From Prauserella cavernicola (GTDB lineage Bacteria > Actinomycetota > Actinomycetes > Mycobacteriales > Pseudonocardiaceae): a stretch of 64,000 nt of DNA. A program made the position numbers and the translations under genes. Under the pieces are notes generated by a model. That model had not been told where the DNA came from, searched no databases, and was given only the letters and a program-made list of their open reading frames with translations. Positions 1 to 64,000 of the stretch are shown piece after piece (position 1 is the first letter of the stretch; each line of letters opens with the position of its first letter). Where the stretch lies: assembly GCF_016595675.1 (NCBI RefSeq), contig NZ_JAENJH010000003.1, positions 620,001-684,000 of the forward strand. The letters are read 5' to 3'.

Positions 1-228
1 CCCGTAGAGCGACATCGCCGTGACGCCGAGCTCCGAGGCCACCCTGCGCATCGACAGGGCGGCGAGCCCGTCGGCGTCGGCGATGGCGATCGCGGTCCGC
101 GCGACGTCGTCGATCGTGAACCGGGGCTTGGGTCCGCGCCGGGGTTTGTCCTGGATGCCCCAGAGCAGCTCGAGGCTGCGTTTCGGGTCCCCACTGCCGC
201 CGTAGACGGTCACGGTTGAAAACTCCAT
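1..228 (-). CDS. TetR-family transcriptional regulator, N-terminal part (cut by window edge)
   Basis: Reading leftward from an ATG at 228 gives 76 residues that run off the window at base 1. Residues about 37-76 form a TetR helix-turn-helix region (FTIDDVARTAIAIADADG, then SMRRVASELGVTAMSLYG), with the usual recognition-helix ending MSLY. The gene is divergent from the ABC exporter at 298, with 69 bp between the starts, and a dyad lies in that gap. The likely role is a repressor of the exporter that responds to an exported or toxic ligand; that role is inferred from position only. The ligand-binding domain is outside the window. Confidence 0.85.
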   Translation of the reverse strand, partial: MEFSTVTVYGGSGDPKRSLELLWGIQDKPRRGPKPRFTIDDVARTAIAIADADGLAALSMRRVASELGVTAMSLYG

Positions 229-262
229 ACGCCGTAGAGTATTGTCCCCGTTCCATTCATCG

Positions 263-277
263 CTATACGCTGTATAG
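263..277. promoter_or_regulatory. Putative TetR operator
   Basis: CTATAC-GCT-GTATAG is a perfect 6-bp inverted repeat lying 20 bp upstream of the ABC ATPase start and between it and the divergent tetR gene. A related, weaker sequence (CATACGCCGTAGAG) lies at about 226-239, overlapping the tetR start. Two dyads in a tetR-exporter gap fit autoregulation plus exporter control. Confidence 0.55.
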
Positions 278-297
278 AGTTTCTGGAAGGGGCTTGC

Positions 298-1257
298 ATG
301 TCCTCCGTGGAACCGGCCGTCGTGGCCGAGAACCTGCGCAAACGATACGGCGAGACCGTAGCGCTCGACGGCTTCGACCTGACCGTGGCGCCCGGCGCCG
401 TGCACGGTCTGCTCGGACCCAACGGCGCGGGTAAGACCACCGCCGTCCGTGTGCTCGCGACGCTGCTGAGGCCCGACTCCGGGCGGGCGAGCGTGGCGGG
501 GTTCGACGTGGTCGCCCACGCCGAACAGGCCAGGTACCGGCTCGGACTCGTCGGCCAGCACGCCGCCGTCGACGAGATGCTGAGCGGCCGTCAGAACCTG
601 GAGCTGTTCGGCAGGCTCTACCACCTCCGGCCCTCGGCGGCCCGTGCGCGGGCGGGCGAACTGCTCGAGCGGTTCCGGCTCGCCGACACCGGGAGCAAGC
701 CGGTGAAGCAGTACTCCGGCGGGATGCGCCGACGCCTCGACCTCGCGGCCGGGCTCATACTCTCGCCGTATGTGCTGTTTCTCGACGAGCCGACCACGGG
801 CCTCGATCCCCGGGCGCGCAACGAAGTGTGGGCCGCGGTGCGCGAGCTGACGGCGGCGGGCACCACTGTCGTGCTCACCACGCAGTATCTCGAGGAAGCC
901 GATCAGCTCGCGGGCCGCATCTCGGTGATCGACCACGGCAGGGTGATCGCCGAGGGCGCACCGGAGGAGCTGAAACGCCGGATCGGCGCCGACCGCATCG
1001 ACGTGGTCCTGCACCGCGATGCCGACCTGCCGACCGCGGCGGCCCTGCTCGCGGACATCGCGGGCGCGCAACCGGAGTCCGACCCCGATCGCAGGCTCGT
1101 CAGCGCGCCCGTGCGCGACCGGATGGCCGCGTTGAGCCGGCTGGTGCCCGCGCTGAGTTCGGCCGGGATCACGGCGGAGGACGTCGCACTGCGCAGACCC
1201 ACCCTCGACGAGGTGTTCCTGCACCTCACCGGCGACCAGCAGGAGGTGGTGGCATGA
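298..1257 (+). CDS. ABC transporter ATP-binding protein, DrrA-like
   Basis: 319-residue nucleotide-binding subunit of a drug or antibiotic exporter of the daunorubicin-resistance type. Visible are Walker A (GPNGAGKT, about residue 40), the signature motif YSGGMRRRLDLA, Walker B with D-loop (VLFLDEPTTGLDP) and the H-loop region. The roughly 90-residue C-terminal extension after the NBD is typical of DrrA-type proteins. Its ATG follows a GGAAGGGG stretch. The stop overlaps the permease start (ATGA), so the two are translationally coupled. The substrate cannot be read from the sequence. Confidence 0.93.
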   Translation: MSSVEPAVVAENLRKRYGETVALDGFDLTVAPGAVHGLLGPNGAGKTTAVRVLATLLRPDSGRASVAGFDVVAHAEQARYRLGLVGQHAAVDEMLSGRQNLELFGRLYHLRPSAARARAGELLERFRLADTGSKPVKQYSGGMRRRLDLAAGLILSPYVLFLDEPTTGLDPRARNEVWAAVRELTAAGTTVVLTTQYLEEADQLAGRISVIDHGRVIAEGAPEELKRRIGADRIDVVLHRDADLPTAAALLADIAGAQPESDPDRRLVSAPVRDRMAALSRLVPALSSAGITAEDVALRRPTLDEVFLHLTGDQQEVVA

Positions 1258-2081
1258 CCGCGCTGATCACCGCACCGCCGCGGACCCCGCTCGCCCGGCT
1301 GCGCTGGGCGCTCGCCGACGGCTGGACCGTCACGCGGCGCGACCTGACGCACTGGCGGAACCAGCCGCTGCAGCTGGTGGCGGGTCTGCTGTTCTCCGTG
1401 ATGGTGCTGCTGATGTTCGGCTTTCTGTTCGGTGGAGCCATGTTCGTGCCGGGCGGAGGTGACTACCGCGAGTTCCTGGTGCCGGGCGTGCTCGCGCTGA
1501 CGATGGTGTTCGGCGTGGAGACCACGTTCACGGCGATCAGCACCGACGCCGCCCGCGGCGTGACCGACCGGTTCCGTTCGCTGCCCATGGCGCCGTCGGC
1601 GGTAGTGCTCGGCCGGTGCACGGCAGACCTGCTCAGTGCCGTGCTGACGCTCGCCGCGCTCGTACTCGCGGGCCTGGCGATGGGCTGGCAGTGGCACAAC
1701 GGCGTCGCGGGCGCGTTCGCCGCGTTCGCGCTGTTGTTGTTTCTGCGGCTGGCGATGTTGTGGCTCGGCATCTACCTCGGGCTCGTGCTGCGCAGCCCCG
1801 AGGCCGTGATGGCGTTGCAGATCCTCGTGTGGCCGCTGGGTTTCCTGTCGAGCGCGTTCGTCGCCCCCGCGACGATGCCGGGCTGGCTCGCCGCGGTGGC
1901 CGAGTGGAATCCGCTCTCGGCCACGGCCACCGCCATCAGGGAGCTGTTCGGCAACCCCGGCTGGGGAGGGCAGAGCTGGCCCTCGGAGCACCCGGTGCTG
2001 CTGGCCGTGCTGTGGCCACTGGCGCTGACCGCGGTGTTCTGCCCGCTCGCGATCCGCGGCTACCGCGAGCTGAGCCGCTGA
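1254..2081 (+). CDS. ABC-2 type permease (DrrB-like)
   Basis: 275-residue membrane subunit paired with the upstream ATPase; the start overlaps its stop by 4 bp. About six hydrophobic segments are visible, beginning with PLQLVAGLLFSVMVLLMFGFLFG and ending in VLLAVLWPLALTAVFCPLAI. The central segment containing VTDRFRSLPMAPSAVVLGR is the typical ABC-2 cytoplasmic loop/coupling region. The 3' end overlaps by about 20 bp the end of the convergent GAF gene, so there is no room for a conventional intergenic terminator. Confidence 0.9.
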   Translation: MTALITAPPRTPLARLRWALADGWTVTRRDLTHWRNQPLQLVAGLLFSVMVLLMFGFLFGGAMFVPGGGDYREFLVPGVLALTMVFGVETTFTAISTDAARGVTDRFRSLPMAPSAVVLGRCTADLLSAVLTLAALVLAGLAMGWQWHNGVAGAFAAFALLLFLRLAMLWLGIYLGLVLRSPEAVMALQILVWPLGFLSSAFVAPATMPGWLAAVAEWNPLSATATAIRELFGNPGWGGQSWPSEHPVLLAVLWPLALTAVFCPLAIRGYRELSR

Positions 2082-2740
2082 TCGTCGGGCAGCGTGTGCG
2101 CGATGGCCAGGGCAGCCGACTTCACCAGGGTGTCCCGGCCATCGCGTTGCCCGACGTCGGGGTAGTGCAGCGACAGCACCCCGAGAACGGTTCCGTCGCC
2201 GTCGCACAGCGGGTAGGACTGCACGGCCTGCGTGCCCGCGGCGAGTACGACCGCGCGGGTCATGTCGTCGGCGAAGACCGGGCTGGTGCTGACGTCGTCG
2301 ACGAACACCGGTTCTCCGGTGGCCAGCGCCAGCCCGCAGGCTGACGGGGTCTTGGGCCCGACGACCGCGAAGTGGCCGAGGAACCCGGGCGGGAAACCGC
2401 GGTGCCGCACGAGATGCAGCTCCCCGGTCTGACGGTCGACGGTCTGCAGGTCGCAGGTTCCGGTCTCACCGATGCCCTGCGCCGCGAAGAGGATGGCGGT
2501 GTGCACGACGGCGGGGTCGGCCACGGCGAGAAAGTCCTCGGCAGCCAGCGTGCCGGGATCGGTGAACAGGCGATGGCGGAAGCGCCGGAGGATCATCCTG
2601 CGGCTGGCCCGCATCTCCGCGTCCACGAGTCCCTGGTGTGCGCGCCCGATCTGGTTCACCGGATCCGCTCGGCTCGCGGCCAGCGGTGCGGGCAGTCGGC
2701 TACCGGTGTCGTGTCGCTCCAGCGGCTCTGCCGCGCCCAT
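2060..2740 (-). CDS. GAF-domain sensor protein
   Basis: 226 residues. After an N-terminal stretch of about 75 residues, a GAF fold covers residues about 75-215 (AVVHTAILFAAQGIGETGTCDLQTVD through GTQAVQSYPLCDGDGTVLGVLSLHY). No output domain follows, so it may be a single-domain ligand sensor or partner of another protein. The ATG at 2740 has no strong ribosome site, and internal starts are possible. It converges with and slightly overlaps the ABC permease gene. Confidence 0.7.
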   Translation of the reverse strand: MGAAEPLERHDTGSRLPAPLAASRADPVNQIGRAHQGLVDAEMRASRRMILRRFRHRLFTDPGTLAAEDFLAVADPAVVHTAILFAAQGIGETGTCDLQTVDRQTGELHLVRHRGFPPGFLGHFAVVGPKTPSACGLALATGEPVFVDDVSTSPVFADDMTRAVVLAAGTQAVQSYPLCDGDGTVLGVLSLHYPDVGQRDGRDTLVKSAALAIAHTLPDDQRLSSR

Positions 2741-2779
2741 GCGGCGAAGCTACCACCGCAACGCCGGTTCTGGCCCCCG

Positions 2780-3142
2780 TCATATTGTGGCGAGCTGCTG
2801 GGAGTACAGCAGGTTCGCGAGCGTGACGGCGCAGCTCAGAATGCAGAGCACGACGCCGATGCCGGCGACCGCCCTTCGGGTGCCGCACAGGGCGATCGCA
2901 CCCAGCACGAGGCCCACGCCCGCGACGATCGCGGGCAGGGCGAGCAGGACCTGGATGGGCAGGCCGACGAGCTGCATGCTCACGAGGGCGACCACGCCCA
3001 GCAGATCGATGACGTACAACAACGGCCCGACACCGAGCGCCACGACGCCCAGCGCGAGTGAAGTCCAGGCCTGCCCGACGAACCGAGGCCCCAGCGGCGG
3101 GTCGGAAGACACCGCGGGCGAGGGCGACGCCTGCCCGTTCAC
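2780..3142 (-). CDS. Small integral membrane protein (DUF4190-like)
   Basis: 120 residues starting at GTG 3142. A short Pro/Ser-rich N-terminus is followed by three or four hydrophobic segments (SLALGVVALGVGPLLYVIDL, a paired QVLLALPAIVAGVGLVLGAI, and a final AVAGIGVVLCILSCAVTLA). The layout resembles small DUF4190-type membrane proteins. Its start overlaps the stop of a 56-residue gene upstream (GTGA), so the two are probably co-translated. Function unknown. Confidence 0.6.
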   Translation of the reverse strand: MNGQASPSPAVSSDPPLGPRFVGQAWTSLALGVVALGVGPLLYVIDLLGVVALVSMQLVGLPIQVLLALPAIVAGVGLVLGAIALCGTRRAVAGIGVVLCILSCAVTLANLLYSQQLATI

Positions 3143-3309
3143 GGTTGGTCCTTCGGGCGGTGGGAGCGCACCCACTGCCAGTACGCGAGGTCGCCGTCGT
3201 CGAAGAAGGAGACCAGTGGTGCGTCGTTCGAGGCGGCCGGGTCGATCGGCTCCTCGGGCTCGACGTCGGGTCGCTGGTCGCCGGGTCTGTCGGCCTCGGT
3301 GAGATCCAC
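3139..3309 (-). CDS. Hypothetical 56-residue acidic protein
   Basis: A GTG at 3309 is preceded by AGAAGGA at a spacing of 7 and opens 56 codons ending in a TGA that overlaps the GTG of the membrane-protein gene. The product is acidic and Pro-rich in its first half (EADRPGDQRPDVEPEEPIDP) and ends in an aromatic stretch (FFDDGDLAYWQWVRSHRP). The good ribosome site and the GTGA coupling argue for a real gene. I do not recognise the family. Upstream, 3310-3476 holds no gene. Confidence 0.55.
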   Translation of the reverse strand: MDLTEADRPGDQRPDVEPEEPIDPAASNDAPLVSFFDDGDLAYWQWVRSHRPKDQP

Positions 3310-3476
3310 GGTGAAGTCCTTCTCGGGGAACTGGCAGAACTCCGAGAAGATCGATTACGCAGGCCGGACCGTCACACCTCGTGGGTGATCGAGACGCCGC
3401 TGTTACGAAGATCGACGTCCTGGCCCCCAGGGCGCGCGGCAAGGGGGCCGCGCGCGACGAAGCCGAGTGACAATAG

Positions 3477-3550
3477 TGGGCCCGGTGGGACTCGAACCCA
3501 CACTGGCACGGACCTAAACCGTGTGCCTCTGCCAATTGGGCTACGGGCCC
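3477..3550 (-). tRNA. tRNA with UAG anticodon (tRNA-Leu, CUA-reading), short variable arm
   Basis: The complement folds as a complete cloverleaf: a 7-bp acceptor stem (GGGCCCG/CGGGCCC), a D-arm GCCC..GAGGC, a perfect 5-bp anticodon stem (CACGG/CCGTG) with loop TTTAGGT, and a T-arm GTGGG-TTCGAGT-CCCAC. The loop gives anticodon UAG and the discriminator base is A. CCA is not encoded. Only five bases lie between the anticodon and T stems, so it has a type I variable region, whereas leucine tRNAs usually carry a long arm. The fold is certain; the amino-acid identity is inferred from the anticodon. Confidence 0.9.
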
Positions 3551-3664
3551 GACAGGATGAAGCCTAGCGGCATGCCCCGGCCGACCCCTCGGCGTGGCCT
3601 GTGGGGTGAGCGGCCTGCCGGTGATCTAGCCTGCTGACACAGCATGCTCGGCGAGGGAGGACAC

Positions 3665-3886
3665 GTGGCTCGCGATCCGGAGACCATCGAACGCGACATC
3701 GAGAAGGCCAGGGAGGCCCTGGGCTCGACGCTCGACCAGCTCGGGACCAAGGCCAGCCCCAAGCGGCTCGCCGACTCCGCGCGCACGAGCGTGCGGGCGA
3801 AGCTCGACGAGCCGAAGGTGAAGTTCCCGCTGATCGGCGCCGGAGTGCTGATCGCGGTGCTGCTGGTGCGGAAGCTGGTCCGCTAG
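3665..3886 (+). CDS. DUF3618-family small membrane-anchored protein
   Basis: 73 residues from GTG 3665, chosen because GAGGGAGGA lies just upstream; a farther in-frame ATG at 3644 has no such site. The N-terminal RDPETIERDIEKAREALGSTLDQLG is the amphipathic DUF3618 helix. A single C-terminal membrane segment (LIGAGVLIAVLLV) ends with a basic tail. Proteins of this family accompany cell-envelope or stress loci in Actinobacteria, and their role is not settled. It converges on the 189-codon gene. Confidence 0.75.
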   Translation: MARDPETIERDIEKAREALGSTLDQLGTKASPKRLADSARTSVRAKLDEPKVKFPLIGAGVLIAVLLVRKLVR

Positions 3887-3887
3887 C

Positions 3888-4445
3888 TCAGCCGGTGGCG
3901 CTCGCGGAGCCTGCCGCGTTCGGCAGGCCGCTCGCGGGCGCACCGGCGGAGCGCCGCTTGTAGCGGCCGTCGGCCCCCCGCACCCGCGCCCCCTGCTCGA
4001 CCGCGGGTTCCGGGCTCTTGCTGAGTTCCTTGCGCGGCACGGAGCGCTTCCCCTTGGACTCCTTGGCCTTGGTCGGCTTGGAGGCCGCGGCGGGCGCGTC
4101 CTCGGCGGCCGGCCTCTCGTCGGCCTTGGGCTGCTCTGCCTCGGCTGCCGGGGCTTCCGGCGTCGCCGGGGCCTCTGTGGCCGGAGTCTCCTCGACCGGA
4201 GCGGGCTCGGTCCTCGCCAGCCTCGCCGTCATGTAGGCCGAGGTGAATTCCAGTGCGCTGCCGTTGATCAGGTGGACCACTGTCGGGGTCGCACCTTCGG
4301 GTGCCAGTTTCTCGACCAGCTGGTCGGCCCTGTCACGGGCGGCGATGATGCCCGGGGCCCGGTCGTTGAGCTCCTTGCCGAGCCCGGCGACCGTGATCGC
4401 CCAGTTCTCGTTCTCCTGCACGTACCGTGCGGTGATCGCTTGCAT
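3888..4445 (-). CDS. Hypothetical protein with Ala/Pro/Lys-rich tail
   Basis: 185 residues from ATG 4445, with GAGGAGG 13 bp upstream; a GTG at 4448 is equally possible. An N-terminal globular part of about 80 residues (MQAITARYVQENENWAITVAGLG to YMTARLART) is followed by a low-complexity tail alternating acidic Ala/Pro/Glu blocks and basic Lys stretches (KPTKAKESKGKRSVPRKE), reminiscent of nucleic-acid-binding tails. I do not recognise the family. The 224 bp upstream to 4681 contains no gene. Confidence 0.6.
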   Translation of the reverse strand: MQAITARYVQENENWAITVAGLGKELNDRAPGIIAARDRADQLVEKLAPEGATPTVVHLINGSALEFTSAYMTARLARTEPAPVEETPATEAPATPEAPAAEAEQPKADERPAAEDAPAAASKPTKAKESKGKRSVPRKELSKSPEPAVEQGARVRGADGRYKRRSAGAPASGLPNAAGSASATG

Positions 4446-4681
4446 CACCAGTCTCACCCCTCCTCGGCGGGTACGGCTTCACTAGTACAAGACCGTTTCG
4501 CCGTCGCCTCGTGACGCCAGTTCGTGAACAACCCGATCGGTTGAGTCCCATCAGGCGCGTGTTCAGATTCTGTTACGAATTGTGTTCCCCAGCAATACGG
4601 CGATCCGTTGGGTACTACTGAGCGTGAGAACACTCTCAGTGGCCCACTACTTCGTGTGAAAGCCCGATTTCACTGGGTCGC

Positions 4682-5299
4682 TTAACGGTTTGCGAGACGC
4701 TGCAATCCACCCCAGAGCAGGTCCATCGCGTACTCGGTTGCGACATCCGGGGTCACATCGTCATATCGCTCACACCAGATCGCGAGCCGTTCACACCCGC
4801 CGACCACGAATTCCGCAGCGGCTTGAATACGCACAGTGTCCGCGTCGTTGAAAAAGCCGCTCATCAACGTGGCGATGAGGTCGGTCTGTTGTTGCCGGGT
4901 CGCCTCGATCTCCTCGGCCGCCGACGTGCCGACCAGGGTGGTCTCGTGCCGGACCAGTGACCAGGCCTGCCTGCGCTCGCGGATGAACACGAAGAACGCG
5001 TGCAGGCCCGCGCGCATTGCCTCCTCGGCATTGACAGAACCCAGCACGGCCTGCTCGGTCACCTGTCGCAGCTCGGTCCTCGCCTCCCGGATGCACGCCA
5101 GGAGCAGGCCTTCCTTGGAGTTGAAGTACTCGTAGAGCATCGGCTTCGAGACGCCAACGCGCTCCGCGATCTCGTCCATCGACGCCGCCGCGTACCCGCG
5201 CTCGGCGAACACGACCTCGGCGACCTCGATCATCTGCCGCTCGCGTTGTGCCCTCGGCATCCGCTTGCGGCGGGCAGGGGCCTTTTCAGTCGTGCTCAC
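4682..5299 (-). CDS. TetR/AcrR-family regulator
   Basis: 205 residues from GTG 5299. The basic N-terminus (RRKRMPRAQRERQ) leads into a TetR helix-turn-helix at about 41-63 (MDEIAERVGVSKPMLYEYF). The rest is an all-helical ligand domain. It is divergent from the flavin monooxygenase at 5378, with operator-like dyads between them, so it probably represses that gene. The ligand is unknown. Confidence 0.88.
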   Translation of the reverse strand: MSTTEKAPARRKRMPRAQRERQMIEVAEVVFAERGYAAASMDEIAERVGVSKPMLYEYFNSKEGLLLACIREARTELRQVTEQAVLGSVNAEEAMRAGLHAFFVFIRERRQAWSLVRHETTLVGTSAAEEIEATRQQQTDLIATLMSGFFNDADTVRIQAAAEFVVGGCERLAIWCERYDDVTPDVATEYAMDLLWGGLQRLANR

Positions 5300-5304
5300 G
5301 ACAT

Positions 5305-5335
5305 TTACTCTACCGGAAGTAACCTACTCCCAGTA
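5305..5335. promoter_or_regulatory. Tandem operator dyads between tetR and monooxygenase
   Basis: Two adjacent inverted repeats: TTACT-N8-AGTAA (5305-5322) and TACT-CCC-AGTA (5325-5335). They share the half-site TACT/AGTA and lie directly in front of the tetR start, about 45 bp from the monooxygenase start. They are good candidates for the TetR binding region controlling both genes. Confidence 0.55.
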
Positions 5336-5377
5336 AGATGGACTCCGAGTAACAGGAACTGCGGCATGGAGGCGCGC

Positions 5378-6847
5378 ATGGGCAACCGCACCGAGGCGGG
5401 AGTCGTCATCGTCGGCACCGGATTCTCCGGGCTGGGCATGGCGATCCAGCTCCGCAAGGAGGGCCGCGAGGACTTCGTGATCCTGGAGAAGGCCGACGAC
5501 GTGGGCGGCACTTGGCGCGACAACACCTACCCCGGCTGCGCCTGCGACATCCAGTCGCACATGTACTCGTTCTCCTTCGAGCAGAACCCCGGGTGGTCGC
5601 GGTCGTTCTCCCCACAGCCCGAGATCCACGACTACATGCGCCGCGTGGCAAGGAAGTACGACCTCTACCGCTTCGTCCGCTTCGGACAGGAGCTCACCGG
5701 CGCGCGGTGGGACACTGACGAGAACCGTTGGTACGTCTCGACCGCGGGTGGCGACGAGTTCGTCGCCCGCCACCTCGTCGCCGGGCTCGGAGCCCTGCAC
5801 CTGCCGCAGATTCCCGAGTTGCCGGGTATCGAACGGTTCGAGGGCCCGCGCTTCCACTCGGCGGAGTGGGACCACGACGTCGACCTGAGCGGCAAGAAGG
5901 TCGCTGTGGTCGGAACGGGAGCCAGCGCGGTGCAGTTCGTGCCGCAGATCGCCAAGGACGTGGCCGAGCTGACGCTGTTCCAGCGCACTCCACCGTGGAT
6001 CATGCCGAAGCCCGACCACTCGATGCCGGGCTGGGCCAAGCAGCTCTTCGCCAAGGTCCCTGGAGCGCAACGGCTCTACCGCAACCTCCTGTACTGGATG
6101 CTGGAGGTGCGCGCCGTCGGCTTCAACGGCAACCCGCGCATCATGAAGCTCGCGCAGCGGCTCGCCAAGCACAACATCGACAAGCACGTCGACGACCCCG
6201 CGCTGCGCGCCAAGCTCACGCCCGACTACGTGATGGGCTGCAAGCGCGTGCTGATCTCCAACGACTACTATCCGGCGCTGGCCCGGGACAATGTGGACGT
6301 GGTGACCGACGGCGTCGCCGAGGTCAGGCCGCACAGCGTGGTCGACGCGGCCGGGGTCGAGCACGAGGCCGACGTGCTCATCTACGGAACCGGGTTCCAC
6401 GTCACCGACGCGTTCGACGACCTCGGCATCATCGGCGTCGGCGGGCGCAATCTCGGCAAGCTGTGGGCGACCGAGGGAATGCAGACCCACAAGGGCATCA
6501 CGGTGGCCGGGTTCCCGAACCTGTTCTTCCTGCTTGGTCCCAACACCGGACTCGGCCACAACTCCGTGGTGTTCATGATCGAGCAGCAGATCCGCTACAT
6601 CTCCGAAGCGATCCGGTTCGCCGAGTCGCGCGGCGCGGAAGCGATCGAGGTGCGCGCCGACGCCCAGGCGCAGTTCAACCGCGACGTCCAGCGCAAGCTC
6701 GAGAACGGCATCTGGACGCGAGGCGGCTGCACCAGCTGGTACCTCGACGCGCAGGGCGTCAACCGCACGATCTGGCCCGGCTTCACGTGGAAGTACTGGC
6801 TGGAGACCCGCAAACTGCGCCCCAGCGACTTCGAACTGAGCCGCTAG
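5378..6847 (+). CDS. Flavin-containing monooxygenase, Baeyer-Villiger type
   Basis: 489 residues. The ATG at 5378 is chosen over the one at 5366 because GGAGG lies 6 bp before it. An N-terminal FAD-binding GTGFSGLG is followed by GGTWRDNTYPGCACDI, the BVMO fingerprint-like FEGPRFHSAEW and the second dinucleotide site VVGTGASAVQFVPQIA. It would insert oxygen next to a ketone, or oxidise a heteroatom, using NADPH and FAD. The substrate is not deducible. The promoter side carries TetR-type dyads, suggesting substrate-induced expression. Confidence 0.9.
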   Translation: MGNRTEAGVVIVGTGFSGLGMAIQLRKEGREDFVILEKADDVGGTWRDNTYPGCACDIQSHMYSFSFEQNPGWSRSFSPQPEIHDYMRRVARKYDLYRFVRFGQELTGARWDTDENRWYVSTAGGDEFVARHLVAGLGALHLPQIPELPGIERFEGPRFHSAEWDHDVDLSGKKVAVVGTGASAVQFVPQIAKDVAELTLFQRTPPWIMPKPDHSMPGWAKQLFAKVPGAQRLYRNLLYWMLEVRAVGFNGNPRIMKLAQRLAKHNIDKHVDDPALRAKLTPDYVMGCKRVLISNDYYPALARDNVDVVTDGVAEVRPHSVVDAAGVEHEADVLIYGTGFHVTDAFDDLGIIGVGGRNLGKLWATEGMQTHKGITVAGFPNLFFLLGPNTGLGHNSVVFMIEQQIRYISEAIRFAESRGAEAIEVRADAQAQFNRDVQRKLENGIWTRGGCTSWYLDAQGVNRTIWPGFTWKYWLETRKLRPSDFELSR

Positions 6848-6863
6848 GCCGCGCCGGGGGGCG

Positions 6864-6898
6864 TACTGACCCCTGGGACGGGGGTCCAGGGGTCAGTA
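6864..6898. terminator. Bidirectional hairpin terminator
   Basis: Perfect 13-bp arms (TACTGACCCCTGG / CCAGGGGTCAGTA) with a 9-nt loop, sitting between the convergent monooxygenase and XRE genes. The right arm contains the stop codon of the XRE gene. No T-run follows, as is common for actinobacterial hairpin terminators. Confidence 0.65.
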
Positions 6899-7369
6899 GC
6901 CGGGCGGGAGGCCCGAGAGCTTGCGCAGCCGGGCGATCAGGTCCTGGGTCTCCAGTCCGCACAGTTCCGCCATTCGTTCCAGCGCCGTGAACTCCAGCTG
7001 GATCTCGGGACTGCCGCCTGCGGTGTCGAGTCTTCCTCTGGCCCAGCGGCGCAGCGGCAGCAGTTCGGGCTGCTCGTCGGCGATCACCTTGGCCAGGTTC
7101 AGTCTGACCCGGCCTGGTTCGTCGCCGAAGACCCGCCGGTGGACGCGCGCCAGCAGGTTCTGCGGCAGCTCGTCCATCGCGAGACACAGCTCCACCAGTC
7201 GCACGACCGAGCACTGGCGCGTGCCGAGCTCGTAGGTGGCGAGCGTCTGCAGCGAGATCTCGCTCTGCAGTCTCTGGTTCAGTTCCTTGCGCGTCCATCC
7301 TCGCTGTTTGCGGAGCTTGCGTAGTTCCTCGCCAAGTACCCGCTGGTAGACGTCCGCGTCGATCAGCAC
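6893..7369 (-). CDS. XRE-type helix-turn-helix regulator
   Basis: 158 residues from GTG 7369; the longer reading from 7531 starts in non-coding-like sequence. Residues about 11-80 form a lambda-repressor-like domain (LGEELRKLRKQRGWTRKELNQRLQ, then SLQTLATYELGTR). The helical remainder ends in KLSGLPPGY. This resembles short actinobacterial XRE regulators. Targets are unknown; it is a single gene between the monooxygenase and the LCP protein. Confidence 0.8.
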   Translation of the reverse strand: MLIDADVYQRVLGEELRKLRKQRGWTRKELNQRLQSEISLQTLATYELGTRQCSVVRLVELCLAMDELPQNLLARVHRRVFGDEPGRVRLNLAKVIADEQPELLPLRRWARGRLDTAGGSPEIQLEFTALERMAELCGLETQDLIARLRKLSGLPPGY

Positions 7370-7556
7370 TCCAGATCCCCTGCCCGCACCGCGTGCGATG
7401 CCGTGCGCCGACTGCGCCGGCACAGTGCATGCGTTCTTCACGCGAGTGAAAGCCCTCCGGCTCACTCCGCTTACGCAAGTTCGGTGGAAAACTTGACAAA
7501 GTTGGGCCAAGTACTCCGAATGGCGTAACAAAAGGGGCCGATCGGGCTCACCCGGA

Positions 7557-9254
7557 TCAGTTGACGCAGGGAACGCCTTGTGCGGTGATCGGAGGCTCCT
7601 CTTCCTCCGGCGGCTGCTGGGGTGCGGCCTGCTCCTGCACCTCGGACCCGGCGACGCCCTCCGCGCCGCTCGACTCCTCTGGCGGGGTGTAGTCGGGAGC
7701 GAGCAGGACCCTGACGTGACCGGCAGGCACCGACGGGTCGGTCTCCACCTCGACGCCGCCGATCGAACCGGCCACCTTCTCGCCCGCGGCCTCCTGGCCC
7801 TCGGGCACCTGGACGATCGTGCTCGACCGCGAGGTGGCGTTGCCGACCTCGCCGGGGAGGTAGCCCTCGGCGGTCAGCGACTCGGAGACACTGCCCGCGA
7901 GGCCCTCGATGCCGGACGCGTTGAGCACGTCCACCGTGGTCTCCTCTGGCGGAGGCGCGGGTGCCTTGTCCTTCTCCTCGGGCGGCGGGCCCGCGAGCCC
8001 CTGGACGAAGTCGCGCACCTCGTCGGGGTCGACCTGGACGGCCTCGCCGTCCTCAGGCGTGTCGTACGCGGGGTCGACCACGGGGATGGTGCGGAACTCG
8101 ATCTGCCCGCCGGTGAGGCCCTGCATCTGCTGGGCGAAGCCGATCAGGTCCCAGCCCTGGTTGACCACCACGGACTTCTGGATGGCGCCGATCAGGTCGT
8201 TGAGCTTGGCGGGGTCGGCGAGTGTGCCGGCGGAGAGCACCTTGCGGGCCAGTCCCGCCATGAAGACCTGCTGGCGGACGACGCGGTCGAGGTCGCTGCG
8301 CGGCAGTTCGTGCCGCTGCCGGACGAACGCCAGCGCGTCGACCCCGGAGATCGACTGCGGGCCCGCGTCGAACTTCGCGCCGGACTTCACCTCGTCGACC
8401 GGCTCGTTGAGGCACACGTCCACGCCACCGATGGCGTTGGTGATGTCGTAGAAGCCGAGCAGGTTCACCGACGCGAAGTTGTCGATGGTGGAACCGGTCA
8501 GGTTCTCGACGGTCTTGATGAGGGTCTTCGCGCCCTCCTGGTTGCTGTCGACCTCGAGCTGTTTGGGGTCGGTGACGCCCTGCTCCTGGAGTTCGGTGCG
8601 GGCCGCGGCCTTACCGCGCGCGTACGCCGAGTTGATCTTGTGCTCGCCGAAACCGGGGATGTCCACGTAGGAGTCCCTCGGCAGCGAGATGGCGACGGCC
8701 TTGCTGCCGTCGTTGGGAACGTGGACGAAGATCAGCGTGTCGGTGTTCAGCTCACCGTCGGAGGCGCCGGCCCGCAGCTTCGCGAGCATCTCCTCGGACA
8801 GCGGGTTGCCCTGCGCGTCGGTGCGGCTGTCCATTCCGACCAGGAGGATGTCGCGCGCGCCGTCGGCGGGCATTTCACCGGGGTCGTTCTCGATCACGTC
8901 GGCGACGGTCAGCCCGTTGACCAGACCCTGCATGGCGGCCCACGCGTAGCCGGTCAGCCCCATCACGAGGGCGGAGACCACAGCCAGAATGATCTTCGGG
9001 CCGCGCATCCTGCTGCGCTTGCGCGGGGGCGGCGGAGGCGGAGCCGGTCTGCGCGGCGGCTGCTGCGACGGAGGAACAGGAGGACGCCCCTGGTGGCCCG
9101 CCGGTGGACGGCGGCCCGGCTGCTGCGGGCCCGCGGCTCTGCGCGGCGGAGCGGGCCTGCCACCTGGCGGTGGCACTGGGCGGCCGCCCGCGCGGTCCTG
9201 TGACGGCCTCGCGGGACCACGGCCTCGCGGGGAGTCCCGCGGCGGGTAGTCCAC
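7557..9254 (-). CDS. LytR-CpsA-Psr (LCP) family cell-wall ligase
   Basis: 565 residues from GTG 9254 (AGGAG about 9 bp upstream). The cytosolic N-terminus is very Pro/Arg-rich (residues 1-85). One membrane helix (88-108) follows, then an extracellular LCP domain (from RDILLVGMDSRTD through SLPRDSYVDIPG, KINSAYARGG-like segments and DALAFVRQRHELPRSDLDR). A LytR_C domain (TTVDVLNASGIEGLAGSV..) lies near residues 430-520. LCP enzymes transfer polyprenyl-linked polymers (arabinogalactan, teichoic-type) onto peptidoglycan at the outer face of the membrane. No partner genes adjoin. Confidence 0.92.
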   Translation of the reverse strand: MDYPPRDSPRGRGPARPSQDRAGGRPVPPPGGRPAPPRRAAGPQQPGRRPPAGHQGRPPVPPSQQPPRRPAPPPPPPRKRSRMRGPKIILAVVSALVMGLTGYAWAAMQGLVNGLTVADVIENDPGEMPADGARDILLVGMDSRTDAQGNPLSEEMLAKLRAGASDGELNTDTLIFVHVPNDGSKAVAISLPRDSYVDIPGFGEHKINSAYARGKAAARTELQEQGVTDPKQLEVDSNQEGAKTLIKTVENLTGSTIDNFASVNLLGFYDITNAIGGVDVCLNEPVDEVKSGAKFDAGPQSISGVDALAFVRQRHELPRSDLDRVVRQQVFMAGLARKVLSAGTLADPAKLNDLIGAIQKSVVVNQGWDLIGFAQQMQGLTGGQIEFRTIPVVDPAYDTPEDGEAVQVDPDEVRDFVQGLAGPPPEEKDKAPAPPPEETTVDVLNASGIEGLAGSVSESLTAEGYLPGEVGNATSRSSTIVQVPEGQEAAGEKVAGSIGGVEVETDPSVPAGHVRVLLAPDYTPPEESSGAEGVAGSEVQEQAAPQQPPEEEEPPITAQGVPCVN

Positions 9255-9380
9255 GCCGGCGGCTCCTTTCGTCGACAGTTCGATCCGATGGTGGGACGTG
9301 CGAGCAAAGGCAGAGGTTGTCGAAGCGTTGCACACCGTTTCACCTTTGTGGTCGATACCACTCGGGTGTGGGCGCTGCTA

Positions 9381-11558
9381 TTACGTTGCGTAACCCCTCG
9401 TCGCTCGGGCGGCCAACACGGTAACCAACGCCACCGCGACGGCCAGCAGCCCGGTGACCGCGTACACGACCGCACCGAGCGCGGCAGGGCTCGGACCCGA
9501 TGTCACCGCCAGCAGCGGAGGCACGCACGCCAGCGCGGTCAGCAGCCACGTCCTCGGCGCGTTGCTCACTCCGGTCCGCACCGTGTGCAGCAGGGACATG
9601 CCCAGCAACAGGTGCACCAGGCTCTGGATCGGGTCGAGCGGCAGCCCGGCGAGCAACACAGGGCTCTGACCGTCCGCACCGCTGAAACCGCTCAGCGCGA
9701 GCCCGAAGACCCCCAGCGTGGAGAACCCGATGCCCGCCATCGCCGCCGCGTGCCCGAGCCCCCGGTCGAGTCGCCCGGGGGCCGGCCGCCAGGACGGCAA
9801 CGGCGGCGGCCGGTAACCGAGATGACGTTCGAACCACCAGAACACCAGCGCTGCGGGTCCGGTGAGCATGGCGACGGCGACGATGACCCGCAGACTCCCC
9901 GCGGCCAGTCGCTCCGGCAGGTACACCGCCGACACGACGACCAGCATGGCCGCGAGGAAGAGCAGGTACAGGGTCATCGGTGCGCGCGAGGCGAACCCGG
10001 CCGCCCGCAGCACGGCGGTCCTGCCCGCCAGCCGGGACAGCGGAGCGCGAAGCAGACCGAGCAGGCCCAGCTGGACCAGTCCGAGCGCGAGGACCGGCGG
10101 CACCGGCCCGGCGAGCGCGGGCGGATCGGAGGGCGAGCCGAGCAGCGTGGCCGGCACCAGCCCCGTCGCCGCGCCCGCGACGAGCGCGGCCGCTCCGGCG
10201 AGGCACAGCACGGCCAGTGGCCAGGACCGCTCGCGAGTCCGGCCCGCGTGGAGGAACGCCAGCTGCTGGGCGAGCAGCGCGAGGAACACCACGGCGATGT
10301 TGCCGAGCACGGGGGCACCCTGGTCCGGCGTGAGGAACTCGGCGAGCGCGAACGCCGCGACGAGCGCGATCCCCACCGGAACCGGTGCCCGTCGGTGCAG
10401 GGCGAGCAGAGCCGGCGCGGCCACCATCGTCAGCACGTAGACGCCGAGTAGCCACAGCGGATGGAGCGCGATGCGGACCACCACCGCGCTGGTGGAGTCC
10501 GGGATGGTGAGCAGCTCGAGCGCGATGGGCACGGCGAAGGCCACCACGGCGAACACGAGCGTCAGCCGCAGCAGCCAGCTCGCGCGGTGGGCGAGGTACT
10601 CGCGATAGCCCCCGCCGGAGCGGCGCACCGCGAGCCAGCCCGTGAGGTTCGAGTGCCCCGCGGCGAAGAAGAAGACGAACGCCAGCTGCGTCAGCCAGGT
10701 GAACGGCGAGAGCCACGCGTCCTCGGCGCCCGCCCAGCGAGCGAGCGCGACCGAGGCCTCGCCGAGTACCAGCAACCCGATACTCGCCACTCCGAGCAGT
10801 GTCCAGCGTCCACCGGGAACCGGGGCCGGCCTGGCTGGCTGCTCGGGGACCAGCGGCCTGCTGCGCCGAGCGACAAGCCAGCCGCGCAGCCGGAACGAGA
10901 CGAGGAAGCCGATCACGGCGACGCCCGCGAGGACCGGCACCAACGGTTCGCCCACCGGTGGACCCCAGCGTTGATGCCACGAGTTGACGACGATTCCGGC
11001 CGAATAGAGCGAGGCCGTGGCCTGGCACAGCTGCGGCGTGCCCTTCGGGTTTGTCTCGCAGGTGGCGTGCATGTCGGCGGAGAGCCGGTCGTCGAGCGCC
11101 CCGCGCACCTCGGGCCCGAGCGGATGCCCCTTCTTCTCCGCATAGCGCAACAGGTCGTAGCCGAGGTCGTGTGCTTGGCAGGGAGTGCCGAAGTCCCAGC
11201 GGGTGTCGTCGTCTCCCCACGGAGTCGAGCAGCCACCGTCGACGTGCACGGCGCGCATCGTGCCGTCGAACGCACGCGCCTCGCCGGGCTGCACACCCGT
11301 CACGTCGGCGAAGTCGGCGGGAATCAGCCCGAGCGCGTCGGGGGAGTCACCGGGAGCGAGCAGGGAGTCGATGGCGCCCTGTGCGGCCGCGACGTCGCCG
11401 CGTGGCGGGCCCTGTTCCGGCGGTGCCTCCGATCGTGAGGCGACGAAACCGAAGCCCGTCACCACGAGCACGAGGAGCACGATCCAGGCCGAGGTCCCGA
11501 GGACACCGCGCCCGCGTCTCGACACGGGCGCCGCGATCTCCTCGGTTGGAGCGGCCAT
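9381..11558 (-). CDS. Phospholipase A2-like domain fused to multi-spanning (acyltransferase-3-like) membrane domain
   Basis: 725 residues. After a membrane anchor (23-40), residues about 55-185 resemble prokaryotic phospholipase A2: Cys110, then DFGTPCQAHDLGYDLLRYA with the His130-Asp131 pair and Cys127. About ten hydrophobic helices follow (200-725), including VFFFAAGHSNLTGWLAVRRSG and HPLWLLGVYVLTMVAAP, which resembles acyltransferase-3/OafA-type membrane proteins. The PLA2 domain should face outside. A combined lipid deacylation/acyl-handling role is an inference. The gene stands alone between the LCP and GGDEF genes. Confidence 0.7.
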   Translation of the reverse strand: MAAPTEEIAAPVSRRGRGVLGTSAWIVLLVLVVTGFGFVASRSEAPPEQGPPRGDVAAAQGAIDSLLAPGDSPDALGLIPADFADVTGVQPGEARAFDGTMRAVHVDGGCSTPWGDDDTRWDFGTPCQAHDLGYDLLRYAEKKGHPLGPEVRGALDDRLSADMHATCETNPKGTPQLCQATASLYSAGIVVNSWHQRWGPPVGEPLVPVLAGVAVIGFLVSFRLRGWLVARRSRPLVPEQPARPAPVPGGRWTLLGVASIGLLVLGEASVALARWAGAEDAWLSPFTWLTQLAFVFFFAAGHSNLTGWLAVRRSGGGYREYLAHRASWLLRLTLVFAVVAFAVPIALELLTIPDSTSAVVVRIALHPLWLLGVYVLTMVAAPALLALHRRAPVPVGIALVAAFALAEFLTPDQGAPVLGNIAVVFLALLAQQLAFLHAGRTRERSWPLAVLCLAGAAALVAGAATGLVPATLLGSPSDPPALAGPVPPVLALGLVQLGLLGLLRAPLSRLAGRTAVLRAAGFASRAPMTLYLLFLAAMLVVVSAVYLPERLAAGSLRVIVAVAMLTGPAALVFWWFERHLGYRPPPLPSWRPAPGRLDRGLGHAAAMAGIGFSTLGVFGLALSGFSGADGQSPVLLAGLPLDPIQSLVHLLLGMSLLHTVRTGVSNAPRTWLLTALACVPPLLAVTSGPSPAALGAVVYAVTGLLAVAVALVTVLAARATRGYAT

Positions 11559-11661
11559 GTTCTCCAGGGTGTCAGCGGTGGCCGGGAGGCGACATCCGGG
11601 TAACCCCCCGAAAGTGTCAGAGCTGGTCGGGCCTGGTCAGAGCGAGTCGGTGCCGCTCAGC

Positions 11662-13047
11662 CTACCGTGCGGCGGACTCGGCGAAGCGGACCTGATTGCG
11701 GCCGTTCTCCTTCGCCTCGTACACGGCCGCGTCGGCCGCCTGCATGAGCCCGGTCAGGGTGCTCGCGTGCACCGGGTAGACGGCGACGCCGATGGACGTG
11801 GTGCGCTCCGTGATCGTGGTCTGCGCGCCGCGTTTGTCGGTGGTGTCGATCCGCAGGTCGGCGATCGTGTGCCGGACGCGTTCCGCGGCGACCTCGGCCG
11901 CGGGGGCGTCGGCGTCGGGCAGCAGCACGAGGAATTCCTCGCCGCCGAAGCGGCCGACGATGTCGGCGGGGCGGGTGACCTCGCCGAGCGCCTTGGCGAC
12001 CGCGCCGAGCACGTCGTCTCCCGCCGGGTGCCCGAAGTTGTCGTTGATCCACTTGAAATGGTCGAGGTCGATCATGAGCATCGACAGGTTGCCGTCGGCG
12101 CGGCGGATCCGCGTGAGCGCGCGCTCGGCCGACTCCGACCAGCCGCGCATGTTGAGCAGCCCGGTCTTCGGGTCGGTCACCACGTCGTCCTGCAACTGGT
12201 CGAGCTCGGCGAGGCGATTGAAGAACACCGTGACCACGGCCATGATCACGACCGACGGCGGCATCGTCACCACCAGCACCGCCGTGACCGCGCCGAGACC
12301 TGTGGTGATGGCCTCGAGGAGGTTGTCCGCCTTGCTGCCCAGCACGTTGCGCAGCGTGGGATTCGGCTCACTGAGCGCGAGAATGCCGCCGACGTAGATC
12401 AGCTGGACGCCCTCGTAGACCGCGGCGGCCACGAGCACGAGGGCGAACTCGCGCAGCGACCCGGTAGCCGTGAGCGTGTGCCAGTCGCTCGGTCCGAGTG
12501 CGGTATAGACCACTCCCGCGAGCGCGGCGGCCACACTGTGCGAAATGGACGAGAAGACGAAGTTGTGAGCGGGGCGGCGTGCCGTGAACCAGCGCTGGAC
12601 GCGGATCAGGACCACGAGCAGCACCGCGAGCGTCGCGGGCAGCACGAGTACCGCGGGAAAGACCCAGACCGCGATCAGGTCGATGAGCACCGTCTTGGTG
12701 CGGTTGCGCCTGCGTTCCTCCTGCCGCTGGGTGAGCTGGATGTGCACCGTGGCGCCCGCGGCGAGGATCCCGAAGCGCAGCCAGTCCGTGCCCGTCGGGG
12801 TCGCGGCGGTGGCGAAGGCGACGACGAAGCCCGCGATCGCCACGAGCTCCATCACGATGAGGAACGCGATGAACCGTGTGGGGCGTTGCCACAGCGTCCA
12901 CTTGCGCGGGCCCACCGGGCGACGCCGTGGCGCGGGATCCGGTGCGTTCGGTGGAGGCGCGGGGCCTGTCACGGCCTCGCCCGTCTGGTCTCGTCCACCG
13001 GGGGCGGAAGGCGCCGTCGGCGGCCGATCATGCGGCGTGAGCGGCAC
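11662..13047 (-). CDS. Membrane-bound GGDEF-domain protein (probable diguanylate cyclase)
   Basis: 461 residues from GTG 13047 (GGGGAGG 8 bp upstream). A Pro-rich N-terminus leads into about eight membrane segments (residues 55-285), then a cytosolic GGDEF domain (about 295-455). The intact active-site GGEEF lies in RFGGEEFLVLLPD and the metal-binding aspartate in MLMIDLDHFKWIND. It would make cyclic di-GMP from GTP. The membrane part has no recognisable sensor domain. It is divergent from the hexapeptide array. Confidence 0.9.
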   Translation of the reverse strand: MPLTPHDRPPTAPSAPGGRDQTGEAVTGPAPPPNAPDPAPRRRPVGPRKWTLWQRPTRFIAFLIVMELVAIAGFVVAFATAATPTGTDWLRFGILAAGATVHIQLTQRQEERRRNRTKTVLIDLIAVWVFPAVLVLPATLAVLLVVLIRVQRWFTARRPAHNFVFSSISHSVAAALAGVVYTALGPSDWHTLTATGSLREFALVLVAAAVYEGVQLIYVGGILALSEPNPTLRNVLGSKADNLLEAITTGLGAVTAVLVVTMPPSVVIMAVVTVFFNRLAELDQLQDDVVTDPKTGLLNMRGWSESAERALTRIRRADGNLSMLMIDLDHFKWINDNFGHPAGDDVLGAVAKALGEVTRPADIVGRFGGEEFLVLLPDADAPAAEVAAERVRHTIADLRIDTTDKRGAQTTITERTTSIGVAVYPVHASTLTGLMQAADAAVYEAKENGRNQVRFAESAAR

Positions 13048-13235
13048 GCGCCAAACCTCCCCGAGTTGCTTGTTCCGGCGGTTAAGTACCCTCTACCACG
13101 TCCGCGAGCGAACGGGGCGCTCTCCACAGCAGGTATCATCTCACCGCGCCAGAACTGTCGTGTAGGTGAGCACTGAGGCATGTAGTGTCGGGACGCTCAC
13201 CACTCGGCTCAAAGGGCGATCGGAGGTGTTCTCCC

Positions 13236-13256
13236 TTGCCTGGCCGTGACTTCTGA
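13236..13256 (+). CDS. Hexapeptide unit 1 (MPGRDF)
   Basis: TTG start with GGAGG at 13222-13226 (spacing 9). The six codons read Met-Pro-Gly-Arg-Asp-Phe, then TGA. It is the first of the array and the only unit with a TTG start. Confidence 0.7.
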   Translation: MPGRDF

Positions 13257-13306
13257 TCTAGAACAAACACATGTTGGTTGATTGCGCGCTCAATGGGAGG
13301 TGCCCC

Positions 13307-13327
13307 GTGTCCGGTCGCGATTTCTGA
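13307..13327 (+). CDS. Hexapeptide unit 2 (MSGRDF)
   Basis: GTG start, GGGAGG at 13295-13300 (spacing 6). It is the only unit using CGC for Arg; Asp is GAT. Confidence 0.75.
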   Translation: MSGRDF

Positions 13328-13379
13328 GCCCTGTCGTAGGTGAACTCTGATGGTTGTCGAAGTAAAGGAGGCGGTTCCG

Positions 13380-13400
13380 GTGACCGGTCGTGATTTCTGA
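13380..13400 (+). CDS. Hexapeptide unit 3 (MTGRDF)
   Basis: GTG start, near-perfect ribosome site AAAGGAGG ending at 13371 (spacing 8). Codons GGT, CGT, GAT, TTC, then TGA. Confidence 0.75.
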   Translation: MTGRDF

Positions 13401-13449
13401 AACACGTTCTGTTCCGCAATATCGTTAACGAGTGTTAAGGAGGTGTGTC

Positions 13450-13470
13450 GTGGCCGGTCGTGACTTCTGA
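13450..13470 (+). CDS. Hexapeptide unit 4 (MAGRDF)
   Basis: GTG start, TAAGGAGG ending at 13443 (spacing 6). Codons GGT, CGT, GAC, TTC, then TGA. Confidence 0.75.
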   Translation: MAGRDF

Positions 13471-13526
13471 GGAAGCGTAGTCGGAAGTGGAGTGACGAGA
13501 CGGGAAGGCCGAGGAGGTGTCCGCAA

Positions 13527-13547
13527 GTGCGTGGCCGTGATTTCTGA
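13527..13547 (+). CDS. Hexapeptide unit 5 (MRGRDF)
   Basis: GTG start, GAGGAGG at 13511-13517 (spacing 9). Arg is at the variable second position; Gly is GGC and Asp GAT. Confidence 0.75.
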   Translation: MRGRDF

Positions 13548-13615
13548 ACACTCGCAGTCATTATGAGTACTCACAGTGACAATTCTTATTAATCGTGACC
13601 GAGGAGGTGCCCCTG

Positions 13616-13636
13616 ATGTCTGGTCGTGACTTCTGA
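13616..13636 (+). CDS. Hexapeptide unit 6 (MSGRDF)
   Basis: ATG start, the only ATG in the array, with GAGGAGG at 13601-13607 (spacing 8). It encodes the same peptide as unit 2 with different synonymous codons (TCT, GGT, CGT, GAC). It ends 48 bp before the stop of the convergent MFS gene. Confidence 0.78.
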   Translation: MSGRDF

Positions 13637-13683
13637 ATGTCCCGCATTTGTTTTTCCCCGTTCGTGCCCGCTCAGCGGCGGAA

Positions 13684-14883
13684 CTATCCGGCGATGGTCC
13701 GGACGCGTGCCCACGAAAGCGCGACCGGCACGGTGAAAACGACACCGGCGATGCCGGCGAGCGCGATAGCGGTGGTCGCGGAGCCGACCCATTCCGCGAG
13801 GACGCCGCCCAGCGCCACCCCCAGCCCCTGCGCTACCCGCAGTCCGGTGCGGTACACCCCGCCCGCGCCGCCGCGTAACTCGTTGGGAACCCAGGTGATG
13901 AACGTGGCGCCGACGGTGATGATGTAGGCCCCCGCAGCGCCCGCGAGCGCCAGTAGCAGCAGTGCCATTGGCAGTCCGGGTTCGAGCAGGAAGCCGACGA
14001 GCACCGCGGCCGCGGCCGTCGCGAGCACCCCGAGGTACCGCCTCCGGTTCTCGGCGGAGACGAAGCGCGAGAGCACGAAGGCGCCGAGGATGAAGCCGAC
14101 GGGGTCGGCGGCGAGCAGCCAGCCGACCGCCTGTTCTCCCGCCCCGATCTGGTGTGCGAGCGGCGCGGCGAGTCCCTCCGGGATCACGGCGAGGCCGACG
14201 AGCCACGAGAACGCGAGCAGAACTCTGAGCCTGCGCTGGCCGAATACCCACTGGACGGCGCCGAACCACGGCTCGTCCGGATCGCCTGCCGCGGGCCGCC
14301 AGCGCACCTGCCAGCGCACGACCAAGGCCGCCACCACGAAGGTCAGCGCGTCGATGCCGAGCGCCAGTGACGGGCCGAGGGTGGTCACGAGCACGCCACC
14401 GCTGGCGAGGCCGACGAGCATCGCGACGTTGGTGGTGATCCCGCGCAGGTCCTGACTGCGCAGGTAGACCTCGTCGTCGGTGAAGACCTCTCTGGTGAGC
14501 GCGTTCTGTGCCGCGTTCACCGGTGCGCCCGCCAGCCGCACACCCACGATCAGCACGCACAACAGCACCAGCGGGGTGCCGGGGATGGCCATGGCGCCCA
14601 CCAGCACCGCCTGGATCAGGGCGCAGACGACGAGCACCGTCCTGCGCGGGAACCGGTCGGCGAGCTGGGACAGCCCGAGCCCGCCCGCGAGCGCTGGCAG
14701 GAAGGACAGGGCGTAGACCACCGCGGCCCACAGAGGGGACCCGGTGCGGGAGTAGACGACGATGGCGAGCGCGACCGTGGTGAGGTGGTCGCCCGCCACC
14801 GACTGTGCTTCGGCCAGCCACAGTGCGCGGAACTCCGGGTTGCGGAACGCGACATTCATCCGTGGTGCCGTGCTGGTACCCAC
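13684..14883 (-). CDS. Major facilitator superfamily exporter (EntS/MFS_3-like)
   Basis: About 399 residues from GTG 14883. A farther TTG at 14931 and a later ATG (MNVAFRNPEF) are alternatives, and no start has a clear ribosome site. The family hallmark FRNPEFRALWLAEAQSVAGDHL opens the protein. About twelve hydrophobic helices follow, with the loop LADRFPRRTVLVV between helices 2 and 3. It resembles proton-driven exporters of siderophores or macrolides. Its 3' end converges on the hexapeptide array; a transport role for the peptides would be only a guess. Confidence 0.85.
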   Translation of the reverse strand: MGTSTAPRMNVAFRNPEFRALWLAEAQSVAGDHLTTVALAIVVYSRTGSPLWAAVVYALSFLPALAGGLGLSQLADRFPRRTVLVVCALIQAVLVGAMAIPGTPLVLLCVLIVGVRLAGAPVNAAQNALTREVFTDDEVYLRSQDLRGITTNVAMLVGLASGGVLVTTLGPSLALGIDALTFVVAALVVRWQVRWRPAAGDPDEPWFGAVQWVFGQRRLRVLLAFSWLVGLAVIPEGLAAPLAHQIGAGEQAVGWLLAADPVGFILGAFVLSRFVSAENRRRYLGVLATAAAAVLVGFLLEPGLPMALLLLALAGAAGAYIITVGATFITWVPNELRGGAGGVYRTGLRVAQGLGVALGGVLAEWVGSATTAIALAGIAGVVFTVPVALSWARVRTIAG

Positions 14884-15250
14884 CCTGTCACCCTGTACTG
14901 ATTCGATTACCCCGTGCAACACTCGAGCCAACGTTAATTTTTACCCCGGTTACGGGGAGACATACAGCGAACGTCGCCCGGATGGGACCAACGGCGTCCG
15001 CCCTTCCTCCATCCGCCCGCAGCCCAAAGTACGGGGGCCGCGCTGCGGACCGGCGTCCGCCCGGCGGAGCGTGCCCGCCGCGCGCTTCCGCCCGGCAGTT
15101 TCCCGGAGCCGATCAGCGCTCACTCGTTCGGCGCAGTGTGACAGCCGTTCGGCGAGCTCAGTGGGCCACGGGCTCTCCCGTGACGAACACTGGGAGAGTC
15201 GCCGGCCGCACGCGTTGACCGGGCGTGGGCCTGCGCTGGAGGGGTGGGAG
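14884..15250. other. Intergenic region between divergent MFS and SDR genes
   Basis: About 370 bp with no convincing gene. A short hairpin CCCCG-GTTA-CGGGG lies at 14944-14957. The remainder is GC-rich with only shadow reading frames. It should hold the promoters of both genes, but I see no clear -35/-10 pair. Confidence 0.4.
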
Positions 15251-16174
15251 ATGACGATGAACGAGCAGCAGCTCAAAGGTCTCGAGGGCAAAGCCGTCGT
15301 GGTGACCGGCGCCGGGCGGGGCCTGGGGGAGGCGTTCGCCGTGCATGCCGCGCAGGCGGGTGCGTCGGTGGTCGTGAACGACATCGACGGCGAGCTCGCC
15401 GAGGCCGCCGCGGCGAACATCAGGGCGCACGGCGGACGTGCCGTGGCCAGCGGGCACAGCGTGGCCGACCCGGAGCAGGCCCGCGCGATCATCGAACTGT
15501 GCGAGTCGGAGTTCGGCTCCGTCGACGGCCTGGTGAACAACGCGGGCCTCAACTACGAGGCGTTGCCGTGGCAGGACGAGCCCGCGCAGGTCAAGGAACT
15601 GATCGAGACCAACGTCCTCGGCGTCATCTACACCGGGACGGCCGCGGCCGACGCGATGGTGCGGCTCGGCGGAGGCGGTTCGATCGTCAACATCTCGTCG
15701 GGCGCCTCGCTGGGCCAGCGCAAGCTCGCGACGTACGCGGCGAGTAAGGGCGCGGTCGCGTCGCTGACGTACTCGTGGGCGCTCGACATGGAGGACGTCG
15801 GCATCCGGGTGAACGCGGTCTGCCCGCTCGCGCACACCCGCATGGTGTGGAAGTCGGAGCGCTCGCTGCGCAACTGTCCGCCCGAGCGGACGCCCTCGCG
15901 GATCGCGCCGGTGGTGCTGTTCCTGCTCGGCGACGGTGCGCACGGCATCACCGGCCAGCTGATCCGGTGCAACGGCCCGCAGCTGCACATCATGGGCCAG
16001 CCGTACCTGAAGGCGCCGATCCTCGAGCGGCAGGTGTGGGACTCCGACAGCGTGCAGCGCGCTTTCGACGAGGTGTTCGGCGCCCACCTGGAGCCCTACG
16101 GCCTCGAGAAGCGCGTGCCACCGCGGCTGCGCAAGTGGACCGAGGGTCCCTCGACGCCGCTGCGCAGCGCCTGA
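15251..16174 (+). CDS. Short-chain dehydrogenase/reductase
   Basis: 307 residues from ATG 15251, behind a GGAGGGGTGGGAG ribosome region. Classical SDR features are visible: the cofactor motif TGAGRGLG, VNNAG, the SSGAS catalytic Ser region and YAASKG (Tyr-x3-Lys). A C-terminal extension of about 60 residues (QPYLKAPILERQVWDSD..) exceeds the usual 250-residue length and resembles SDRs of steroid and fatty-acid catabolism. It converges with an acyl-CoA synthetase gene. Confidence 0.85.
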   Translation: MTMNEQQLKGLEGKAVVVTGAGRGLGEAFAVHAAQAGASVVVNDIDGELAEAAAANIRAHGGRAVASGHSVADPEQARAIIELCESEFGSVDGLVNNAGLNYEALPWQDEPAQVKELIETNVLGVIYTGTAAADAMVRLGGGGSIVNISSGASLGQRKLATYAASKGAVASLTYSWALDMEDVGIRVNAVCPLAHTRMVWKSERSLRNCPPERTPSRIAPVVLFLLGDGAHGITGQLIRCNGPQLHIMGQPYLKAPILERQVWDSDSVQRAFDEVFGAHLEPYGLEKRVPPRLRKWTEGPSTPLRSA

Positions 16175-16178
16175 GCGG

Positions 16179-16211
16179 GCTGCCCACGGTCCCGCCGGGG
16201 CCGTGGGCAGC
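16179..16211. terminator. Bidirectional hairpin terminator
   Basis: Perfect 11-bp arms GCTGCCCACGG / CCGTGGGCAGC with an 11-nt loop, in the 42-bp gap between convergent SDR and acyl-CoA synthetase genes. Confidence 0.65.
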
Positions 16212-16216
16212 GACCC

Positions 16217-18052
16217 TCAGACCTCGTACAGCGCGACGATGTCGGGCTCGTAGCGCTGCGAGATGATCCGGCGCTTCAGCTTGAGTGTGGGCGTCAGCTC
16301 GCCGCTCTCCGGCGTCCACGCCTTGGTCAGCAGCCGGTAGCGCTTGATCTGCTCGACCCTGGCCAGTCGCTCGTTGGCGGCCTCGACGGCGCGGTCGATC
16401 TCGGCCACCACCTCGGGGTGGCTCGCGAGGTCGGCGACCTCGGCCGCGTCGATGCCCTTCGACGCGGCCCAGCCCGGCGCGATCTCGTCGTCGAGCACCA
16501 CCAGTGCCGTGACGTAGGGCTTGCCGTCGCCGATCGCCACCGCCTGGCCGATGAGCGGGTGTTCCTTGAGCAGGCCCTCGATCCTGGTCGGCGCGATGTT
16601 CTTGCCGCCGGCCGTGATGATGAGTTCCTTCTTGCGGTCGGTGATGGTGACGAAGCCGTCGTCGTCGATCGTGCCGATGTCGCCGGTGGGGAACCACCCC
16701 TCGGCGTCGGTCGCTCGCTCGATCGACCCGTCCTCCTGCAGGTAGCCGGGGAACACGATCGGGCCCCTGACGAACAGTTCGCCGTCCTCGCCGATGCGCA
16801 CCTCGATGTCGGCGAGCGGTCGGCCGACGGAGCCCGCCTTGAAACCCTCCGCGGTGTTGGAGGTGGCCGCGCCCGTGGTCTCCGACAGGCCCCACACCTC
16901 CTGGATCTCCACCCCGAGCCCGGCGATGAAGTACAGGACCTCGATCGGGAGCGCGGCGGCTCCGCTGGAGGCGAGTGCGAGGTTGTCGAGCCCGAGCATC
17001 TGGCGGACGGGCGCGAGCACGGTCCGGTCGGCCTCGTCGATCCGCGCGGCCAGCTCGGCGGGCACCTCCTCGCCCGCGCTGCGCAGCTTGTAGCCCTGCT
17101 GCAGCAGCTCGTTGGCCTCCAGCAGCGCCGTGCGCCGTTCCTCCGGCACCCCGGCGAGCAGGTTCTTCAGGCCCGCCACCATCTTCTCCCACACGCGAGG
17201 CACGCCGAAGAGGACGTCGGGGTGCACCCGGCCGAGCGCGCCGACGAGCCCCGCGGGGTCGCCGAGGGTGTGCACGTGACCCGCGTACACGATCGGCAGA
17301 TAGATCGAGAGCTCCCGCTCGGCGATGTGCGCCAGCGGCAGGTAGGCGATGTTCTTCATGTGCATCCGGCTGCTGTGCAGCGAGTGCACGGCCAGCGCTT
17401 CGTGGATCGCGTTGCGGTGGGAGAGCACCACGCCCTTGGGCACGCCCGTGGTCCCTGAGGTGTAGATCATCGACAGCGGGTCGTCCGGCGCGATCGCCGC
17501 GGTCGCCCGCTCGAGGACTTCCGGGTCGGCCTCGTGCCTGGCCAGCCCGCGCTCGCGGAGCTCGGCGAAGCGCAGGAAACGGGTGTCGCCAGCCGGCAGC
17601 TCCACCGGGTCGAGGACCACGACGTGCTCCAGACGGGGCAGCTGGTCGAGCACCGGCAGCCACCGGTCGAGTTCGGACTGGCCTGCCAGCACCGCGATCC
17701 GCGCCGAGCTGTGGTTGACGACGTAGGCGATCTGTTCACCGCTGAGCGTCGAGTAGGCGGTGCACGGGATGGCACCGAGGTTGGTCGCCGCGAGGTCGGC
17801 GATCAGGTGCTCGGGCCTGCTCGGAGCCATGATGATCATGCGCTGTCCCGAGGACAGGCCGAGGCCGGCGAGCCCGGCGGCGACGGCGGCGACCTCGTCG
17901 CGCAGCTGGCTCCACGTCAGCGTCGGCGCGTCCTCCACGTCGAGTGACGTGAGCGCCGGCTTGTCGGCGAACTCGGTGGCGTTGCGGCGCAGCAGCTGGG
18001 GGATCGTGAGTTTGTCGGTTTCACTCGCGACCGATTTCTGGTTGAACGGCAA
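16217..18052 (-). CDS. Long-chain acyl-CoA synthetase (FadD15-like)
   Basis: 611 residues. TTG 18052 is chosen because GCGAGGAG lies about 6 bp before it; the ORF opens farther upstream without such a site. The AMP-binding motif TSGTTGVPKGVV and the long-chain FACS features LPLAHIAERE, GLSETTGA, GWFPTGDIGTIDDDG and DRKKELIITAGGKN are visible. The length and the insertion with LLAGVPEERRTALLEANELLQQGYKLR fit FadD15-type enzymes, which activate long-chain fatty acids to CoA esters via acyl-AMP. Confidence 0.92.
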   Translation of the reverse strand: MPFNQKSVASETDKLTIPQLLRRNATEFADKPALTSLDVEDAPTLTWSQLRDEVAAVAAGLAGLGLSSGQRMIIMAPSRPEHLIADLAATNLGAIPCTAYSTLSGEQIAYVVNHSSARIAVLAGQSELDRWLPVLDQLPRLEHVVVLDPVELPAGDTRFLRFAELRERGLARHEADPEVLERATAAIAPDDPLSMIYTSGTTGVPKGVVLSHRNAIHEALAVHSLHSSRMHMKNIAYLPLAHIAERELSIYLPIVYAGHVHTLGDPAGLVGALGRVHPDVLFGVPRVWEKMVAGLKNLLAGVPEERRTALLEANELLQQGYKLRSAGEEVPAELAARIDEADRTVLAPVRQMLGLDNLALASSGAAALPIEVLYFIAGLGVEIQEVWGLSETTGAATSNTAEGFKAGSVGRPLADIEVRIGEDGELFVRGPIVFPGYLQEDGSIERATDAEGWFPTGDIGTIDDDGFVTITDRKKELIITAGGKNIAPTRIEGLLKEHPLIGQAVAIGDGKPYVTALVVLDDEIAPGWAASKGIDAAEVADLASHPEVVAEIDRAVEAANERLARVEQIKRYRLLTKAWTPESGELTPTLKLKRRIISQRYEPDIVALYEV

Positions 18053-18169
18053 CGGAATCTCCTCGCATCGTTGTCGAGGCCGCACAGCCTATGTGCTCGA
18101 CATCACTTTTGGGAACGATGACCGGATCGCTTCGGTGTGGACGGCCGTGCGCCCGGGTGGGCCGATGAC

Positions 18170-18578
18170 ATGAGCACGGCGCGCGAGCGCCTCGCGGCGC
18201 GACCGCTGCACGTCGCCGGGCGGACCCACGCGAGCGAGTCGGGCATTCGGCTGGCCGACACCGAGGGCGATGCTCGACGCGTCGTGGCAGGACCGTGTCG
18301 ACGCACTCCGGGGTCACTAGGTGCGCTACGACGAGAGCACGGCGACGGCACTCGGCGCTCGGCTGTTGCTGGACACCTGCCGCGGTGACCTGCGCCGGAT
18401 GCGCGTTCGAGCCGACGGTGATCCCGGTGCGCTGCGCTCGCGGCTCCGCGAGCTGCCCAGGATCGGCGCGGTCGGCGCGAGCATCTTCGTGCGGGAGGTC
18501 CAGGAGGTCTGTCCGGAGCTGCGTCCTCCGCTCGACCGCAAGGCGAACCGGCGGCGCTGGTTCGCCGACGCGCCCTGA
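18170..18578 (+). pseudogene. Remnant of an HhH-type endonuclease-family gene
   Basis: Fragments of one familiar actinobacterial protein appear in different frames. Frame 2 from ATG 18170 reads MSTARERLAARPLHVAGRT.. to SGIRLADT. Frame 0 from 18270 then reads MLDASWQDRVDALRGH, hits TAG at 18318, and continues as RYDESTATALGARLLLD to PRIGAVGASIFVREVQEVCPELRPP. From memory, intact homologues have about 40 residues between the first two blocks and a Tyr codon where the TAG is. So it shows an internal deletion with frameshift, a nonsense codon and a lost C-terminus. The GxGPVGA-like helix-hairpin-helix signature is recognisable. Confidence 0.6.
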
Positions 18579-18613
18579 GTCGACGGCACCGACTCGCACG
18601 CTTGTCCATTTCG

Positions 18614-18625
18614 AGAACGTGTTCT
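18614..18625. promoter_or_regulatory. KstR-like operator upstream of steroid-cluster SDR
   Basis: AGAAC-GT-GTTCT dyad; read on the complement it is TAGAACACGTTCTC, matching 13 of 14 positions of the recalled KstR consensus TnnAACnnGTTnnA. It lies 34 bp before the GTG of the first gene of the 18.66-23.74 kb operon, a typical repressor position. Confidence 0.6.
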
Positions 18626-18658
18626 AGTTTTGAGGCACGTGGACGAGCGGAGGTGGCC

Positions 18659-19432
18659 GTGGCAGTGCCGGACCTGAGGCAGGACGGCGCCGTCGTGCTG
18701 GTCACCGGCGGTGTGCGAGGTGTCGGCGCCGGAATCGCCCGTGCTTTCCGGGAACGCGGCGCCACGGTTCTCACCTGCGCCCGCACCGTGCCCGAGCGGC
18801 CTGAGCCGGGTTTCCTCCAGTGCGACGTGCGTGAGCCCGCACAGGTCGAGCAACTCGTGCAACAGGTTCTCGGCGAACATGGCAGGCTCGACGTGCTCGT
18901 CAACAACGCGGGCGGCTCGCCCTACGCGCTGGCCAAGGACGCGTCGTCCCGGTTCCACGACAAGATCGTCGGACTCAACCTCCTGGCCCCGCTGCTCGTC
19001 GCGCAGCACGCCAACGCCGTGATGCAGAGCCAGGAATCCGGCGGCTCGATCGTGATGGTCAGCAGCGTCAGCGGACGCAGACCCTCGCCGGGCACCGCGG
19101 CCTACGGCGCTGCCAAAGCCGGGATCGACAACCTCACCGCGAGCCTCGCCGTCGAATGGGCGCCCAAGGTGCGCGTCAACGCACTCGACGTCGGCATGGT
19201 GCGCACCGAGCGCGCCGAACTCCACTACGGCAGCGAGACCGCCGTCGACGCAGTCGGCAGGACCGTGCCACTCGGCAGGCTCGCCGAACCGGAGGAGATC
19301 GGGCACTGCGCGGTGTTCCTCGCTTCTCCACTGGCGTCCTACGTCAGCGGAGCCACGCTGCTCGTCCACGGCGGTGGCGAGCTTCCCGCCTTTCTCGCCG
19401 CCGCCGACGTCAACCACAGGGAGGACACGTGA
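18659..19432 (+). CDS. SDR of steroid C/D-ring cluster (Rv3549c-like)
   Basis: 257 residues from GTG 18659 (CGGAGG 5 bp upstream; GTG 18665 is an alternative). Motifs TGGVRGVGAG, VNNAGG, SSVSG and YGAAKAG define an SDR. Size and position at the head of the SDR-SDR-echA20-ipdA-ipdB-ipdC run match M. tuberculosis Rv3549c, a member of the late steroid catabolic regulon whose exact step is uncertain. The stop overlaps the next gene (GTGA). Confidence 0.85.
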   Translation: MAVPDLRQDGAVVLVTGGVRGVGAGIARAFRERGATVLTCARTVPERPEPGFLQCDVREPAQVEQLVQQVLGEHGRLDVLVNNAGGSPYALAKDASSRFHDKIVGLNLLAPLLVAQHANAVMQSQESGGSIVMVSSVSGRRPSPGTAAYGAAKAGIDNLTASLAVEWAPKVRVNALDVGMVRTERAELHYGSETAVDAVGRTVPLGRLAEPEEIGHCAVFLASPLASYVSGATLLVHGGGELPAFLAAADVNHREDT

Positions 19433-20340
19433 GCAGCGGGCTGTGCCAGGGCAGGGTCGTGATCGTCACCGGCGCGGGGCGCGGCATCGGCCGCGCGCAC
19501 GCGCTCGGGTTCGCGGCCGAGGGCGCCCACGTGGTGGTCAACGACGTCGGGGCGGCGCTGGACGGCTCCGCCACCGGCGAGGGACCCGCCGCCGACGTCG
19601 TCGCCGAGATCGAGGCGCTCGGCGGCAAGGCCGTCGCCAACACCGACGACGTCGCCGACTTCGCCGGAGCGCAGCGGCTGGTCGCCTCCGCGCTCGAGCA
19701 CTTCGGCCGGCTCGACGTGCTCGTCAACAACGCCGGGGTGGTGCGCGATCGCATGCTCGTCAACCTCGCCGAACCCGAGTGGGACGCCGTGATCCGCGTG
19801 CACCTCAAAGGACACTTCGCGCCGATTCGGCACGCGGCGGCGTACTGGCGCGCCGAAGCCAAGGCGGGGCGCACTCCGAGCGCGCGCGTGATCAACACGA
19901 GTTCCGGCGCGGGCCTGCTCGGCAGCGTCGGCCAGAGCAACTACGTGGCGGCCAAGGCCGGGATCGCCGGGCTCACCGTGGTGGCGGCCGAGGAACTCGC
20001 GCGCTACGGCGTCACGGTGAACGCCATCGCCCCGTCGGCGCGCACCCGCATGACCGAGGACGTGTTCGCCGACATGATGGCCGCGCCCGACGACGGCTTC
20101 GACGCCATGGCACCGGAGAACGTCTCGCCACTCGTGGTGTGGCTCGGCAGCGAGGAGTCCGCGGATGTGACGGGCCGGGTGTTCGAGGTCGAGGGCGGGA
20201 AGGTCTCGCTCGCCCAGGCCTGGCGGCACGGCCCCGCCGAGGACAAGGGCGCCCGCTGGGAACCCGCCGAACTCGGCCCCGTCGTCGCCGGACTCGTCGA
20301 GCGAGCCCCGGCGCCCGAACCCGTCTACGGAGCGTCCTGA
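19429..20340 (+). CDS. SDR of steroid C/D-ring cluster (Rv3548c-like)
   Basis: 303 residues from GTG 19429 (GGGAGG upstream). TGAGRGIGRAHALGFAAEGA, VVNDVG, LVNNAG, NTSSGAG and YVAAKAG are visible. The insertion of DGSATGEGPAADVVAEIEALGG and the ~300-residue length match the Rv3548c type, related to hydroxyacyl-CoA dehydrogenase domains of peroxisomal MFE. It probably oxidises a hydroxyacyl-CoA intermediate of side-chain or ring degradation. Coupled on both sides (GTGA, TGATG). Confidence 0.85.
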   Translation: MSSGLCQGRVVIVTGAGRGIGRAHALGFAAEGAHVVVNDVGAALDGSATGEGPAADVVAEIEALGGKAVANTDDVADFAGAQRLVASALEHFGRLDVLVNNAGVVRDRMLVNLAEPEWDAVIRVHLKGHFAPIRHAAAYWRAEAKAGRTPSARVINTSSGAGLLGSVGQSNYVAAKAGIAGLTVVAAEELARYGVTVNAIAPSARTRMTEDVFADMMAAPDDGFDAMAPENVSPLVVWLGSEESADVTGRVFEVEGGKVSLAQAWRHGPAEDKGARWEPAELGPVVAGLVERAPAPEPVYGAS

Positions 20341-21089
20341 TGGGAATCGTCAGCAGCAGGACCGAAAGCCACATCGAGGTCGTCACCGTCGACGTCCCGC
20401 CCGTCAACGCGCTGACGGTGCAGGGGTGGTTCGACCTGGCCCGCGCCATCGAACGCGCGGGTGCCGACGAGGACGTGCACGCCGTCGTGCTGCGCGCCGA
20501 GGGCCGTGGGTTCAACGCGGGCGTCGACATCAAGGAGATCCAGCGCAGCGACGGCTACGCGGCGCTCGTGGGCGCGAACCGGGGCTGCCACGCGGCGTTC
20601 GGCGCTGTGTACGACTGCGCGGTGCCCGTGATCGCCGCCGTGCACGGCTTCTGTCTCGGCGGCGGCATCGGCCTGGTGGGCAACGCGGACGTGGTGGTGG
20701 CCTCCGACGACGCGACGTTCGGGGTGCCGGAGGTCGAACGCGGAGCGCTCGGCGCCGCGACCCACCTGGCGCGGCTCGTGCCGCCGCACCTGATGCGCAC
20801 GCTGTACTTCACCGCGCGCACGGTGACCGCCGCCGAGCTGCACGGCTACGGATCGGTGTACCGCGTGGTGCCGCGCGCCGAACTGGACGAGGCCGCCCTC
20901 GAGCTCGCCCGCGACATCGCGAAGAAGGACACGCGGGTGATCAGGGCGGCCAAGGAGGCGCTCAACGGCATCGACCCGCAGGACGTGCACCGCAGCTACC
21001 GGTTCGAGCAGGGCTTCACGTTCGAGCTGAACCTGCTGGGCGCCTCCGACGAGGCACGCCAGAAGTTCCTGGACGACAAGGACGGATGA
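20340..21089 (+). CDS. echA20: Ring-opening crotonase EchA20-like
   Basis: 249 residues; ATG 20340 overlaps the previous stop. Crotonase-fold signatures are GRGFNAGVDIKEIQ, VIAAVHGFCLGGGIGLVGNADVVVASDDATFGVPE and the late FTARTVTAAELHGYGSVYRVVP. Adjacent to ipdA and ipdB, it corresponds to EchA20, which hydrolytically opens the D ring of the HIEC-CoA intermediate in steroid catabolism (knowledge from M. tuberculosis). Its stop overlaps the ipdA start (ATGA). Confidence 0.87.
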   Translation: MGIVSSRTESHIEVVTVDVPPVNALTVQGWFDLARAIERAGADEDVHAVVLRAEGRGFNAGVDIKEIQRSDGYAALVGANRGCHAAFGAVYDCAVPVIAAVHGFCLGGGIGLVGNADVVVASDDATFGVPEVERGALGAATHLARLVPPHLMRTLYFTARTVTAAELHGYGSVYRVVPRAELDEAALELARDIAKKDTRVIRAAKEALNGIDPQDVHRSYRFEQGFTFELNLLGASDEARQKFLDDKDG

Positions 21090-21952
21090 TGGCCGACAAG
21101 ACCGCGACCGCCGACGAGGTCGTCGCCGAACTGGAAGACGGCATGACGATCGGCATCGGCGGCTGGGGCTCCCGCCGCAAGCCGATGTCACTGGTGCGCG
21201 CGATCCTGCGCTCGCCGGTGAAGGACCTCACCGTGGTGTCCTACGGCGGACCCGACATCGGCCTGCTGGCCTCGGCGGGCAAACTGCGCCGCGTCGTGTT
21301 CGGGTTCGTCACACTCGACTCGATCCCGTTCGACCCGTGGTTCGGGCGCGCTCGCGAGTCGGGCTCGGTGGAGGTGACCGAGTACGACGAGGGCATGTTC
21401 GCCGCCGCGCTTTCCGCCGCGGCACAACGGTTGCCGTTCCTGCCGACCCGGGCCGGGCTCGGCTCCGACGTGCTGCGCGTGAACCCCGGGCTGCGCACCG
21501 TGCGCTCGCCGTACTCCGATGGCGAGGAGCTGGTGGCGGTGCCCGCGCAGCGGCTCGACGTCGCGTTCGTGCATCTCAACCGTGCCGACGCGCGGGGCAA
21601 CGCGCAGTACCTCGGCCCCGACCCGTACTTCGACGACCTGTTCTGTCTCGCCGCGCGCAAGCGGTTCGTGTCCGTGGAGCGCGTGGTGGACACGGCGGAG
21701 CTGACGGCTGAGGCGCCCGTGCAGTCGCTGTTGCTCAACAGGTCCACTGTAGATGGTGTGGTCGAGTCGCCGGGCGGCGCGCACTTCACCACCGCGGTGC
21801 CCGACTACGGGCGGGACGAGCGGTTCCAGAGGCACTACGCCGACTGCGCCAAGGATCCCGAGCGATGGCCGGACTTCGCCGACCGGTTCCTGTCCGGCGA
21901 CGAGAAGGCGTACCAGGCCGAGGTCGCCCGGTTCGCGAAGGAGGCGACGTGA
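21086..21952 (+). CDS. ipdA: COCHEA-CoA hydrolase alpha subunit
   Basis: 288 residues of CoA-transferase family I alpha type (EDGMTIGIGGWGSRRKPMSL; VSYGGPDIGLLASAGK). The segment EVTEYDEGMFAAAL at about 96-109 holds the glutamate region used for catalysis in IpdAB. With IpdB it hydrolyses the last steroid carbon ring (ring C) of COCHEA-CoA rather than transferring CoA. The first of two consecutive ATGs at 21086 overlaps the echA20 stop; the second at 21089 is possible. Followed by ipdB with GTGA coupling. Confidence 0.9.
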   Translation: MMADKTATADEVVAELEDGMTIGIGGWGSRRKPMSLVRAILRSPVKDLTVVSYGGPDIGLLASAGKLRRVVFGFVTLDSIPFDPWFGRARESGSVEVTEYDEGMFAAALSAAAQRLPFLPTRAGLGSDVLRVNPGLRTVRSPYSDGEELVAVPAQRLDVAFVHLNRADARGNAQYLGPDPYFDDLFCLAARKRFVSVERVVDTAELTAEAPVQSLLLNRSTVDGVVESPGGAHFTTAVPDYGRDERFQRHYADCAKDPERWPDFADRFLSGDEKAYQAEVARFAKEAT

Positions 21953-22683
21953 ACGAGGCGAGCAGGGCCGAGGTGGCGGTGGTCGCGGTGGCCGAGCTGT
22001 TCCGCGGGGACGGCGAGCTGCTCGTGAGCCCGATGGGACTGGTGCCGTCGCTGGGCGCGCGGCTCGCCCGGCTCACGTTCGAGCCAGACCTGCTGCTGTC
22101 GGACGGCGAGGCGCACCTGCTCGACGGCGACGGGGTGCTCGAGGGCTGGCAGCCGTTTCGCAAGATGCTCGAGGTGATCGTGCCCCACGGGCGGCGCCAC
22201 GTCGTCATGGGCGCCAATCAGATCGACCGCTACGGAAACCAGAACATCTCCGCGATCGGCGAGCACGCGCGGCCCGTCAAGCAGCTGCTCGGCGTGCGCG
22301 GCGCGCCCGGAAACACCGTGAACCACCGCACGAGCTACTGGGTGCCGAAACACAGCAGCCGCGTGTTCGTCGAGAACGTGGACGTGGTGTCGGGTGTCGG
22401 CTACGACAGCGCGGCGAAGGCGGGTCCGTCGGCGCAGCGGTTCCACGACGTGCACCGGGTCGTGACCAACCTCGGAGTGTTCGACTTCGGCGGGAGCGAC
22501 CACGCGATGCGGGCGGTGTCACTGCATCCCGGCGTCGAGGCGGGCGAGGTGGCCGAGGCGACGTCCTTCGAGGTCGAGCTCGACTCGGCGGGCGTGACCC
22601 GGCAGCCGAGTTCCGAGGAACTTCGGCTGATCAGGGACGTGCTCGACCCGTCCGGCACGCGGGACAGGGAAGTGCGGCCGTGA
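21949..22683 (+). CDS. ipdB: COCHEA-CoA hydrolase beta subunit
   Basis: 244 residues from GTG 21949 (AAGGAGG upstream). It is the beta-type CoA-transferase fold, with SPMGLVPSLGARLARLTFEPDLLLSDGEA, HVVMGANQIDRYGNQNISAIG and PGNTVNHRTSYWVPKHSSRVFV. It forms the heteromer with IpdA that opens ring C in the final phase of cholesterol or other steroid degradation. Stop overlaps the GTG of ipdC. Confidence 0.9.
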   Translation: MNEASRAEVAVVAVAELFRGDGELLVSPMGLVPSLGARLARLTFEPDLLLSDGEAHLLDGDGVLEGWQPFRKMLEVIVPHGRRHVVMGANQIDRYGNQNISAIGEHARPVKQLLGVRGAPGNTVNHRTSYWVPKHSSRVFVENVDVVSGVGYDSAAKAGPSAQRFHDVHRVVTNLGVFDFGGSDHAMRAVSLHPGVEAGEVAEATSFEVELDSAGVTRQPSSEELRLIRDVLDPSGTRDREVRP

Positions 22684-23738
22684 TCGACACCGCGCTGACG
22701 CGGCTCACCGGCGTGCGGCATCCCGTGGTGCAGACGGGAATGGGCTGGGTGGCCGGGCCGCGGCTCGTGTCGGCGACGGCCGAAGCCGGCGGGCTGGGGA
22801 TCCTCGCTTCGGCGACGATGACCTTCGACGAGCTGGCCGCCGCGATCACGGAGACCAAGAAGCGCACGGCGAACCCGTTCGGCGTCAACCTGCGCGCCGA
22901 CGCCGCCGACGCGGGTGAGCGTGTGGACCTGCTGATCGCCGAGGGGGTGCGGGTCGCGTCGTTCGCGCTGGCTCCGCGCGAGGAACAGATCGCCAAGCTC
23001 AAGGACAACGGCGTGGTGGTGATCCCCTCGGTCGGGGCCGCGCGGCACGCCGAGAAGGTGGCGGGCTGGGGCGCCGACGCCGTGATCGTGCAGGGCGGCG
23101 AGGGCGGCGGGCACACGGGCGCGGTGGCGACGACGTTGCTGCTGCCGTCGGTGCTCGACGCGGTGGACATCCCGGTGGTCGCGGCTGGCGGGTTCTTCGA
23201 CGGACGCGGGTTGGCGGCGGCGCTGGCGTACGGTGCGGCCGGGGTGGCGATGGGCACGCGGTTCCTGCTGACGAGCGACAGCACGGTGCCCGACGACGTG
23301 AAGCGGTCCTATTTGGAGCGCGGGCTCGCGGGGACGGTCGTGACGCGACGAGTGGACGGGCTGCCGCACCGGGTGCTGCGCACGGAACTCGTCGAGCGGC
23401 TCGAGTCGGCGGGCCGCGTGCGGTCGCTGGTGCAGGCGGCGCGCAACGCCGTGCGGTTCCGGTCGCTGACGGGGCTGTCGGTGGCGGGGATGGTGCGGGA
23501 GGGGCTGGCGATGAAGCGCGCCAACGAGCTGACGTGGAGCCAGGTGGTGATGGCGGCCAACACGCCGATGCTCCTGCGCTCGGGGCTCGTGGAGGGTCGC
23601 ACGGACGCGGGCGTGCTGGCGTCGGGCCAGGTGGTGGGCCTGCTCGACGACCTACCCACGGTGGCGGCCCTGGTGGAGCAACTGGTGAGGGAAGCGGAAA
23701 CAACCCTGAAGCGCCTCCCCACGCAGCTAACGGAGTAA
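22680..23738 (+). CDS. ipdC: Nitronate-monooxygenase-family flavoprotein IpdC-like
   Basis: 352 residues from GTG 22680. TIM-barrel NPD/NMO fold: HPVVQTGMGWVAGPRLVSATAEAGGLGILASA, then the FMN-phosphate region VIVQGGEGGGHTGAVATTLLLP, VVAAGGFFDGRGLAAALAYGAAGVAMGTRFL. The position directly after ipdB matches Rv3553/IpdC, a flavin enzyme acting on the steroid-derived CoA thioester in C/D-ring catabolism. It is the last gene of this operon; a repeat-rich region follows. Confidence 0.85.
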   Translation: MIDTALTRLTGVRHPVVQTGMGWVAGPRLVSATAEAGGLGILASATMTFDELAAAITETKKRTANPFGVNLRADAADAGERVDLLIAEGVRVASFALAPREEQIAKLKDNGVVVIPSVGAARHAEKVAGWGADAVIVQGGEGGGHTGAVATTLLLPSVLDAVDIPVVAAGGFFDGRGLAAALAYGAAGVAMGTRFLLTSDSTVPDDVKRSYLERGLAGTVVTRRVDGLPHRVLRTELVERLESAGRVRSLVQAARNAVRFRSLTGLSVAGMVREGLAMKRANELTWSQVVMAANTPMLLRSGLVEGRTDAGVLASGQVVGLLDDLPTVAALVEQLVREAETTLKRLPTQLTE

Positions 23739-24140
23739 CCGCCCGCGAGTCCCCCACTCCAGCGCGCGAGTCCCCCGCTCCAGCGCGCGAGTTCCCCGCT
23801 CCAGCGCGCGAGTTCCCCGCTCCAGCCCGCGAGTTCCCCGCTCTCGGCGGCGAGTTCCTCCTTCTGGGCCACAGGCCCGGACCGTCGCTGGGCGATGTCG
23901 ATCCGATCCGCTGGAGTGAGCGTCGCGAAGCGCCCGTTCGTGAAAACCGCGATGCGATGGCAAGAGGTCTACGCGGGCGCCATGAGCGAATCGCCGAGTC
24001 GAGGCTCGCGAACGGGCCAGTCGCGTGCCCCAACGTGGAACTCGCCCTCCGGAGCGGGGAACTCGCGCTCCCGAGCGGGGGACTCGCGGACCGGAGTGGG
24101 GGACTCGCGGGTCGGGGTGCACGGCTCGCGGCCGGGTGGG
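23739..24140. repeat. Intergenic repeat block: 21-bp tandem copies and inverted copies
   Basis: Between convergent ipdC and fadA6, five tandem 21-bp units around CGCGAGTTCCCCGCTCCAG run from about 23743 to 23845. Inverted versions (GGAGCGGGGAACTCGC and variants) occupy about 24050-24110. The two blocks can pair as long hairpins around a roughly 200-bp centre. I see no credible gene inside. It probably acts as a strong termination or insulation region. Confidence 0.7.
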
Positions 24141-25292
24141 TTATAGGCGTTCTATTATTGTTACGTTTGCCGTGCCTCCGCCTTCGCACATGGTTTGCAG
24201 GCCGAAGCGGCCGCCCGTGCGCTCCAGTTCGTGCAGCAGGGTCGCGAGGAGTTTCGTGCCCGTCGCGCCGATGGGATGGCCCAGTGCGATCCCTCCGCCG
24301 TTGACGTTGACCCGGTCGGGGTCGGCACCCGTCTCGTCCAGCCACGCGAGCACCACGCTCGCGAACGCCTCGTTGACCTCGAACAGGTCGATGTCGTCGA
24401 TGGTCAGGCCCGTTTTGCGCAGCGCGTGCGCCGTCGCGGGGATGGGGCCCGTGAGCATCCACACCGGATCGGCCGCGCGCACCGAGATGTGGTGCACGCG
24501 CGCCCTCGGGGTCAGGCTGTGTTCGCGGACGAACGACTCCGACGCGAGCAGCGTCGCGCTCGCCGCGTCGGAGATCTGGCTCGCCACGGCCGCGGTCAGC
24601 CGCGAGCCCTCGCTCAACGGCTTCAGCGCGGCCATCTTCTCCGGCGTGGTGTCGGCGCGTGGCCCCTCGTCGGCCGCGAACCCCTCGTACGGCACGATCT
24701 CCCGCTCGAAGCGTCCCTCGGCCGCGGCGGTCAGCGCGCGCTGGTGGCTGCGGTAGGCGTAGGCCTCCAGGTCCTCGCGCGTGAGGTCCCAGTGCCCGGC
24801 GATCATGTCGGCGCTGCGGAACTGCGAGACCTCCACGCTGCCGTAGCGCTCCTGCCAGCCCTTCGACCCCGAGAACGGGTCGTCGAAGCCGTACTCGCGC
24901 CCGGCCAGCATCGCCGCGCTGATGGGGATTCGGCTCATGTTCTGCACTCCGCCCGCCACCACGACGTCCTGCGTGCCCGACAGCACCGCCTGGGCCGCGA
25001 AGTGCACCGCCTGCTGCGACGACCCGCACTGCCGGTCGACGGTCACGCCCGCGACGTGGTCGGGCAGGCCCGCCGCGAGCCACGCGGTGCGCGCGATGTT
25101 GCCCGACTGCGGACCGAGGGTGTCGGTGCAGCCGAGGATCACGTCGTCCACGAGCGCGGGGTCGACGCCGCTGCGTTCGACCAGCGCCCTCAGCACGTGC
25201 GCGGCCAGATCCGCCGAGTGCACGCCTGCCAGCGCTCCGCCGCGCCTGCCGACGGGCGTGCGCACTGCGTCGATGAGATAGGCCTCGGCCAC
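24141..25292 (-). CDS. fadA6: Thiolase FadA6-like
   Basis: 383 residues from GTG 25292 (GGAGC upstream). The active-site Cys89 lies in VDRQCGSSQQA; His339 lies in GHPIGATG and Cys369 in CEGGG, so the thiolase triad is complete. The family alignment and position after ipdF fit FadA6, the thiolase in KstR2-type clusters that cleaves beta-ketoacyl-CoA products of HIP breakdown. It is last in the fadE30-ipdF-fadA6 operon; 8 bp separates it from ipdF. Confidence 0.9.
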   Translation of the reverse strand: MAEAYLIDAVRTPVGRRGGALAGVHSADLAAHVLRALVERSGVDPALVDDVILGCTDTLGPQSGNIARTAWLAAGLPDHVAGVTVDRQCGSSQQAVHFAAQAVLSGTQDVVVAGGVQNMSRIPISAAMLAGREYGFDDPFSGSKGWQERYGSVEVSQFRSADMIAGHWDLTREDLEAYAYRSHQRALTAAAEGRFEREIVPYEGFAADEGPRADTTPEKMAALKPLSEGSRLTAAVASQISDAASATLLASESFVREHSLTPRARVHHISVRAADPVWMLTGPIPATAHALRKTGLTIDDIDLFEVNEAFASVVLAWLDETGADPDRVNVNGGGIALGHPIGATGTKLLATLLHELERTGGRFGLQTMCEGGGTANVTIIERL

Positions 25293-25300
25293 GATCGCTC

Positions 25301-26071
25301 CTAGGGGTGCTGGCTGGACACGGAGATGGTCTCGCCGGTGAGGTAGCCGGCGTAGTCGCTGGCGAGAAACGCCATGACCGTGGCGATCTCCCACGGTTCG
25401 GCGGCGCGGCCGAACGCCTCGCGCTGTTCCAGCGACTCGAGCAGTTCCTCGCTGGTGACCTTGGCGAGAAACGGGTGTTTGGCGAGGCTCGGCGCGACGG
25501 CGTTGATGCGCACGCCGTGCTCGGCGGCGTCGATGGCGGCGCAGCGGGTGAGCGCCATGACGCCTGCCTTGGCGGCCGCGTAATGCGCCTGCCCCGCCTG
25601 GGCGCGCCAGCCGATCACCGACGCGTTGTTGACGATCACGCCACCGCCACCCTGCGCGACGAACCGGCGCAGCACAGCCCGGGTGCAGCGGAACGTGCCG
25701 TTGAGCGTCACGTCGAGCACCCGCAGCCATTCCTCGTCGGTCATGTCCAGAATGGACCTGGTGCCACCGAGCCCGGCGTTGTTGATCAGTACGTCGATCC
25801 GTCCGAAGTGGCCGGTCGCACCGTCGACGAGCGCCTGCACATGGGTCTCGTCGGTGACGTCGCAGGGGATCGCGTGGACCTTGCCGAACTCCGCCAGCTC
25901 CTCGGCCTTCTCTCCCAGGCGGCGTTCGTGCTGGTCGCTGATCACCACCGACGCGCCCTCCTCGAGGCAGCGCCTGGCGACGGCGGAGCCGATGCCGGTG
26001 CCCGCCGCGGCGGTGACCACCACGACCTTGCCCGCCAGCAGCTCCCGCCCGCGCGGGTACTCCGGGATCAC
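25301..26071 (-). CDS. ipdF: SDR, hydroxy-HIP-CoA dehydrogenase IpdF-like
   Basis: 256 residues from GTG 26071 (AAGGAGG 8 bp upstream). VTAAAGTGIGSAVARR is an SDR cofactor motif with TAAAGTGIG instead of TGxxxGxG, as in this subgroup. INNAG, NNASVIG and YAAAKAG follow. The position between fadE30 and fadA6 matches Rv3559c/IpdF, which oxidises the 5-hydroxy group of the HIP-CoA intermediate. Its start overlaps the fadE30 stop. Confidence 0.87.
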   Translation of the reverse strand: MIPEYPRGRELLAGKVVVVTAAAGTGIGSAVARRCLEEGASVVISDQHERRLGEKAEELAEFGKVHAIPCDVTDETHVQALVDGATGHFGRIDVLINNAGLGGTRSILDMTDEEWLRVLDVTLNGTFRCTRAVLRRFVAQGGGGVIVNNASVIGWRAQAGQAHYAAAKAGVMALTRCAAIDAAEHGVRINAVAPSLAKHPFLAKVTSEELLESLEQREAFGRAAEPWEIATVMAFLASDYAGYLTGETISVSSQHP

Positions 26072-27213
26072 GCGCGTACCTCCTTGGGCAGCCCGAGCAC
26101 GCGCTCGGCGATGATGTTGCGTTCGATCTCGTCCGAGCCGCCGTAGATCGTGTCGGCGCGGGAGAACAGGAACAGCCGCTGCCACTCGTCGGGCTCGCCG
26201 TCGTGGGTCAGCGACCGCGCACCCCGGGCCCGCATCGCCAGTTCGCCGAGCGTGCGGTGCCACTGCGCCCAGAGCAGCTTGCCCACGGCGACCTCGGGTC
26301 CGGCCTGGTCGCCGAGGGTGCGCAGCGCGTGCGCGCGCAGGACCCGCAGCCCGATCCACGCGCGCGTGAGGTCGGTGCGCAGCACGGGGTCGTCGATCGT
26401 GCCGGTGCGCTTCGCCTGCGCGAGCACGCCCTCCAGCTCGCGCCGGAAGCCGATCTGCTGGCCGAGGGTGGACACGCCACGCTCGAAGCCGAGTGTCGCC
26501 ATCGCCACGCGCCAGCCGTCGCCGGGTTCGCCGACCACCATCGACGCCGGTGTGCGCGCGCCGTCGAAGAACACCTCGTTGAACTCGGAGGTGCCGGTGA
26601 GCTGCCGGATGGGCCGCACCTCGACACCGTCCTGGCGCAGCGGCACGAGCAGGTACGACAGCCCCGCGTGCCGCCGCGAGCCCGGTTCGGTCCTGGCGAG
26701 CACGAAACACCAGTCGGCGACGTGGGCCAGTGAGGTCCAGGTCTTCTGCCCGGTCACCACCCACGTGTCGCCCTCGATGCGGGCCGACGTGGACACCGCG
26801 GCCAGATCCGAGCCCGCGCCGGGTTCCGAGTAGCCCTGGCACCAGAGTTCGTCGACGGCCACGATCCTGGGCAGGAACCGCTGCCGCTGCTCGGGAGTGC
26901 CGAGCGCGATGAGGGTGGGGCCGAGCAGCTGCTCGCCGAGGTGGCCGACCCTCGCCGGGGCGCCGGAGGCGGCGTACTCCTCGTGGAAGATCACCTGCTC
27001 GGCGAGGCTCAGCCCGCGCCCGCCGAACTCACTCGGCCAGCCGACACACGTCCAGCCCGCCGCGGCCAGGTGCCGTTCCCACGCGAGCCGCAGGTCGAAC
27101 GCCTCGTGTTCGCGGCCGGGGCCGCCCAGCCCGCGCAGCTCGGCGAACTGTCCGGTGAGGTTCGCGGCCAGCCAGTCCGCCACCTCACGGCGGAACTGCT
27201 CGTGGTCTCTCAC
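26068..27213 (-). CDS. fadE30: Acyl-CoA dehydrogenase FadE30-like
   Basis: 381 residues. GTG 27213 is chosen because AGGAGG lies 5 bp before it; a GTG at 27219 falls within the ribosome site. Full acyl-CoA dehydrogenase architecture: N-terminal helices, WCQGYSEPGAGSDLAAV FAD region, GQKTWTSLAHVADW, and the C-terminal YGGSDEIERNIIAERVLGLPKE. In M. tuberculosis FadE30 dehydrogenates the propionyl side chain of HIP-CoA. It is divergent from fadD3 with an operator-like dyad between. Confidence 0.9.
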   Translation of the reverse strand: MRDHEQFRREVADWLAANLTGQFAELRGLGGPGREHEAFDLRLAWERHLAAAGWTCVGWPSEFGGRGLSLAEQVIFHEEYAASGAPARVGHLGEQLLGPTLIALGTPEQRQRFLPRIVAVDELWCQGYSEPGAGSDLAAVSTSARIEGDTWVVTGQKTWTSLAHVADWCFVLARTEPGSRRHAGLSYLLVPLRQDGVEVRPIRQLTGTSEFNEVFFDGARTPASMVVGEPGDGWRVAMATLGFERGVSTLGQQIGFRRELEGVLAQAKRTGTIDDPVLRTDLTRAWIGLRVLRAHALRTLGDQAGPEVAVGKLLWAQWHRTLGELAMRARGARSLTHDGEPDEWQRLFLFSRADTIYGGSDEIERNIIAERVLGLPKEVRA

Positions 27214-27246
27214 CCGCACCTCCTGCTACCGTTCACTGGAATAATG

Positions 27247-27258
27247 AGAACACGTTCT
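27247..27258. promoter_or_regulatory. KstR-like operator between fadE30 and fadD3
   Basis: AGAAC-AC-GTTCT dyad in the 72-bp divergent gap, 28 bp before the fadD3 ATG. The half-sites are identical to those at 18614-18625, linking the two transcription units to one regulator. Confidence 0.6.
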
Positions 27259-27285
27259 ACATTTGGCGTCCAGTGAGGGAGCGGG

Positions 27286-28836
27286 ATGGTGGAGTCGTCC
27301 GGCGCGGAGACGATTCCCGGCGCACTCAGGAGTGCGGCGGAGCGGTTCGGCTCACGCGAGGCCGTGGTGGACGGCTCGGTGCGGCTCACCTACGCGGATC
27401 TTCTAGAACGTGTTCGAACAATGGCGCGCGCGTTCGCCGCCGAGGGTGTGCGGCCCGGCGACCGGGTGGCGATCAACTCACCCAACACCCACCACTGGGT
27501 CGTCGCCGCGCTCGGCGCCCACTACGCGGGCGCCACGCTGGTGCCCGTCAACACCCGCTTCACCGGAACCGAGTCCGTCGACCTGCTGCGCCGCAGCCGT
27601 GCCCGCGCGCTGGTGGTCGCCGGTGACTTCCTGGGCGCCGACCGGCTCGCCGGCATCCGCGAGGCGCAGGGCGAGGCGGGCCTGCCGGATCTGACCACCG
27701 TGATCCGCGTGCCGCTGGCCGGGTCTCTCCCGCCCGTCGACGGCGTGCTCGACTGGGACGTGGTGCGCGAGCGCGCCGAGCGGGTGCCGTCAGCCGAGGT
27801 GGAGGCCCGCGCGGACGAGGTGCGCCCCGACGACGTCAGCGACATCCTGTTCACCTCCGGCACCACCGGACGCAGCAAGGGAGTCTGCTCGGCACACCGG
27901 CAAGCGCTCGCGGTGGCGGCGGCGTGGGCCGAGTGCGGCGAGCTGACCGAGCACGACCGCTACCTCGTGGTGAACCCGTTCTTCCACAGTTTCGGTTACA
28001 AGGCGGGGATCCTCGTGTGCCTGCTGACCGGCGCCACGTTGGTTCCGCAGGCCGTGTTCGACGCGGGCGAGGCGCTGACGCTGATCGAACGTGAGCGGGT
28101 GTCGGTGGTCCCGGGCGCTCCCACGATCTTCCAGAGCCTGCTACCGGTCGCCCTGGACCGGGACCTCTCGTCGCTGCGGCTGGCCGTGACCGGTGCCGCG
28201 ACGGTGCCGGTGACGCTGGTCGAACGGATGCGTGACGAGCTGGGCTTTCGGACCGTGCTCACCGCCTACGGGCTCACCGAAGCGGTGGTGGCGACGATGT
28301 GCCGTCCCGGCGACGACCCCCGCACCGTGTCGCGCACGTCGGGCCGTGCCACCGCTGGCTTCGAGGTCGCGCTGGCCGACACCGGCGAGGTGCTGCTGCG
28401 CGGCCCCAACGTCATGCTCGGCTACCTCGACGACCCTGCTGCCACGGCGAGGACGATCGACGCGCAGGGCTGGCTGCACACCGGTGACGTCGGCGCGCTC
28501 GACGCCGCGGGCAACCTCGCGATCACCGACCGGCTCAAGGACATGTACATCTGCGGCGGCTTCAACGTCTACCCGGCCGAGGTCGAACGGGTCCTCGGTC
28601 AGCTGGGCGGGGTGCGTGACGTCGCCGTCACCGGGGTGCCTGACGGGCGCCTCGGCGAGGTCGGCAAGGCGTTCGTGGTGACCGACGGCGAGCTGGGCGA
28701 GGACGCCGTGTTCGCGTTCTGCCGCGAGCGGCTGGCCAACTACAAGCGCCCGCGCTCGGTGGAGTTCGTGGCGGAGCTGCCGCGCAACGCCTCGGGCAAG
28801 GTGCTGAAACGCCTGCTGGGCAAGGAGGACGCATGA
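27286..28836 (+). CDS. fadD3: HIP-CoA ligase FadD3-like
   Basis: 516 residues, close to the mycobacterial FadD3 length. Adenylation motifs are FTSGTTGRSKGV, AYGLTEAVVATMC, GWLHTGDVG, DRLKDMYICGGFNVYPAEVE and the catalytic lysine region RNASGKVLKR. FadD3 activates HIP, the bicyclic remnant of steroid A/B-ring degradation, to its CoA ester and opens this pathway. GGGAGCGGG precedes the ATG. A third operator-like dyad lies inside the gene at 27404. Stop overlaps the next start. Confidence 0.9.
   Translation: MVESSGAETIPGALRSAAERFGSREAVVDGSVRLTYADLLERVRTMARAFAAEGVRPGDRVAINSPNTHHWVVAALGAHYAGATLVPVNTRFTGTESVDLLRRSRARALVVAGDFLGADRLAGIREAQGEAGLPDLTTVIRVPLAGSLPPVDGVLDWDVVRERAERVPSAEVEARADEVRPDDVSDILFTSGTTGRSKGVCSAHRQALAVAAAWAECGELTEHDRYLVVNPFFHSFGYKAGILVCLLTGATLVPQAVFDAGEALTLIERERVSVVPGAPTIFQSLLPVALDRDLSSLRLAVTGAATVPVTLVERMRDELGFRTVLTAYGLTEAVVATMCRPGDDPRTVSRTSGRATAGFEVALADTGEVLLRGPNVMLGYLDDPAATARTIDAQGWLHTGDVGALDAAGNLAITDRLKDMYICGGFNVYPAEVERVLGQLGGVRDVAVTGVPDGRLGEVGKAFVVTDGELGEDAVFAFCRERLANYKRPRSVEFVAELPRNASGKVLKRLLGKEDA
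27404..27417. promoter_or_regulatory. Intragenic KstR-consensus dyad in fadD3
   Basis: TAGAACGTGTTCGA matches the recalled KstR consensus TnnAACnnGTTnnA at every defined position, about 120 bp into fadD3. A second site downstream of the promoter could give roadblock or looping repression with 27247. It could also be coincidence within coding sequence. Confidence 0.4.
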
Positions 28837-29675
28837 CCGACGTCGTTACCTACGAGCGCCGCGACGGGGTGGCGATCGTGACGATGAACCGCCCCGACTA
28901 CCGCAACGCGCAGAACTCGGCGATGACCTACGCGCTCGACGACGCGTTCACGCGCGCGGTGGACGACCCGGAGGTGACGGTGATCGTCCTCGCGGGCGCG
29001 GGCAAGCACTTCTCGGCCGGCCACGACATCGGCTCACCCGGCCGTGACGCCGACAAGAGCTTCGACCGCCGAGCCGTGATGTGGTGGGACCACACGAGCC
29101 GCGAGGGTGGCGACCGGCGCTTCGCCCGTGAGTCCGAGGTCTATCTGGGCATGTGCCGCCGCTGGCGCGAGATTCCCAAGCCGATGATCGCCTCGGTACA
29201 GGGAGCGTGCATCGCGGGCGGGCTGATGCTCGCGTGGGTGTGCGACCTGATCGTCGCGGCCGACGACGCGTTCTTCGCCGACCCCGTGGTGCGCATGGGA
29301 ATTCCGGGCGTCGAGTACTTCGCGCACCCGTGGGTGCTCGGGCCGAGGGCGGCCAAGGAGGTGCTGTTCACCGGCGAGCGCTTCGACGTCCACCAGGCCA
29401 AGGAGTGGGGCATGGTGAGCAGGGTCGTGCCGCGCGAGGAGCTCGAAGCGCGCACGCTGGAGCTGGCGGGCACGGTGGCGGCGATGCCGTCGTTCGGACT
29501 GGCGCTGGCGAAGAAGGCTGTGAACCAGGCCGAGGACCTGATGGGTCTGCGGTCCGGAATGGACTCCGTGTTCGGCCTGCACCACTTCGCCCACGCGCAC
29601 AACGCCGAGACCTCGGACGACTCGCTGGGCGGGCAGACCGCGCGCTCGATGCGCGAGGGAAACGGGGCGCGCTAG
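28833..29675 (+). CDS. Enoyl-CoA hydratase/isomerase-family protein
   Basis: 280 residues; ATG 28833 overlaps the fadD3 stop. Crotonase features: AGAGKHFSAGHDIGSPG (oxyanion loop), MIASVQGACIAGGLMLAWVCDLIVAADDAFFADP, FTGERFDVHQAKEWGMVSRVVP. An insertion (KSFDRRAVMWWDHTSREGG) distinguishes it from EchA20, and it resembles EchA13-type proteins. In the M. tuberculosis order, as I recall it, fadD3 is followed directly by fadE31, so this gene is an addition. A hydration step paired with one of the FadE enzymes is likely. Confidence 0.82.
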   Translation: MTDVVTYERRDGVAIVTMNRPDYRNAQNSAMTYALDDAFTRAVDDPEVTVIVLAGAGKHFSAGHDIGSPGRDADKSFDRRAVMWWDHTSREGGDRRFARESEVYLGMCRRWREIPKPMIASVQGACIAGGLMLAWVCDLIVAADDAFFADPVVRMGIPGVEYFAHPWVLGPRAAKEVLFTGERFDVHQAKEWGMVSRVVPREELEARTLELAGTVAAMPSFGLALAKKAVNQAEDLMGLRSGMDSVFGLHHFAHAHNAETSDDSLGGQTARSMREGNGAR

Positions 29676-30808
29676 TGGATCTGGACGTCGACGAGGCCTC
29701 GGCGGCCCTGCGCGACGAGGCCCGCGCGTGGCTCGCCGAGCACGTGCCGAGGCCATCGCTGCCGTCGATGGACACCGCCGAGGGTTTCGCGGCGCACCGC
29801 GAGTGGGAGGCCACGCTCGCCGAGGCGCGCCTGTCGGTGGTGACCTGGCCGCGCGAGTACACCGGCAGGGACGCGTCCCTGCTGCAGTGGCTGCTGTTCG
29901 AGGAGGAGTACTACGCCGCCGGGGCGCCGGGCCGCGTCTCTCAGAACGGCATCTTCATGCTCGCGCCCACGCTCTTCGCCCACGGCACGGCCGAGCAGCG
30001 TGACCGGATCCTGCCCCCGATGGCGCGGGGCGAGCAGGTGTGGGCACAGGCGTGGTCGGAACCCGAGGCCGGCAGCGACATCGCCGCGTTGCGCAGCAGG
30101 GCCGAGCGCACCGACGGCGGCTGGCTGCTCTCCGGCTCCAAGACGTGGAGCTCGCGCGCGGCGTTCGCCGACCGCGCGTTCGGTCTGTTTCGCAGCGATC
30201 CCGGCGAGCAGCGGCACCGCGGCCTCACCTACCTGATGTTCGACCTGCGCGCCGAGGGCGTCATGGTGCGGCCCATCCCGCAGCTCGACGGCGAGCCGGG
30301 GTTCGCGGAGGTCTTTCTGGACAACGTCTTCGTGCCCGACGCCGACGTGCTCGGCGAGCCGGGCAACGGCTGGCGTGTGGCGATGACCACGGCCAACAAC
30401 GAGCGCGGGCTGTCGCTGCGCAGTCCCGGCCGGTTCCTCGCAGCCGCCGACCGCCTGGTGGATCTGTGGCGCGAGCGCGGCCGGCCCGAGGACGTCGCGG
30501 CTCGCGTCGCCGACGCGTGGATCGGCGCCAGGGCCTACCAGCTCTACACCTACGGCACCGTGACCCGGCTCGCCGAGGGCGGCGGTCTCGGCCCGGAGTC
30601 CAGCGTCAACAAGCTGTTCTGGTCGCACCTCGACGTCGCGCTGCACGAGACCGCGCTCGACCTGCTGGGCCCCGAGGGCGAGCTGGCCGGGCCGTGGACC
30701 GATGGCTACCTGTTCTCGCTCGCGGGACCGATCTACGGCGGCACCGACCAGATCCAGCGCAACACGATCGCCGAGCGTCTGCTCGCGCTGCCCAGGGAGC
30801 CGCGATGA
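29675..30808 (+). CDS. fadE31: Acyl-CoA dehydrogenase FadE31-like
   Basis: 377 residues from GTG 29675, overlapping the previous stop. Acyl-CoA dehydrogenase features: VWAQAWSEPEAGSDIAALRSRA, GSKTWSSRAAFADRAFGLF, YGGTDQIQRNTIAERLLALPRE. It is the FadE30/31 subgroup in which one subunit carries the FAD site and pairs with another FadE in an alpha2beta2 enzyme. The operon position after fadD3 fits FadE31. Stop overlaps fadE32. Confidence 0.85.
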   Translation: MDLDVDEASAALRDEARAWLAEHVPRPSLPSMDTAEGFAAHREWEATLAEARLSVVTWPREYTGRDASLLQWLLFEEEYYAAGAPGRVSQNGIFMLAPTLFAHGTAEQRDRILPPMARGEQVWAQAWSEPEAGSDIAALRSRAERTDGGWLLSGSKTWSSRAAFADRAFGLFRSDPGEQRHRGLTYLMFDLRAEGVMVRPIPQLDGEPGFAEVFLDNVFVPDADVLGEPGNGWRVAMTTANNERGLSLRSPGRFLAAADRLVDLWRERGRPEDVAARVADAWIGARAYQLYTYGTVTRLAEGGGLGPESSVNKLFWSHLDVALHETALDLLGPEGELAGPWTDGYLFSLAGPIYGGTDQIQRNTIAERLLALPREPR

Positions 30809-31764
30809 GGTTCGCCGTCTCCGCCGAACAGCGGCAGTTCGCCGAGAGCCTGCACGAGCTGCTGGCTCGTGCGGACACCCCGGCGGCCGGGCGCGCGTGG
30901 GCGCGTGGCGAGCACGAGCCCGGGCTCAAGGTGTGGCGCGAGCTGGCCGACCTGGGCGTGCCCGCTCTGCTCGTGCCCGAGCGGCGTGGCGGTCTGGGCG
31001 CGTCAGCGACCGATCTGGTGGTGGTCTTCGAGGTGCTCGGTCACCACGCGGTGCCCGGCCCGCTGGCCGAGTCGGTGGCCGTGGCGCCATCGCTGCTGGC
31101 ACCGGAGTTGTTGCCCGCACTGGCCTCCGGTGAGTTGATCGCGAGTGTCGCACTGCCGCCGCTGGTGCCGTTCGCGCTCGACGCCGACGTCGCGGGCGTG
31201 GTGCTGCGGGTGCGCGACGGCCGGACCGAGCGGGTGGAGATCGCCGAGGGGCCGGTGCGTTCCGTCGACGCCGCGCGCAGGCTCTTCCGCGTCGAGCCCG
31301 AGGGCACGCCGCTCGGCGCCGCCCCGGCCGAGGCGTTCGAACTGGGCGTGCTGGCCGTGTCCGCGCAGCTGCTCGGCGCGGGGCAGTGGCTACTGGAGCG
31401 GGCGAGCGCGTATGCGAAGCAGCGCGAGCAGTACGGCAGGCCGATCGGCTCCTACCAGGCGGTGAAGCACCTGCTCGCCGACGTCGCGACGAGACTGGAG
31501 CTGGCCAGGCCGCTCGTGCACGGCGCGGCCGTGGCCGTCACCGGCGGGGAGGCCGTGGCGCGCGACGTCTCCGCGGCCAAGGTCGCCGCGGGCGAGGCCG
31601 CCTACCTCGCCGCGCGCACGGCGTTACAGGTGCATGGCGCCATCGGTTACACCGCCGAGCACGACCTGGGGCTGTGGCTGACGAAGGTCCGCGCGCTGAC
31701 CGGTGCGTGGGGCGGCGCGGGCCACCACCGCGCGCGTGTGCTCGCGGCACTGGAGGACATGTGA
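30805..31764 (+). CDS. fadE32: Acyl-CoA dehydrogenase FadE32-like
   Basis: 319 residues, short for the family, as is usual for partner subunits of steroid-pathway ACADs. ATG 30805 overlaps the fadE31 stop. The C-terminal half keeps the motifs AKQREQYGRPIGSYQAVKHLLADV and LQVHGAIGYTAEHDLGLWLTK, while the middle is reduced. FadE32 is required in ring-C product degradation in mycobacteria. It probably works as a heteromer with FadE31 or FadE33. Confidence 0.83.
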   Translation: MRFAVSAEQRQFAESLHELLARADTPAAGRAWARGEHEPGLKVWRELADLGVPALLVPERRGGLGASATDLVVVFEVLGHHAVPGPLAESVAVAPSLLAPELLPALASGELIASVALPPLVPFALDADVAGVVLRVRDGRTERVEIAEGPVRSVDAARRLFRVEPEGTPLGAAPAEAFELGVLAVSAQLLGAGQWLLERASAYAKQREQYGRPIGSYQAVKHLLADVATRLELARPLVHGAAVAVTGGEAVARDVSAAKVAAGEAAYLAARTALQVHGAIGYTAEHDLGLWLTKVRALTGAWGGAGHHRARVLAALEDM

Positions 31765-32852
31765 GCGACACCGACGAGACCAGGGCGCTGCGCGAGGCGG
31801 TACGAGCGTTGCTGGTCAAGCGTTCCGAGCCCAGAACCGCCGTCGAGGCCCCGTGCGGTTACGACGACGCGCTGTGGTCGGTGCTGTGCGACCAGATCGG
31901 CGTCGCCGCGCTCGCCGTGCCCGAACGCTACGGCGGAGTGGGCGCCGGGATGGCCGAGGTCTGTGTGGTGCTCCACGAGCTGGGCCGCACCTTGACACCG
32001 TCCCCGCTGCTCGGCTCGGCGGTGCTGAGCGCGCAGGCACTGCTGGCTGCCGGCGACGCCGACGCGTGCGCGCGGCTGCTGCCCGGCATCGCCGACGGCA
32101 GCCGTATCGCGGCGCTGGCCTGGACCGGCGAGGCCGGCGACTGGGCGCCCGAGGCTCCCGCCGTGACCGCTGAGGGAGACGTCCTCACCGGCACGGCGCA
32201 CTACGTGCTCGACGGCGATCTCGCCGACGTCCTGCTCGTGGCCGCCCGCACCGAGGAGGGCACCGGACTGTTCGAAGTGGACATCGCGGCCACCGGACTG
32301 CGGCGCGCCCACACGCCCTCGCTCGACCCGGCGCGCAGACTCGCCACCGTGGAGCTGGCAGGGGTCGAGGCCCGCCGGCTGTGGCACGGCGACCACACCT
32401 CGTCCCTGCGCCACGTCAGGGACCTCGCGCTCGTCGCGCTTGCGGCCGAGCAGGTGGGCGCGGCCGAACGCGCGCTGGAACTGACGGTCGACTACAGCGG
32501 GCAGCGCCACCAGTTCGGCAGGCCCATCGGCGGATTCCAGGCGCTCAAGCACCGCATGGCCGACGCGTTCGTGCGGCTGGAGCAGGCCCGCTCGGCCGTG
32601 CACGCCGCGCTGCGCAGCGCCGTCGCGGGCGCCGCGGAGCTGCCGCTGGACGCCGCCGTCGCCACGATCGTCTGCTCGGAGGCCCTCGAGTACATCGCCG
32701 CCGAGATGATCCAGCTGCACGGTGGAATCGCCATCACCTGGGAACACGACGCGCACCTCTACTTCAGGCGAGCGCACGGCAGCGCACTGCTGTTCGGCTC
32801 CCCCGGAGCTCACGTCGCCGCGCTCCACGGCGAGGCGAGCGGGGCTGTGTGA
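31761..32852 (+). CDS. fadE33: Acyl-CoA dehydrogenase FadE33-like
   Basis: 363 residues from GTG 31761, overlapping the fadE32 stop. C-terminal motifs are SGQRHQFGRPIGGFQALKHRMADAFVRLEQARSA-type and IQLHGGIAITWEHDAHLYFRRAHGS. The middle beta domain is complete (LTGTAHYVLDGDLADVLLVAA). It is the last enzyme gene of the operon. In the mycobacterial pathway FadE31-33 act on 2-methyl-beta-ketoadipyl-type chains left after ring opening. Confidence 0.83.
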   Translation: MSDTDETRALREAVRALLVKRSEPRTAVEAPCGYDDALWSVLCDQIGVAALAVPERYGGVGAGMAEVCVVLHELGRTLTPSPLLGSAVLSAQALLAAGDADACARLLPGIADGSRIAALAWTGEAGDWAPEAPAVTAEGDVLTGTAHYVLDGDLADVLLVAARTEEGTGLFEVDIAATGLRRAHTPSLDPARRLATVELAGVEARRLWHGDHTSSLRHVRDLALVALAAEQVGAAERALELTVDYSGQRHQFGRPIGGFQALKHRMADAFVRLEQARSAVHAALRSAVAGAAELPLDAAVATIVCSEALEYIAAEMIQLHGGIAITWEHDAHLYFRRAHGSALLFGSPGAHVAALHGEASGAV

Positions 32853-32862
32853 TCCTGGCAGG

Positions 32863-33573
32863 GTGACCGAGGAGCTGACGCCCGCCGCGGAACCTGGCCA
32901 GCAGGGCGCGGCCCTGGCGAGCGCACTGAGCAAGGTCGCGCGGTCACTCGAGCCCGAACCGGACGTGGACCGCACCGTGGAGCAGATCGTGGCGGCCGCG
33001 GCCATCACCGTTCCCGGCGCCGAGCAGGCGGGAGTCTCGTTCCTCGACAGCGGGCGGATGCGCTCGGTCGCCCCGTCCAACGACCTGGTGGCCAACCTCG
33101 ACCAGTGGCAACACGAGTTGCGCGAGGGACCGTGCGTGGACGCGGTGTTCGACGCCCCGGTGTATCTCACGCGCGACCTGGCTCTCGACGAACGCTGGCC
33201 GCGGTTCTCCGAGCTCGCCGTCGGCGCCGGGATCCGGTCGATGCTCAGCTTCCGGCTCTTCACCAGCACACGCGTGATCGGCGCGTTGAACCACTACTCC
33301 TCGCTGCCGGACGCGTTCGACTCCGAAGCCGAGCGCATCGGCGAACTGTTCGCCGCGCACGCCGCCATCGCGCTGGCCGGGTCGCGCGGGCTCGAACAGC
33401 TGCAGAACGCCCTGCGCACGCGCGATGTCATCGGCATGGCGAAGGGCATCCTCATGCAGCGCAACGGCGTCGGCCCGGACCGGGCGTTCGAGATCCTCGT
33501 CGAGGCCTCGCAGCACGCCAACATCAAGCTCCGCGACGCCGCGCAGTGGCTGGTGGACGAAGCCTCTCGCTAA
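32863..33573 (+). CDS. GAF-ANTAR RNA-binding antiterminator regulator
   Basis: 236 residues from GTG 32863 (GGCAGG upstream). A GAF domain (about 35-165) is followed by an ANTAR domain (about 175-230, RTRDVIGMAKGILMQRNGVGPDRAFEILVEASQHANIKLRDAAQWLV). ANTAR proteins bind paired hairpins in RNA to prevent termination. It starts 10 bp after fadE33, so it may be co-transcribed with the steroid genes. No ANTAR-type double hairpin was recognised nearby. Confidence 0.85.
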   Translation: MTEELTPAAEPGQQGAALASALSKVARSLEPEPDVDRTVEQIVAAAAITVPGAEQAGVSFLDSGRMRSVAPSNDLVANLDQWQHELREGPCVDAVFDAPVYLTRDLALDERWPRFSELAVGAGIRSMLSFRLFTSTRVIGALNHYSSLPDAFDSEAERIGELFAAHAAIALAGSRGLEQLQNALRTRDVIGMAKGILMQRNGVGPDRAFEILVEASQHANIKLRDAAQWLVDEASR

Positions 33574-34373
33574 CGCTCGGGGCGCAGGTGCGCGCTCACG
33601 GGCACCACGAGCGGCGTGCCCGCGACCGGATCGGGCAGCACCTTGGCGTCGAGTTCGAACACGTCGGACAGCAACTGCTCGGTCAGCACCTCCGGCGGCG
33701 GGCCCTGGGCCACGATCCGCCCGTCGCGCATCGCCACGAGCGTGTCGGCGTAGCGGGCGGCCAGGTTGAGGTCGTGCAGCACCATCACCACCGTGGTGCC
33801 GCGCTCGGTGTGCAGGCGGTGCACCAGGTCGAGCACGTCCACCTGGTGTGCGAGGTCGAGGTAGGTGATCGGCTCGTCGAGCAGCAACAGCGACGTGTCC
33901 TGGGCCAGCGTCATCGAGATCCACGCGCGCTGCCGCTGGCCGCCGGAGAGCTCGTCGACCACGCGTTCGGCGTGCGCGTCCATGCCGGTGAGTTCGAGCG
34001 CCCGAGTCACGGCGTCCTCGTCGCCGGCCGACCACTGCCGGTACCAGTGCTGGTGCGGCTGACGGCCCCTCGAGACCAGGTCGGCGACGGTGAGCCCCTC
34101 CGGCGCGCTCGGAGTCTGCGGCAGCAGGCCGACGACCTTCGCGACCTCCTTGGTCGCGACCTTGTCGATGCGCTTGCCGTCGAGCAGCACGGCGCCGGAG
34201 CGGGGGTTCAGCAACCGGCCCAGCGCGCGCAGCAGCGTCGACTTGCCGCAGCCGTTGGGGCCGATGATCACCGTGACGGAGCCGTCGACCACGTCCAGGT
34301 CGAGGTCGTCGACCACCACCCGGTCGCCGTACCCGAGCCGGACTCCGTCGGCCTGCAGCCGGACGTTGTTCAC
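33570..34373 (-). CDS. Iron-siderophore ABC transporter ATP-binding protein (FecE-type)
   Basis: 267 residues from GTG 34373. Walker A GPNGCGKST at 38-46, signature LSGGQRQRAWI, Walker B LLLLDEPITYLD and H-loop HDLN define the FecE/FepC group. The stop overlaps the end of the convergent ANTAR gene by 4 bp. It completes a permease-permease-ATPase operon divergent from the binding lipoprotein, energising ferric-siderophore uptake. Confidence 0.93.
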   Translation of the reverse strand: MNNVRLQADGVRLGYGDRVVVDDLDLDVVDGSVTVIIGPNGCGKSTLLRALGRLLNPRSGAVLLDGKRIDKVATKEVAKVVGLLPQTPSAPEGLTVADLVSRGRQPHQHWYRQWSAGDEDAVTRALELTGMDAHAERVVDELSGGQRQRAWISMTLAQDTSLLLLDEPITYLDLAHQVDVLDLVHRLHTERGTTVVMVLHDLNLAARYADTLVAMRDGRIVAQGPPPEVLTEQLLSDVFELDAKVLPDPVAGTPLVVPVSAHLRPER

Positions 34374-35449
34374 GCGCGAACCCCCTTGCGAGAGCGGACG
34401 AACAGGTAGATCAGGTACGGAGCGCCGAGCACGGAGGTGAGCACGCCGACGGGCAGGTTCGGCGCGAACGTGCGCACCGCGAGGTCGGCGCCGACCACCA
34501 GCAGCGCGCCGAGCACCATCGACCCGGCCAGCGGCGGCTGCGGTGTGCGGGCCAGCCGCAGCGCGATCTGCGGGGTCGCCAGCGCGACGAACGTGATGGG
34601 TCCCGCCGCGGCCGTCGCCACGGCCACCAGCGCGGCGGCGAGCAGCAGCAGCGTGGCCCTGGCCGCGTCCACGCGGATACCGAGCCCGCGCGCGGTGTCG
34701 TCGCCGAACTGCAGGCCGCCCATCGTGTGCGCGCACATCAGCGTCGCGGGCACCAGCAGGGCGAGGGCGAGCGCGACGGGGCCGATCGACTCCCAGCCGA
34801 CGCCGTTGAGGTTGCCGACGAGCCACGTCGTCGCCCTCGTCGCGTCGTCCACGTCGCCGACGGTGAGCAGCCAGTAGACGACGTTGTACGACACCGCGGA
34901 CAGCCCGATGCCCACCAGCACCAAGCGGTAACCGTCGATGCCGCGGCGCCACGACAGTGCGTACAGCAGCAGCCCGGCCACGATCCCGCCCGCCAGCGCG
35001 GCCAGCGGCACGCCCAGCTCGGCCACGACGCCGCTGACCTGGCCGCGGGTGCCGCCGAGGACGATCAGCGCGACCGCGCCCACCCCGGCTCCCCACGTGA
35101 TGCCGAGGATGTCGGGGCTGGCCAGCGGGTTGCGCGTGACCGTCTGGAAGATCGCGCCCGCGAGCCCGAAGGCCGCGCCGACGAGCACACCGGCGAGCGT
35201 GCGGGGCAGCCGCAGGTCGAAGATGATGCCGTTCTCGCGCCGGTCGCCGCCGCCGAACAACGTGCGCAGCACGTCGAGAACCTCGATGTGCGAGCTGCCC
35301 TTGCCGATGTTGACCGCCGCGACGAGCACGAGCAGCACCGCGCCCACGACGGGCACCAGCACGATCCTCGGGCGGAACGTCCAGGCGAGCGGCCCCAGTT
35401 TCAGGACCCTGCGGCCGGGCACGGGCCCGGAGTCGCGAACGGTTCTCAC
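34370..35449 (-). CDS. Iron-siderophore ABC permease (FecCD family), second subunit
   Basis: 359 residues from GTG 35449, overlapping the stop of the first permease. About nine to ten membrane helices, with the FecCD hallmarks RLPRTLAGVLVGAAFGLAGAIFQTVTRNPLASPDILGIT and GPITFVALATPQIALRLAR. It forms the heterodimeric channel with the upstream permease. GTGA coupling to the ATPase gene. Confidence 0.92.
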   Translation of the reverse strand: MRTVRDSGPVPGRRVLKLGPLAWTFRPRIVLVPVVGAVLLVLVAAVNIGKGSSHIEVLDVLRTLFGGGDRRENGIIFDLRLPRTLAGVLVGAAFGLAGAIFQTVTRNPLASPDILGITWGAGVGAVALIVLGGTRGQVSGVVAELGVPLAALAGGIVAGLLLYALSWRRGIDGYRLVLVGIGLSAVSYNVVYWLLTVGDVDDATRATTWLVGNLNGVGWESIGPVALALALLVPATLMCAHTMGGLQFGDDTARGLGIRVDAARATLLLLAAALVAVATAAAGPITFVALATPQIALRLARTPQPPLAGSMVLGALLVVGADLAVRTFAPNLPVGVLTSVLGAPYLIYLFVRSRKGVRA

Positions 35450-36498
35450 AGTCGGGCCAGGCCCTTCCGGCGCACCAGGACGATGAACACCGGTGCGCCC
35501 ACGATGGCGAGCATGATCCCGACCTCGAGCCGGTCGGCGGAGACGAGCCTGGCGAGCACGTCGGCAGCCAGCAACAGGATCGCGCCGATGAGGCCGGCGA
35601 AGGGCACCAGCCAGCGGTAGTCGGGCCCGGTGACGGCGCGGGCGAGGTGCGGCACGATCAGTCCGACGAACGCGATCGGTCCGCACGCCGACACGGCCGC
35701 GCCCACCAGCAGCGTGATGGCGAGGATGCCGAGGATCCGCGTGCGGCGGACGTCGCGGCCCAGTGCGGTGGCGACGTCCTCGCCGAGCGCGAGTGCGTTG
35801 AGCCCCGGCGTGTTCGCCAGCGCGAGCAGCAGCCCGACCACCAGGAACGGTGCGATCTGGCCCGCCACCGCGAAGTCGCGGCCCGCGATCGAGCCGACGT
35901 GCCAGAACCGGTAGGTCTCCATGCCCTGCTGGTTGCCGAGCACGATCGCCGAGATGAGGCCGTAGAGCAGCGCGCTCACGGCGGCGCCCGCGAGCGCGAG
36001 CGTCACCGGCGTCGAGCCGCGACCGCCGACCGCGCCGAGCAGGAACACCACCACCGCGGCGACCAGCGCGCCCGCGAAGCCGAACCAGATGAAGCCGTGG
36101 ATGCCCTGCACGCCGAACACCACCACCGCGAGCACGATCGCGAACGCGGCGCCCTGGTTGACGCCCAGCAGCCCGGGGTCGGCGATCGGGTTGCGGGTGT
36201 GGCCTTGCATCAGCGCGCCGCCCACACCGAGCGCGATACCGGCGAGGATGCCGACCACCGTGCGGGGTCCGCGCAGCGACCGGACGATGATGTCGTGCTC
36301 GCCGCCGGCCGGGTCGGTCAGCGCCCGCCACACGGCGTCGAGGGGAACGGCGTGCGCGCCGTAGGCCAGGCTCAGCGCGGAGACCACCACGAGCAGCCCG
36401 AGCAGACCGGCCAGTCCCGTGATCCGCCGTGCGCGGAGGCGACCGCCCCGGGAGCGGCCGTGTCCGGCGCTCGGCCGCGCGGCAAGGGGCGTCGCCAT
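35446..36498 (-). CDS. Iron-siderophore ABC permease (FecCD family), first subunit
   Basis: 350 residues from ATG 36498, with GAGGAG 6 bp upstream (GTG 36501 is too close to the site). Arg-rich N-terminus, then FecCD features: RGPRTVVGILAGIALGVGGALMQGHTRNPIADPGLLGVNQGAAFAIV and GPIAFVGLIVPHLARAVTGPDYRWLVP. It is the first gene of the importer operon, divergent from the lipoprotein gene with an iron box between. Confidence 0.92.
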   Translation of the reverse strand: MATPLAARPSAGHGRSRGGRLRARRITGLAGLLGLLVVVSALSLAYGAHAVPLDAVWRALTDPAGGEHDIIVRSLRGPRTVVGILAGIALGVGGALMQGHTRNPIADPGLLGVNQGAAFAIVLAVVVFGVQGIHGFIWFGFAGALVAAVVVFLLGAVGGRGSTPVTLALAGAAVSALLYGLISAIVLGNQQGMETYRFWHVGSIAGRDFAVAGQIAPFLVVGLLLALANTPGLNALALGEDVATALGRDVRRTRILGILAITLLVGAAVSACGPIAFVGLIVPHLARAVTGPDYRWLVPFAGLIGAILLLAADVLARLVSADRLEVGIMLAIVGAPVFIVLVRRKGLARL

Positions 36499-36561
36499 CA
36501 CCCGCTCCTCGTCATCCGCGTTGTCACAGCCTTGTGTGATTGTTCTAAAGTCCAGTTGCCG

Positions 36562-36580
36562 TTAGGAGAGCCTAACCGAA
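36562..36580. promoter_or_regulatory. Iron box (DmdR/IdeR-type)
   Basis: TTAGG-AGAG-CCTAACCGAA resembles the actinobacterial iron-box TTAGGTTAGGCTAACCTAA, with a perfect TTAGG/CCTAA dyad. It sits 15 bp before the lipoprotein ATG and about 60 bp before the divergent permease start, so it could repress both directions when iron is sufficient. Confidence 0.75.
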
Positions 36581-36595
36581 TGTGAAAGGTGACCG

Positions 36596-37597
36596 ATGAT
36601 TCGCCTGTCCCCACCGTGGCGCGCGGCTGTGGCCGTGGGTGCCGCCGCCTGTCTCGCACTGACCGCGTGCTCGCCCTCCGGCGAGCAGCCCTCCGAGCAG
36701 GACGGGCAGTCCGCCGGGCAGGGCGAGTTCCCGCGCACCGTCCAGCACGCGATGGGGGAGGCGACGATCGAGGAGCAGCCGCAGACCGTCGCGGCCCTCG
36801 ACTCCAGCTACGTCGACGCCGCGCTCGCGCTCGAGACGCGGGTGGTCGCCTACACCAAGTACCCGTCGTTCGACGCGCTGCCCGACTACCTCGGCGACGA
36901 CGCGCAGTACGGCAAGGACGCCACGATCGTCGGCGAGCTGACGAGCCCCGACGTCGAGCAGCTCTATGACATCGCGCCCGACCTGATCGTCTCGGCCAAG
37001 ATCCGGCACGAGGAGATCTACGACCAGCTGTCCAATGTGGCCCCGACGGTGTTCAGCGAGAGCACGGGAGCCACGTGGAAGGACAACATCCGGCTGCTCG
37101 CCGAGGCGCTCGGCAAGGAGGCGCTCGCCGAGCAGAAGATCGGCGAGTACGAACAGCGCGCCCAGCGCATCGGTGACGCCATCGAGGCCAAGGCGGGCAA
37201 GATGCCCACCTACTCGCTCGTGCGCTTCATCGAGGGCGAGCCGACGGTGCGCCTCTACTCCAGCGGGTCGTTCCCGGCCATCGTGCTCGCCGACGTCGGT
37301 CTCGGACGCCCGGAGGGGCAGCCCGACCCGCAGGACGAGATCGCGACCGACCTGAGCCAGGAGAACATCGGCCAGCTCGACGCCGACCAGGTCTACGTGT
37401 CCTCCTACGCCGACGCGACGCAGGAGGCGGACGACCCGAAGGAGCGCTTCCAGTCCAACCCGCTGTGGGCGACGCTCGAGGGCGAGCTCACCGACGTCAA
37501 CGACGACACCTGGTACACCTCGGTGAGCCTGCAGGGCGCCCACGCGATGCTCGACGACCTGGCCGAACAATTCGGAGTGGACCCAGCCAGGCCCTGA
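36596..37597 (+). CDS. Iron-siderophore-binding lipoprotein
   Basis: 333 residues. Lipoprotein signal with lipobox LTAC (Cys25), then a Ser/Gln/Glu-rich linker and a periplasmic-binding-protein type fold (FecB): VAALDSSYVDAALALETRVVAYT, VEQLYDIAPDLIVSAKIRHEEIYDQLSNVAPTVF. It captures ferric siderophore outside the membrane for the divergent FecCD/FecE importer. ATG 36596 follows a GTGAAAGGTGA sequence. Iron regulation is suggested by the iron box. Confidence 0.92.
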   Translation: MIRLSPPWRAAVAVGAAACLALTACSPSGEQPSEQDGQSAGQGEFPRTVQHAMGEATIEEQPQTVAALDSSYVDAALALETRVVAYTKYPSFDALPDYLGDDAQYGKDATIVGELTSPDVEQLYDIAPDLIVSAKIRHEEIYDQLSNVAPTVFSESTGATWKDNIRLLAEALGKEALAEQKIGEYEQRAQRIGDAIEAKAGKMPTYSLVRFIEGEPTVRLYSSGSFPAIVLADVGLGRPEGQPDPQDEIATDLSQENIGQLDADQVYVSSYADATQEADDPKERFQSNPLWATLEGELTDVNDDTWYTSVSLQGAHAMLDDLAEQFGVDPARP

Positions 37598-37651
37598 CCC
37601 CTGACCCGCCCCGTGCGGTGAACCCGCCCCGTGCGGTGAAGGGCACCTCGT

Positions 37652-37704
37652 GCGGTGAAGGGCACCTTTACTGCATTGAACGCAGTAAAGGTGCCCTTCA
37701 CCGC
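37652..37704. repeat. Long intergenic palindrome (copy A)
   Basis: Perfect 23-bp arms (left begins GCGGTGAAGGGCACC, right ends GGTGCCCTTCACCGC) around a 7-nt loop, in the gap between convergent lipoprotein and aldo/keto reductase genes. Two partial direct copies of CGTGCGGTGAA precede it (37616-37645). The same core recurs at 51888. It would form a very stable hairpin in both transcripts and so act as a terminator. Confidence 0.85.
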
Positions 37705-37720
37705 GGTTGACCGCGGTCGG

Positions 37721-38554
37721 CTAGCGGGCGTTGAAGGTGTCCGGGTCCGGGCCCGTGCGTTCGCCTCGGTCCAGTTCGCCCAGCGCGGCGAGGTCGTTCT
37801 CGTCGAGCGCGAAACCGAAGATGTCGAGGTTCTCGCGCATCCGCGAGGGCGTCACCGACTTCGGGATGATGATGTCGCCGAGCTCCAGGTGCCAGCGCAG
37901 CACCACCTGGGCGGGCGTGCGGCCGTGCTTGGTGGCCACCGCGGTCACCGCCGGGTCGGCGAGCAGGTCGCCGCCCTTGGCCAGCGGGCTCCACGCCTCG
38001 GTGAGGATGCCGTGCTCCGCGTGGTAGGCGCGGGCCTCGACCTGTTGCAGGTACGGGTGCAACTCGATCTGGTTCACCGCGGGCACCACCTGCGACTCGC
38101 GGGCGAGGCGTTCGAGGTGGTGGGGCTGAAAGTTCGAGACGCCGATGGCCCTGGCCCTGCCGTCGGCGTGGATCTGCTCGAAGGCCCGCCACGTGTCGAC
38201 ATAGCGATCAAGCTCCGGCACCGGCCAGTGGATGAGGTACAGGTCGACGTGGTCGAGGCCGAGTTCGTGCAGGCTCGAGTCGAAGGCGCGCAGCGTCTCG
38301 TCGTAGCCGTGGTCGCTGTTCCACAGCTTTGTGGTGATGAACAGCTCGTCCCGCGACACCCCCGACCGGGCGATCGCCTTTCCGACGCCCGCCTCGTTGC
38401 GGTAGGCAGCGGCCGTGTCGATGCTGCGGTAGCCGGCTTCCAGTGCCGAGGTCACGGCGGCCGCCGTCTCGTCGACGGGAACCTGGAAGACCCCGAAGCC
38501 GACCTGCGGCAGTCGCACGCCGTTGTTGAGCGTGACAGCGGGGACGTCGGTCAT
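37721..38554 (-). CDS. Aldo/keto reductase (AKR, 2,5-diketogluconate reductase-like)
   Basis: 277 residues with the AKR tetrad segments: SIDTAAAYRNEAGVGKAI (Asp, Tyr), LFITTKLWN (Lys) and LYLIHWPVP (His). VVPAVNQIELHPYLQQ and IIPKSVTPSRMRENLDIF (NADPH-binding) place it in the AKR5-like group. It reduces aldehydes or ketones with NADPH; the physiological substrate is unknown. AAGGAAGTG precedes the ATG. Confidence 0.9.
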   Translation of the reverse strand: MTDVPAVTLNNGVRLPQVGFGVFQVPVDETAAAVTSALEAGYRSIDTAAAYRNEAGVGKAIARSGVSRDELFITTKLWNSDHGYDETLRAFDSSLHELGLDHVDLYLIHWPVPELDRYVDTWRAFEQIHADGRARAIGVSNFQPHHLERLARESQVVPAVNQIELHPYLQQVEARAYHAEHGILTEAWSPLAKGGDLLADPAVTAVATKHGRTPAQVVLRWHLELGDIIIPKSVTPSRMRENLDIFGFALDENDLAALGELDRGERTGPDPDTFNAR

Positions 38555-38586
38555 CGCTTTTCACTTCCTTTCCCAGCGAATCGCTA

Positions 38587-40341
38587 CTACTCGAGTCTCC
38601 CCGAGTCGCCGGGCTCCGGCAGCACGGCCCTGGGCCGTTCGGGTTTCCCTCCGCGACGATCCGCGAGGCGATGCGCGGCACCGGCGGCCACCGCCGCGAC
38701 CAGCACGCCCGCGACGCAGGCGAGCGTGAGCGGACCCCACGCGGCGAACGACGAGTCCGGTGCTCTCGCCGTGCCCACCGCGACCACGGCGAGGGCCGCG
38801 AGCAGCAGCACCAGTGCGGCGAACGCGCGGCCCGGCCGGTAGCCGTAGCCGGAGAACCAGCGCTGCAGCCCACTCCACAGCCGCACCGCGAAGCCGAACA
38901 CCAGTTCGTCGTCGGCGATGGCCGCGTAGTGGTACTGGTGCTTGCGCGAGAGCACTGTGCGGGCACGGTCGTCCTCACCGCTGGCTCGCAGTGCGCAGGC
39001 GAGCTGGTCGTACGGGCCGGGCTGGTGGAAGGCCATCGCGCGGTGCAGCAGCGCCGCGCCCTCGCCACCCCTCAGCGTGTCCGGCACGCGCAGCAGGTCG
39101 TAGCGGAAGTCGGTCAGCCCGATACCCGCCGTGGCCTGCCACAGACTCGGCGCGGCGCTGAGCACGCGGCAGCGCGCGCCGCGCAGGTCCACCGTGCCCG
39201 TGCGGATCTCGGCCGGCCACAGCACGAACTCGGCGGCCTCGGCGCGGGTGGCGTCCAGCGCGACCCACGGCGGGCCGCCCGCGTCGAGCACGGCGCCGGT
39301 GAGGTCGAGGGCCCCGCCCGCGATCGCGCCGTGCACGCTCACCCCGCCGTCGGCGTGCAGTGGCCTGCCGCTCGTGGCCAGCCGCAGGTCGCCGCCGATA
39401 CGAGCCGAGCGCAGGTCCACCGACCTGTCGCAGTGCGGGGTGTCCGAGAACCACGTGCCGCTCAGATCCACGTCCCCGCCCGTGCCGAGTCCCGGCAGCT
39501 GCACCGCACCCGCGACCCGCCCGCCCGTGATCAGCAGGTCTCCCTCGATGTTCGCGTTGGCCGCCGTCAGCACCTCGTGGCCCGGCGCGGCGAGCGTCGC
39601 GCCCGACAGCACCACGGTGCCGCCCACCCTCGCGCCGGAGGCGAGCACCTGACCGTGCACCGCGAGTCCCGCCGCGTCGAGATCGCCGTCGACGTGGACC
39701 CTGCTCGCCTCGACGATCGGCTGGTCGGGCCTGCCCTTGCCGAGCCGGGCACTGCGCAGCACCAGATCGCCGCCGGCGTGTGCGCCCGAGAGCGACAGCG
39801 TGCCCGCGAGCCGCGCCTGCGTGAGGTCGAGGTCGCCACCCGCGCGCAGGCCCCGCAGTTCGAGCTCGCCGATGGCGTCCAGCCCGCGCGCGACGAGGGA
39901 GCCGCCGACCGAGAGCCGCTCGGCGTGCAGTGCGGCCCCGCCGGGGTGGTGCAGGCGGCTGCCGGTCAGCACCACCGACCCACCCACGTCGGTGTCCACC
40001 AGTTCGAGCTCGCCCTGTTCTCGCACCTCGCAGTCGCGCAGCCGGACATCGCCCCGCACGCGCAGGTTGCGGGCGCGCAGCCCCGGCAGCGTGCACTGTG
40101 CGAGATGCAGACCGGTCAGGTCCGCGTCGCGTACGTCGGGTGCTCCGGAGAAGTCGCAGCGGACGAACCGCAACAACAGGAGCAGCCCGCACGCCCGCAG
40201 GTCGAGCGCGCCGCGGACGGTGACGTCGCGGAACTCGACGAGGGTCTGCTCGCCCGCGGCGTGGATCCGGTGGCGCACCTCGGCGGCGGTCAGTTCTCTC
40301 TTGATCGTGGGAACGGCGTCGAGTTCGGCGTCGAACGGCAT
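38587..40341 (-). CDS. Large repeat-built membrane-associated protein (right-handed repeat fold, unknown function)
   Basis: 584 residues from ATG 40341 (GTG 40347 possible). Residues about 40-400 are short repeats of the type LxLRGxRAGGDLDLTxARLxG, with alternating hydrophobic residues and Gly-Asp turns as in solenoid or bactofilin/pentapeptide-like folds. Two membrane helices lie near the C-terminus (AFAALVLLLAALAVVAVGTA; LTLACVAGVLVAAVAAGAA). Relatives are annotated by databases as membrane-associated oxidoreductase without support. I see no cofactor motif. Residues 430-500 include HRAMAFHQPGPYDQLACALRASGEDDRARTVL, a TPR-like helix pair. Confidence 0.65.
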   Translation of the reverse strand: MPFDAELDAVPTIKRELTAAEVRHRIHAAGEQTLVEFRDVTVRGALDLRACGLLLLLRFVRCDFSGAPDVRDADLTGLHLAQCTLPGLRARNLRVRGDVRLRDCEVREQGELELVDTDVGGSVVLTGSRLHHPGGAALHAERLSVGGSLVARGLDAIGELELRGLRAGGDLDLTQARLAGTLSLSGAHAGGDLVLRSARLGKGRPDQPIVEASRVHVDGDLDAAGLAVHGQVLASGARVGGTVVLSGATLAAPGHEVLTAANANIEGDLLITGGRVAGAVQLPGLGTGGDVDLSGTWFSDTPHCDRSVDLRSARIGGDLRLATSGRPLHADGGVSVHGAIAGGALDLTGAVLDAGGPPWVALDATRAEAAEFVLWPAEIRTGTVDLRGARCRVLSAAPSLWQATAGIGLTDFRYDLLRVPDTLRGGEGAALLHRAMAFHQPGPYDQLACALRASGEDDRARTVLSRKHQYHYAAIADDELVFGFAVRLWSGLQRWFSGYGYRPGRAFAALVLLLAALAVVAVGTARAPDSSFAAWGPLTLACVAGVLVAAVAAGAAHRLADRRGGKPERPRAVLPEPGDSGRLE

Positions 40342-40668
40342 GCGCACCCCCCGCTCGCAACTGGAGTACCTCCAGGGGAACCCACCGTGCGCCCCACCGC
40401 AAGAGCACCGGGCTGTCCGGGGGACCCGCGCCCGTGTCAGCCGCGGAACTCCACCCAAATGCCGGACCGGCCGGTGAAATTGGTTCGCACCGCCGATCAC
40501 TCGATGTCCTTCGCGGGTTTTCGCACCTTTCGCGGTGGTTCACTGCGCCTGGGCGGAACGCGTTCGGCCGCCGCGAATCCGGGCTCCACAGTGGCCGGGT
40601 GCGCTCGCGCGAGCCACCGCCGGGTCGCCCAGGTGGCCTATACTCAGCGGAATTCTGTCCGGACGAGC

Positions 40669-42252
40669 GTGGGGTTTGTTGCCTTGCCGAAAGTTTCGCA
40701 ACCGCTGACGCTGCGCTGGCACGGCGAGCCCGCGCGCGGGGAGGAACAGGCCGTGCTCGCCGCGCTCGCCCCGGCGAAGGCGGATCGCTACGAGCTCGCC
40801 GTGGGCCCCCGGCGCACGCGGACGGTCACCTACCTCGACACGGTCGACTGGCGGTTGCACGCCAAGGGAATCGTGCTGAGCCACGAGCGTGCATCCGGGC
40901 CCGGCACGCTGACGGTGGACGGCCGGGGCGAGGAGAACAGCACGCGGCTGACGGAGTCGCCGCAGTGGCCCGCCAGGGTCGAGCAGCTGCCCGAGGGCGA
41001 GGTGCGCGACGGCGTCGCCGCCGCGATGTGGGTGCGCGCGGTCGCGCCGGTGGTGCGCGCCCGCGTCGTCTCCCGCGAGGTCGCCGTGCTCGACGACGAG
41101 CGCAAGACCGTCGTCCGCCTGGACTGGGTCGAGCTCACCGGCACCGAACCGTCGGCGACGCGGCCGCTCGTGCGAGTGACGCTGCGGCCCGTGCTCGGCT
41201 ATGGCGGTGCGGCCAAGCGGGTGCGCAAGGCGCTGGAGGCCTGCGGGGACTTCGCCGAGATCGAGGACGGCGGCGCGTACGCCACGCTGCTGGAGGCCGA
41301 GGGCATCGCGCCGGAGGAGTCGGCGCCGCCCGCGATCTCCGCGGACATGCCTGCCGACGTCGCGGTGGCCACGGCACTGCACGGCTTCGCCGGGGTGATC
41401 GCGGTGAACGTCGACGGCGTGCTCGACGACATCGACACGGAGTTCCTGCACGACCTGCGGGTCGCGGTGCGCCGGACGCGCTCGCTGCTCAAACTCGCGG
41501 GCGACGTGCTGCCTCCCGAGCTCGTGCGGCGCTACGGATCCGGCTTCAAGTGGCTCGGCGACGCCACCACGCCCACCCGGGACCTGGACGTCTACCTGCT
41601 GGAGTTCGACACCCTGGCCGCCGGGCTCGTGGCGGGCGAGCCCGGCGACCTGGCGCCCTTCGGCGAGCTGCTGGCCTCCGAGCGGGAGAAGGCGCGCCGG
41701 GCGCTCGCGCGGACGCTGCGCTCCCAGCGCTTCACCCGGTTGATCGAGGGCTGGCAGGCCGGGCTCGCCGACGTGCTGGAGCGGGACTGGTCCGAACAGG
41801 ACGGTCGGCTCACCGCCGAGGCGCTCGCCGCCGAGCGGGTGCGGGGCATGGTCGCCAAGGTGATCAAGCGGGCGAAGGCCATCACGCCGGACTCGCCTGC
41901 GGAGGACGTGCACCGGCTGCGCAAGCGGTGCAAGGAGCTGCGGTACCTGCTCGAGGTCGTCAAGCCGGTGTGCGACGCGACGGCTCACCGCGCGGTGATC
42001 AAGGACCTCAAGAAGGTGCAGGACGTGCTCGGCGCGTTCCAGGACGGCGAGGTGCAGAGCCACTCGCTGCGCGACTACGCCGAGCGGCTCCAGTCCTCGG
42101 GCCGTCCTCCCGCGGCGACGTTGCTCGCGATGGGCGAGCTGTCCGCGAGTTTCGTGACCATGCAGCGGCAGGCTCGTCACGACCTCACCGGAGCGCTGCG
42201 GAAGTTCCTCGGTCCGGCCACCCACGAGCGCATCGAGGACCTGCTGCCGTGA
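40669..42252 (+). CDS. CYTH-CHAD domain protein
   Basis: 527 residues from GTG 40669 (TTG 40684 is an alternative). A TATACT box at about 40639 is a likely -10. The N-terminal half is a CYTH-like tunnel domain (ALAPAKADRYELAVGPRRTRTVTYLDTVDWRLHAKGIVLSHER, normally acting on triphosphates). The C-terminal half is a CHAD helical domain (FLHDLRVAVRRTRSLLKL, VHRLRKRCKELRYLLEVVKP), known to bind polyphosphate. The usual ExExK motif of CYTH appears degraded. It heads an operon with a ParA-like ATPase and a Ser/Thr kinase. Confidence 0.85.
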   Translation: MGFVALPKVSQPLTLRWHGEPARGEEQAVLAALAPAKADRYELAVGPRRTRTVTYLDTVDWRLHAKGIVLSHERASGPGTLTVDGRGEENSTRLTESPQWPARVEQLPEGEVRDGVAAAMWVRAVAPVVRARVVSREVAVLDDERKTVVRLDWVELTGTEPSATRPLVRVTLRPVLGYGGAAKRVRKALEACGDFAEIEDGGAYATLLEAEGIAPEESAPPAISADMPADVAVATALHGFAGVIAVNVDGVLDDIDTEFLHDLRVAVRRTRSLLKLAGDVLPPELVRRYGSGFKWLGDATTPTRDLDVYLLEFDTLAAGLVAGEPGDLAPFGELLASEREKARRALARTLRSQRFTRLIEGWQAGLADVLERDWSEQDGRLTAEALAAERVRGMVAKVIKRAKAITPDSPAEDVHRLRKRCKELRYLLEVVKPVCDATAHRAVIKDLKKVQDVLGAFQDGEVQSHSLRDYAERLQSSGRPPAATLLAMGELSASFVTMQRQARHDLTGALRKFLGPATHERIEDLLP

Positions 42253-43007
42253 AGGTGGTCGCGTCGTACAACGTCAAGGGCGGTGTCGGCAAGACGACCG
42301 CGGCGGTGAACCTCGCCTACCTCGCGGCCGCGCGGGGCCACCGCACCGTGCTCTGGGACCTCGATCCCCAGGGTGCGGCGACGTTCCTCTTCCGCGTCAA
42401 GCCTCGCGTCAAGGGCGGCAGCACCAAGCTCGTCGGCGGGGCACGACCGGTGGAGGCGGCGCTCAAGGGCACCGACTTCGAGGGCCTCGACCTGCTGCCG
42501 GCCGACTTCACCTACCGCAACATGGACCTCGACCTCGCGCGGTCGCACTCGAGCGGCAAGCGGGCCGGCCGGGCGCTCTCCGGGCTGCTGGACGAGCTGG
42601 CAGGCGACTACGACCTCGCGTTCCTCGACACCCCGCCGAGTCTGTCGCTGGTGTCGGAGAACGTGCTGCACGCCGCGGATCTGGTGCTGGTGCCGATCAT
42701 CCCGACCGTGCTGGCGGCGCGCACGTTCGACCAGCTCGCCGACTTCGTCGGCACGTTCGAGGGCGACCGGCCCGACGTGCACGGCTTCTTCTCGATGACA
42801 GACCGGCGCAAGGCGCTGCACCGTGAGCTGATCGCGACCCTGCCGGGCGAGCGGGAGGGCGTGAGTTCCACGTCGATCCCCGCGCTGGCGGTGATCGAGC
42901 AGATGGCGGTGCGGCGCGCGCCGCTGCCGGCGTACGCGCCGAGCGGCCCGGCCACCCGCGCCTACGAGCAACTCTGGACCGATGTCGAGCAGATCCTCGA
43001 CCTCTAA
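42249..43007 (+). CDS. ParA/MinD-family ATPase
   Basis: 252 residues from GTG 42249, overlapping the CHAD stop. Deviant Walker A YNVKGGVGKTTAAVNLAYLAA, the DLDPQGAATFLF switch and LAFLDTPPSLS Walker B are complete. Chromosome-partition ParA proteins have a ParB neighbour, but none is here. Tight coupling with CHAD and kinase genes suggests positioning or regulation of another cargo, possibly polyphosphate-related. That is an inference from context. Confidence 0.88.
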   Translation: MKVVASYNVKGGVGKTTAAVNLAYLAAARGHRTVLWDLDPQGAATFLFRVKPRVKGGSTKLVGGARPVEAALKGTDFEGLDLLPADFTYRNMDLDLARSHSSGKRAGRALSGLLDELAGDYDLAFLDTPPSLSLVSENVLHAADLVLVPIIPTVLAARTFDQLADFVGTFEGDRPDVHGFFSMTDRRKALHRELIATLPGEREGVSSTSIPALAVIEQMAVRRAPLPAYAPSGPATRAYEQLWTDVEQILDL

Positions 43008-43016
43008 GCTGGCCCG

Positions 43017-44369
43017 GTGACCGAACAGGGCGATCTCGTCGCCGAGCGCTACCGGTTGCTGGCCCCGATCGGCAGGGGCGGCATGGGCGTGGTCTGGCGG
43101 GCGCGCGACGAGCGGCTGGACCGGCCGGTCGCGGTGAAGGTGCTGCTGGTCGACTCCGGAGCCGACGAGCAGGCCATGCGCCGCGCGATGCGCGAGGGCC
43201 GCGTCGCCGCGAAGCTGAGGCACCCGCACGCGATCATGGTGCACGACGTGGTGGAGCACGACGGGAAACCGTGCCTGGTCATGGAGTTCCTGCCCGCGAA
43301 GAGCCTCGCGGCCGTGCTCGCCGAGCGGGGGCCGTTGCCCGCCGACGAGATCGCGCGACTCGGGGCGCAGGTGGCCTCGGCGCTGGCGGCCGCGCACGCC
43401 GAGGGCATCGTGCACCGCGACGTCAAGCCCGCCAACGTGTTGCTCGCCGACGACGGCACCGCCAAGATCGCCGACTTCGGCATCTCCCGTGCCGTCGGCG
43501 AGGCCACCGTGACCGGCGCCGGGCTCATCGCGGGTACCCCGGCCTACCTGGCGCCCGAGGTGGCCGCGGGCGGCGAGGCGAGCTTCGCCTCCGACGTGTT
43601 CTCCCTCGGCGCCACGCTCTACGCGGCGCTGGAGGGCAGGCCCCCGTTCGGCGACGACGAGAACCCGATCGCGCTGCTGCGGCGGATCGCCGACGGCGCG
43701 AGCGTCCCGCCGTCTCGGCCAGGTCCGCTCGCCGACGTGCTGTCGTGGCTGTTGCGCACCGAACCCGGGCAGCGGCCGGAGATGGCGACGGCCCACGACG
43801 CGCTCGCCGCCGTGGCCGAGGGAAGGTCCGTCTCGCCGCCGCCTGCGCGCGGCGCGACTCTGGTGCTGCCTGCGCGCGGACCGCGCCGGCGGACCGTCGT
43901 GGCAGGCGCGGCGGGCGCCGCGCTCGTGGCGGCCGGGGTGGTGATCGGGGTGCTCATCGGCTCGCCGGGGGAGCCGTCCGGAGAGGCCGCGCCGAGTGAG
44001 CGGCCTCCGGTCGAGCCCACGGCGCCGGAGTCGACAGCGCAGTCCCCGACGTCGGAGTCGTCGCTCGGCTGCGAGGCGCGCTACACGGTCACCGGCTCCT
44101 GGCCGGGCGGGTTCCAGGCCGAGGTGACCGTGCGCAACACCGGCGCCGGCAGCCTGACCGGGTGGACGGTGAGCTGGGAGCTGTCCGAGGGCCAGACCGT
44201 GACCGACGCGTGGAACGGCGAGCTCGCGCGCGAGGGCTCGGCCGTCACGGTGCGCAACGCCGACTGGAACGCCGTGGTGTCCGAAGGCGGTTCCGTGGCG
44301 TTCGGCTTCAACGGCGGGACCGAGTCGGCCGAGGTCGTGCGGCCCTCGGTCAGCTGCTCCGGGGACTGA
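43017..44369 (+). CDS. Transmembrane Ser/Thr protein kinase with extracellular CBM2-like domain
   Basis: 450 residues from GTG 43017, 9 bp after the ParA-like gene. The kinase domain (12-270) is complete: GRGGMG loop, Lys41, HRDVKPAN (133-140), DFG (153-155). One membrane helix (about 293-315) and a Pro/Ser/Glu linker lead outside to residues 352-447, which look like a carbohydrate-binding module family 2: Cys352 and Cys447 at the ends and Trp362, 383, 387, 399 and 417. PASTA repeats, the usual sensor, are absent. It may sense a cell-wall or plant polysaccharide. Confidence 0.85.
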   Translation: MTEQGDLVAERYRLLAPIGRGGMGVVWRARDERLDRPVAVKVLLVDSGADEQAMRRAMREGRVAAKLRHPHAIMVHDVVEHDGKPCLVMEFLPAKSLAAVLAERGPLPADEIARLGAQVASALAAAHAEGIVHRDVKPANVLLADDGTAKIADFGISRAVGEATVTGAGLIAGTPAYLAPEVAAGGEASFASDVFSLGATLYAALEGRPPFGDDENPIALLRRIADGASVPPSRPGPLADVLSWLLRTEPGQRPEMATAHDALAAVAEGRSVSPPPARGATLVLPARGPRRRTVVAGAAGAALVAAGVVIGVLIGSPGEPSGEAAPSERPPVEPTAPESTAQSPTSESSLGCEARYTVTGSWPGGFQAEVTVRNTGAGSLTGWTVSWELSEGQTVTDAWNGELAREGSAVTVRNADWNAVVSEGGSVAFGFNGGTESAEVVRPSVSCSGD

Positions 44370-44491
44370 CCCGGGGTCGGCAGTCCACTTGGGACGGTCA
44401 CTGTCCGCTCGGGTGATCACCGTGCGCACGCCGCGACCACGCCCCCGATAAGGTGATCAGCAAGGGGGCTCCGGACTCAGGAGGACAGCGC

Positions 44492-45340
44492 ATGGCGCAG
44501 AACGATCCCGACATCGTGCCCGAGGGTGTGGACCTGGACCACCCGAACCCGGCGCGGATCTACGACTGGTACCTCGGCGGCACCACCAACTGGGCCATCG
44601 ACCGCGAGTTCGGCGCCAAGGCCGTCGAGACCTTCCCGATGGTGCGCACCCTCGCCAGGGTCGGCAGGGAGTTCCTCGGCAGGGGCGTGCAGCACATCGC
44701 CAACCAGGGCGTCACGCAGTTCCTCGATCTCGGCTCCGGCGTGCCCACCGTGGGCAACGTGCACGAGATCGCCGACTCGGTGAACCCCGACAGCCGGTGC
44801 GTCTACGTCGACAACGAGCCCGTCGCGATCGCGCACTCGCAGGTGCTGCTGGAGCGGCAGGGCGACCCGACGCGGCACGCGGCACTGCACGGTGACCTGC
44901 GCAAGGTCGACGAGATCTGGGAGAACGCGCTGGACACCGGCGTGCTCAACCCGACGCAGCCGATGGGCCTGATCCTGTCCGGCGTCCTGTACTTCTTCGG
45001 CCCCGACGACGACCCGCACGGCATCGTCGCGCGCTACCGGGACCTGCTGCCGTCGGGCTCCTACATCCTCATCTCGCACATGACCGTCGACGGCGTGCCG
45101 GAAGAGGGCGAGATCAAGCGCGAGGAGGTGCGCAAACAGTACGAGCGCTCCAGCTCGCGGCTGTTCGTGCGCAGCAGGGAAGAGTTCACGCGGTTCTTCG
45201 ACGGCTTCGAACTCGTCGACCCCGGTGTGGTCTGGGTGCCGGAGTGGCGGCCCGAGGAGCGGCCCTCGCCCGCCACGGAGGAGTACCGGGAGAACCCGCC
45301 CGCCAGCAGCGCCTTCGCCGCGCTGGGCCGCAAGCCCTGA
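44492..45340 (+). CDS. SAM-dependent methyltransferase, DUF574 family
   Basis: 282 residues from ATG 44492 (AGGAGG about 8 bp upstream). Family hallmarks: NPARIYDWYLGGTTNWAIDREF, FLDLGSGVPTVGNVHEIA (SAM site), VYVDNEPVAIAHSQVLL, PMGLILSGVLYFF and SYILISHMT. This family is abundant in streptomycetes and relatives, mostly of unknown substrate. It stands alone, ending before a hairpin at 45351. Confidence 0.9.
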   Translation: MAQNDPDIVPEGVDLDHPNPARIYDWYLGGTTNWAIDREFGAKAVETFPMVRTLARVGREFLGRGVQHIANQGVTQFLDLGSGVPTVGNVHEIADSVNPDSRCVYVDNEPVAIAHSQVLLERQGDPTRHAALHGDLRKVDEIWENALDTGVLNPTQPMGLILSGVLYFFGPDDDPHGIVARYRDLLPSGSYILISHMTVDGVPEEGEIKREEVRKQYERSSSRLFVRSREEFTRFFDGFELVDPGVVWVPEWRPEERPSPATEEYRENPPASSAFAALGRKP

Positions 45341-45350
45341 GGTCCGTGCC

Positions 45351-45376
45351 CGCGCCGGCCCGGGGGAGCCGGCGCG
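45351..45376. terminator. Bidirectional hairpin terminator
   Basis: CGCGCCGGC / GCCGGCGCG perfect 9-bp arms with an 8-nt loop, in the gap between the convergent methyltransferase and SDR genes. Confidence 0.6.
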
Positions 45377-45389
45377 AGGGCGCGCGGGA

Positions 45390-46145
45390 TCACTGCGCGG
45401 CGTAGCCGCCGTCGACCAGGTGGTAGCTGCCGGTGATGAACGTGGCCGCGTCGCTGGCGAGGAACGCGACCAGCCCGGCCACCTCCTCCGGGGTGCCGAG
45501 GCGGCCGACCGCGTGCTTGCTCGCGAGCAGCGTCTTGGTCTCCTCGTCGAGGTTGGCCTCCAGCAGCGGTGTCGTGATGAAACCGGGCCCGACGGCCGTG
45601 ACGCGCACGCCCTGGTCCGCGTACTCCAGCGCGGCGTTCTTGGTGAGGCCGAGCAGCGCGTGCTTGGTGGTGACGTAGGCCGTCGAGGTCGGGAAGCCGA
45701 CGCTGCCCAGCACCGAGGCCATGTTGACGATGGAGCCGCCCCCGTTCGCCGCGATCGCGGGGACCTGCTCGCGCAGCGCGTAGAAGACGGCGTCGAGGTT
45801 CACCGAGAGCACGCGGCGCCAGTCCTCGGGCGAGACCTCGGCGGTGGGCTTGGCCTCGCCGCCGATGCCGGCGTTGTTGACCGCGATGCGCAGCGGCGCC
45901 AGCGCCTGTGCGGCCTCGACGCTGCGCCGCACGGTGTCGAGGTCGCTCACATCGCCGACGAAGGGCGCGGCCTTGCCACCCTTGGCGGTGATCTCGTCGG
46001 CCACCTGCTTCGCGACGGCCTCGTTGAGGTCGAACACGAGCACCGCGGCCCCACTGGCGGCGAGCTCGAGCGCCACGGCCCTGCCGATGCCGGACCCGCC
46101 GCCGGAGACGATCGCCGAGCGGCCCGCCACGTCGTAGACAGCCAT
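45390..46145 (-). CDS. Short-chain dehydrogenase/reductase (FabG/3-hydroxyacyl type)
   Basis: 251 residues, classical SDR: SGGGSGIGRAVAL cofactor site, VNNAGIGG, MASVLGS catalytic Ser, YVTTKHA (Tyr-x3-Lys) and C-terminal GSYHLVDGGYAAQ. The ATG follows GGAACGGAGCAGT. Substrate unknown; a single gene with no obvious operon partner. Confidence 0.88.
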   Translation of the reverse strand: MAVYDVAGRSAIVSGGGSGIGRAVALELAASGAAVLVFDLNEAVAKQVADEITAKGGKAAPFVGDVSDLDTVRRSVEAAQALAPLRIAVNNAGIGGEAKPTAEVSPEDWRRVLSVNLDAVFYALREQVPAIAANGGGSIVNMASVLGSVGFPTSTAYVTTKHALLGLTKNAALEYADQGVRVTAVGPGFITTPLLEANLDEETKTLLASKHAVGRLGTPEEVAGLVAFLASDAATFITGSYHLVDGGYAAQ

Positions 46146-46283
46146 TGCACTGCTCCGTTCCTTGCTGGTTCTGATACTCGAATTTTAGTTCAACTTTGTA
46201 TCTCTTGCCTGGAAACGACTGCGAGATCACACCGGTGCTCAGCTAACCTGGCGCCGTACTCGTTCGCAGGTCAGGAGGGTTCG

Positions 46284-46757
46284 TTGTCAGGCTTTCGATT
46301 GACGTCGGCGTCGCTCACCGGTCCGGTGGCGCGCGGCCTCATCCACGAGCTCAACGCCGAGCTGGCCGCCACTTACCCCGAGGAGGGCGCCAACCACTTC
46401 CGGCTCGACCCTGAGGAGGTCGGCCCCGGCAGAGGCGCGTTCCTCGTGGCGAGCGACGTCCGCACGGGCGTTCCACTCGGCTGCGGTGCCGTGCGGTTGC
46501 TCGAACCCGGCCTGGCGGAGGTCAAGCGCATGTACGTGAGGCAGGCCGCCCGCGGCCGCGGAGTCAGCAAGGCGCTGCTCGCGGAGCTCGAGGCACGCGC
46601 ACTCGCCCTCGGCGTCACCCGCCTCGTGCTCGAGACCGGCACCCGGCAGGCGCAGGCCATCGGGCTCTACCTCGGCTCGGGCTTCTCCGACATCGAGCGC
46701 TACGGCGAGTACGTCGGTTCCGAGCTGAGCCGGTGCATGGCGAAGTCGATCGCCTGA
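46284..46757 (+). CDS. GNAT-family N-acetyltransferase
   Basis: 157 residues from TTG 46284, preceded by CAGGAGGG. The acetyl-CoA-binding motif A is VKRMYVRQAARGRGVSKALLAELEARA, followed by VLETGTRQAQAIGLYLGSGFSDIERYG. Substrate unknown. Confidence 0.85.
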   Translation: MSGFRLTSASLTGPVARGLIHELNAELAATYPEEGANHFRLDPEEVGPGRGAFLVASDVRTGVPLGCGAVRLLEPGLAEVKRMYVRQAARGRGVSKALLAELEARALALGVTRLVLETGTRQAQAIGLYLGSGFSDIERYGEYVGSELSRCMAKSIA

Positions 46758-46965
46758 ACACGCCCGTTACAAGCCCGTTGAAAAACGTCCGGAACCACTG
46801 AGACCGGGCTTTCGACACGCGGAAATTCACCAGGGAAAAGGGTTCTGGCCTCGTCGCGAAGGGCTCGCCACGCGGTCGGCCCGAGCTTAGACTTCGTGCT
46901 TGCGCGTACCCCGGACAGTGTGACGGGCCGCGTCACCGCATCCGTGGAACCGGGAGGTGATGCGT

Positions 46966-47403
46966 GTGTCCACTTCACCCACCGATTCCCGCCGGGACAG
47001 CACCAGGCTCAGGCTGCTGCTCGTCGAGGACCACTCCATGGTCGCCATGGCTCTGGGTTCGGCGTTCGACACGGTCGACGACATCGTGCTCGTCGGCCAT
47101 GTCGCGTCCGTCAAGCAGGCCGTCGCGGCCACGGAACGCCAGCGTCCCGACGTCGTGCTGCTCGACCGCAGGCTGCCCGACGGTGACGGCATCGACGCGA
47201 TCGCCAGGCTGCGCGCCGGGTCTCCGCAGACCAGAGTGCTGATCTTCACCGGCGCCGCTGATCCCGGCCTCGCCGAGCGCATCGCCGAGGCAGGCGGAGC
47301 CGGGCTGTTGCTGAAGGCAGGTCTGCTGGAGGACCTGCTGGACACCATCCGGCGGGTGGCCGCCGGACAGGACGTCTTCGACGTCGACTCACCAGGCCGG
47401 TAG
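46966..47403 (+). CDS. Receiver-only response regulator
   Basis: 145 residues from GTG 46966, 9 bp after GGGAGG (ATG 46960 possible). It contains only a NarL-type receiver: [19 protein letters not shown], phosphoacceptor Asp in [22 protein letters not shown] and LLLKAG with the conserved Lys. The protein stops after about 125 receiver residues with no DNA-binding domain. Thirty bases downstream begins the giant hybrid kinase, so it probably exchanges phosphate with it or acts by protein contact. Confidence 0.85.
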
Positions 47404-47433
47404 CTGCCGTGGTGTGGTGAAGGAGGTACGCCG

Positions 47434-51879
<4,446 letters not shown>

Positions 51880-51887
51880 TCCCGGTA

Positions 51888-51942
51888 TGCGGTGAAGGGC
51901 ACCTTTACTGCGTTGAACGCAGTAAAGGTGCCCTTCACCGCA
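51888..51942. repeat. Long intergenic palindrome (copy B)
   Basis: Perfect 27-bp arms with a single central G (left arm begins TGCGGTGAAGGGCACC), located between the convergent kinase and glycosyltransferase genes. The outer 23 bp are the same as in copy A at 37652. It probably terminates both transcripts. Confidence 0.88.
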
Positions 51943-51948
51943 GTCGGG

Positions 51949-53049
51949 TCAGGTCAGGTGCGGGAGTTGCTGCGCGACCTCTGTCGGGGTCGGCAGGGTC
52001 GCGATCTCCGCTCGGACCTGCGTGGCCGCTCTGGTCACGGTCTCGTCGGTGACCAGGCGCGTCAGCAGTTCCGGCGTCACGTCTCGCGCTGACGCCGACA
52101 GACCCGCTCCCCTCGCCGACACCAGGCGTGCGTGGTGGGCCCGGTCGCCCGCCCCCGGCTCGATCAGCTGCGGCACTCCCGCCGCGAGCGCGGCCAGCAG
52201 CGTTCCCGCGCCGCCGTGGTGGACGATCGCGGCGCACGTCGGCAGCACCTCGGGGATCGGCACCCAGCCGAGCGCCGAGACGTTGGGCGGCAACGGTTTT
52301 CTCGTCAGTCGTGCCGACGGCCGGACGAGGACCACCTCGGCCTCGACTCCCTCGGCCGCGCGCGCGAGCGCGGCCATCATCCTGCCGCCTCCCGGGCCCG
52401 CGACCGTGCTGCGGCTGACCAGGATCCTCGGCACAGCGGGCTGCTCGGCGAGCCACGCGGGCACCTCGCCCTTGCCGCTGTAGGGCACCGGGCGCAGCGG
52501 GATCGTCCGGACGTCCGGTGTCTCGAACGTGCCCAGGCTCGGCGGGGTCGTGCGCAGCACGGCAGCGGGCTTCGGCAGCGGGAGGCGGAGCCGGGCCGCG
52601 ATCGCCGCGGTGAGCGCGACGCTGTCGAACAGCGACGTGTCGTGCACGGCGGCGGGCACGCCCTGGTGGCGTGCGGCGATCGCGCCCGCCACGGCGAGCG
52701 GCTCGTGCACCACGAGATCCGGTTTCCACTGCCCCGCCAGCGACACCACCTCGCCCGACATCTGCTCGCCCGCCGTCGCGAAGAGCCGCGAGACGAAGTC
52801 GAGCCCGCCCGCACCCGCCGCCTCGGCCTTCGCCAGCCGAGGGTGGGTGAGTGCGATCCGCAGCCCGGCGCGGTTGAGCCGCACGCCGGAGGCGACGTCG
52901 GCCACCTCGACGCCTGCCTCGCGCACCGCGAGCGCGGGTCCACCCGCGGCCACGAGCACGTCGTGCCCGGCCTCGCGCAGCGCGAGCGTGAGCGGCACCA
53001 GTGGAAAGGCGTGCCCCAGCAGCGGCGCCGACACGAGGAGAACTCTCAT
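51949..53049 (-). CDS. Glycosyltransferase, GT1/MGT family
   Basis: 366 residues. N-terminal MRVLLVSAPLLGHAFPLVPLTLALREAGHDV and C-terminal donor motif AAIVHHGGAGTLLAALAAGVPQL with GDRAHHARLV are the UGT/macrolide-glycosyltransferase type. It is slightly shorter than typical (about 390). It transfers a sugar from a nucleotide donor to a small molecule, possibly an antibiotic in self-resistance. Its promoter carries tandem dyads. Ends 7 bp from palindrome copy B. Confidence 0.88.
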   Translation of the reverse strand: MRVLLVSAPLLGHAFPLVPLTLALREAGHDVLVAAGGPALAVREAGVEVADVASGVRLNRAGLRIALTHPRLAKAEAAGAGGLDFVSRLFATAGEQMSGEVVSLAGQWKPDLVVHEPLAVAGAIAARHQGVPAAVHDTSLFDSVALTAAIAARLRLPLPKPAAVLRTTPPSLGTFETPDVRTIPLRPVPYSGKGEVPAWLAEQPAVPRILVSRSTVAGPGGGRMMAALARAAEGVEAEVVLVRPSARLTRKPLPPNVSALGWVPIPEVLPTCAAIVHHGGAGTLLAALAAGVPQLIEPGAGDRAHHARLVSARGAGLSASARDVTPELLTRLVTDETVTRAATQVRAEIATLPTPTEVAQQLPHLT

Positions 53050-53060
53050 GCCGTGAGCGT

Positions 53061-53094
53061 ACTACGCCTGTAGTGAAAATACTACATCCGTAGT
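53061..53094. promoter_or_regulatory. Tandem ACTAC-N4-GTAGT operator upstream of glycosyltransferase
   Basis: Two perfect dyads, ACTAC-GCCT-GTAGT (53061-53074) and ACTAC-ATCC-GTAGT (53081-53094), 20 bp centre to centre, just upstream of the glycosyltransferase start and at the end of the mimR-like gene. The half-sites resemble BlaI/MecI-type operators as I recall them (TACTAC/GTAGTA). No such regulator gene is in the window. Confidence 0.6.
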
Positions 53095-53095
53095 G

Positions 53096-54916
53096 TCAGC
53101 GGTCCGGGACGACGATGCCGTACTCGTGGATCTTCCGGTAGATCGTCGCCCTCGAGATGCCGAGCAGTTTGGCCGCCCTGACCTTGTTGCCGCCCGCGTC
53201 CTCGAGCCCGCGCACGATCGCGTCGCGTTCCACGGTCTCGAACCGGTTCAGTGACCTGCGCGCGATCGTGTGGTACTCGGCGGGCAGGTCGCTCGGCTGG
53301 ATGACGCCCGTGCGCCGCCGCTTCGCGATCTGCTTGAGCACGCGGTAGAGCTGCGCGGTGTTGCCCGGCCAGTCCGAGCGCAGCAACAGGTGCATCGCCG
53401 CGGGCGAGCACGTCAGGTGCCCGCCGCGCGAGAGCTTGCTCAGCAGCAGCGGCACCAGCTCGTTGAGGTCCTCCACGTGCCTGCGCAGCGGTGGCACAGA
53501 CACGGTGCGAGGAAAGAACGTCAGCAGTTCGGTGAGCTCGGGCCTGCTCTCGGCGTCGGGGCCGAGCGTGATCGTCACCCACGGAACCCGCCCGCCCTCG
53601 GCGCGGGAGCGCGCCTCGCGCAGCGTGGCGACGAGCATGGTCAGCTCGGTCTGCGAGAGCCGGTCCGCGTGCCGGAGCACGAGGGTGTCCACCGGGTCGT
53701 CGAGCAGATCCGCTCGGAGGTCGCCTGCCCAGTCCGTCCCCGCCTGCGCGTCGATGGTGTGCAGCCGGCCGGTCGGGTTGCGGCGGTGGTGCACGCCGCG
53801 CGCGAGCGTGGCCCTGCCGGTGCCTGGCTCGCCCAGCAACACGAGCCAGTCGCCGCTGCCGTAGCCGGCGTCCACCTCGTGGGCGCTGCGCAACCACGGC
53901 GGTGCCGAACCCACCACACCGGGCAGGAACATCGGCAGCATCGGCAGGCTCACGTTCCCGCGTTCCTCGTCGGCGTCGAGCAGTTTCACCGACAGCACAC
54001 CACCGGCGATCTCGTCGTCACGGTGACCGGGAACCCGGCGGCACGACAGTCGCACCTTGCCGCCGCTGGCCAGCGACACCGTGACCGTGGCGCGGCGTGC
54101 CTCGGCCAGCTCGTGGCCCGCCCTGCCGAGCAGCACGGACTGGTCGGCGGGATCGAGCAGCTGCCGCGCGCCGTCGTTCATCATCACCACGTCGTCGTTG
54201 AACGCCATGACGATTCCGGTGGTCCGGCGGCAGGTCTGCAGATATGCCTGGAACAGCACGAGCTCCCGCAGGTTGCTGTGGGTCAGCAGAGCCTGCCTCA
54301 GCTGTTCCGCCGTCGTGCGCGCCAGCGCCACCAGCAAACCGCCCGCGTCCTTGCGCCAGCACGTCAGGTCGATCGCGCCGATCGTCTTGCCGGAGATCGG
54401 GTGCTGGATCGGAACGCCCGCGCACGCCAGGTTCTCGAGGTTCTCGGCGTAGTGCTCGTGGCCGAAGACGTGGGTGGGCCTGCTGTCCTCCAGCGCGGTG
54501 CCGATGCCGTTGGTGCCCACGAACCGTTCGCCGTAGCTGAAGCCCGGCACCAGTTCCACGCGCTCGAGGTGGCGGTGCAGGTCGGTGTCGCCGGTGCGCT
54601 GGGTCAGCACCACCCCGGTGGGGTCGGTGAGAATGAGACTGATCGGCTGGCCCTGCAACTGGTCGCCGAGCCGCTCCAGCACGGGGGCCGCGCTGTGGAT
54701 CAGCGGTGTGTCCAGGTCCTGGTCGGCGGTGTAGGGCAGATCGATGTGGTCGGCGGGCACGCCGAACTCGTGGGAGCGCCACCAGGACGCGAGTATCGCT
54801 TCCCGCACCTGGTCGGCCTCGACGGTCTCCGAAGTGAGGAACCGGACCCTGATACGGGCCAGTCCCTCGTCGTCGGGCAGTACCGGGGCACGGGGCGCAG
54901 GCGCGATGTCCACCAC
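53096..54916 (-). CDS. mimR: MimR/AcoR-like Fis-family transcriptional activator
   Basis: About 606 residues from GTG 54916, placed 5 bp after GGAGGAGG; the ORF extends to 54937. Residues about 70-190 form a GAF-type sensor (YGERFVGTNGIGTALEDSRPTHVFGHEHY). The middle is an AAA+-like region with Walker A GEPGTGRATLARG but no GAFTGA loop. The C-terminus is a Fis helix-turn-helix (GGNKVRAAKLLGISRATIYRKIHEYGI). It is divergent from prmABCD as in mycobacteria, where MimR activates propane/acetone monooxygenase genes. TGTCTCAA dyads lie upstream. Confidence 0.88.
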   Translation of the reverse strand: MVDIAPAPRAPVLPDDEGLARIRVRFLTSETVEADQVREAILASWWRSHEFGVPADHIDLPYTADQDLDTPLIHSAAPVLERLGDQLQGQPISLILTDPTGVVLTQRTGDTDLHRHLERVELVPGFSYGERFVGTNGIGTALEDSRPTHVFGHEHYAENLENLACAGVPIQHPISGKTIGAIDLTCWRKDAGGLLVALARTTAEQLRQALLTHSNLRELVLFQAYLQTCRRTTGIVMAFNDDVVMMNDGARQLLDPADQSVLLGRAGHELAEARRATVTVSLASGGKVRLSCRRVPGHRDDEIAGGVLSVKLLDADEERGNVSLPMLPMFLPGVVGSAPPWLRSAHEVDAGYGSGDWLVLLGEPGTGRATLARGVHHRRNPTGRLHTIDAQAGTDWAGDLRADLLDDPVDTLVLRHADRLSQTELTMLVATLREARSRAEGGRVPWVTITLGPDAESRPELTELLTFFPRTVSVPPLRRHVEDLNELVPLLLSKLSRGGHLTCSPAAMHLLLRSDWPGNTAQLYRVLKQIAKRRRTGVIQPSDLPAEYHTIARRSLNRFETVERDAIVRGLEDAGGNKVRAAKLLGISRATIYRKIHEYGIVVPDR

Positions 54917-54984
54917 GGTGACCTCCTCCGCCGCCACACCGTTGTGCCGTATCTCCAGCTTAGGTGAGGGGCCGCGTTGAAGGA

Positions 54985-55001
54985 TGTCTCAAATTGAGAC
55001 A
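54985..55001. promoter_or_regulatory. TGTCTCAA-A-TTGAGACA dyad (regulator-proximal site)
   Basis: Perfect 8-bp inverted repeat with one central base, between the mimR-like gene and the small gene at 55065. A related site lies before prmA. Likely binding site of the Fis-type regulator, for autoregulation and/or activation of the small gene. Confidence 0.65.
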
Positions 55002-55064
55002 CGCCATCGCGTCAGAATGGGGTTCTCATTGATGTTCAGGCACCTGCGGTGGAGGTGTTGCCTC

Positions 55065-55322
55065 ATGACGGATCCCGCACGGTCGATCGAGACCTACAAC
55101 CCGTGGACCGTGGTGAACGTCGTGTTCCATCATCTCGTCGGAGAAGGCCTGCATCCGACACTCGGGGAAAGTGGCCACCCGGGTGATCCGGCCGCGGAAC
55201 TGTTGCGTGCATTTGGCATCCGTCCCGCGGCAGAGGGGGACAACCGAATCAACGACGACATTCGCCAGCAGTTGGCCGACCTACGCGAGACGATATTGGA
55301 TCAGCCCGGCGACCAGGGGTGA
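55065..55322 (+). CDS. Small protein of the propane monooxygenase locus, unknown function
   Basis: 85 residues from ATG 55065 (GGAGG 9 bp upstream). The first half reads DPARSIETYNPWTVVNVVFHHLVGEGLHPTLG and the second half is helical and acidic (AELLRAFGIRP; RINDDIRQQLADLRETILDQPG). No signal or membrane segment. It lies between two related dyads, directly ahead of prmA (96 bp), so it is expected to be expressed with the monooxygenase. I do not recognise the family. It could be an assembly or regulatory factor. Confidence 0.7.
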   Translation: MTDPARSIETYNPWTVVNVVFHHLVGEGLHPTLGESGHPGDPAAELLRAFGIRPAAEGDNRINDDIRQQLADLRETILDQPGDQG

Positions 55323-55336
55323 TATCTCTTCGGTGT

Positions 55337-55353
55337 TGTCTCATATTGAGACT
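55337..55353. promoter_or_regulatory. GTCTCA-TAT-TGAGAC dyad (prmA-proximal site)
   Basis: A 6-bp inverted repeat sharing the TCTCA/TGAGA core of the 54985 site, 66 bp upstream of the prmA ATG and just after the stop of the small gene. Candidate activator site for a second promoter driving prmABCD. Confidence 0.6.
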
Positions 55354-55418
55354 CGCGCCCACGCCGGGTCGGCATGTAATCGGCTGCGTAGGACGTGTGC
55401 CCACGCAAGGAGTGATCA

Positions 55419-57071
55419 ATGAGCCGCCAGAGCGTGGCGAAAGCCCACCAGAAGATCCAGGAGCTTTCCTGGGAGCCGGCTTATCACGAGCCGGTATCGC
55501 AGTACGGAACTGACTACACGTTCCGCAAGGCAAAGAAAAAGGACCCGCTCAAGCAGGTTCTGCGTTCCTACTTCCCCATGCAGGAAGAAAAGGATCACCG
55601 CGTCTACGGGGCCGAGGACGGCGCGATCAGGGGCAACATGTTCCGCCAGGTCCAGGAACGATGGCTGGAATGGCAGAAATTATTCCTCAGCATCATTCCG
55701 TTGCCAGAGATTTCCGCTGCCCGAGCCATGCCGCTGCTGTTCCGCACGGTTCCCAACCCGGAACTGCACAACGGCCAGGCCATCCAGATGATCGATGAGG
55801 TCAGGCACTCGACGATTCAGCAGAACCTCAAGCGCCTGTACATGCAGAACTACATCGACCCCGCGGGCTTCAACTCGAGCCTGCGCAACTTCCAGAACGA
55901 CTACTGCGGCACGATCGGCCGCCAGTTCGCCGAGGGCTTCATCACCGGTGACGCCATCACCGCGGCGAGCATCTACCTGACGATCGTGGCCGAGACGGCG
56001 TTCACGAACACACTGTTCGTGGCGATGCCCGCGGAGGCCGCCGCCAACGGGGACTACCTGCTGCCGACGGTGTTCCACTCGGTGCAGTCCGACGAGTCCC
56101 GCCACATCAGCAACGGCTACGCGACCCTGCTGATGGCGTTGTCCGACGAGAACAACCACCAGTTGCTCGAACGCGACCTGCGGTACGCGTGGTGGAACAA
56201 CCACGCCGTCGTGGACGCGGCGATCGGCACGTTCATCGAGTACGGCACGAAGGACCGCCGCAAGGACCGCGAGAGCTACGCGGAGATGTGGCGCAGGTGG
56301 ATCTACGACGACTACTACCGCAGCTACCTGGTTCCGTTGGAGAAGTACGGACTGGTGATTCCGCACGACCTCATCGAAGAGGCGTGGAACCGGATCTGGA
56401 ACAAGGGATACGTGCACGAAGTCGCCCAGTTCTTCGCCACGGGCTGGCTCGCCAACTACTGGCGGATCGACCCGATGACCGACGAGGACTTCGAGTGGTT
56501 CGAGAGCAAGTACCCCGGCTGGTACGACAAGTACGGCAAGTGGTGGGAGAACTACAACCGGCTGTCGGTGCCGAACGGACATCACCCGATCGTCGCCGAG
56601 GACGTCGACTACGTGTACCCGCACCGCTGCTGGACGTGCATGGTGCCGTGCCTCGTTCGCGAGGACATGGTGACGGACAAGGTCGAAGGGCAGTGGCGGA
56701 CCTACTGCTCGGAGCCGTGCCGGTGGACCGATGTCGAGGCGTTCCGGCCGACCTACCAGGGCCGGCAGACGCCGAACATGGGCCAGCTGGTCGGTTCCCG
56801 GGAGTGGGAGACGCTGTACCACGGCTGGAACTGGGCAGACATCGTGTCGGACATGGGCTTCGTCCGTGACGACGGCAAGACCATGGTCGCCCAGCCGCAC
56901 CTGGACCTCGACCCGAAGAAGATGTGGACACTGGACCACCTGCGCCGTATGCCCGAGGTGCAGAGCCCGAACGTGGTGCTCAACCAGATGAGCGACGACG
57001 AGCGGGCCGCGTTCCAGGCCGACTACAACCGTCAGGGACCGGCCGGGCGTCCGGCGCCGGCCCAGACCTGA
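55419..57071 (+). CDS. prmA: Propane monooxygenase, hydroxylase large subunit
   Basis: 550 residues from ATG 55419 (AAGGAG upstream). Soluble diiron monooxygenase alpha subunit. Metal ligands appear as Glu97, Glu127-x2-His130 (IDEVRHS), Glu192 and Glu226-x2-His229 (DESRHIS). The carboxylate-bridged diiron centre activates O2 to hydroxylate gaseous alkanes (propane at C2) and possibly acetone or phenol, as in Gordonia PrmA and Mycobacterium MimA. The C-terminal part has a Cys-rich segment ([20 protein letters not shown]). First gene of prmABCD. Confidence 0.95.
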
Positions 57072-57096
57072 CCTCGCCGGTCGTGGTGAGGCAGCC

Positions 57097-58146
57097 ATGG
57101 GAGACAAGCATGTGGTCCGGTTCGAGCCGGTGGGCATCGAGATCGAGGCGGACGAGGAGCAGACGATCCTCCGAGCGGCGGCCGAGCAGGGCGTCATGCT
57201 CATGCACGGTTGCAAGGAGGGTCAGTGCGCCTCATGCAAGTCCTTCATCCTCGACGGTGAGGACGTCGAGCACGATCGCTATTCCACGTTCGCTCTGCCC
57301 GATTTCGAGAAGGAGGAGGGTTTCACACTCCTGTGCAGGGCACACGCCTACGAGGATCTGACGATCGAGCTGCTGAACTACGACGAGGAGATGATCCACT
57401 CCGGACTGCCGATCCAGCAGGCGGTGGCCGAAGTGGTGTCGAACGAGCGGGTCACGCACGACATGCGCCATCTGGTGGTGCGGTTGGTGGAGCCGACAGA
57501 CCTGAAGTTCTTTCCCGGCCAGTACGTGGACTTCAGCGTCCCCGGCACCGGCGAGACCCGCTCGTTCTCCATGGCCAACACCTCCAGCAGGGAAGGCGGC
57601 CTGCTGGAGTTCGTCATCAAGATCTACCCCGGCGGCCTGTTCTCCGGCTTCCTGGACACCGAGGTCGCGGTCGGTGACCGGCTGGAGATCAGCGGGCCGT
57701 TCGGGGTCTTCACCCTGCGCGACGCGCCCGACGCGCCGCTGGTCTTCGTCGGTGGTGGTGCCGGGATGGCGCCGATCCTGGCGTTGCTGCGGTCCATGGC
57801 CGAACGCGGCATCGACCGCAAGACGACCTTCTACTACGGCGCCCGCGGCCGCCGGGACCTCTGTTTCGACGAGGAACTGACGGCGCTGGAGGAGAAGCTG
57901 CCCGGCTTCCGTTACGTGCCCGCGTTGTCCGAGTCTGGCGACGACGACGGCTGGACCGGCGAGACCGGTCTGATCACCGACGTCGTGCGCAGGCTCGAGG
58001 GTGACCTGACGGGCATCGACGCGTACGTGTGCGGGCCTCCACCGATGGTCGAGGCCGCGCTCGAGCTGTTGCCGCAGTTGGGCGTCGCCGACAAACGCGT
58101 CTTCTACGACAAGTTCACGACTACCGCCGAAGGGACGACCCCATGA
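57097..58146 (+). CDS. prmB: Propane monooxygenase reductase
   Basis: 349 residues. N-terminal plant-type [2Fe-2S] ferredoxin domain with Cys39, Cys44, Cys47 and Cys80. A ferredoxin-NADP reductase-like FAD domain (RSFSMANTSS, the FAD motif, around residue 150) and an NAD domain (VFVGGGAGMAPILALLRSM; VCGPPPMV) follow. It passes electrons from NADH through FAD and the cluster to the PrmA/PrmC hydroxylase. Its stop overlaps the prmC start (ATGA). Confidence 0.95.
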   Translation: MGDKHVVRFEPVGIEIEADEEQTILRAAAEQGVMLMHGCKEGQCASCKSFILDGEDVEHDRYSTFALPDFEKEEGFTLLCRAHAYEDLTIELLNYDEEMIHSGLPIQQAVAEVVSNERVTHDMRHLVVRLVEPTDLKFFPGQYVDFSVPGTGETRSFSMANTSSREGGLLEFVIKIYPGGLFSGFLDTEVAVGDRLEISGPFGVFTLRDAPDAPLVFVGGGAGMAPILALLRSMAERGIDRKTTFYYGARGRRDLCFDEELTALEEKLPGFRYVPALSESGDDDGWTGETGLITDVVRRLEGDLTGIDAYVCGPPPMVEAALELLPQLGVADKRVFYDKFTTTAEGTTP

Positions 58147-59312
58147 CCACCACGCATGAACGCAGCGTGCCGAAGCCCGTCTTCACCGACGCGGAGGCGG
58201 GCGCGAAGGTGTTCCCGGACTCGGAGCTGCGCCGGTTCAACTACTTCACGCCGCAGAAGCGGAAGCAGAGCCACTACGAGGACGTCACCGTCGAGGTGCA
58301 GCCGGACCCGAGGCACTACCTCACCCAGGGCTGGCTCTACGCCTTCGCCGACGGCAGGGGCGGCTACCCGCTCGAGTGGACGGTGCTGAAGGCATGGGGA
58401 TCGGACCGGCCGATACCGGAGCGCAGCCCCGGCTCGGGCGGCAAGGGCTACGACTGGCCCGCGCTCGGCTGGCACGAGTTCCGCGACCCCAACGAGGAGT
58501 GGGAGCTCACGCTCTACCGCTACAACGCCAACGTGGTGCGCCAGCTCAACCAGAACGTCGACGCCGCACGGCAGGCCAAGGCCTTCGACCAGTGGAACCG
58601 CAACTGGCGGAACTTCGTGGCACAGCACGTGGGCGCGTGGATGCACGTGGACCACGGGCTCGGCCTGTACCTGTTCGCCAACGCCAACCGCAGGGCGCCG
58701 ACGAACATGCACAACAACGCGATCTCGGTGAACAGCATGCACCGGATCAGGGCCGCGCAGGACCTCGCGCTCTACAACCTCACTCTCTCCGAGGAGATGG
58801 AGGACTTCGACGGCGCCGCTCACCTGACCACGTGGAACGAGGACCCGGCGTGGCAGGGCGTGCGTGAGGTGACCGAGCAGCTCACCGCGATCGACGACTG
58901 GTGCGAGGCGATCTTCGCGGCCAACGTCGTGTTCGAGCCGCTGGTGGGGGAGCTGTTCCGCAGCAACCTCGTCCAGCAAGCGGCGCCTGCCAACGGTGAC
59001 TTCGTCACGCCGACGCTCATCGGTGCGGAGGAGTTCGACTACTCGGAGCGCGACCTCCGGTACACGCGCGTGATGTTCGACCTGCTCGTGAACGACCGCG
59101 AGTTCGCCGACCACAACCGCGGCCTGCTCCAGCAGTGGCTGACGCGCTGGGTGCCGCGCTGCCTCTCCGCCGCGCGCACGATGCAGCCGCTGTGGTCGCA
59201 GCCCGATGCCAAGCCCCCACGGTTCGAGGACGGTCTCGACCGCGCCAAGAGCCGCTTCAGCGGAATCCTGTCCGATCTGGGACTGCAAGCACCGAAGGAG
59301 CTGGGCCAGTGA
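58143..59312 (+). CDS. prmC: Propane monooxygenase, hydroxylase small subunit
   Basis: 389 residues from ATG 58143. Beta-subunit type of the ferritin-like soluble diiron monooxygenases, with the diiron ligands lost. Conserved blocks are FNYFTPQKRKQSHYEDVTVEVQP, FRDPNEEWELTLYRYNANVV and LFRSNLVQQAAPANGDFVTPTLIGAEEFDYSERDLRYT. It forms the (alpha-beta)2 hydroxylase with PrmA. Stop overlaps prmD (GTGA). Confidence 0.94.
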   Translation: MTTTHERSVPKPVFTDAEAGAKVFPDSELRRFNYFTPQKRKQSHYEDVTVEVQPDPRHYLTQGWLYAFADGRGGYPLEWTVLKAWGSDRPIPERSPGSGGKGYDWPALGWHEFRDPNEEWELTLYRYNANVVRQLNQNVDAARQAKAFDQWNRNWRNFVAQHVGAWMHVDHGLGLYLFANANRRAPTNMHNNAISVNSMHRIRAAQDLALYNLTLSEEMEDFDGAAHLTTWNEDPAWQGVREVTEQLTAIDDWCEAIFAANVVFEPLVGELFRSNLVQQAAPANGDFVTPTLIGAEEFDYSERDLRYTRVMFDLLVNDREFADHNRGLLQQWLTRWVPRCLSAARTMQPLWSQPDAKPPRFEDGLDRAKSRFSGILSDLGLQAPKELGQ

Positions 59313-59680
59313 CCACGTTCAAGACCGCCGAGAGCCCGTTCAAATCCGACAACACCGCGTCCAACCGGTGTGGGTTCACCTTGATGAACAACCAGGTCGG
59401 CGCGATCGTGGCGGAAGTGATGGAACAGCGGGACAACGTCACCATCACGCCGCTGCCCTCGATGATCCGCGTCGACGCCGACGGCCGCATGGACGTGATC
59501 TACAGCGAGGTCGACGAGGCCGCGGGCGAGGAGGAGGGCTGGTTCAACTCCGCCGAGTTCGAGGAGAGCATGTCGACCCACTACGGCCGCATGGTCCACC
59601 TCGACGACCGCACGATCATGTTCGCCAACCCCGAGGACGCTGCCGAGTACCTCGACTTCGACCTCAAACCGATCAGCTAG
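59309..59680 (+). CDS. prmD: Propane monooxygenase coupling protein
   Basis: 123 residues from GTG 59309. MmoB/DmpM-type effector: NRCGFTLMNNQVGAIVAEVMEQRDNVTITPLPSMIRVDADGRMDV, without cofactor ligands. It binds the hydroxylase and tunes electron transfer and O2 activation. A C-terminal acidic extension of about 30 residues (FEESMSTHYGRMVHLDDRTIMFANPEDAAEYLDF) is usual in this branch. Confidence 0.94.
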   Translation: MTTFKTAESPFKSDNTASNRCGFTLMNNQVGAIVAEVMEQRDNVTITPLPSMIRVDADGRMDVIYSEVDEAAGEEEGWFNSAEFEESMSTHYGRMVHLDDRTIMFANPEDAAEYLDFDLKPIS

Positions 59681-59690
59681 GGGTCAACAT

Positions 59691-60728
59691 ATGTACACAA
59701 AGGATGGTGAGAAGTACTTCGTCGTCGACGCTCACACGCACTTCTGGGACGCCAGCCCCGACAACTGGGTGCCAGGCCAGGAGGAGTACGCCAAGGGCTG
59801 GATCGAGTGCTTCCACGCCTACCAGGGCCTCGGCCCCGCTGAGACCCACTGGCCGCTGGACCGCTTCCAGAAGTACTCGGAAGAGCTGATGATGCACGAC
59901 CTCTTCGACGAGGGACACGTGGACATCGCGATCTTCCAGCCGACCAACCTGCGGCAGTGGTACACCAACGGCTTCAACACCACCGAGGCCAACGCCGAGC
60001 TGTCCGAGCGCCACCCCGGCAAGTTCGTCGTCAACACCTACTTCGACCCTCGCGAGGGCGACGCGGGCATGCGGGCGTTCGAGGAACGGGTCAAGCGCTA
60101 CGGCTGCAAGGGCGTCAAGCTCTACACCGCGGAGTGGATGGGTGACTCGCGCGGCTGGAGCCTGAAGGATCCCGAGGCCGCGAGGTACCTGGAGAAGTGC
60201 CAGGAGCTCGGCGTGCGCAACATCCACGTGCACAAGGGCCCGACGATCTGGCCGCTGGACAAGGACGCCTTCGACGTCTCCGACATCGACCACGTGGCGA
60301 CCAACTTCCAGGAGCTCAACTTCATCGTCGAGCACGTGGGCCTGCCCCGGATCGAGGACTTCTGCTTCATGGCCACGCAGGAACGCAACGTGTACGCGGG
60401 CCTCGCCGTGGTCGTCGGCGGGCTCATGCACGCGAGGCCGAAGTTCTTCGCGAAGGTCATGGGCGAGCTGATGTTCTGGCTCGGCGAGGACAAGCTGATC
60501 TTCGGCGCCGACTACGCCATCTGGGAACCCAAGTGGCAGGTCGAGGGCTTCGTCGACTGGAACATGCCGAAGGACGAGGAACTGTCGGACTTCGCGCCGC
60601 TCACCACGGCGCAGAAGAAGAAGATCCTCGGTCTGAACGCGGCCAGGCTCTACGACATCGATGTGCCCGCCGACCTTCGGCTCGCCGAGCCGCCGGTCGT
60701 CGAGCCGGTCGGCGTGCCGGGACCATGA
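59691..60728 (+). CDS. Amidohydrolase-family protein of the propane locus
   Basis: 345 residues from ATG 59691. Metal-dependent hydrolase (amidohydrolase 2) fold: N-terminal DAHTHFWD (His15, His17), central VHKGPTIWPLDKD and FIVEHVGLPRIEDFCF, and KLIFGADYAIWEPKW with the late Asp. Homologues follow prmD in Gordonia, Rhodococcus and Mycobacterium loci; their reaction is unproven, and a role in hydroxylase maturation has been considered. The stop overlaps the next gene. Confidence 0.85.
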   Translation: MYTKDGEKYFVVDAHTHFWDASPDNWVPGQEEYAKGWIECFHAYQGLGPAETHWPLDRFQKYSEELMMHDLFDEGHVDIAIFQPTNLRQWYTNGFNTTEANAELSERHPGKFVVNTYFDPREGDAGMRAFEERVKRYGCKGVKLYTAEWMGDSRGWSLKDPEAARYLEKCQELGVRNIHVHKGPTIWPLDKDAFDVSDIDHVATNFQELNFIVEHVGLPRIEDFCFMATQERNVYAGLAVVVGGLMHARPKFFAKVMGELMFWLGEDKLIFGADYAIWEPKWQVEGFVDWNMPKDEELSDFAPLTTAQKKKILGLNAARLYDIDVPADLRLAEPPVVEPVGVPGP

Positions 60729-61461
60729 CGGCAGTCGACCTCCCTGGGGCCCGCGCCGGCCGGACCGCCGCTGTCACCTCGGCGGTCTGGTCGGCGCTGG
60801 GCACCGTCCGGGATCCCGAACTGGACGAGCCACTCACCGACCTCGGGTTCGTGTCACGGGCCGAGGTGAGCCGAGCGGGCAGAGCCGTGGTGCGGCTGCG
60901 GCTGCCCACCTACTTCTGCGCACCGAACTTCGCCTTCCTCATGGTGGCCGACGCCTACGACGCGGTGTCAGCCGTGCCGGGGGTGCGAGAGGCCGACGTC
61001 GCGCTCGACGACCACTTCGCCGCCGATGCGATCAACCGCGGCGTTGCCGCGCGGGCGGGCTTCGTCGCGTCGTTCGAGGGGGAGGCGGTCGACGAGCTCG
61101 ACAGCCTGCGCGCCGACTTCGTGCGCAAGGCCGTGCTCGCCGGCACCGACCGGGTGTGCAGGGCCGTGCTCGCGGCGGGCACCGACCGGGAACGGCTGAC
61201 GGAGCTCACCCTCGGCGACGCGCCCGAAAGCCCTGACCGCGAACGCTTGCGCGACCGCAGGCGCGAGCTCGGCCTGCCATGCGCCGACGACGATCCGCTG
61301 CTCGTCGATCCGGTCTCCGGCTCCGCCGTCGAACCGGCGAACCTCACGCGGCATCTGGGGTTCGCCAGGCTCACGCGGACGAGCCAGGAGGCGAACTCCG
61401 GTGTCTGCCGAGGCATGTTGCACGCGCGCTATCCGCACAGCGAGGACCGGGAGGACACCAG

Positions 61462-61465
<4 letters not shown>
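60725..61465 (+). CDS. MIP18/SufT-family (DUF59) metal-sulfur assembly protein
   Basis: 246 residues from ATG 60725. The N-terminal part carries VRDPELDEPLTDLGFV, the DUF59 hallmark, and the LPTYFCAPNFAFLM cysteine region. The C-terminal 130 residues are specific to this locus. SufT-type proteins help mature Fe-S proteins; here the client may be the PrmB ferredoxin domain or the diiron hydroxylase. Coupled on both sides (ATGA). Confidence 0.82.

Positions 61466-64000
<2,535 letters not shown>

Follow-up and report, generated by a model that had tools for sequence, protein, structure and literature searches.

A tandem array of six hexapeptide micro-ORFs in Prauserella cavernicola is probably the ligand gene of a signalling module built around the adjacent membrane diguanylate cyclase (DGC), with a neighbouring MFS transporter exporting the peptide. 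We give this reading, which draws on comparisons of sequence, a probability of about two in three. The arrays themselves, the three-part module of a DGC gene, a divergent tandem micro-ORF array and a convergent MFS gene, the uniformity of the peptides within each array, the separate peptide of each DGC paralogue and the co-change of the peptide with residue 107 of the DGC are directly observed. To our knowledge, most membrane diguanylate cyclases have no known ligand, and no system of peptide pheromones has been established in actinomycetes. A literature search, beyond whose reach most subscription papers lay, brought up no paper describing either the peptides or the arrays.

The hexapeptide array and its neighbours

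The window, by which we mean the whole stretch of 64,000 nucleotides that was analysed, carries the following features.

11662..13047, minus strand: membrane diguanylate cyclase, the proposed peptide receptor, with an N-terminal membrane domain (about residues 45-289) and a GGDEF domain
12727..12729, minus strand: codon of DGC residue 107 (Gln in the window), whose alignment column co-changes with residue 3 of the peptide
13132..13147, no strand assigned: element GGTATCATCTCACCGC, in the gap separating the DGC gene from the array
13222..13256, plus strand: unit 1, SD GGAGG (13222) and TTG ORF 13236-13256, MPGRDF
13296..13327, plus strand: unit 2, SD and GTG ORF 13307-13327, MSGRDF
13367..13400, plus strand: unit 3, SD and GTG ORF 13380-13400, MTGRDF
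13439..13470, plus strand: unit 4, SD and GTG ORF 13450-13470, MAGRDF
13513..13547, plus strand: unit 5, SD and GTG ORF 13527-13547, MRGRDF
13603..13636, plus strand: unit 6, SD and ATG ORF 13616-13636, MSGRDF
13684..14862, minus strand: MFS transporter, the proposed peptide exporter (MFS_1/MFS_3; EntS-like, below the equivalog cut-off), convergent with the array

Every unit reads Met-x-Gly-Arg-Asp-Phe-TGA, with a start and a stop of its own. The sequence-only reading had reported six such MxGRDF units at 13222-13636, each with a GGAGG site 6-9 nt upstream of the start, mixed start codons, and residue 2 as the sole variable (P, S, T, A, R and S in order). Re-reading of the letters confirmed all of these points, with TTG in unit 1, GTG in units 2-5 and ATG in unit 6. 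The distances between unit starts are 71, 73, 70, 77 and 89 nt. These spacings share no frame, and thus the array is not one longer gene that has been broken. Across the 7.2-Mb genome, the pattern DTG-NNN-GGN-CGN-GAY-TTY-TGA has six matches, all of them in the array and on one strand, and the reversed pattern, serving as a control, has none. When up to two mismatches and also a TAA stop were permitted, the window gave six matches; 100 shuffles averaged 0.30 matches and never exceeded 4.

A scan of positions 12900-13900 against Rfam gave zero matches up to an E value of 1, a promoter and terminator scan returned no site on the array strand, and the RNA structure of the array showed no excess over 30 mononucleotide shuffles. 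The GGTATCATCTCACCGC element is possibly the promoter of one or both directions. Of the 90 loci with units, 52 have its relaxed form, GGTA[TC]CAT[CT][TC]CA, no more than 260 nt ahead of unit 1. An array of binding sites acting at the DNA level was considered and rejected, given that the codons change synonymously and that, beyond the SD, no obvious motif common to the arrays of other peptides is apparent by eye.

As an enzyme, the DGC is a typical member of its family. The window protein matches the Pfam GGDEF domain (2.4e-42) and, as expected of a diguanylate cyclase, contains GGEEF together with an I-site RxxD (RPAD). GGEEF is present in 58 of the 59 DGC homologues read (it was not found in L253), and RxxD is present in most of them, although not in all. 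The sensor domain of the window protein has no Pfam match. MASE9 (PF20972) in particular gave none in the window, and two relatives scored E values of 0.022 and 0.16, which fall short of the cut-off. The best hit of the sensor domain among PDB sequences is at chance level (E 0.11).

The sequence-only reading had stated that no same-strand gene lies downstream of the array. The nearest downstream gene is the convergent MFS gene, and the next gene on the array strand, an SDR gene at 15248, is 1.6 kb on. At 60 of 93 family loci, the MFS, SDR and FadD11-like acyl ligase genes (13684-18085 in the window) stand in conserved order beside the array. The sequence GATCAGCGCTCACTCGTTCGGCGCAGTG at 15111-15138, upstream of the SDR gene, is possibly a regulator site; by eye, a very similar sequence precedes the SDR gene in relatives from genera g33 and g34. 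On the minus strand at 9381-11558, a 725-residue protein has a prokaryotic phospholipase A2 domain (PF09056) followed by a long stretch resembling a multi-pass membrane region.

Arrays and peptides beside related cyclases

The exact pattern matched in 14 of 390 family genomes, including that of the window. G096 has a lone match that is apparently inside a gene, and the remaining 13 genomes have a common locus. In 10 of these 13, a membrane DGC gene is visible, with the array divergent from it on its upstream side. Runs of N fill the place of the DGC in G333, G334 and G335, and the locus was placed by the SDR gene on the other side; no DGC is listed for the first two, and one on another contig (C43) of G335 was used as the partner in the tree and co-change analyses. 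A scan of a genome collection (84,980 species as described, from which near records may be absent) gave 14 stretches. Eight of them carry two or six matches and all come from Prauserella, Qaidamihabitans and Saccharomonospora, and the other six are single matches elsewhere. A separate search of viral contigs gave one single match, at L318:648-679, which is probably due to chance. Among 394 class genomes, an F/Y-type pattern matched in three, namely the window's genome (six matches), one family member (one) and one other (one), and this pattern search found no array outside the family. However, a search guided by the DGC found other peptides in other families, and thus the pattern search alone is misleading.

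The family set comprises 93 loci, 13 found by the GRDF pattern and 80 found by a DGC homologue, the latter without an exact match. Peptide types at the DGC-guided loci include xDRDF, xNRDF, xSRDF, xARDF, xGRDY, SSRDW, xDREA, SDRAW, DRDL and RSRDW/SRDW. At the family loci, an array has 1 to 11 copies, which are spaced by a median of 73 nt, and our filter accepted at least one unit at 90 of the 93 loci and at 77 of the 80 picked by DGC alone. One of the three filter-negative loci, that of G040, has an eight-residue variant, MSDRDRDA, and no unit was seen at the G202 and G385 loci. The longest arrays among the 93 are those of L156 (11 units, xSDREA), L135 (10, xSSRDF) and L168 (10, xSRDW, of which the filter kept nine).

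The arrays are linked to this type of DGC. At least two SD-led mini-ORFs sharing their last three residues were found on the array strand at 70 of 93 family loci, 11 of 20 wider-homologue loci and 9 of 40 paralogue loci, and neither the opposite strand nor shuffled sequence gave any such locus. In the 80 loci chosen by DGC, the same test gave 59 versus 0. A single SD-led mini-ORF occurs at 86/93, 16/20 and 22/40 loci, respectively, compared with 1, 1 and 1 on the opposite strand. Shuffles also yield single ORFs of this kind (3.3/93, 1.9/20 and 0.9/40 loci), and so one such ORF is not proof.

Flanking genes, whose comparison across genomes had been suggested as a check, recur as a module of DGC, array and MFS. 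The MFS gene is convergent beside the array place at 80 of the 93 loci; among the other 13, 11 have the SDR gene with no MFS found, G014 is rearranged and G202 has neither. A homologue of the MFS is placed alike at 17 of the 20 wider-homologue loci, an 18th giving a weak match, and in most paralogue modules; the search drew three of its four queries from those same loci. For the 40 paralogue loci, an MFS gene lies within about 2.4 kb at 22 of the 29 with a micro-ORF versus 3 of the 11 without (Fisher p 0.009, from counts entered by hand).

The sequence-only reading had argued that selection acts on the peptide rather than on the DNA. Our comparisons support this claim: the peptide is uniform within an array, varies from one array to another and goes along with the membrane DGC beside it. 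In an alignment with two same-genus genomes, to which no residue filter was applied, codons 3-7 show no change at any of their 60 first and second positions, third positions of codon 3 are equal in three of the six units, and the spacers are diverged as described (172 of 219 columns match). Among units that passed our residue filter, residues 3-6 are uniform in 77 of 80 multi-unit arrays, the exceptions being G263, G115 and G123, and differences between distinct codons within arrays amount to 133 synonymous versus 4 non-synonymous, where 19% synonymous is expected for random single changes. The p-value of this contrast takes no account of common descent or of the filter. Non-synonymous change in relatives, named beforehand as a sign against selection on the peptide, does occur, yet it nearly always affects all units of an array together.

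The unit filter requires Arg at position 4 and listed endings, and therefore decayed units are under-counted and the counts cannot prove that Arg is invariant. Units missed in this way include LSGCDF in G264 and an apparent relic in L058. The total of 293 units is 295 minus two in-gene matches, VADREA and VAGREA, which still count as units in two rows of the 93-locus gene-order table. The peptide is also repeated in longer ORFs, MRDTNWVLRDTNWSW and MRDNNWTTRRDNNWT, from one genome of family f22 and one genome of the window's family. These ORFs favour the peptide itself as the likely product.

In f22, DGC homologues with about 30-37% identity have divergent micro-ORFs at 17 of the 18 loci read. 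The peptides there are of the RDNTWT type (for example MRDNTWT, MRDSNWT, MRDTTWS, MRDNNWN and MRGNSWD), and in the f22 locus of G491 (L204) the MFS is present with no micro-ORF seen. A profile of the sensor domain only matched in 49 of 256 class genomes, from which 16 loci were read. Families f9, f31 and f34 gave MSSTQWG, VRGWKWS (twice), MRDVHWG and VRNTHWTRA, mostly as single copies recognised by eye, and no recognisable micro-ORF was present at the five f19 loci or the f12 locus read.

Many genomes encode several of these enzymes. Among 45 genomes, picked because most had several, the number is 2-10 each. We read 40 paralogue upstream regions and accepted a peptide-like micro-ORF in 29, several of these being single copies judged by eye under a relaxed SD score; the other 11 have no recognisable micro-ORF. 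In all 15 genomes where at least two peptide-bearing modules were read, each DGC paralogue has a different peptide. For example, G097 has SRDF, DNNWT, GQNW, GRED, DRDM and SRDQ, and G111 has GRDF, ENNW, GKEW and NKDW. In a tree of 59 DGCs, like peptides belong to the same DGC clade across genomes, and once across two families, with clade sets such as DKGW/DKIW, DNNW/DNTWT and NRDN/NRES/SRDN. Like peptides thus share a DGC clade across genomes and differ within a genome, which indicates that the peptide follows the lineage of the DGC and not the genome.

Co-change of the peptide with DGC residue 107

Residue 107 is the x of HIQLTxRQEERRR, in the loop HIQLTQRQEERRR. A scan of eight clades paired Q107 with Gly at peptide residue 3 and R/H107 with Asp, and a fuller listing adds Ala and Asn to the Q107 side and Glu to the R side. 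Among 84 DGCs, an acidic peptide residue 3 is combined with R/H in 41 and with S in 3, and a neutral one is combined with Q in 32 and with R in 8; none of the 32 enzymes with Q107 has an acidic partner. A blind prediction, written down beforehand, was right in 39 of 50 genomes, although these partly share genera with the genomes from which the rule was drawn and the label of G040, with its eight-residue form, was set by hand. Where residue 3 is acidic, 23 of 26 enzymes have a basic residue and 3 have Ser; where it is neutral, 16 of 24 have Q, and the 8 misses all have R and belong to genus g12. The prediction had named 55 genomes, of which G179, G180, G183, G338 and G130 were left out.

When ancestry is considered, a comparison of dependent- and independent-change models gives a likelihood ratio of 29.5 at residue 107, ranking it first among 278 DGC columns (the next is 20.4), with the provision that the data are in part those that revealed the column. 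Of the top 16 DGC columns, 15 fall in the membrane domain, which is home to 187 of the 278 tested. A pairwise sign test yielded three supported independent pairs (2.6 in the same direction and about 0 in the opposite one), a number with which significance is out of reach.

Two relatives with R107 carry four D-type units and a first unit of the G type with a missense change, LSGCDF or LSGRNF. This unit is orthologous to unit 1 of the window (MPGRDF) and stands in the same context. Its state is what one would expect of a ligand unit that has ceased to match its receptor, although the genomes concerned are few, namely two.

Close to residue 107, E110 is nearly invariant and R113 is invariant among the DGCs. 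The positive-inside rule, applied to the hydropathy profile, suggests that all three residues sit on the cytosolic face of the membrane. It is the positive-inside rule, and nothing else, that places peptide binding on this side.

Candidate mechanism and alternatives

A multi-copy peptide signal was among the roles first suggested for the array. The findings support this role, and the uniform arrays and the tracking of the DGC extend it. We propose that each micro-ORF is translated directly to give a finished or nearly finished peptide, here (f)M-x-G-R-D-F, with the last four residues carrying specificity and with the many copies and strong ribosome sites providing a high peptide dose. The peptide would bind the neighbouring DGC in its membrane domain, close to the loop that contains residue 107, and thereby alter the c-di-GMP output of the enzyme. 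The MFS most likely exports or drains the peptide. Because paralogous modules have different peptides, they would be insulated channels operating in parallel. Residues on the cytosolic side would fit sensing from inside the cell, of a peptide that is either newly made or re-imported. The module may serve cell-cell signalling, or it may instead sense a state inside the cell, such as the capacity for translation or export.

Another explanation, which we consider unlikely, is that the MFS exports a modified oligopeptide natural product (a minimal RiPP) whose precursors the micro-ORFs encode, with the DGC as a linked regulator. Precursors of five residues exist, such as those of the biarylitides with their 18-bp gene, according to the accessible portion of a report (PMC13417212), aromatic C-termini are common in our peptides, and an exporter-like gene adjoins the array. 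However, the parts that recur at the compared loci are DGC, array and MFS, and no P450 or other modifying enzyme was seen among the six window genes scanned. The DREA and NRES types have no aromatic residue at all, and this explanation leaves both the co-change with the DGC membrane domain and the per-paralogue peptides unaccounted for.

It is quite improbable that an intracellular peptide acts on the MFS, with the DGC responding only indirectly. Most modules include the MFS, and the 11 loci where none was found have 1-2 units, compared with a mean of 3.5 with MFS, but a single deletion could have taken the MFS and the end of the array together and so explain the low number. The peptides persist where the MFS was not found, and therefore the MFS is not essential. 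Moreover, the best of 232 MFS columns in the co-change test reaches 19.8, below the value for DGC residue 107.

Even less favoured is a leader-peptide or attenuator array that acts in cis on a downstream gene. The ORFs are short, their SDs are strong, and in the 11 of 93 loci where no MFS was found the SDR gene follows on the array strand at 0.3-0.5 kb, yet at the 80 loci with a convergent MFS the first gene past the array faces the other way, other lineages have unrelated peptides at the same place, and the array strand has neither a terminator-like site nor an Rfam match. Least probable of all is a role for the act of translation itself, through minigenes that sequester tRNAs or ribosomes, as suggested earlier, or through peptides that shield the ribosome from antibiotics: many strong SDs and a bias to CGT, which encodes Arg in 182 of 293 units at all loci versus 3.5% of the Arg codons of five window genes and for which we have no explanation at hand, would suit it, but it fails to explain the DGC linkage and co-change and is not supported because codons and peptides are unrelated in other lineages (RDNTWT, DKGW, DREA), with residues 3-6 varying by genome and paralogue and sometimes including no Arg (DNNW, DNTWT), whereas a fixed tRNA target predicts otherwise.

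None of the known peptide systems that we compared has its defining features present here. RRNPP systems can form several insulated pairs per genome. In their two-gene design (Rap-Phr, PlcR-PapR), as described in the available part of one source (PMC10075063), a short linear peptide is encoded beside its receptor gene, and the array likewise adjoins the gene of a candidate cognate receptor. However, the tandem, independently translated six-codon ORFs have no pro-peptide or export signal, and their neighbours are a membrane diguanylate cyclase and an MFS rather than a cytosolic TPR/HTH receptor. The MFS also takes the place of the Sec/Opp route, and the hosts are actinomycetes, not Firmicutes.

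Agr and Com systems have a multi-pass membrane receptor beside the peptide gene and specificity groups that co-diverge. Our module shares a multi-pass membrane candidate receptor beside peptide genes, but its output domain is GGDEF and the encoded peptide is mostly 5-8 residues long; neither an AgrB-like protease/endopeptidase nor a histidine kinase is among the window neighbour genes scanned. Biarylitide precursors are defined by the motif MxYxY/H, which MxGRDF lacks, and the arrays differ further in their many tandem copies, their link to a DGC and the lack of a P450 among the six window genes. Common to both are tiny, directly encoded peptide genes, which for biarylitides and other minimal RiPPs (about 18 bp) are overlooked by automatic detection, according to the accessible portions of two reports (PMC13417212, PMC8708641). 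A leader-peptide attenuator differs in that here no same-strand gene is directly downstream and a convergent MFS gene follows in the window. Like MASE-type sensors such as MASE9, the DGC has a multi-pass N-terminal membrane sensor fused to GGDEF, but the window sensor has no Pfam match and is linked to an array of peptide genes.

If the array is indeed the ligand gene of its DGC, the candidate ligand can be read from the DNA beside the candidate receptor in many genomes, and nature has supplied specificity switches in which peptide G or D occurs with enzyme Q107 or R107. As a result, ligand, receptor and specificity are directly testable. On balance, and with somewhat less confidence than for the window itself, we favour the view that actinomycetes have an unrecognised class of signalling in which naked tetra- to hexapeptides encoded by micro-ORF arrays each address their own membrane DGC, with up to six insulated channels per genome that feed into c-di-GMP. 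The ligand genes are only about 21 bp long and are therefore missed by gene finders. If this view is true, arrays of functional genes of this small size would be widespread and overlooked by annotation.
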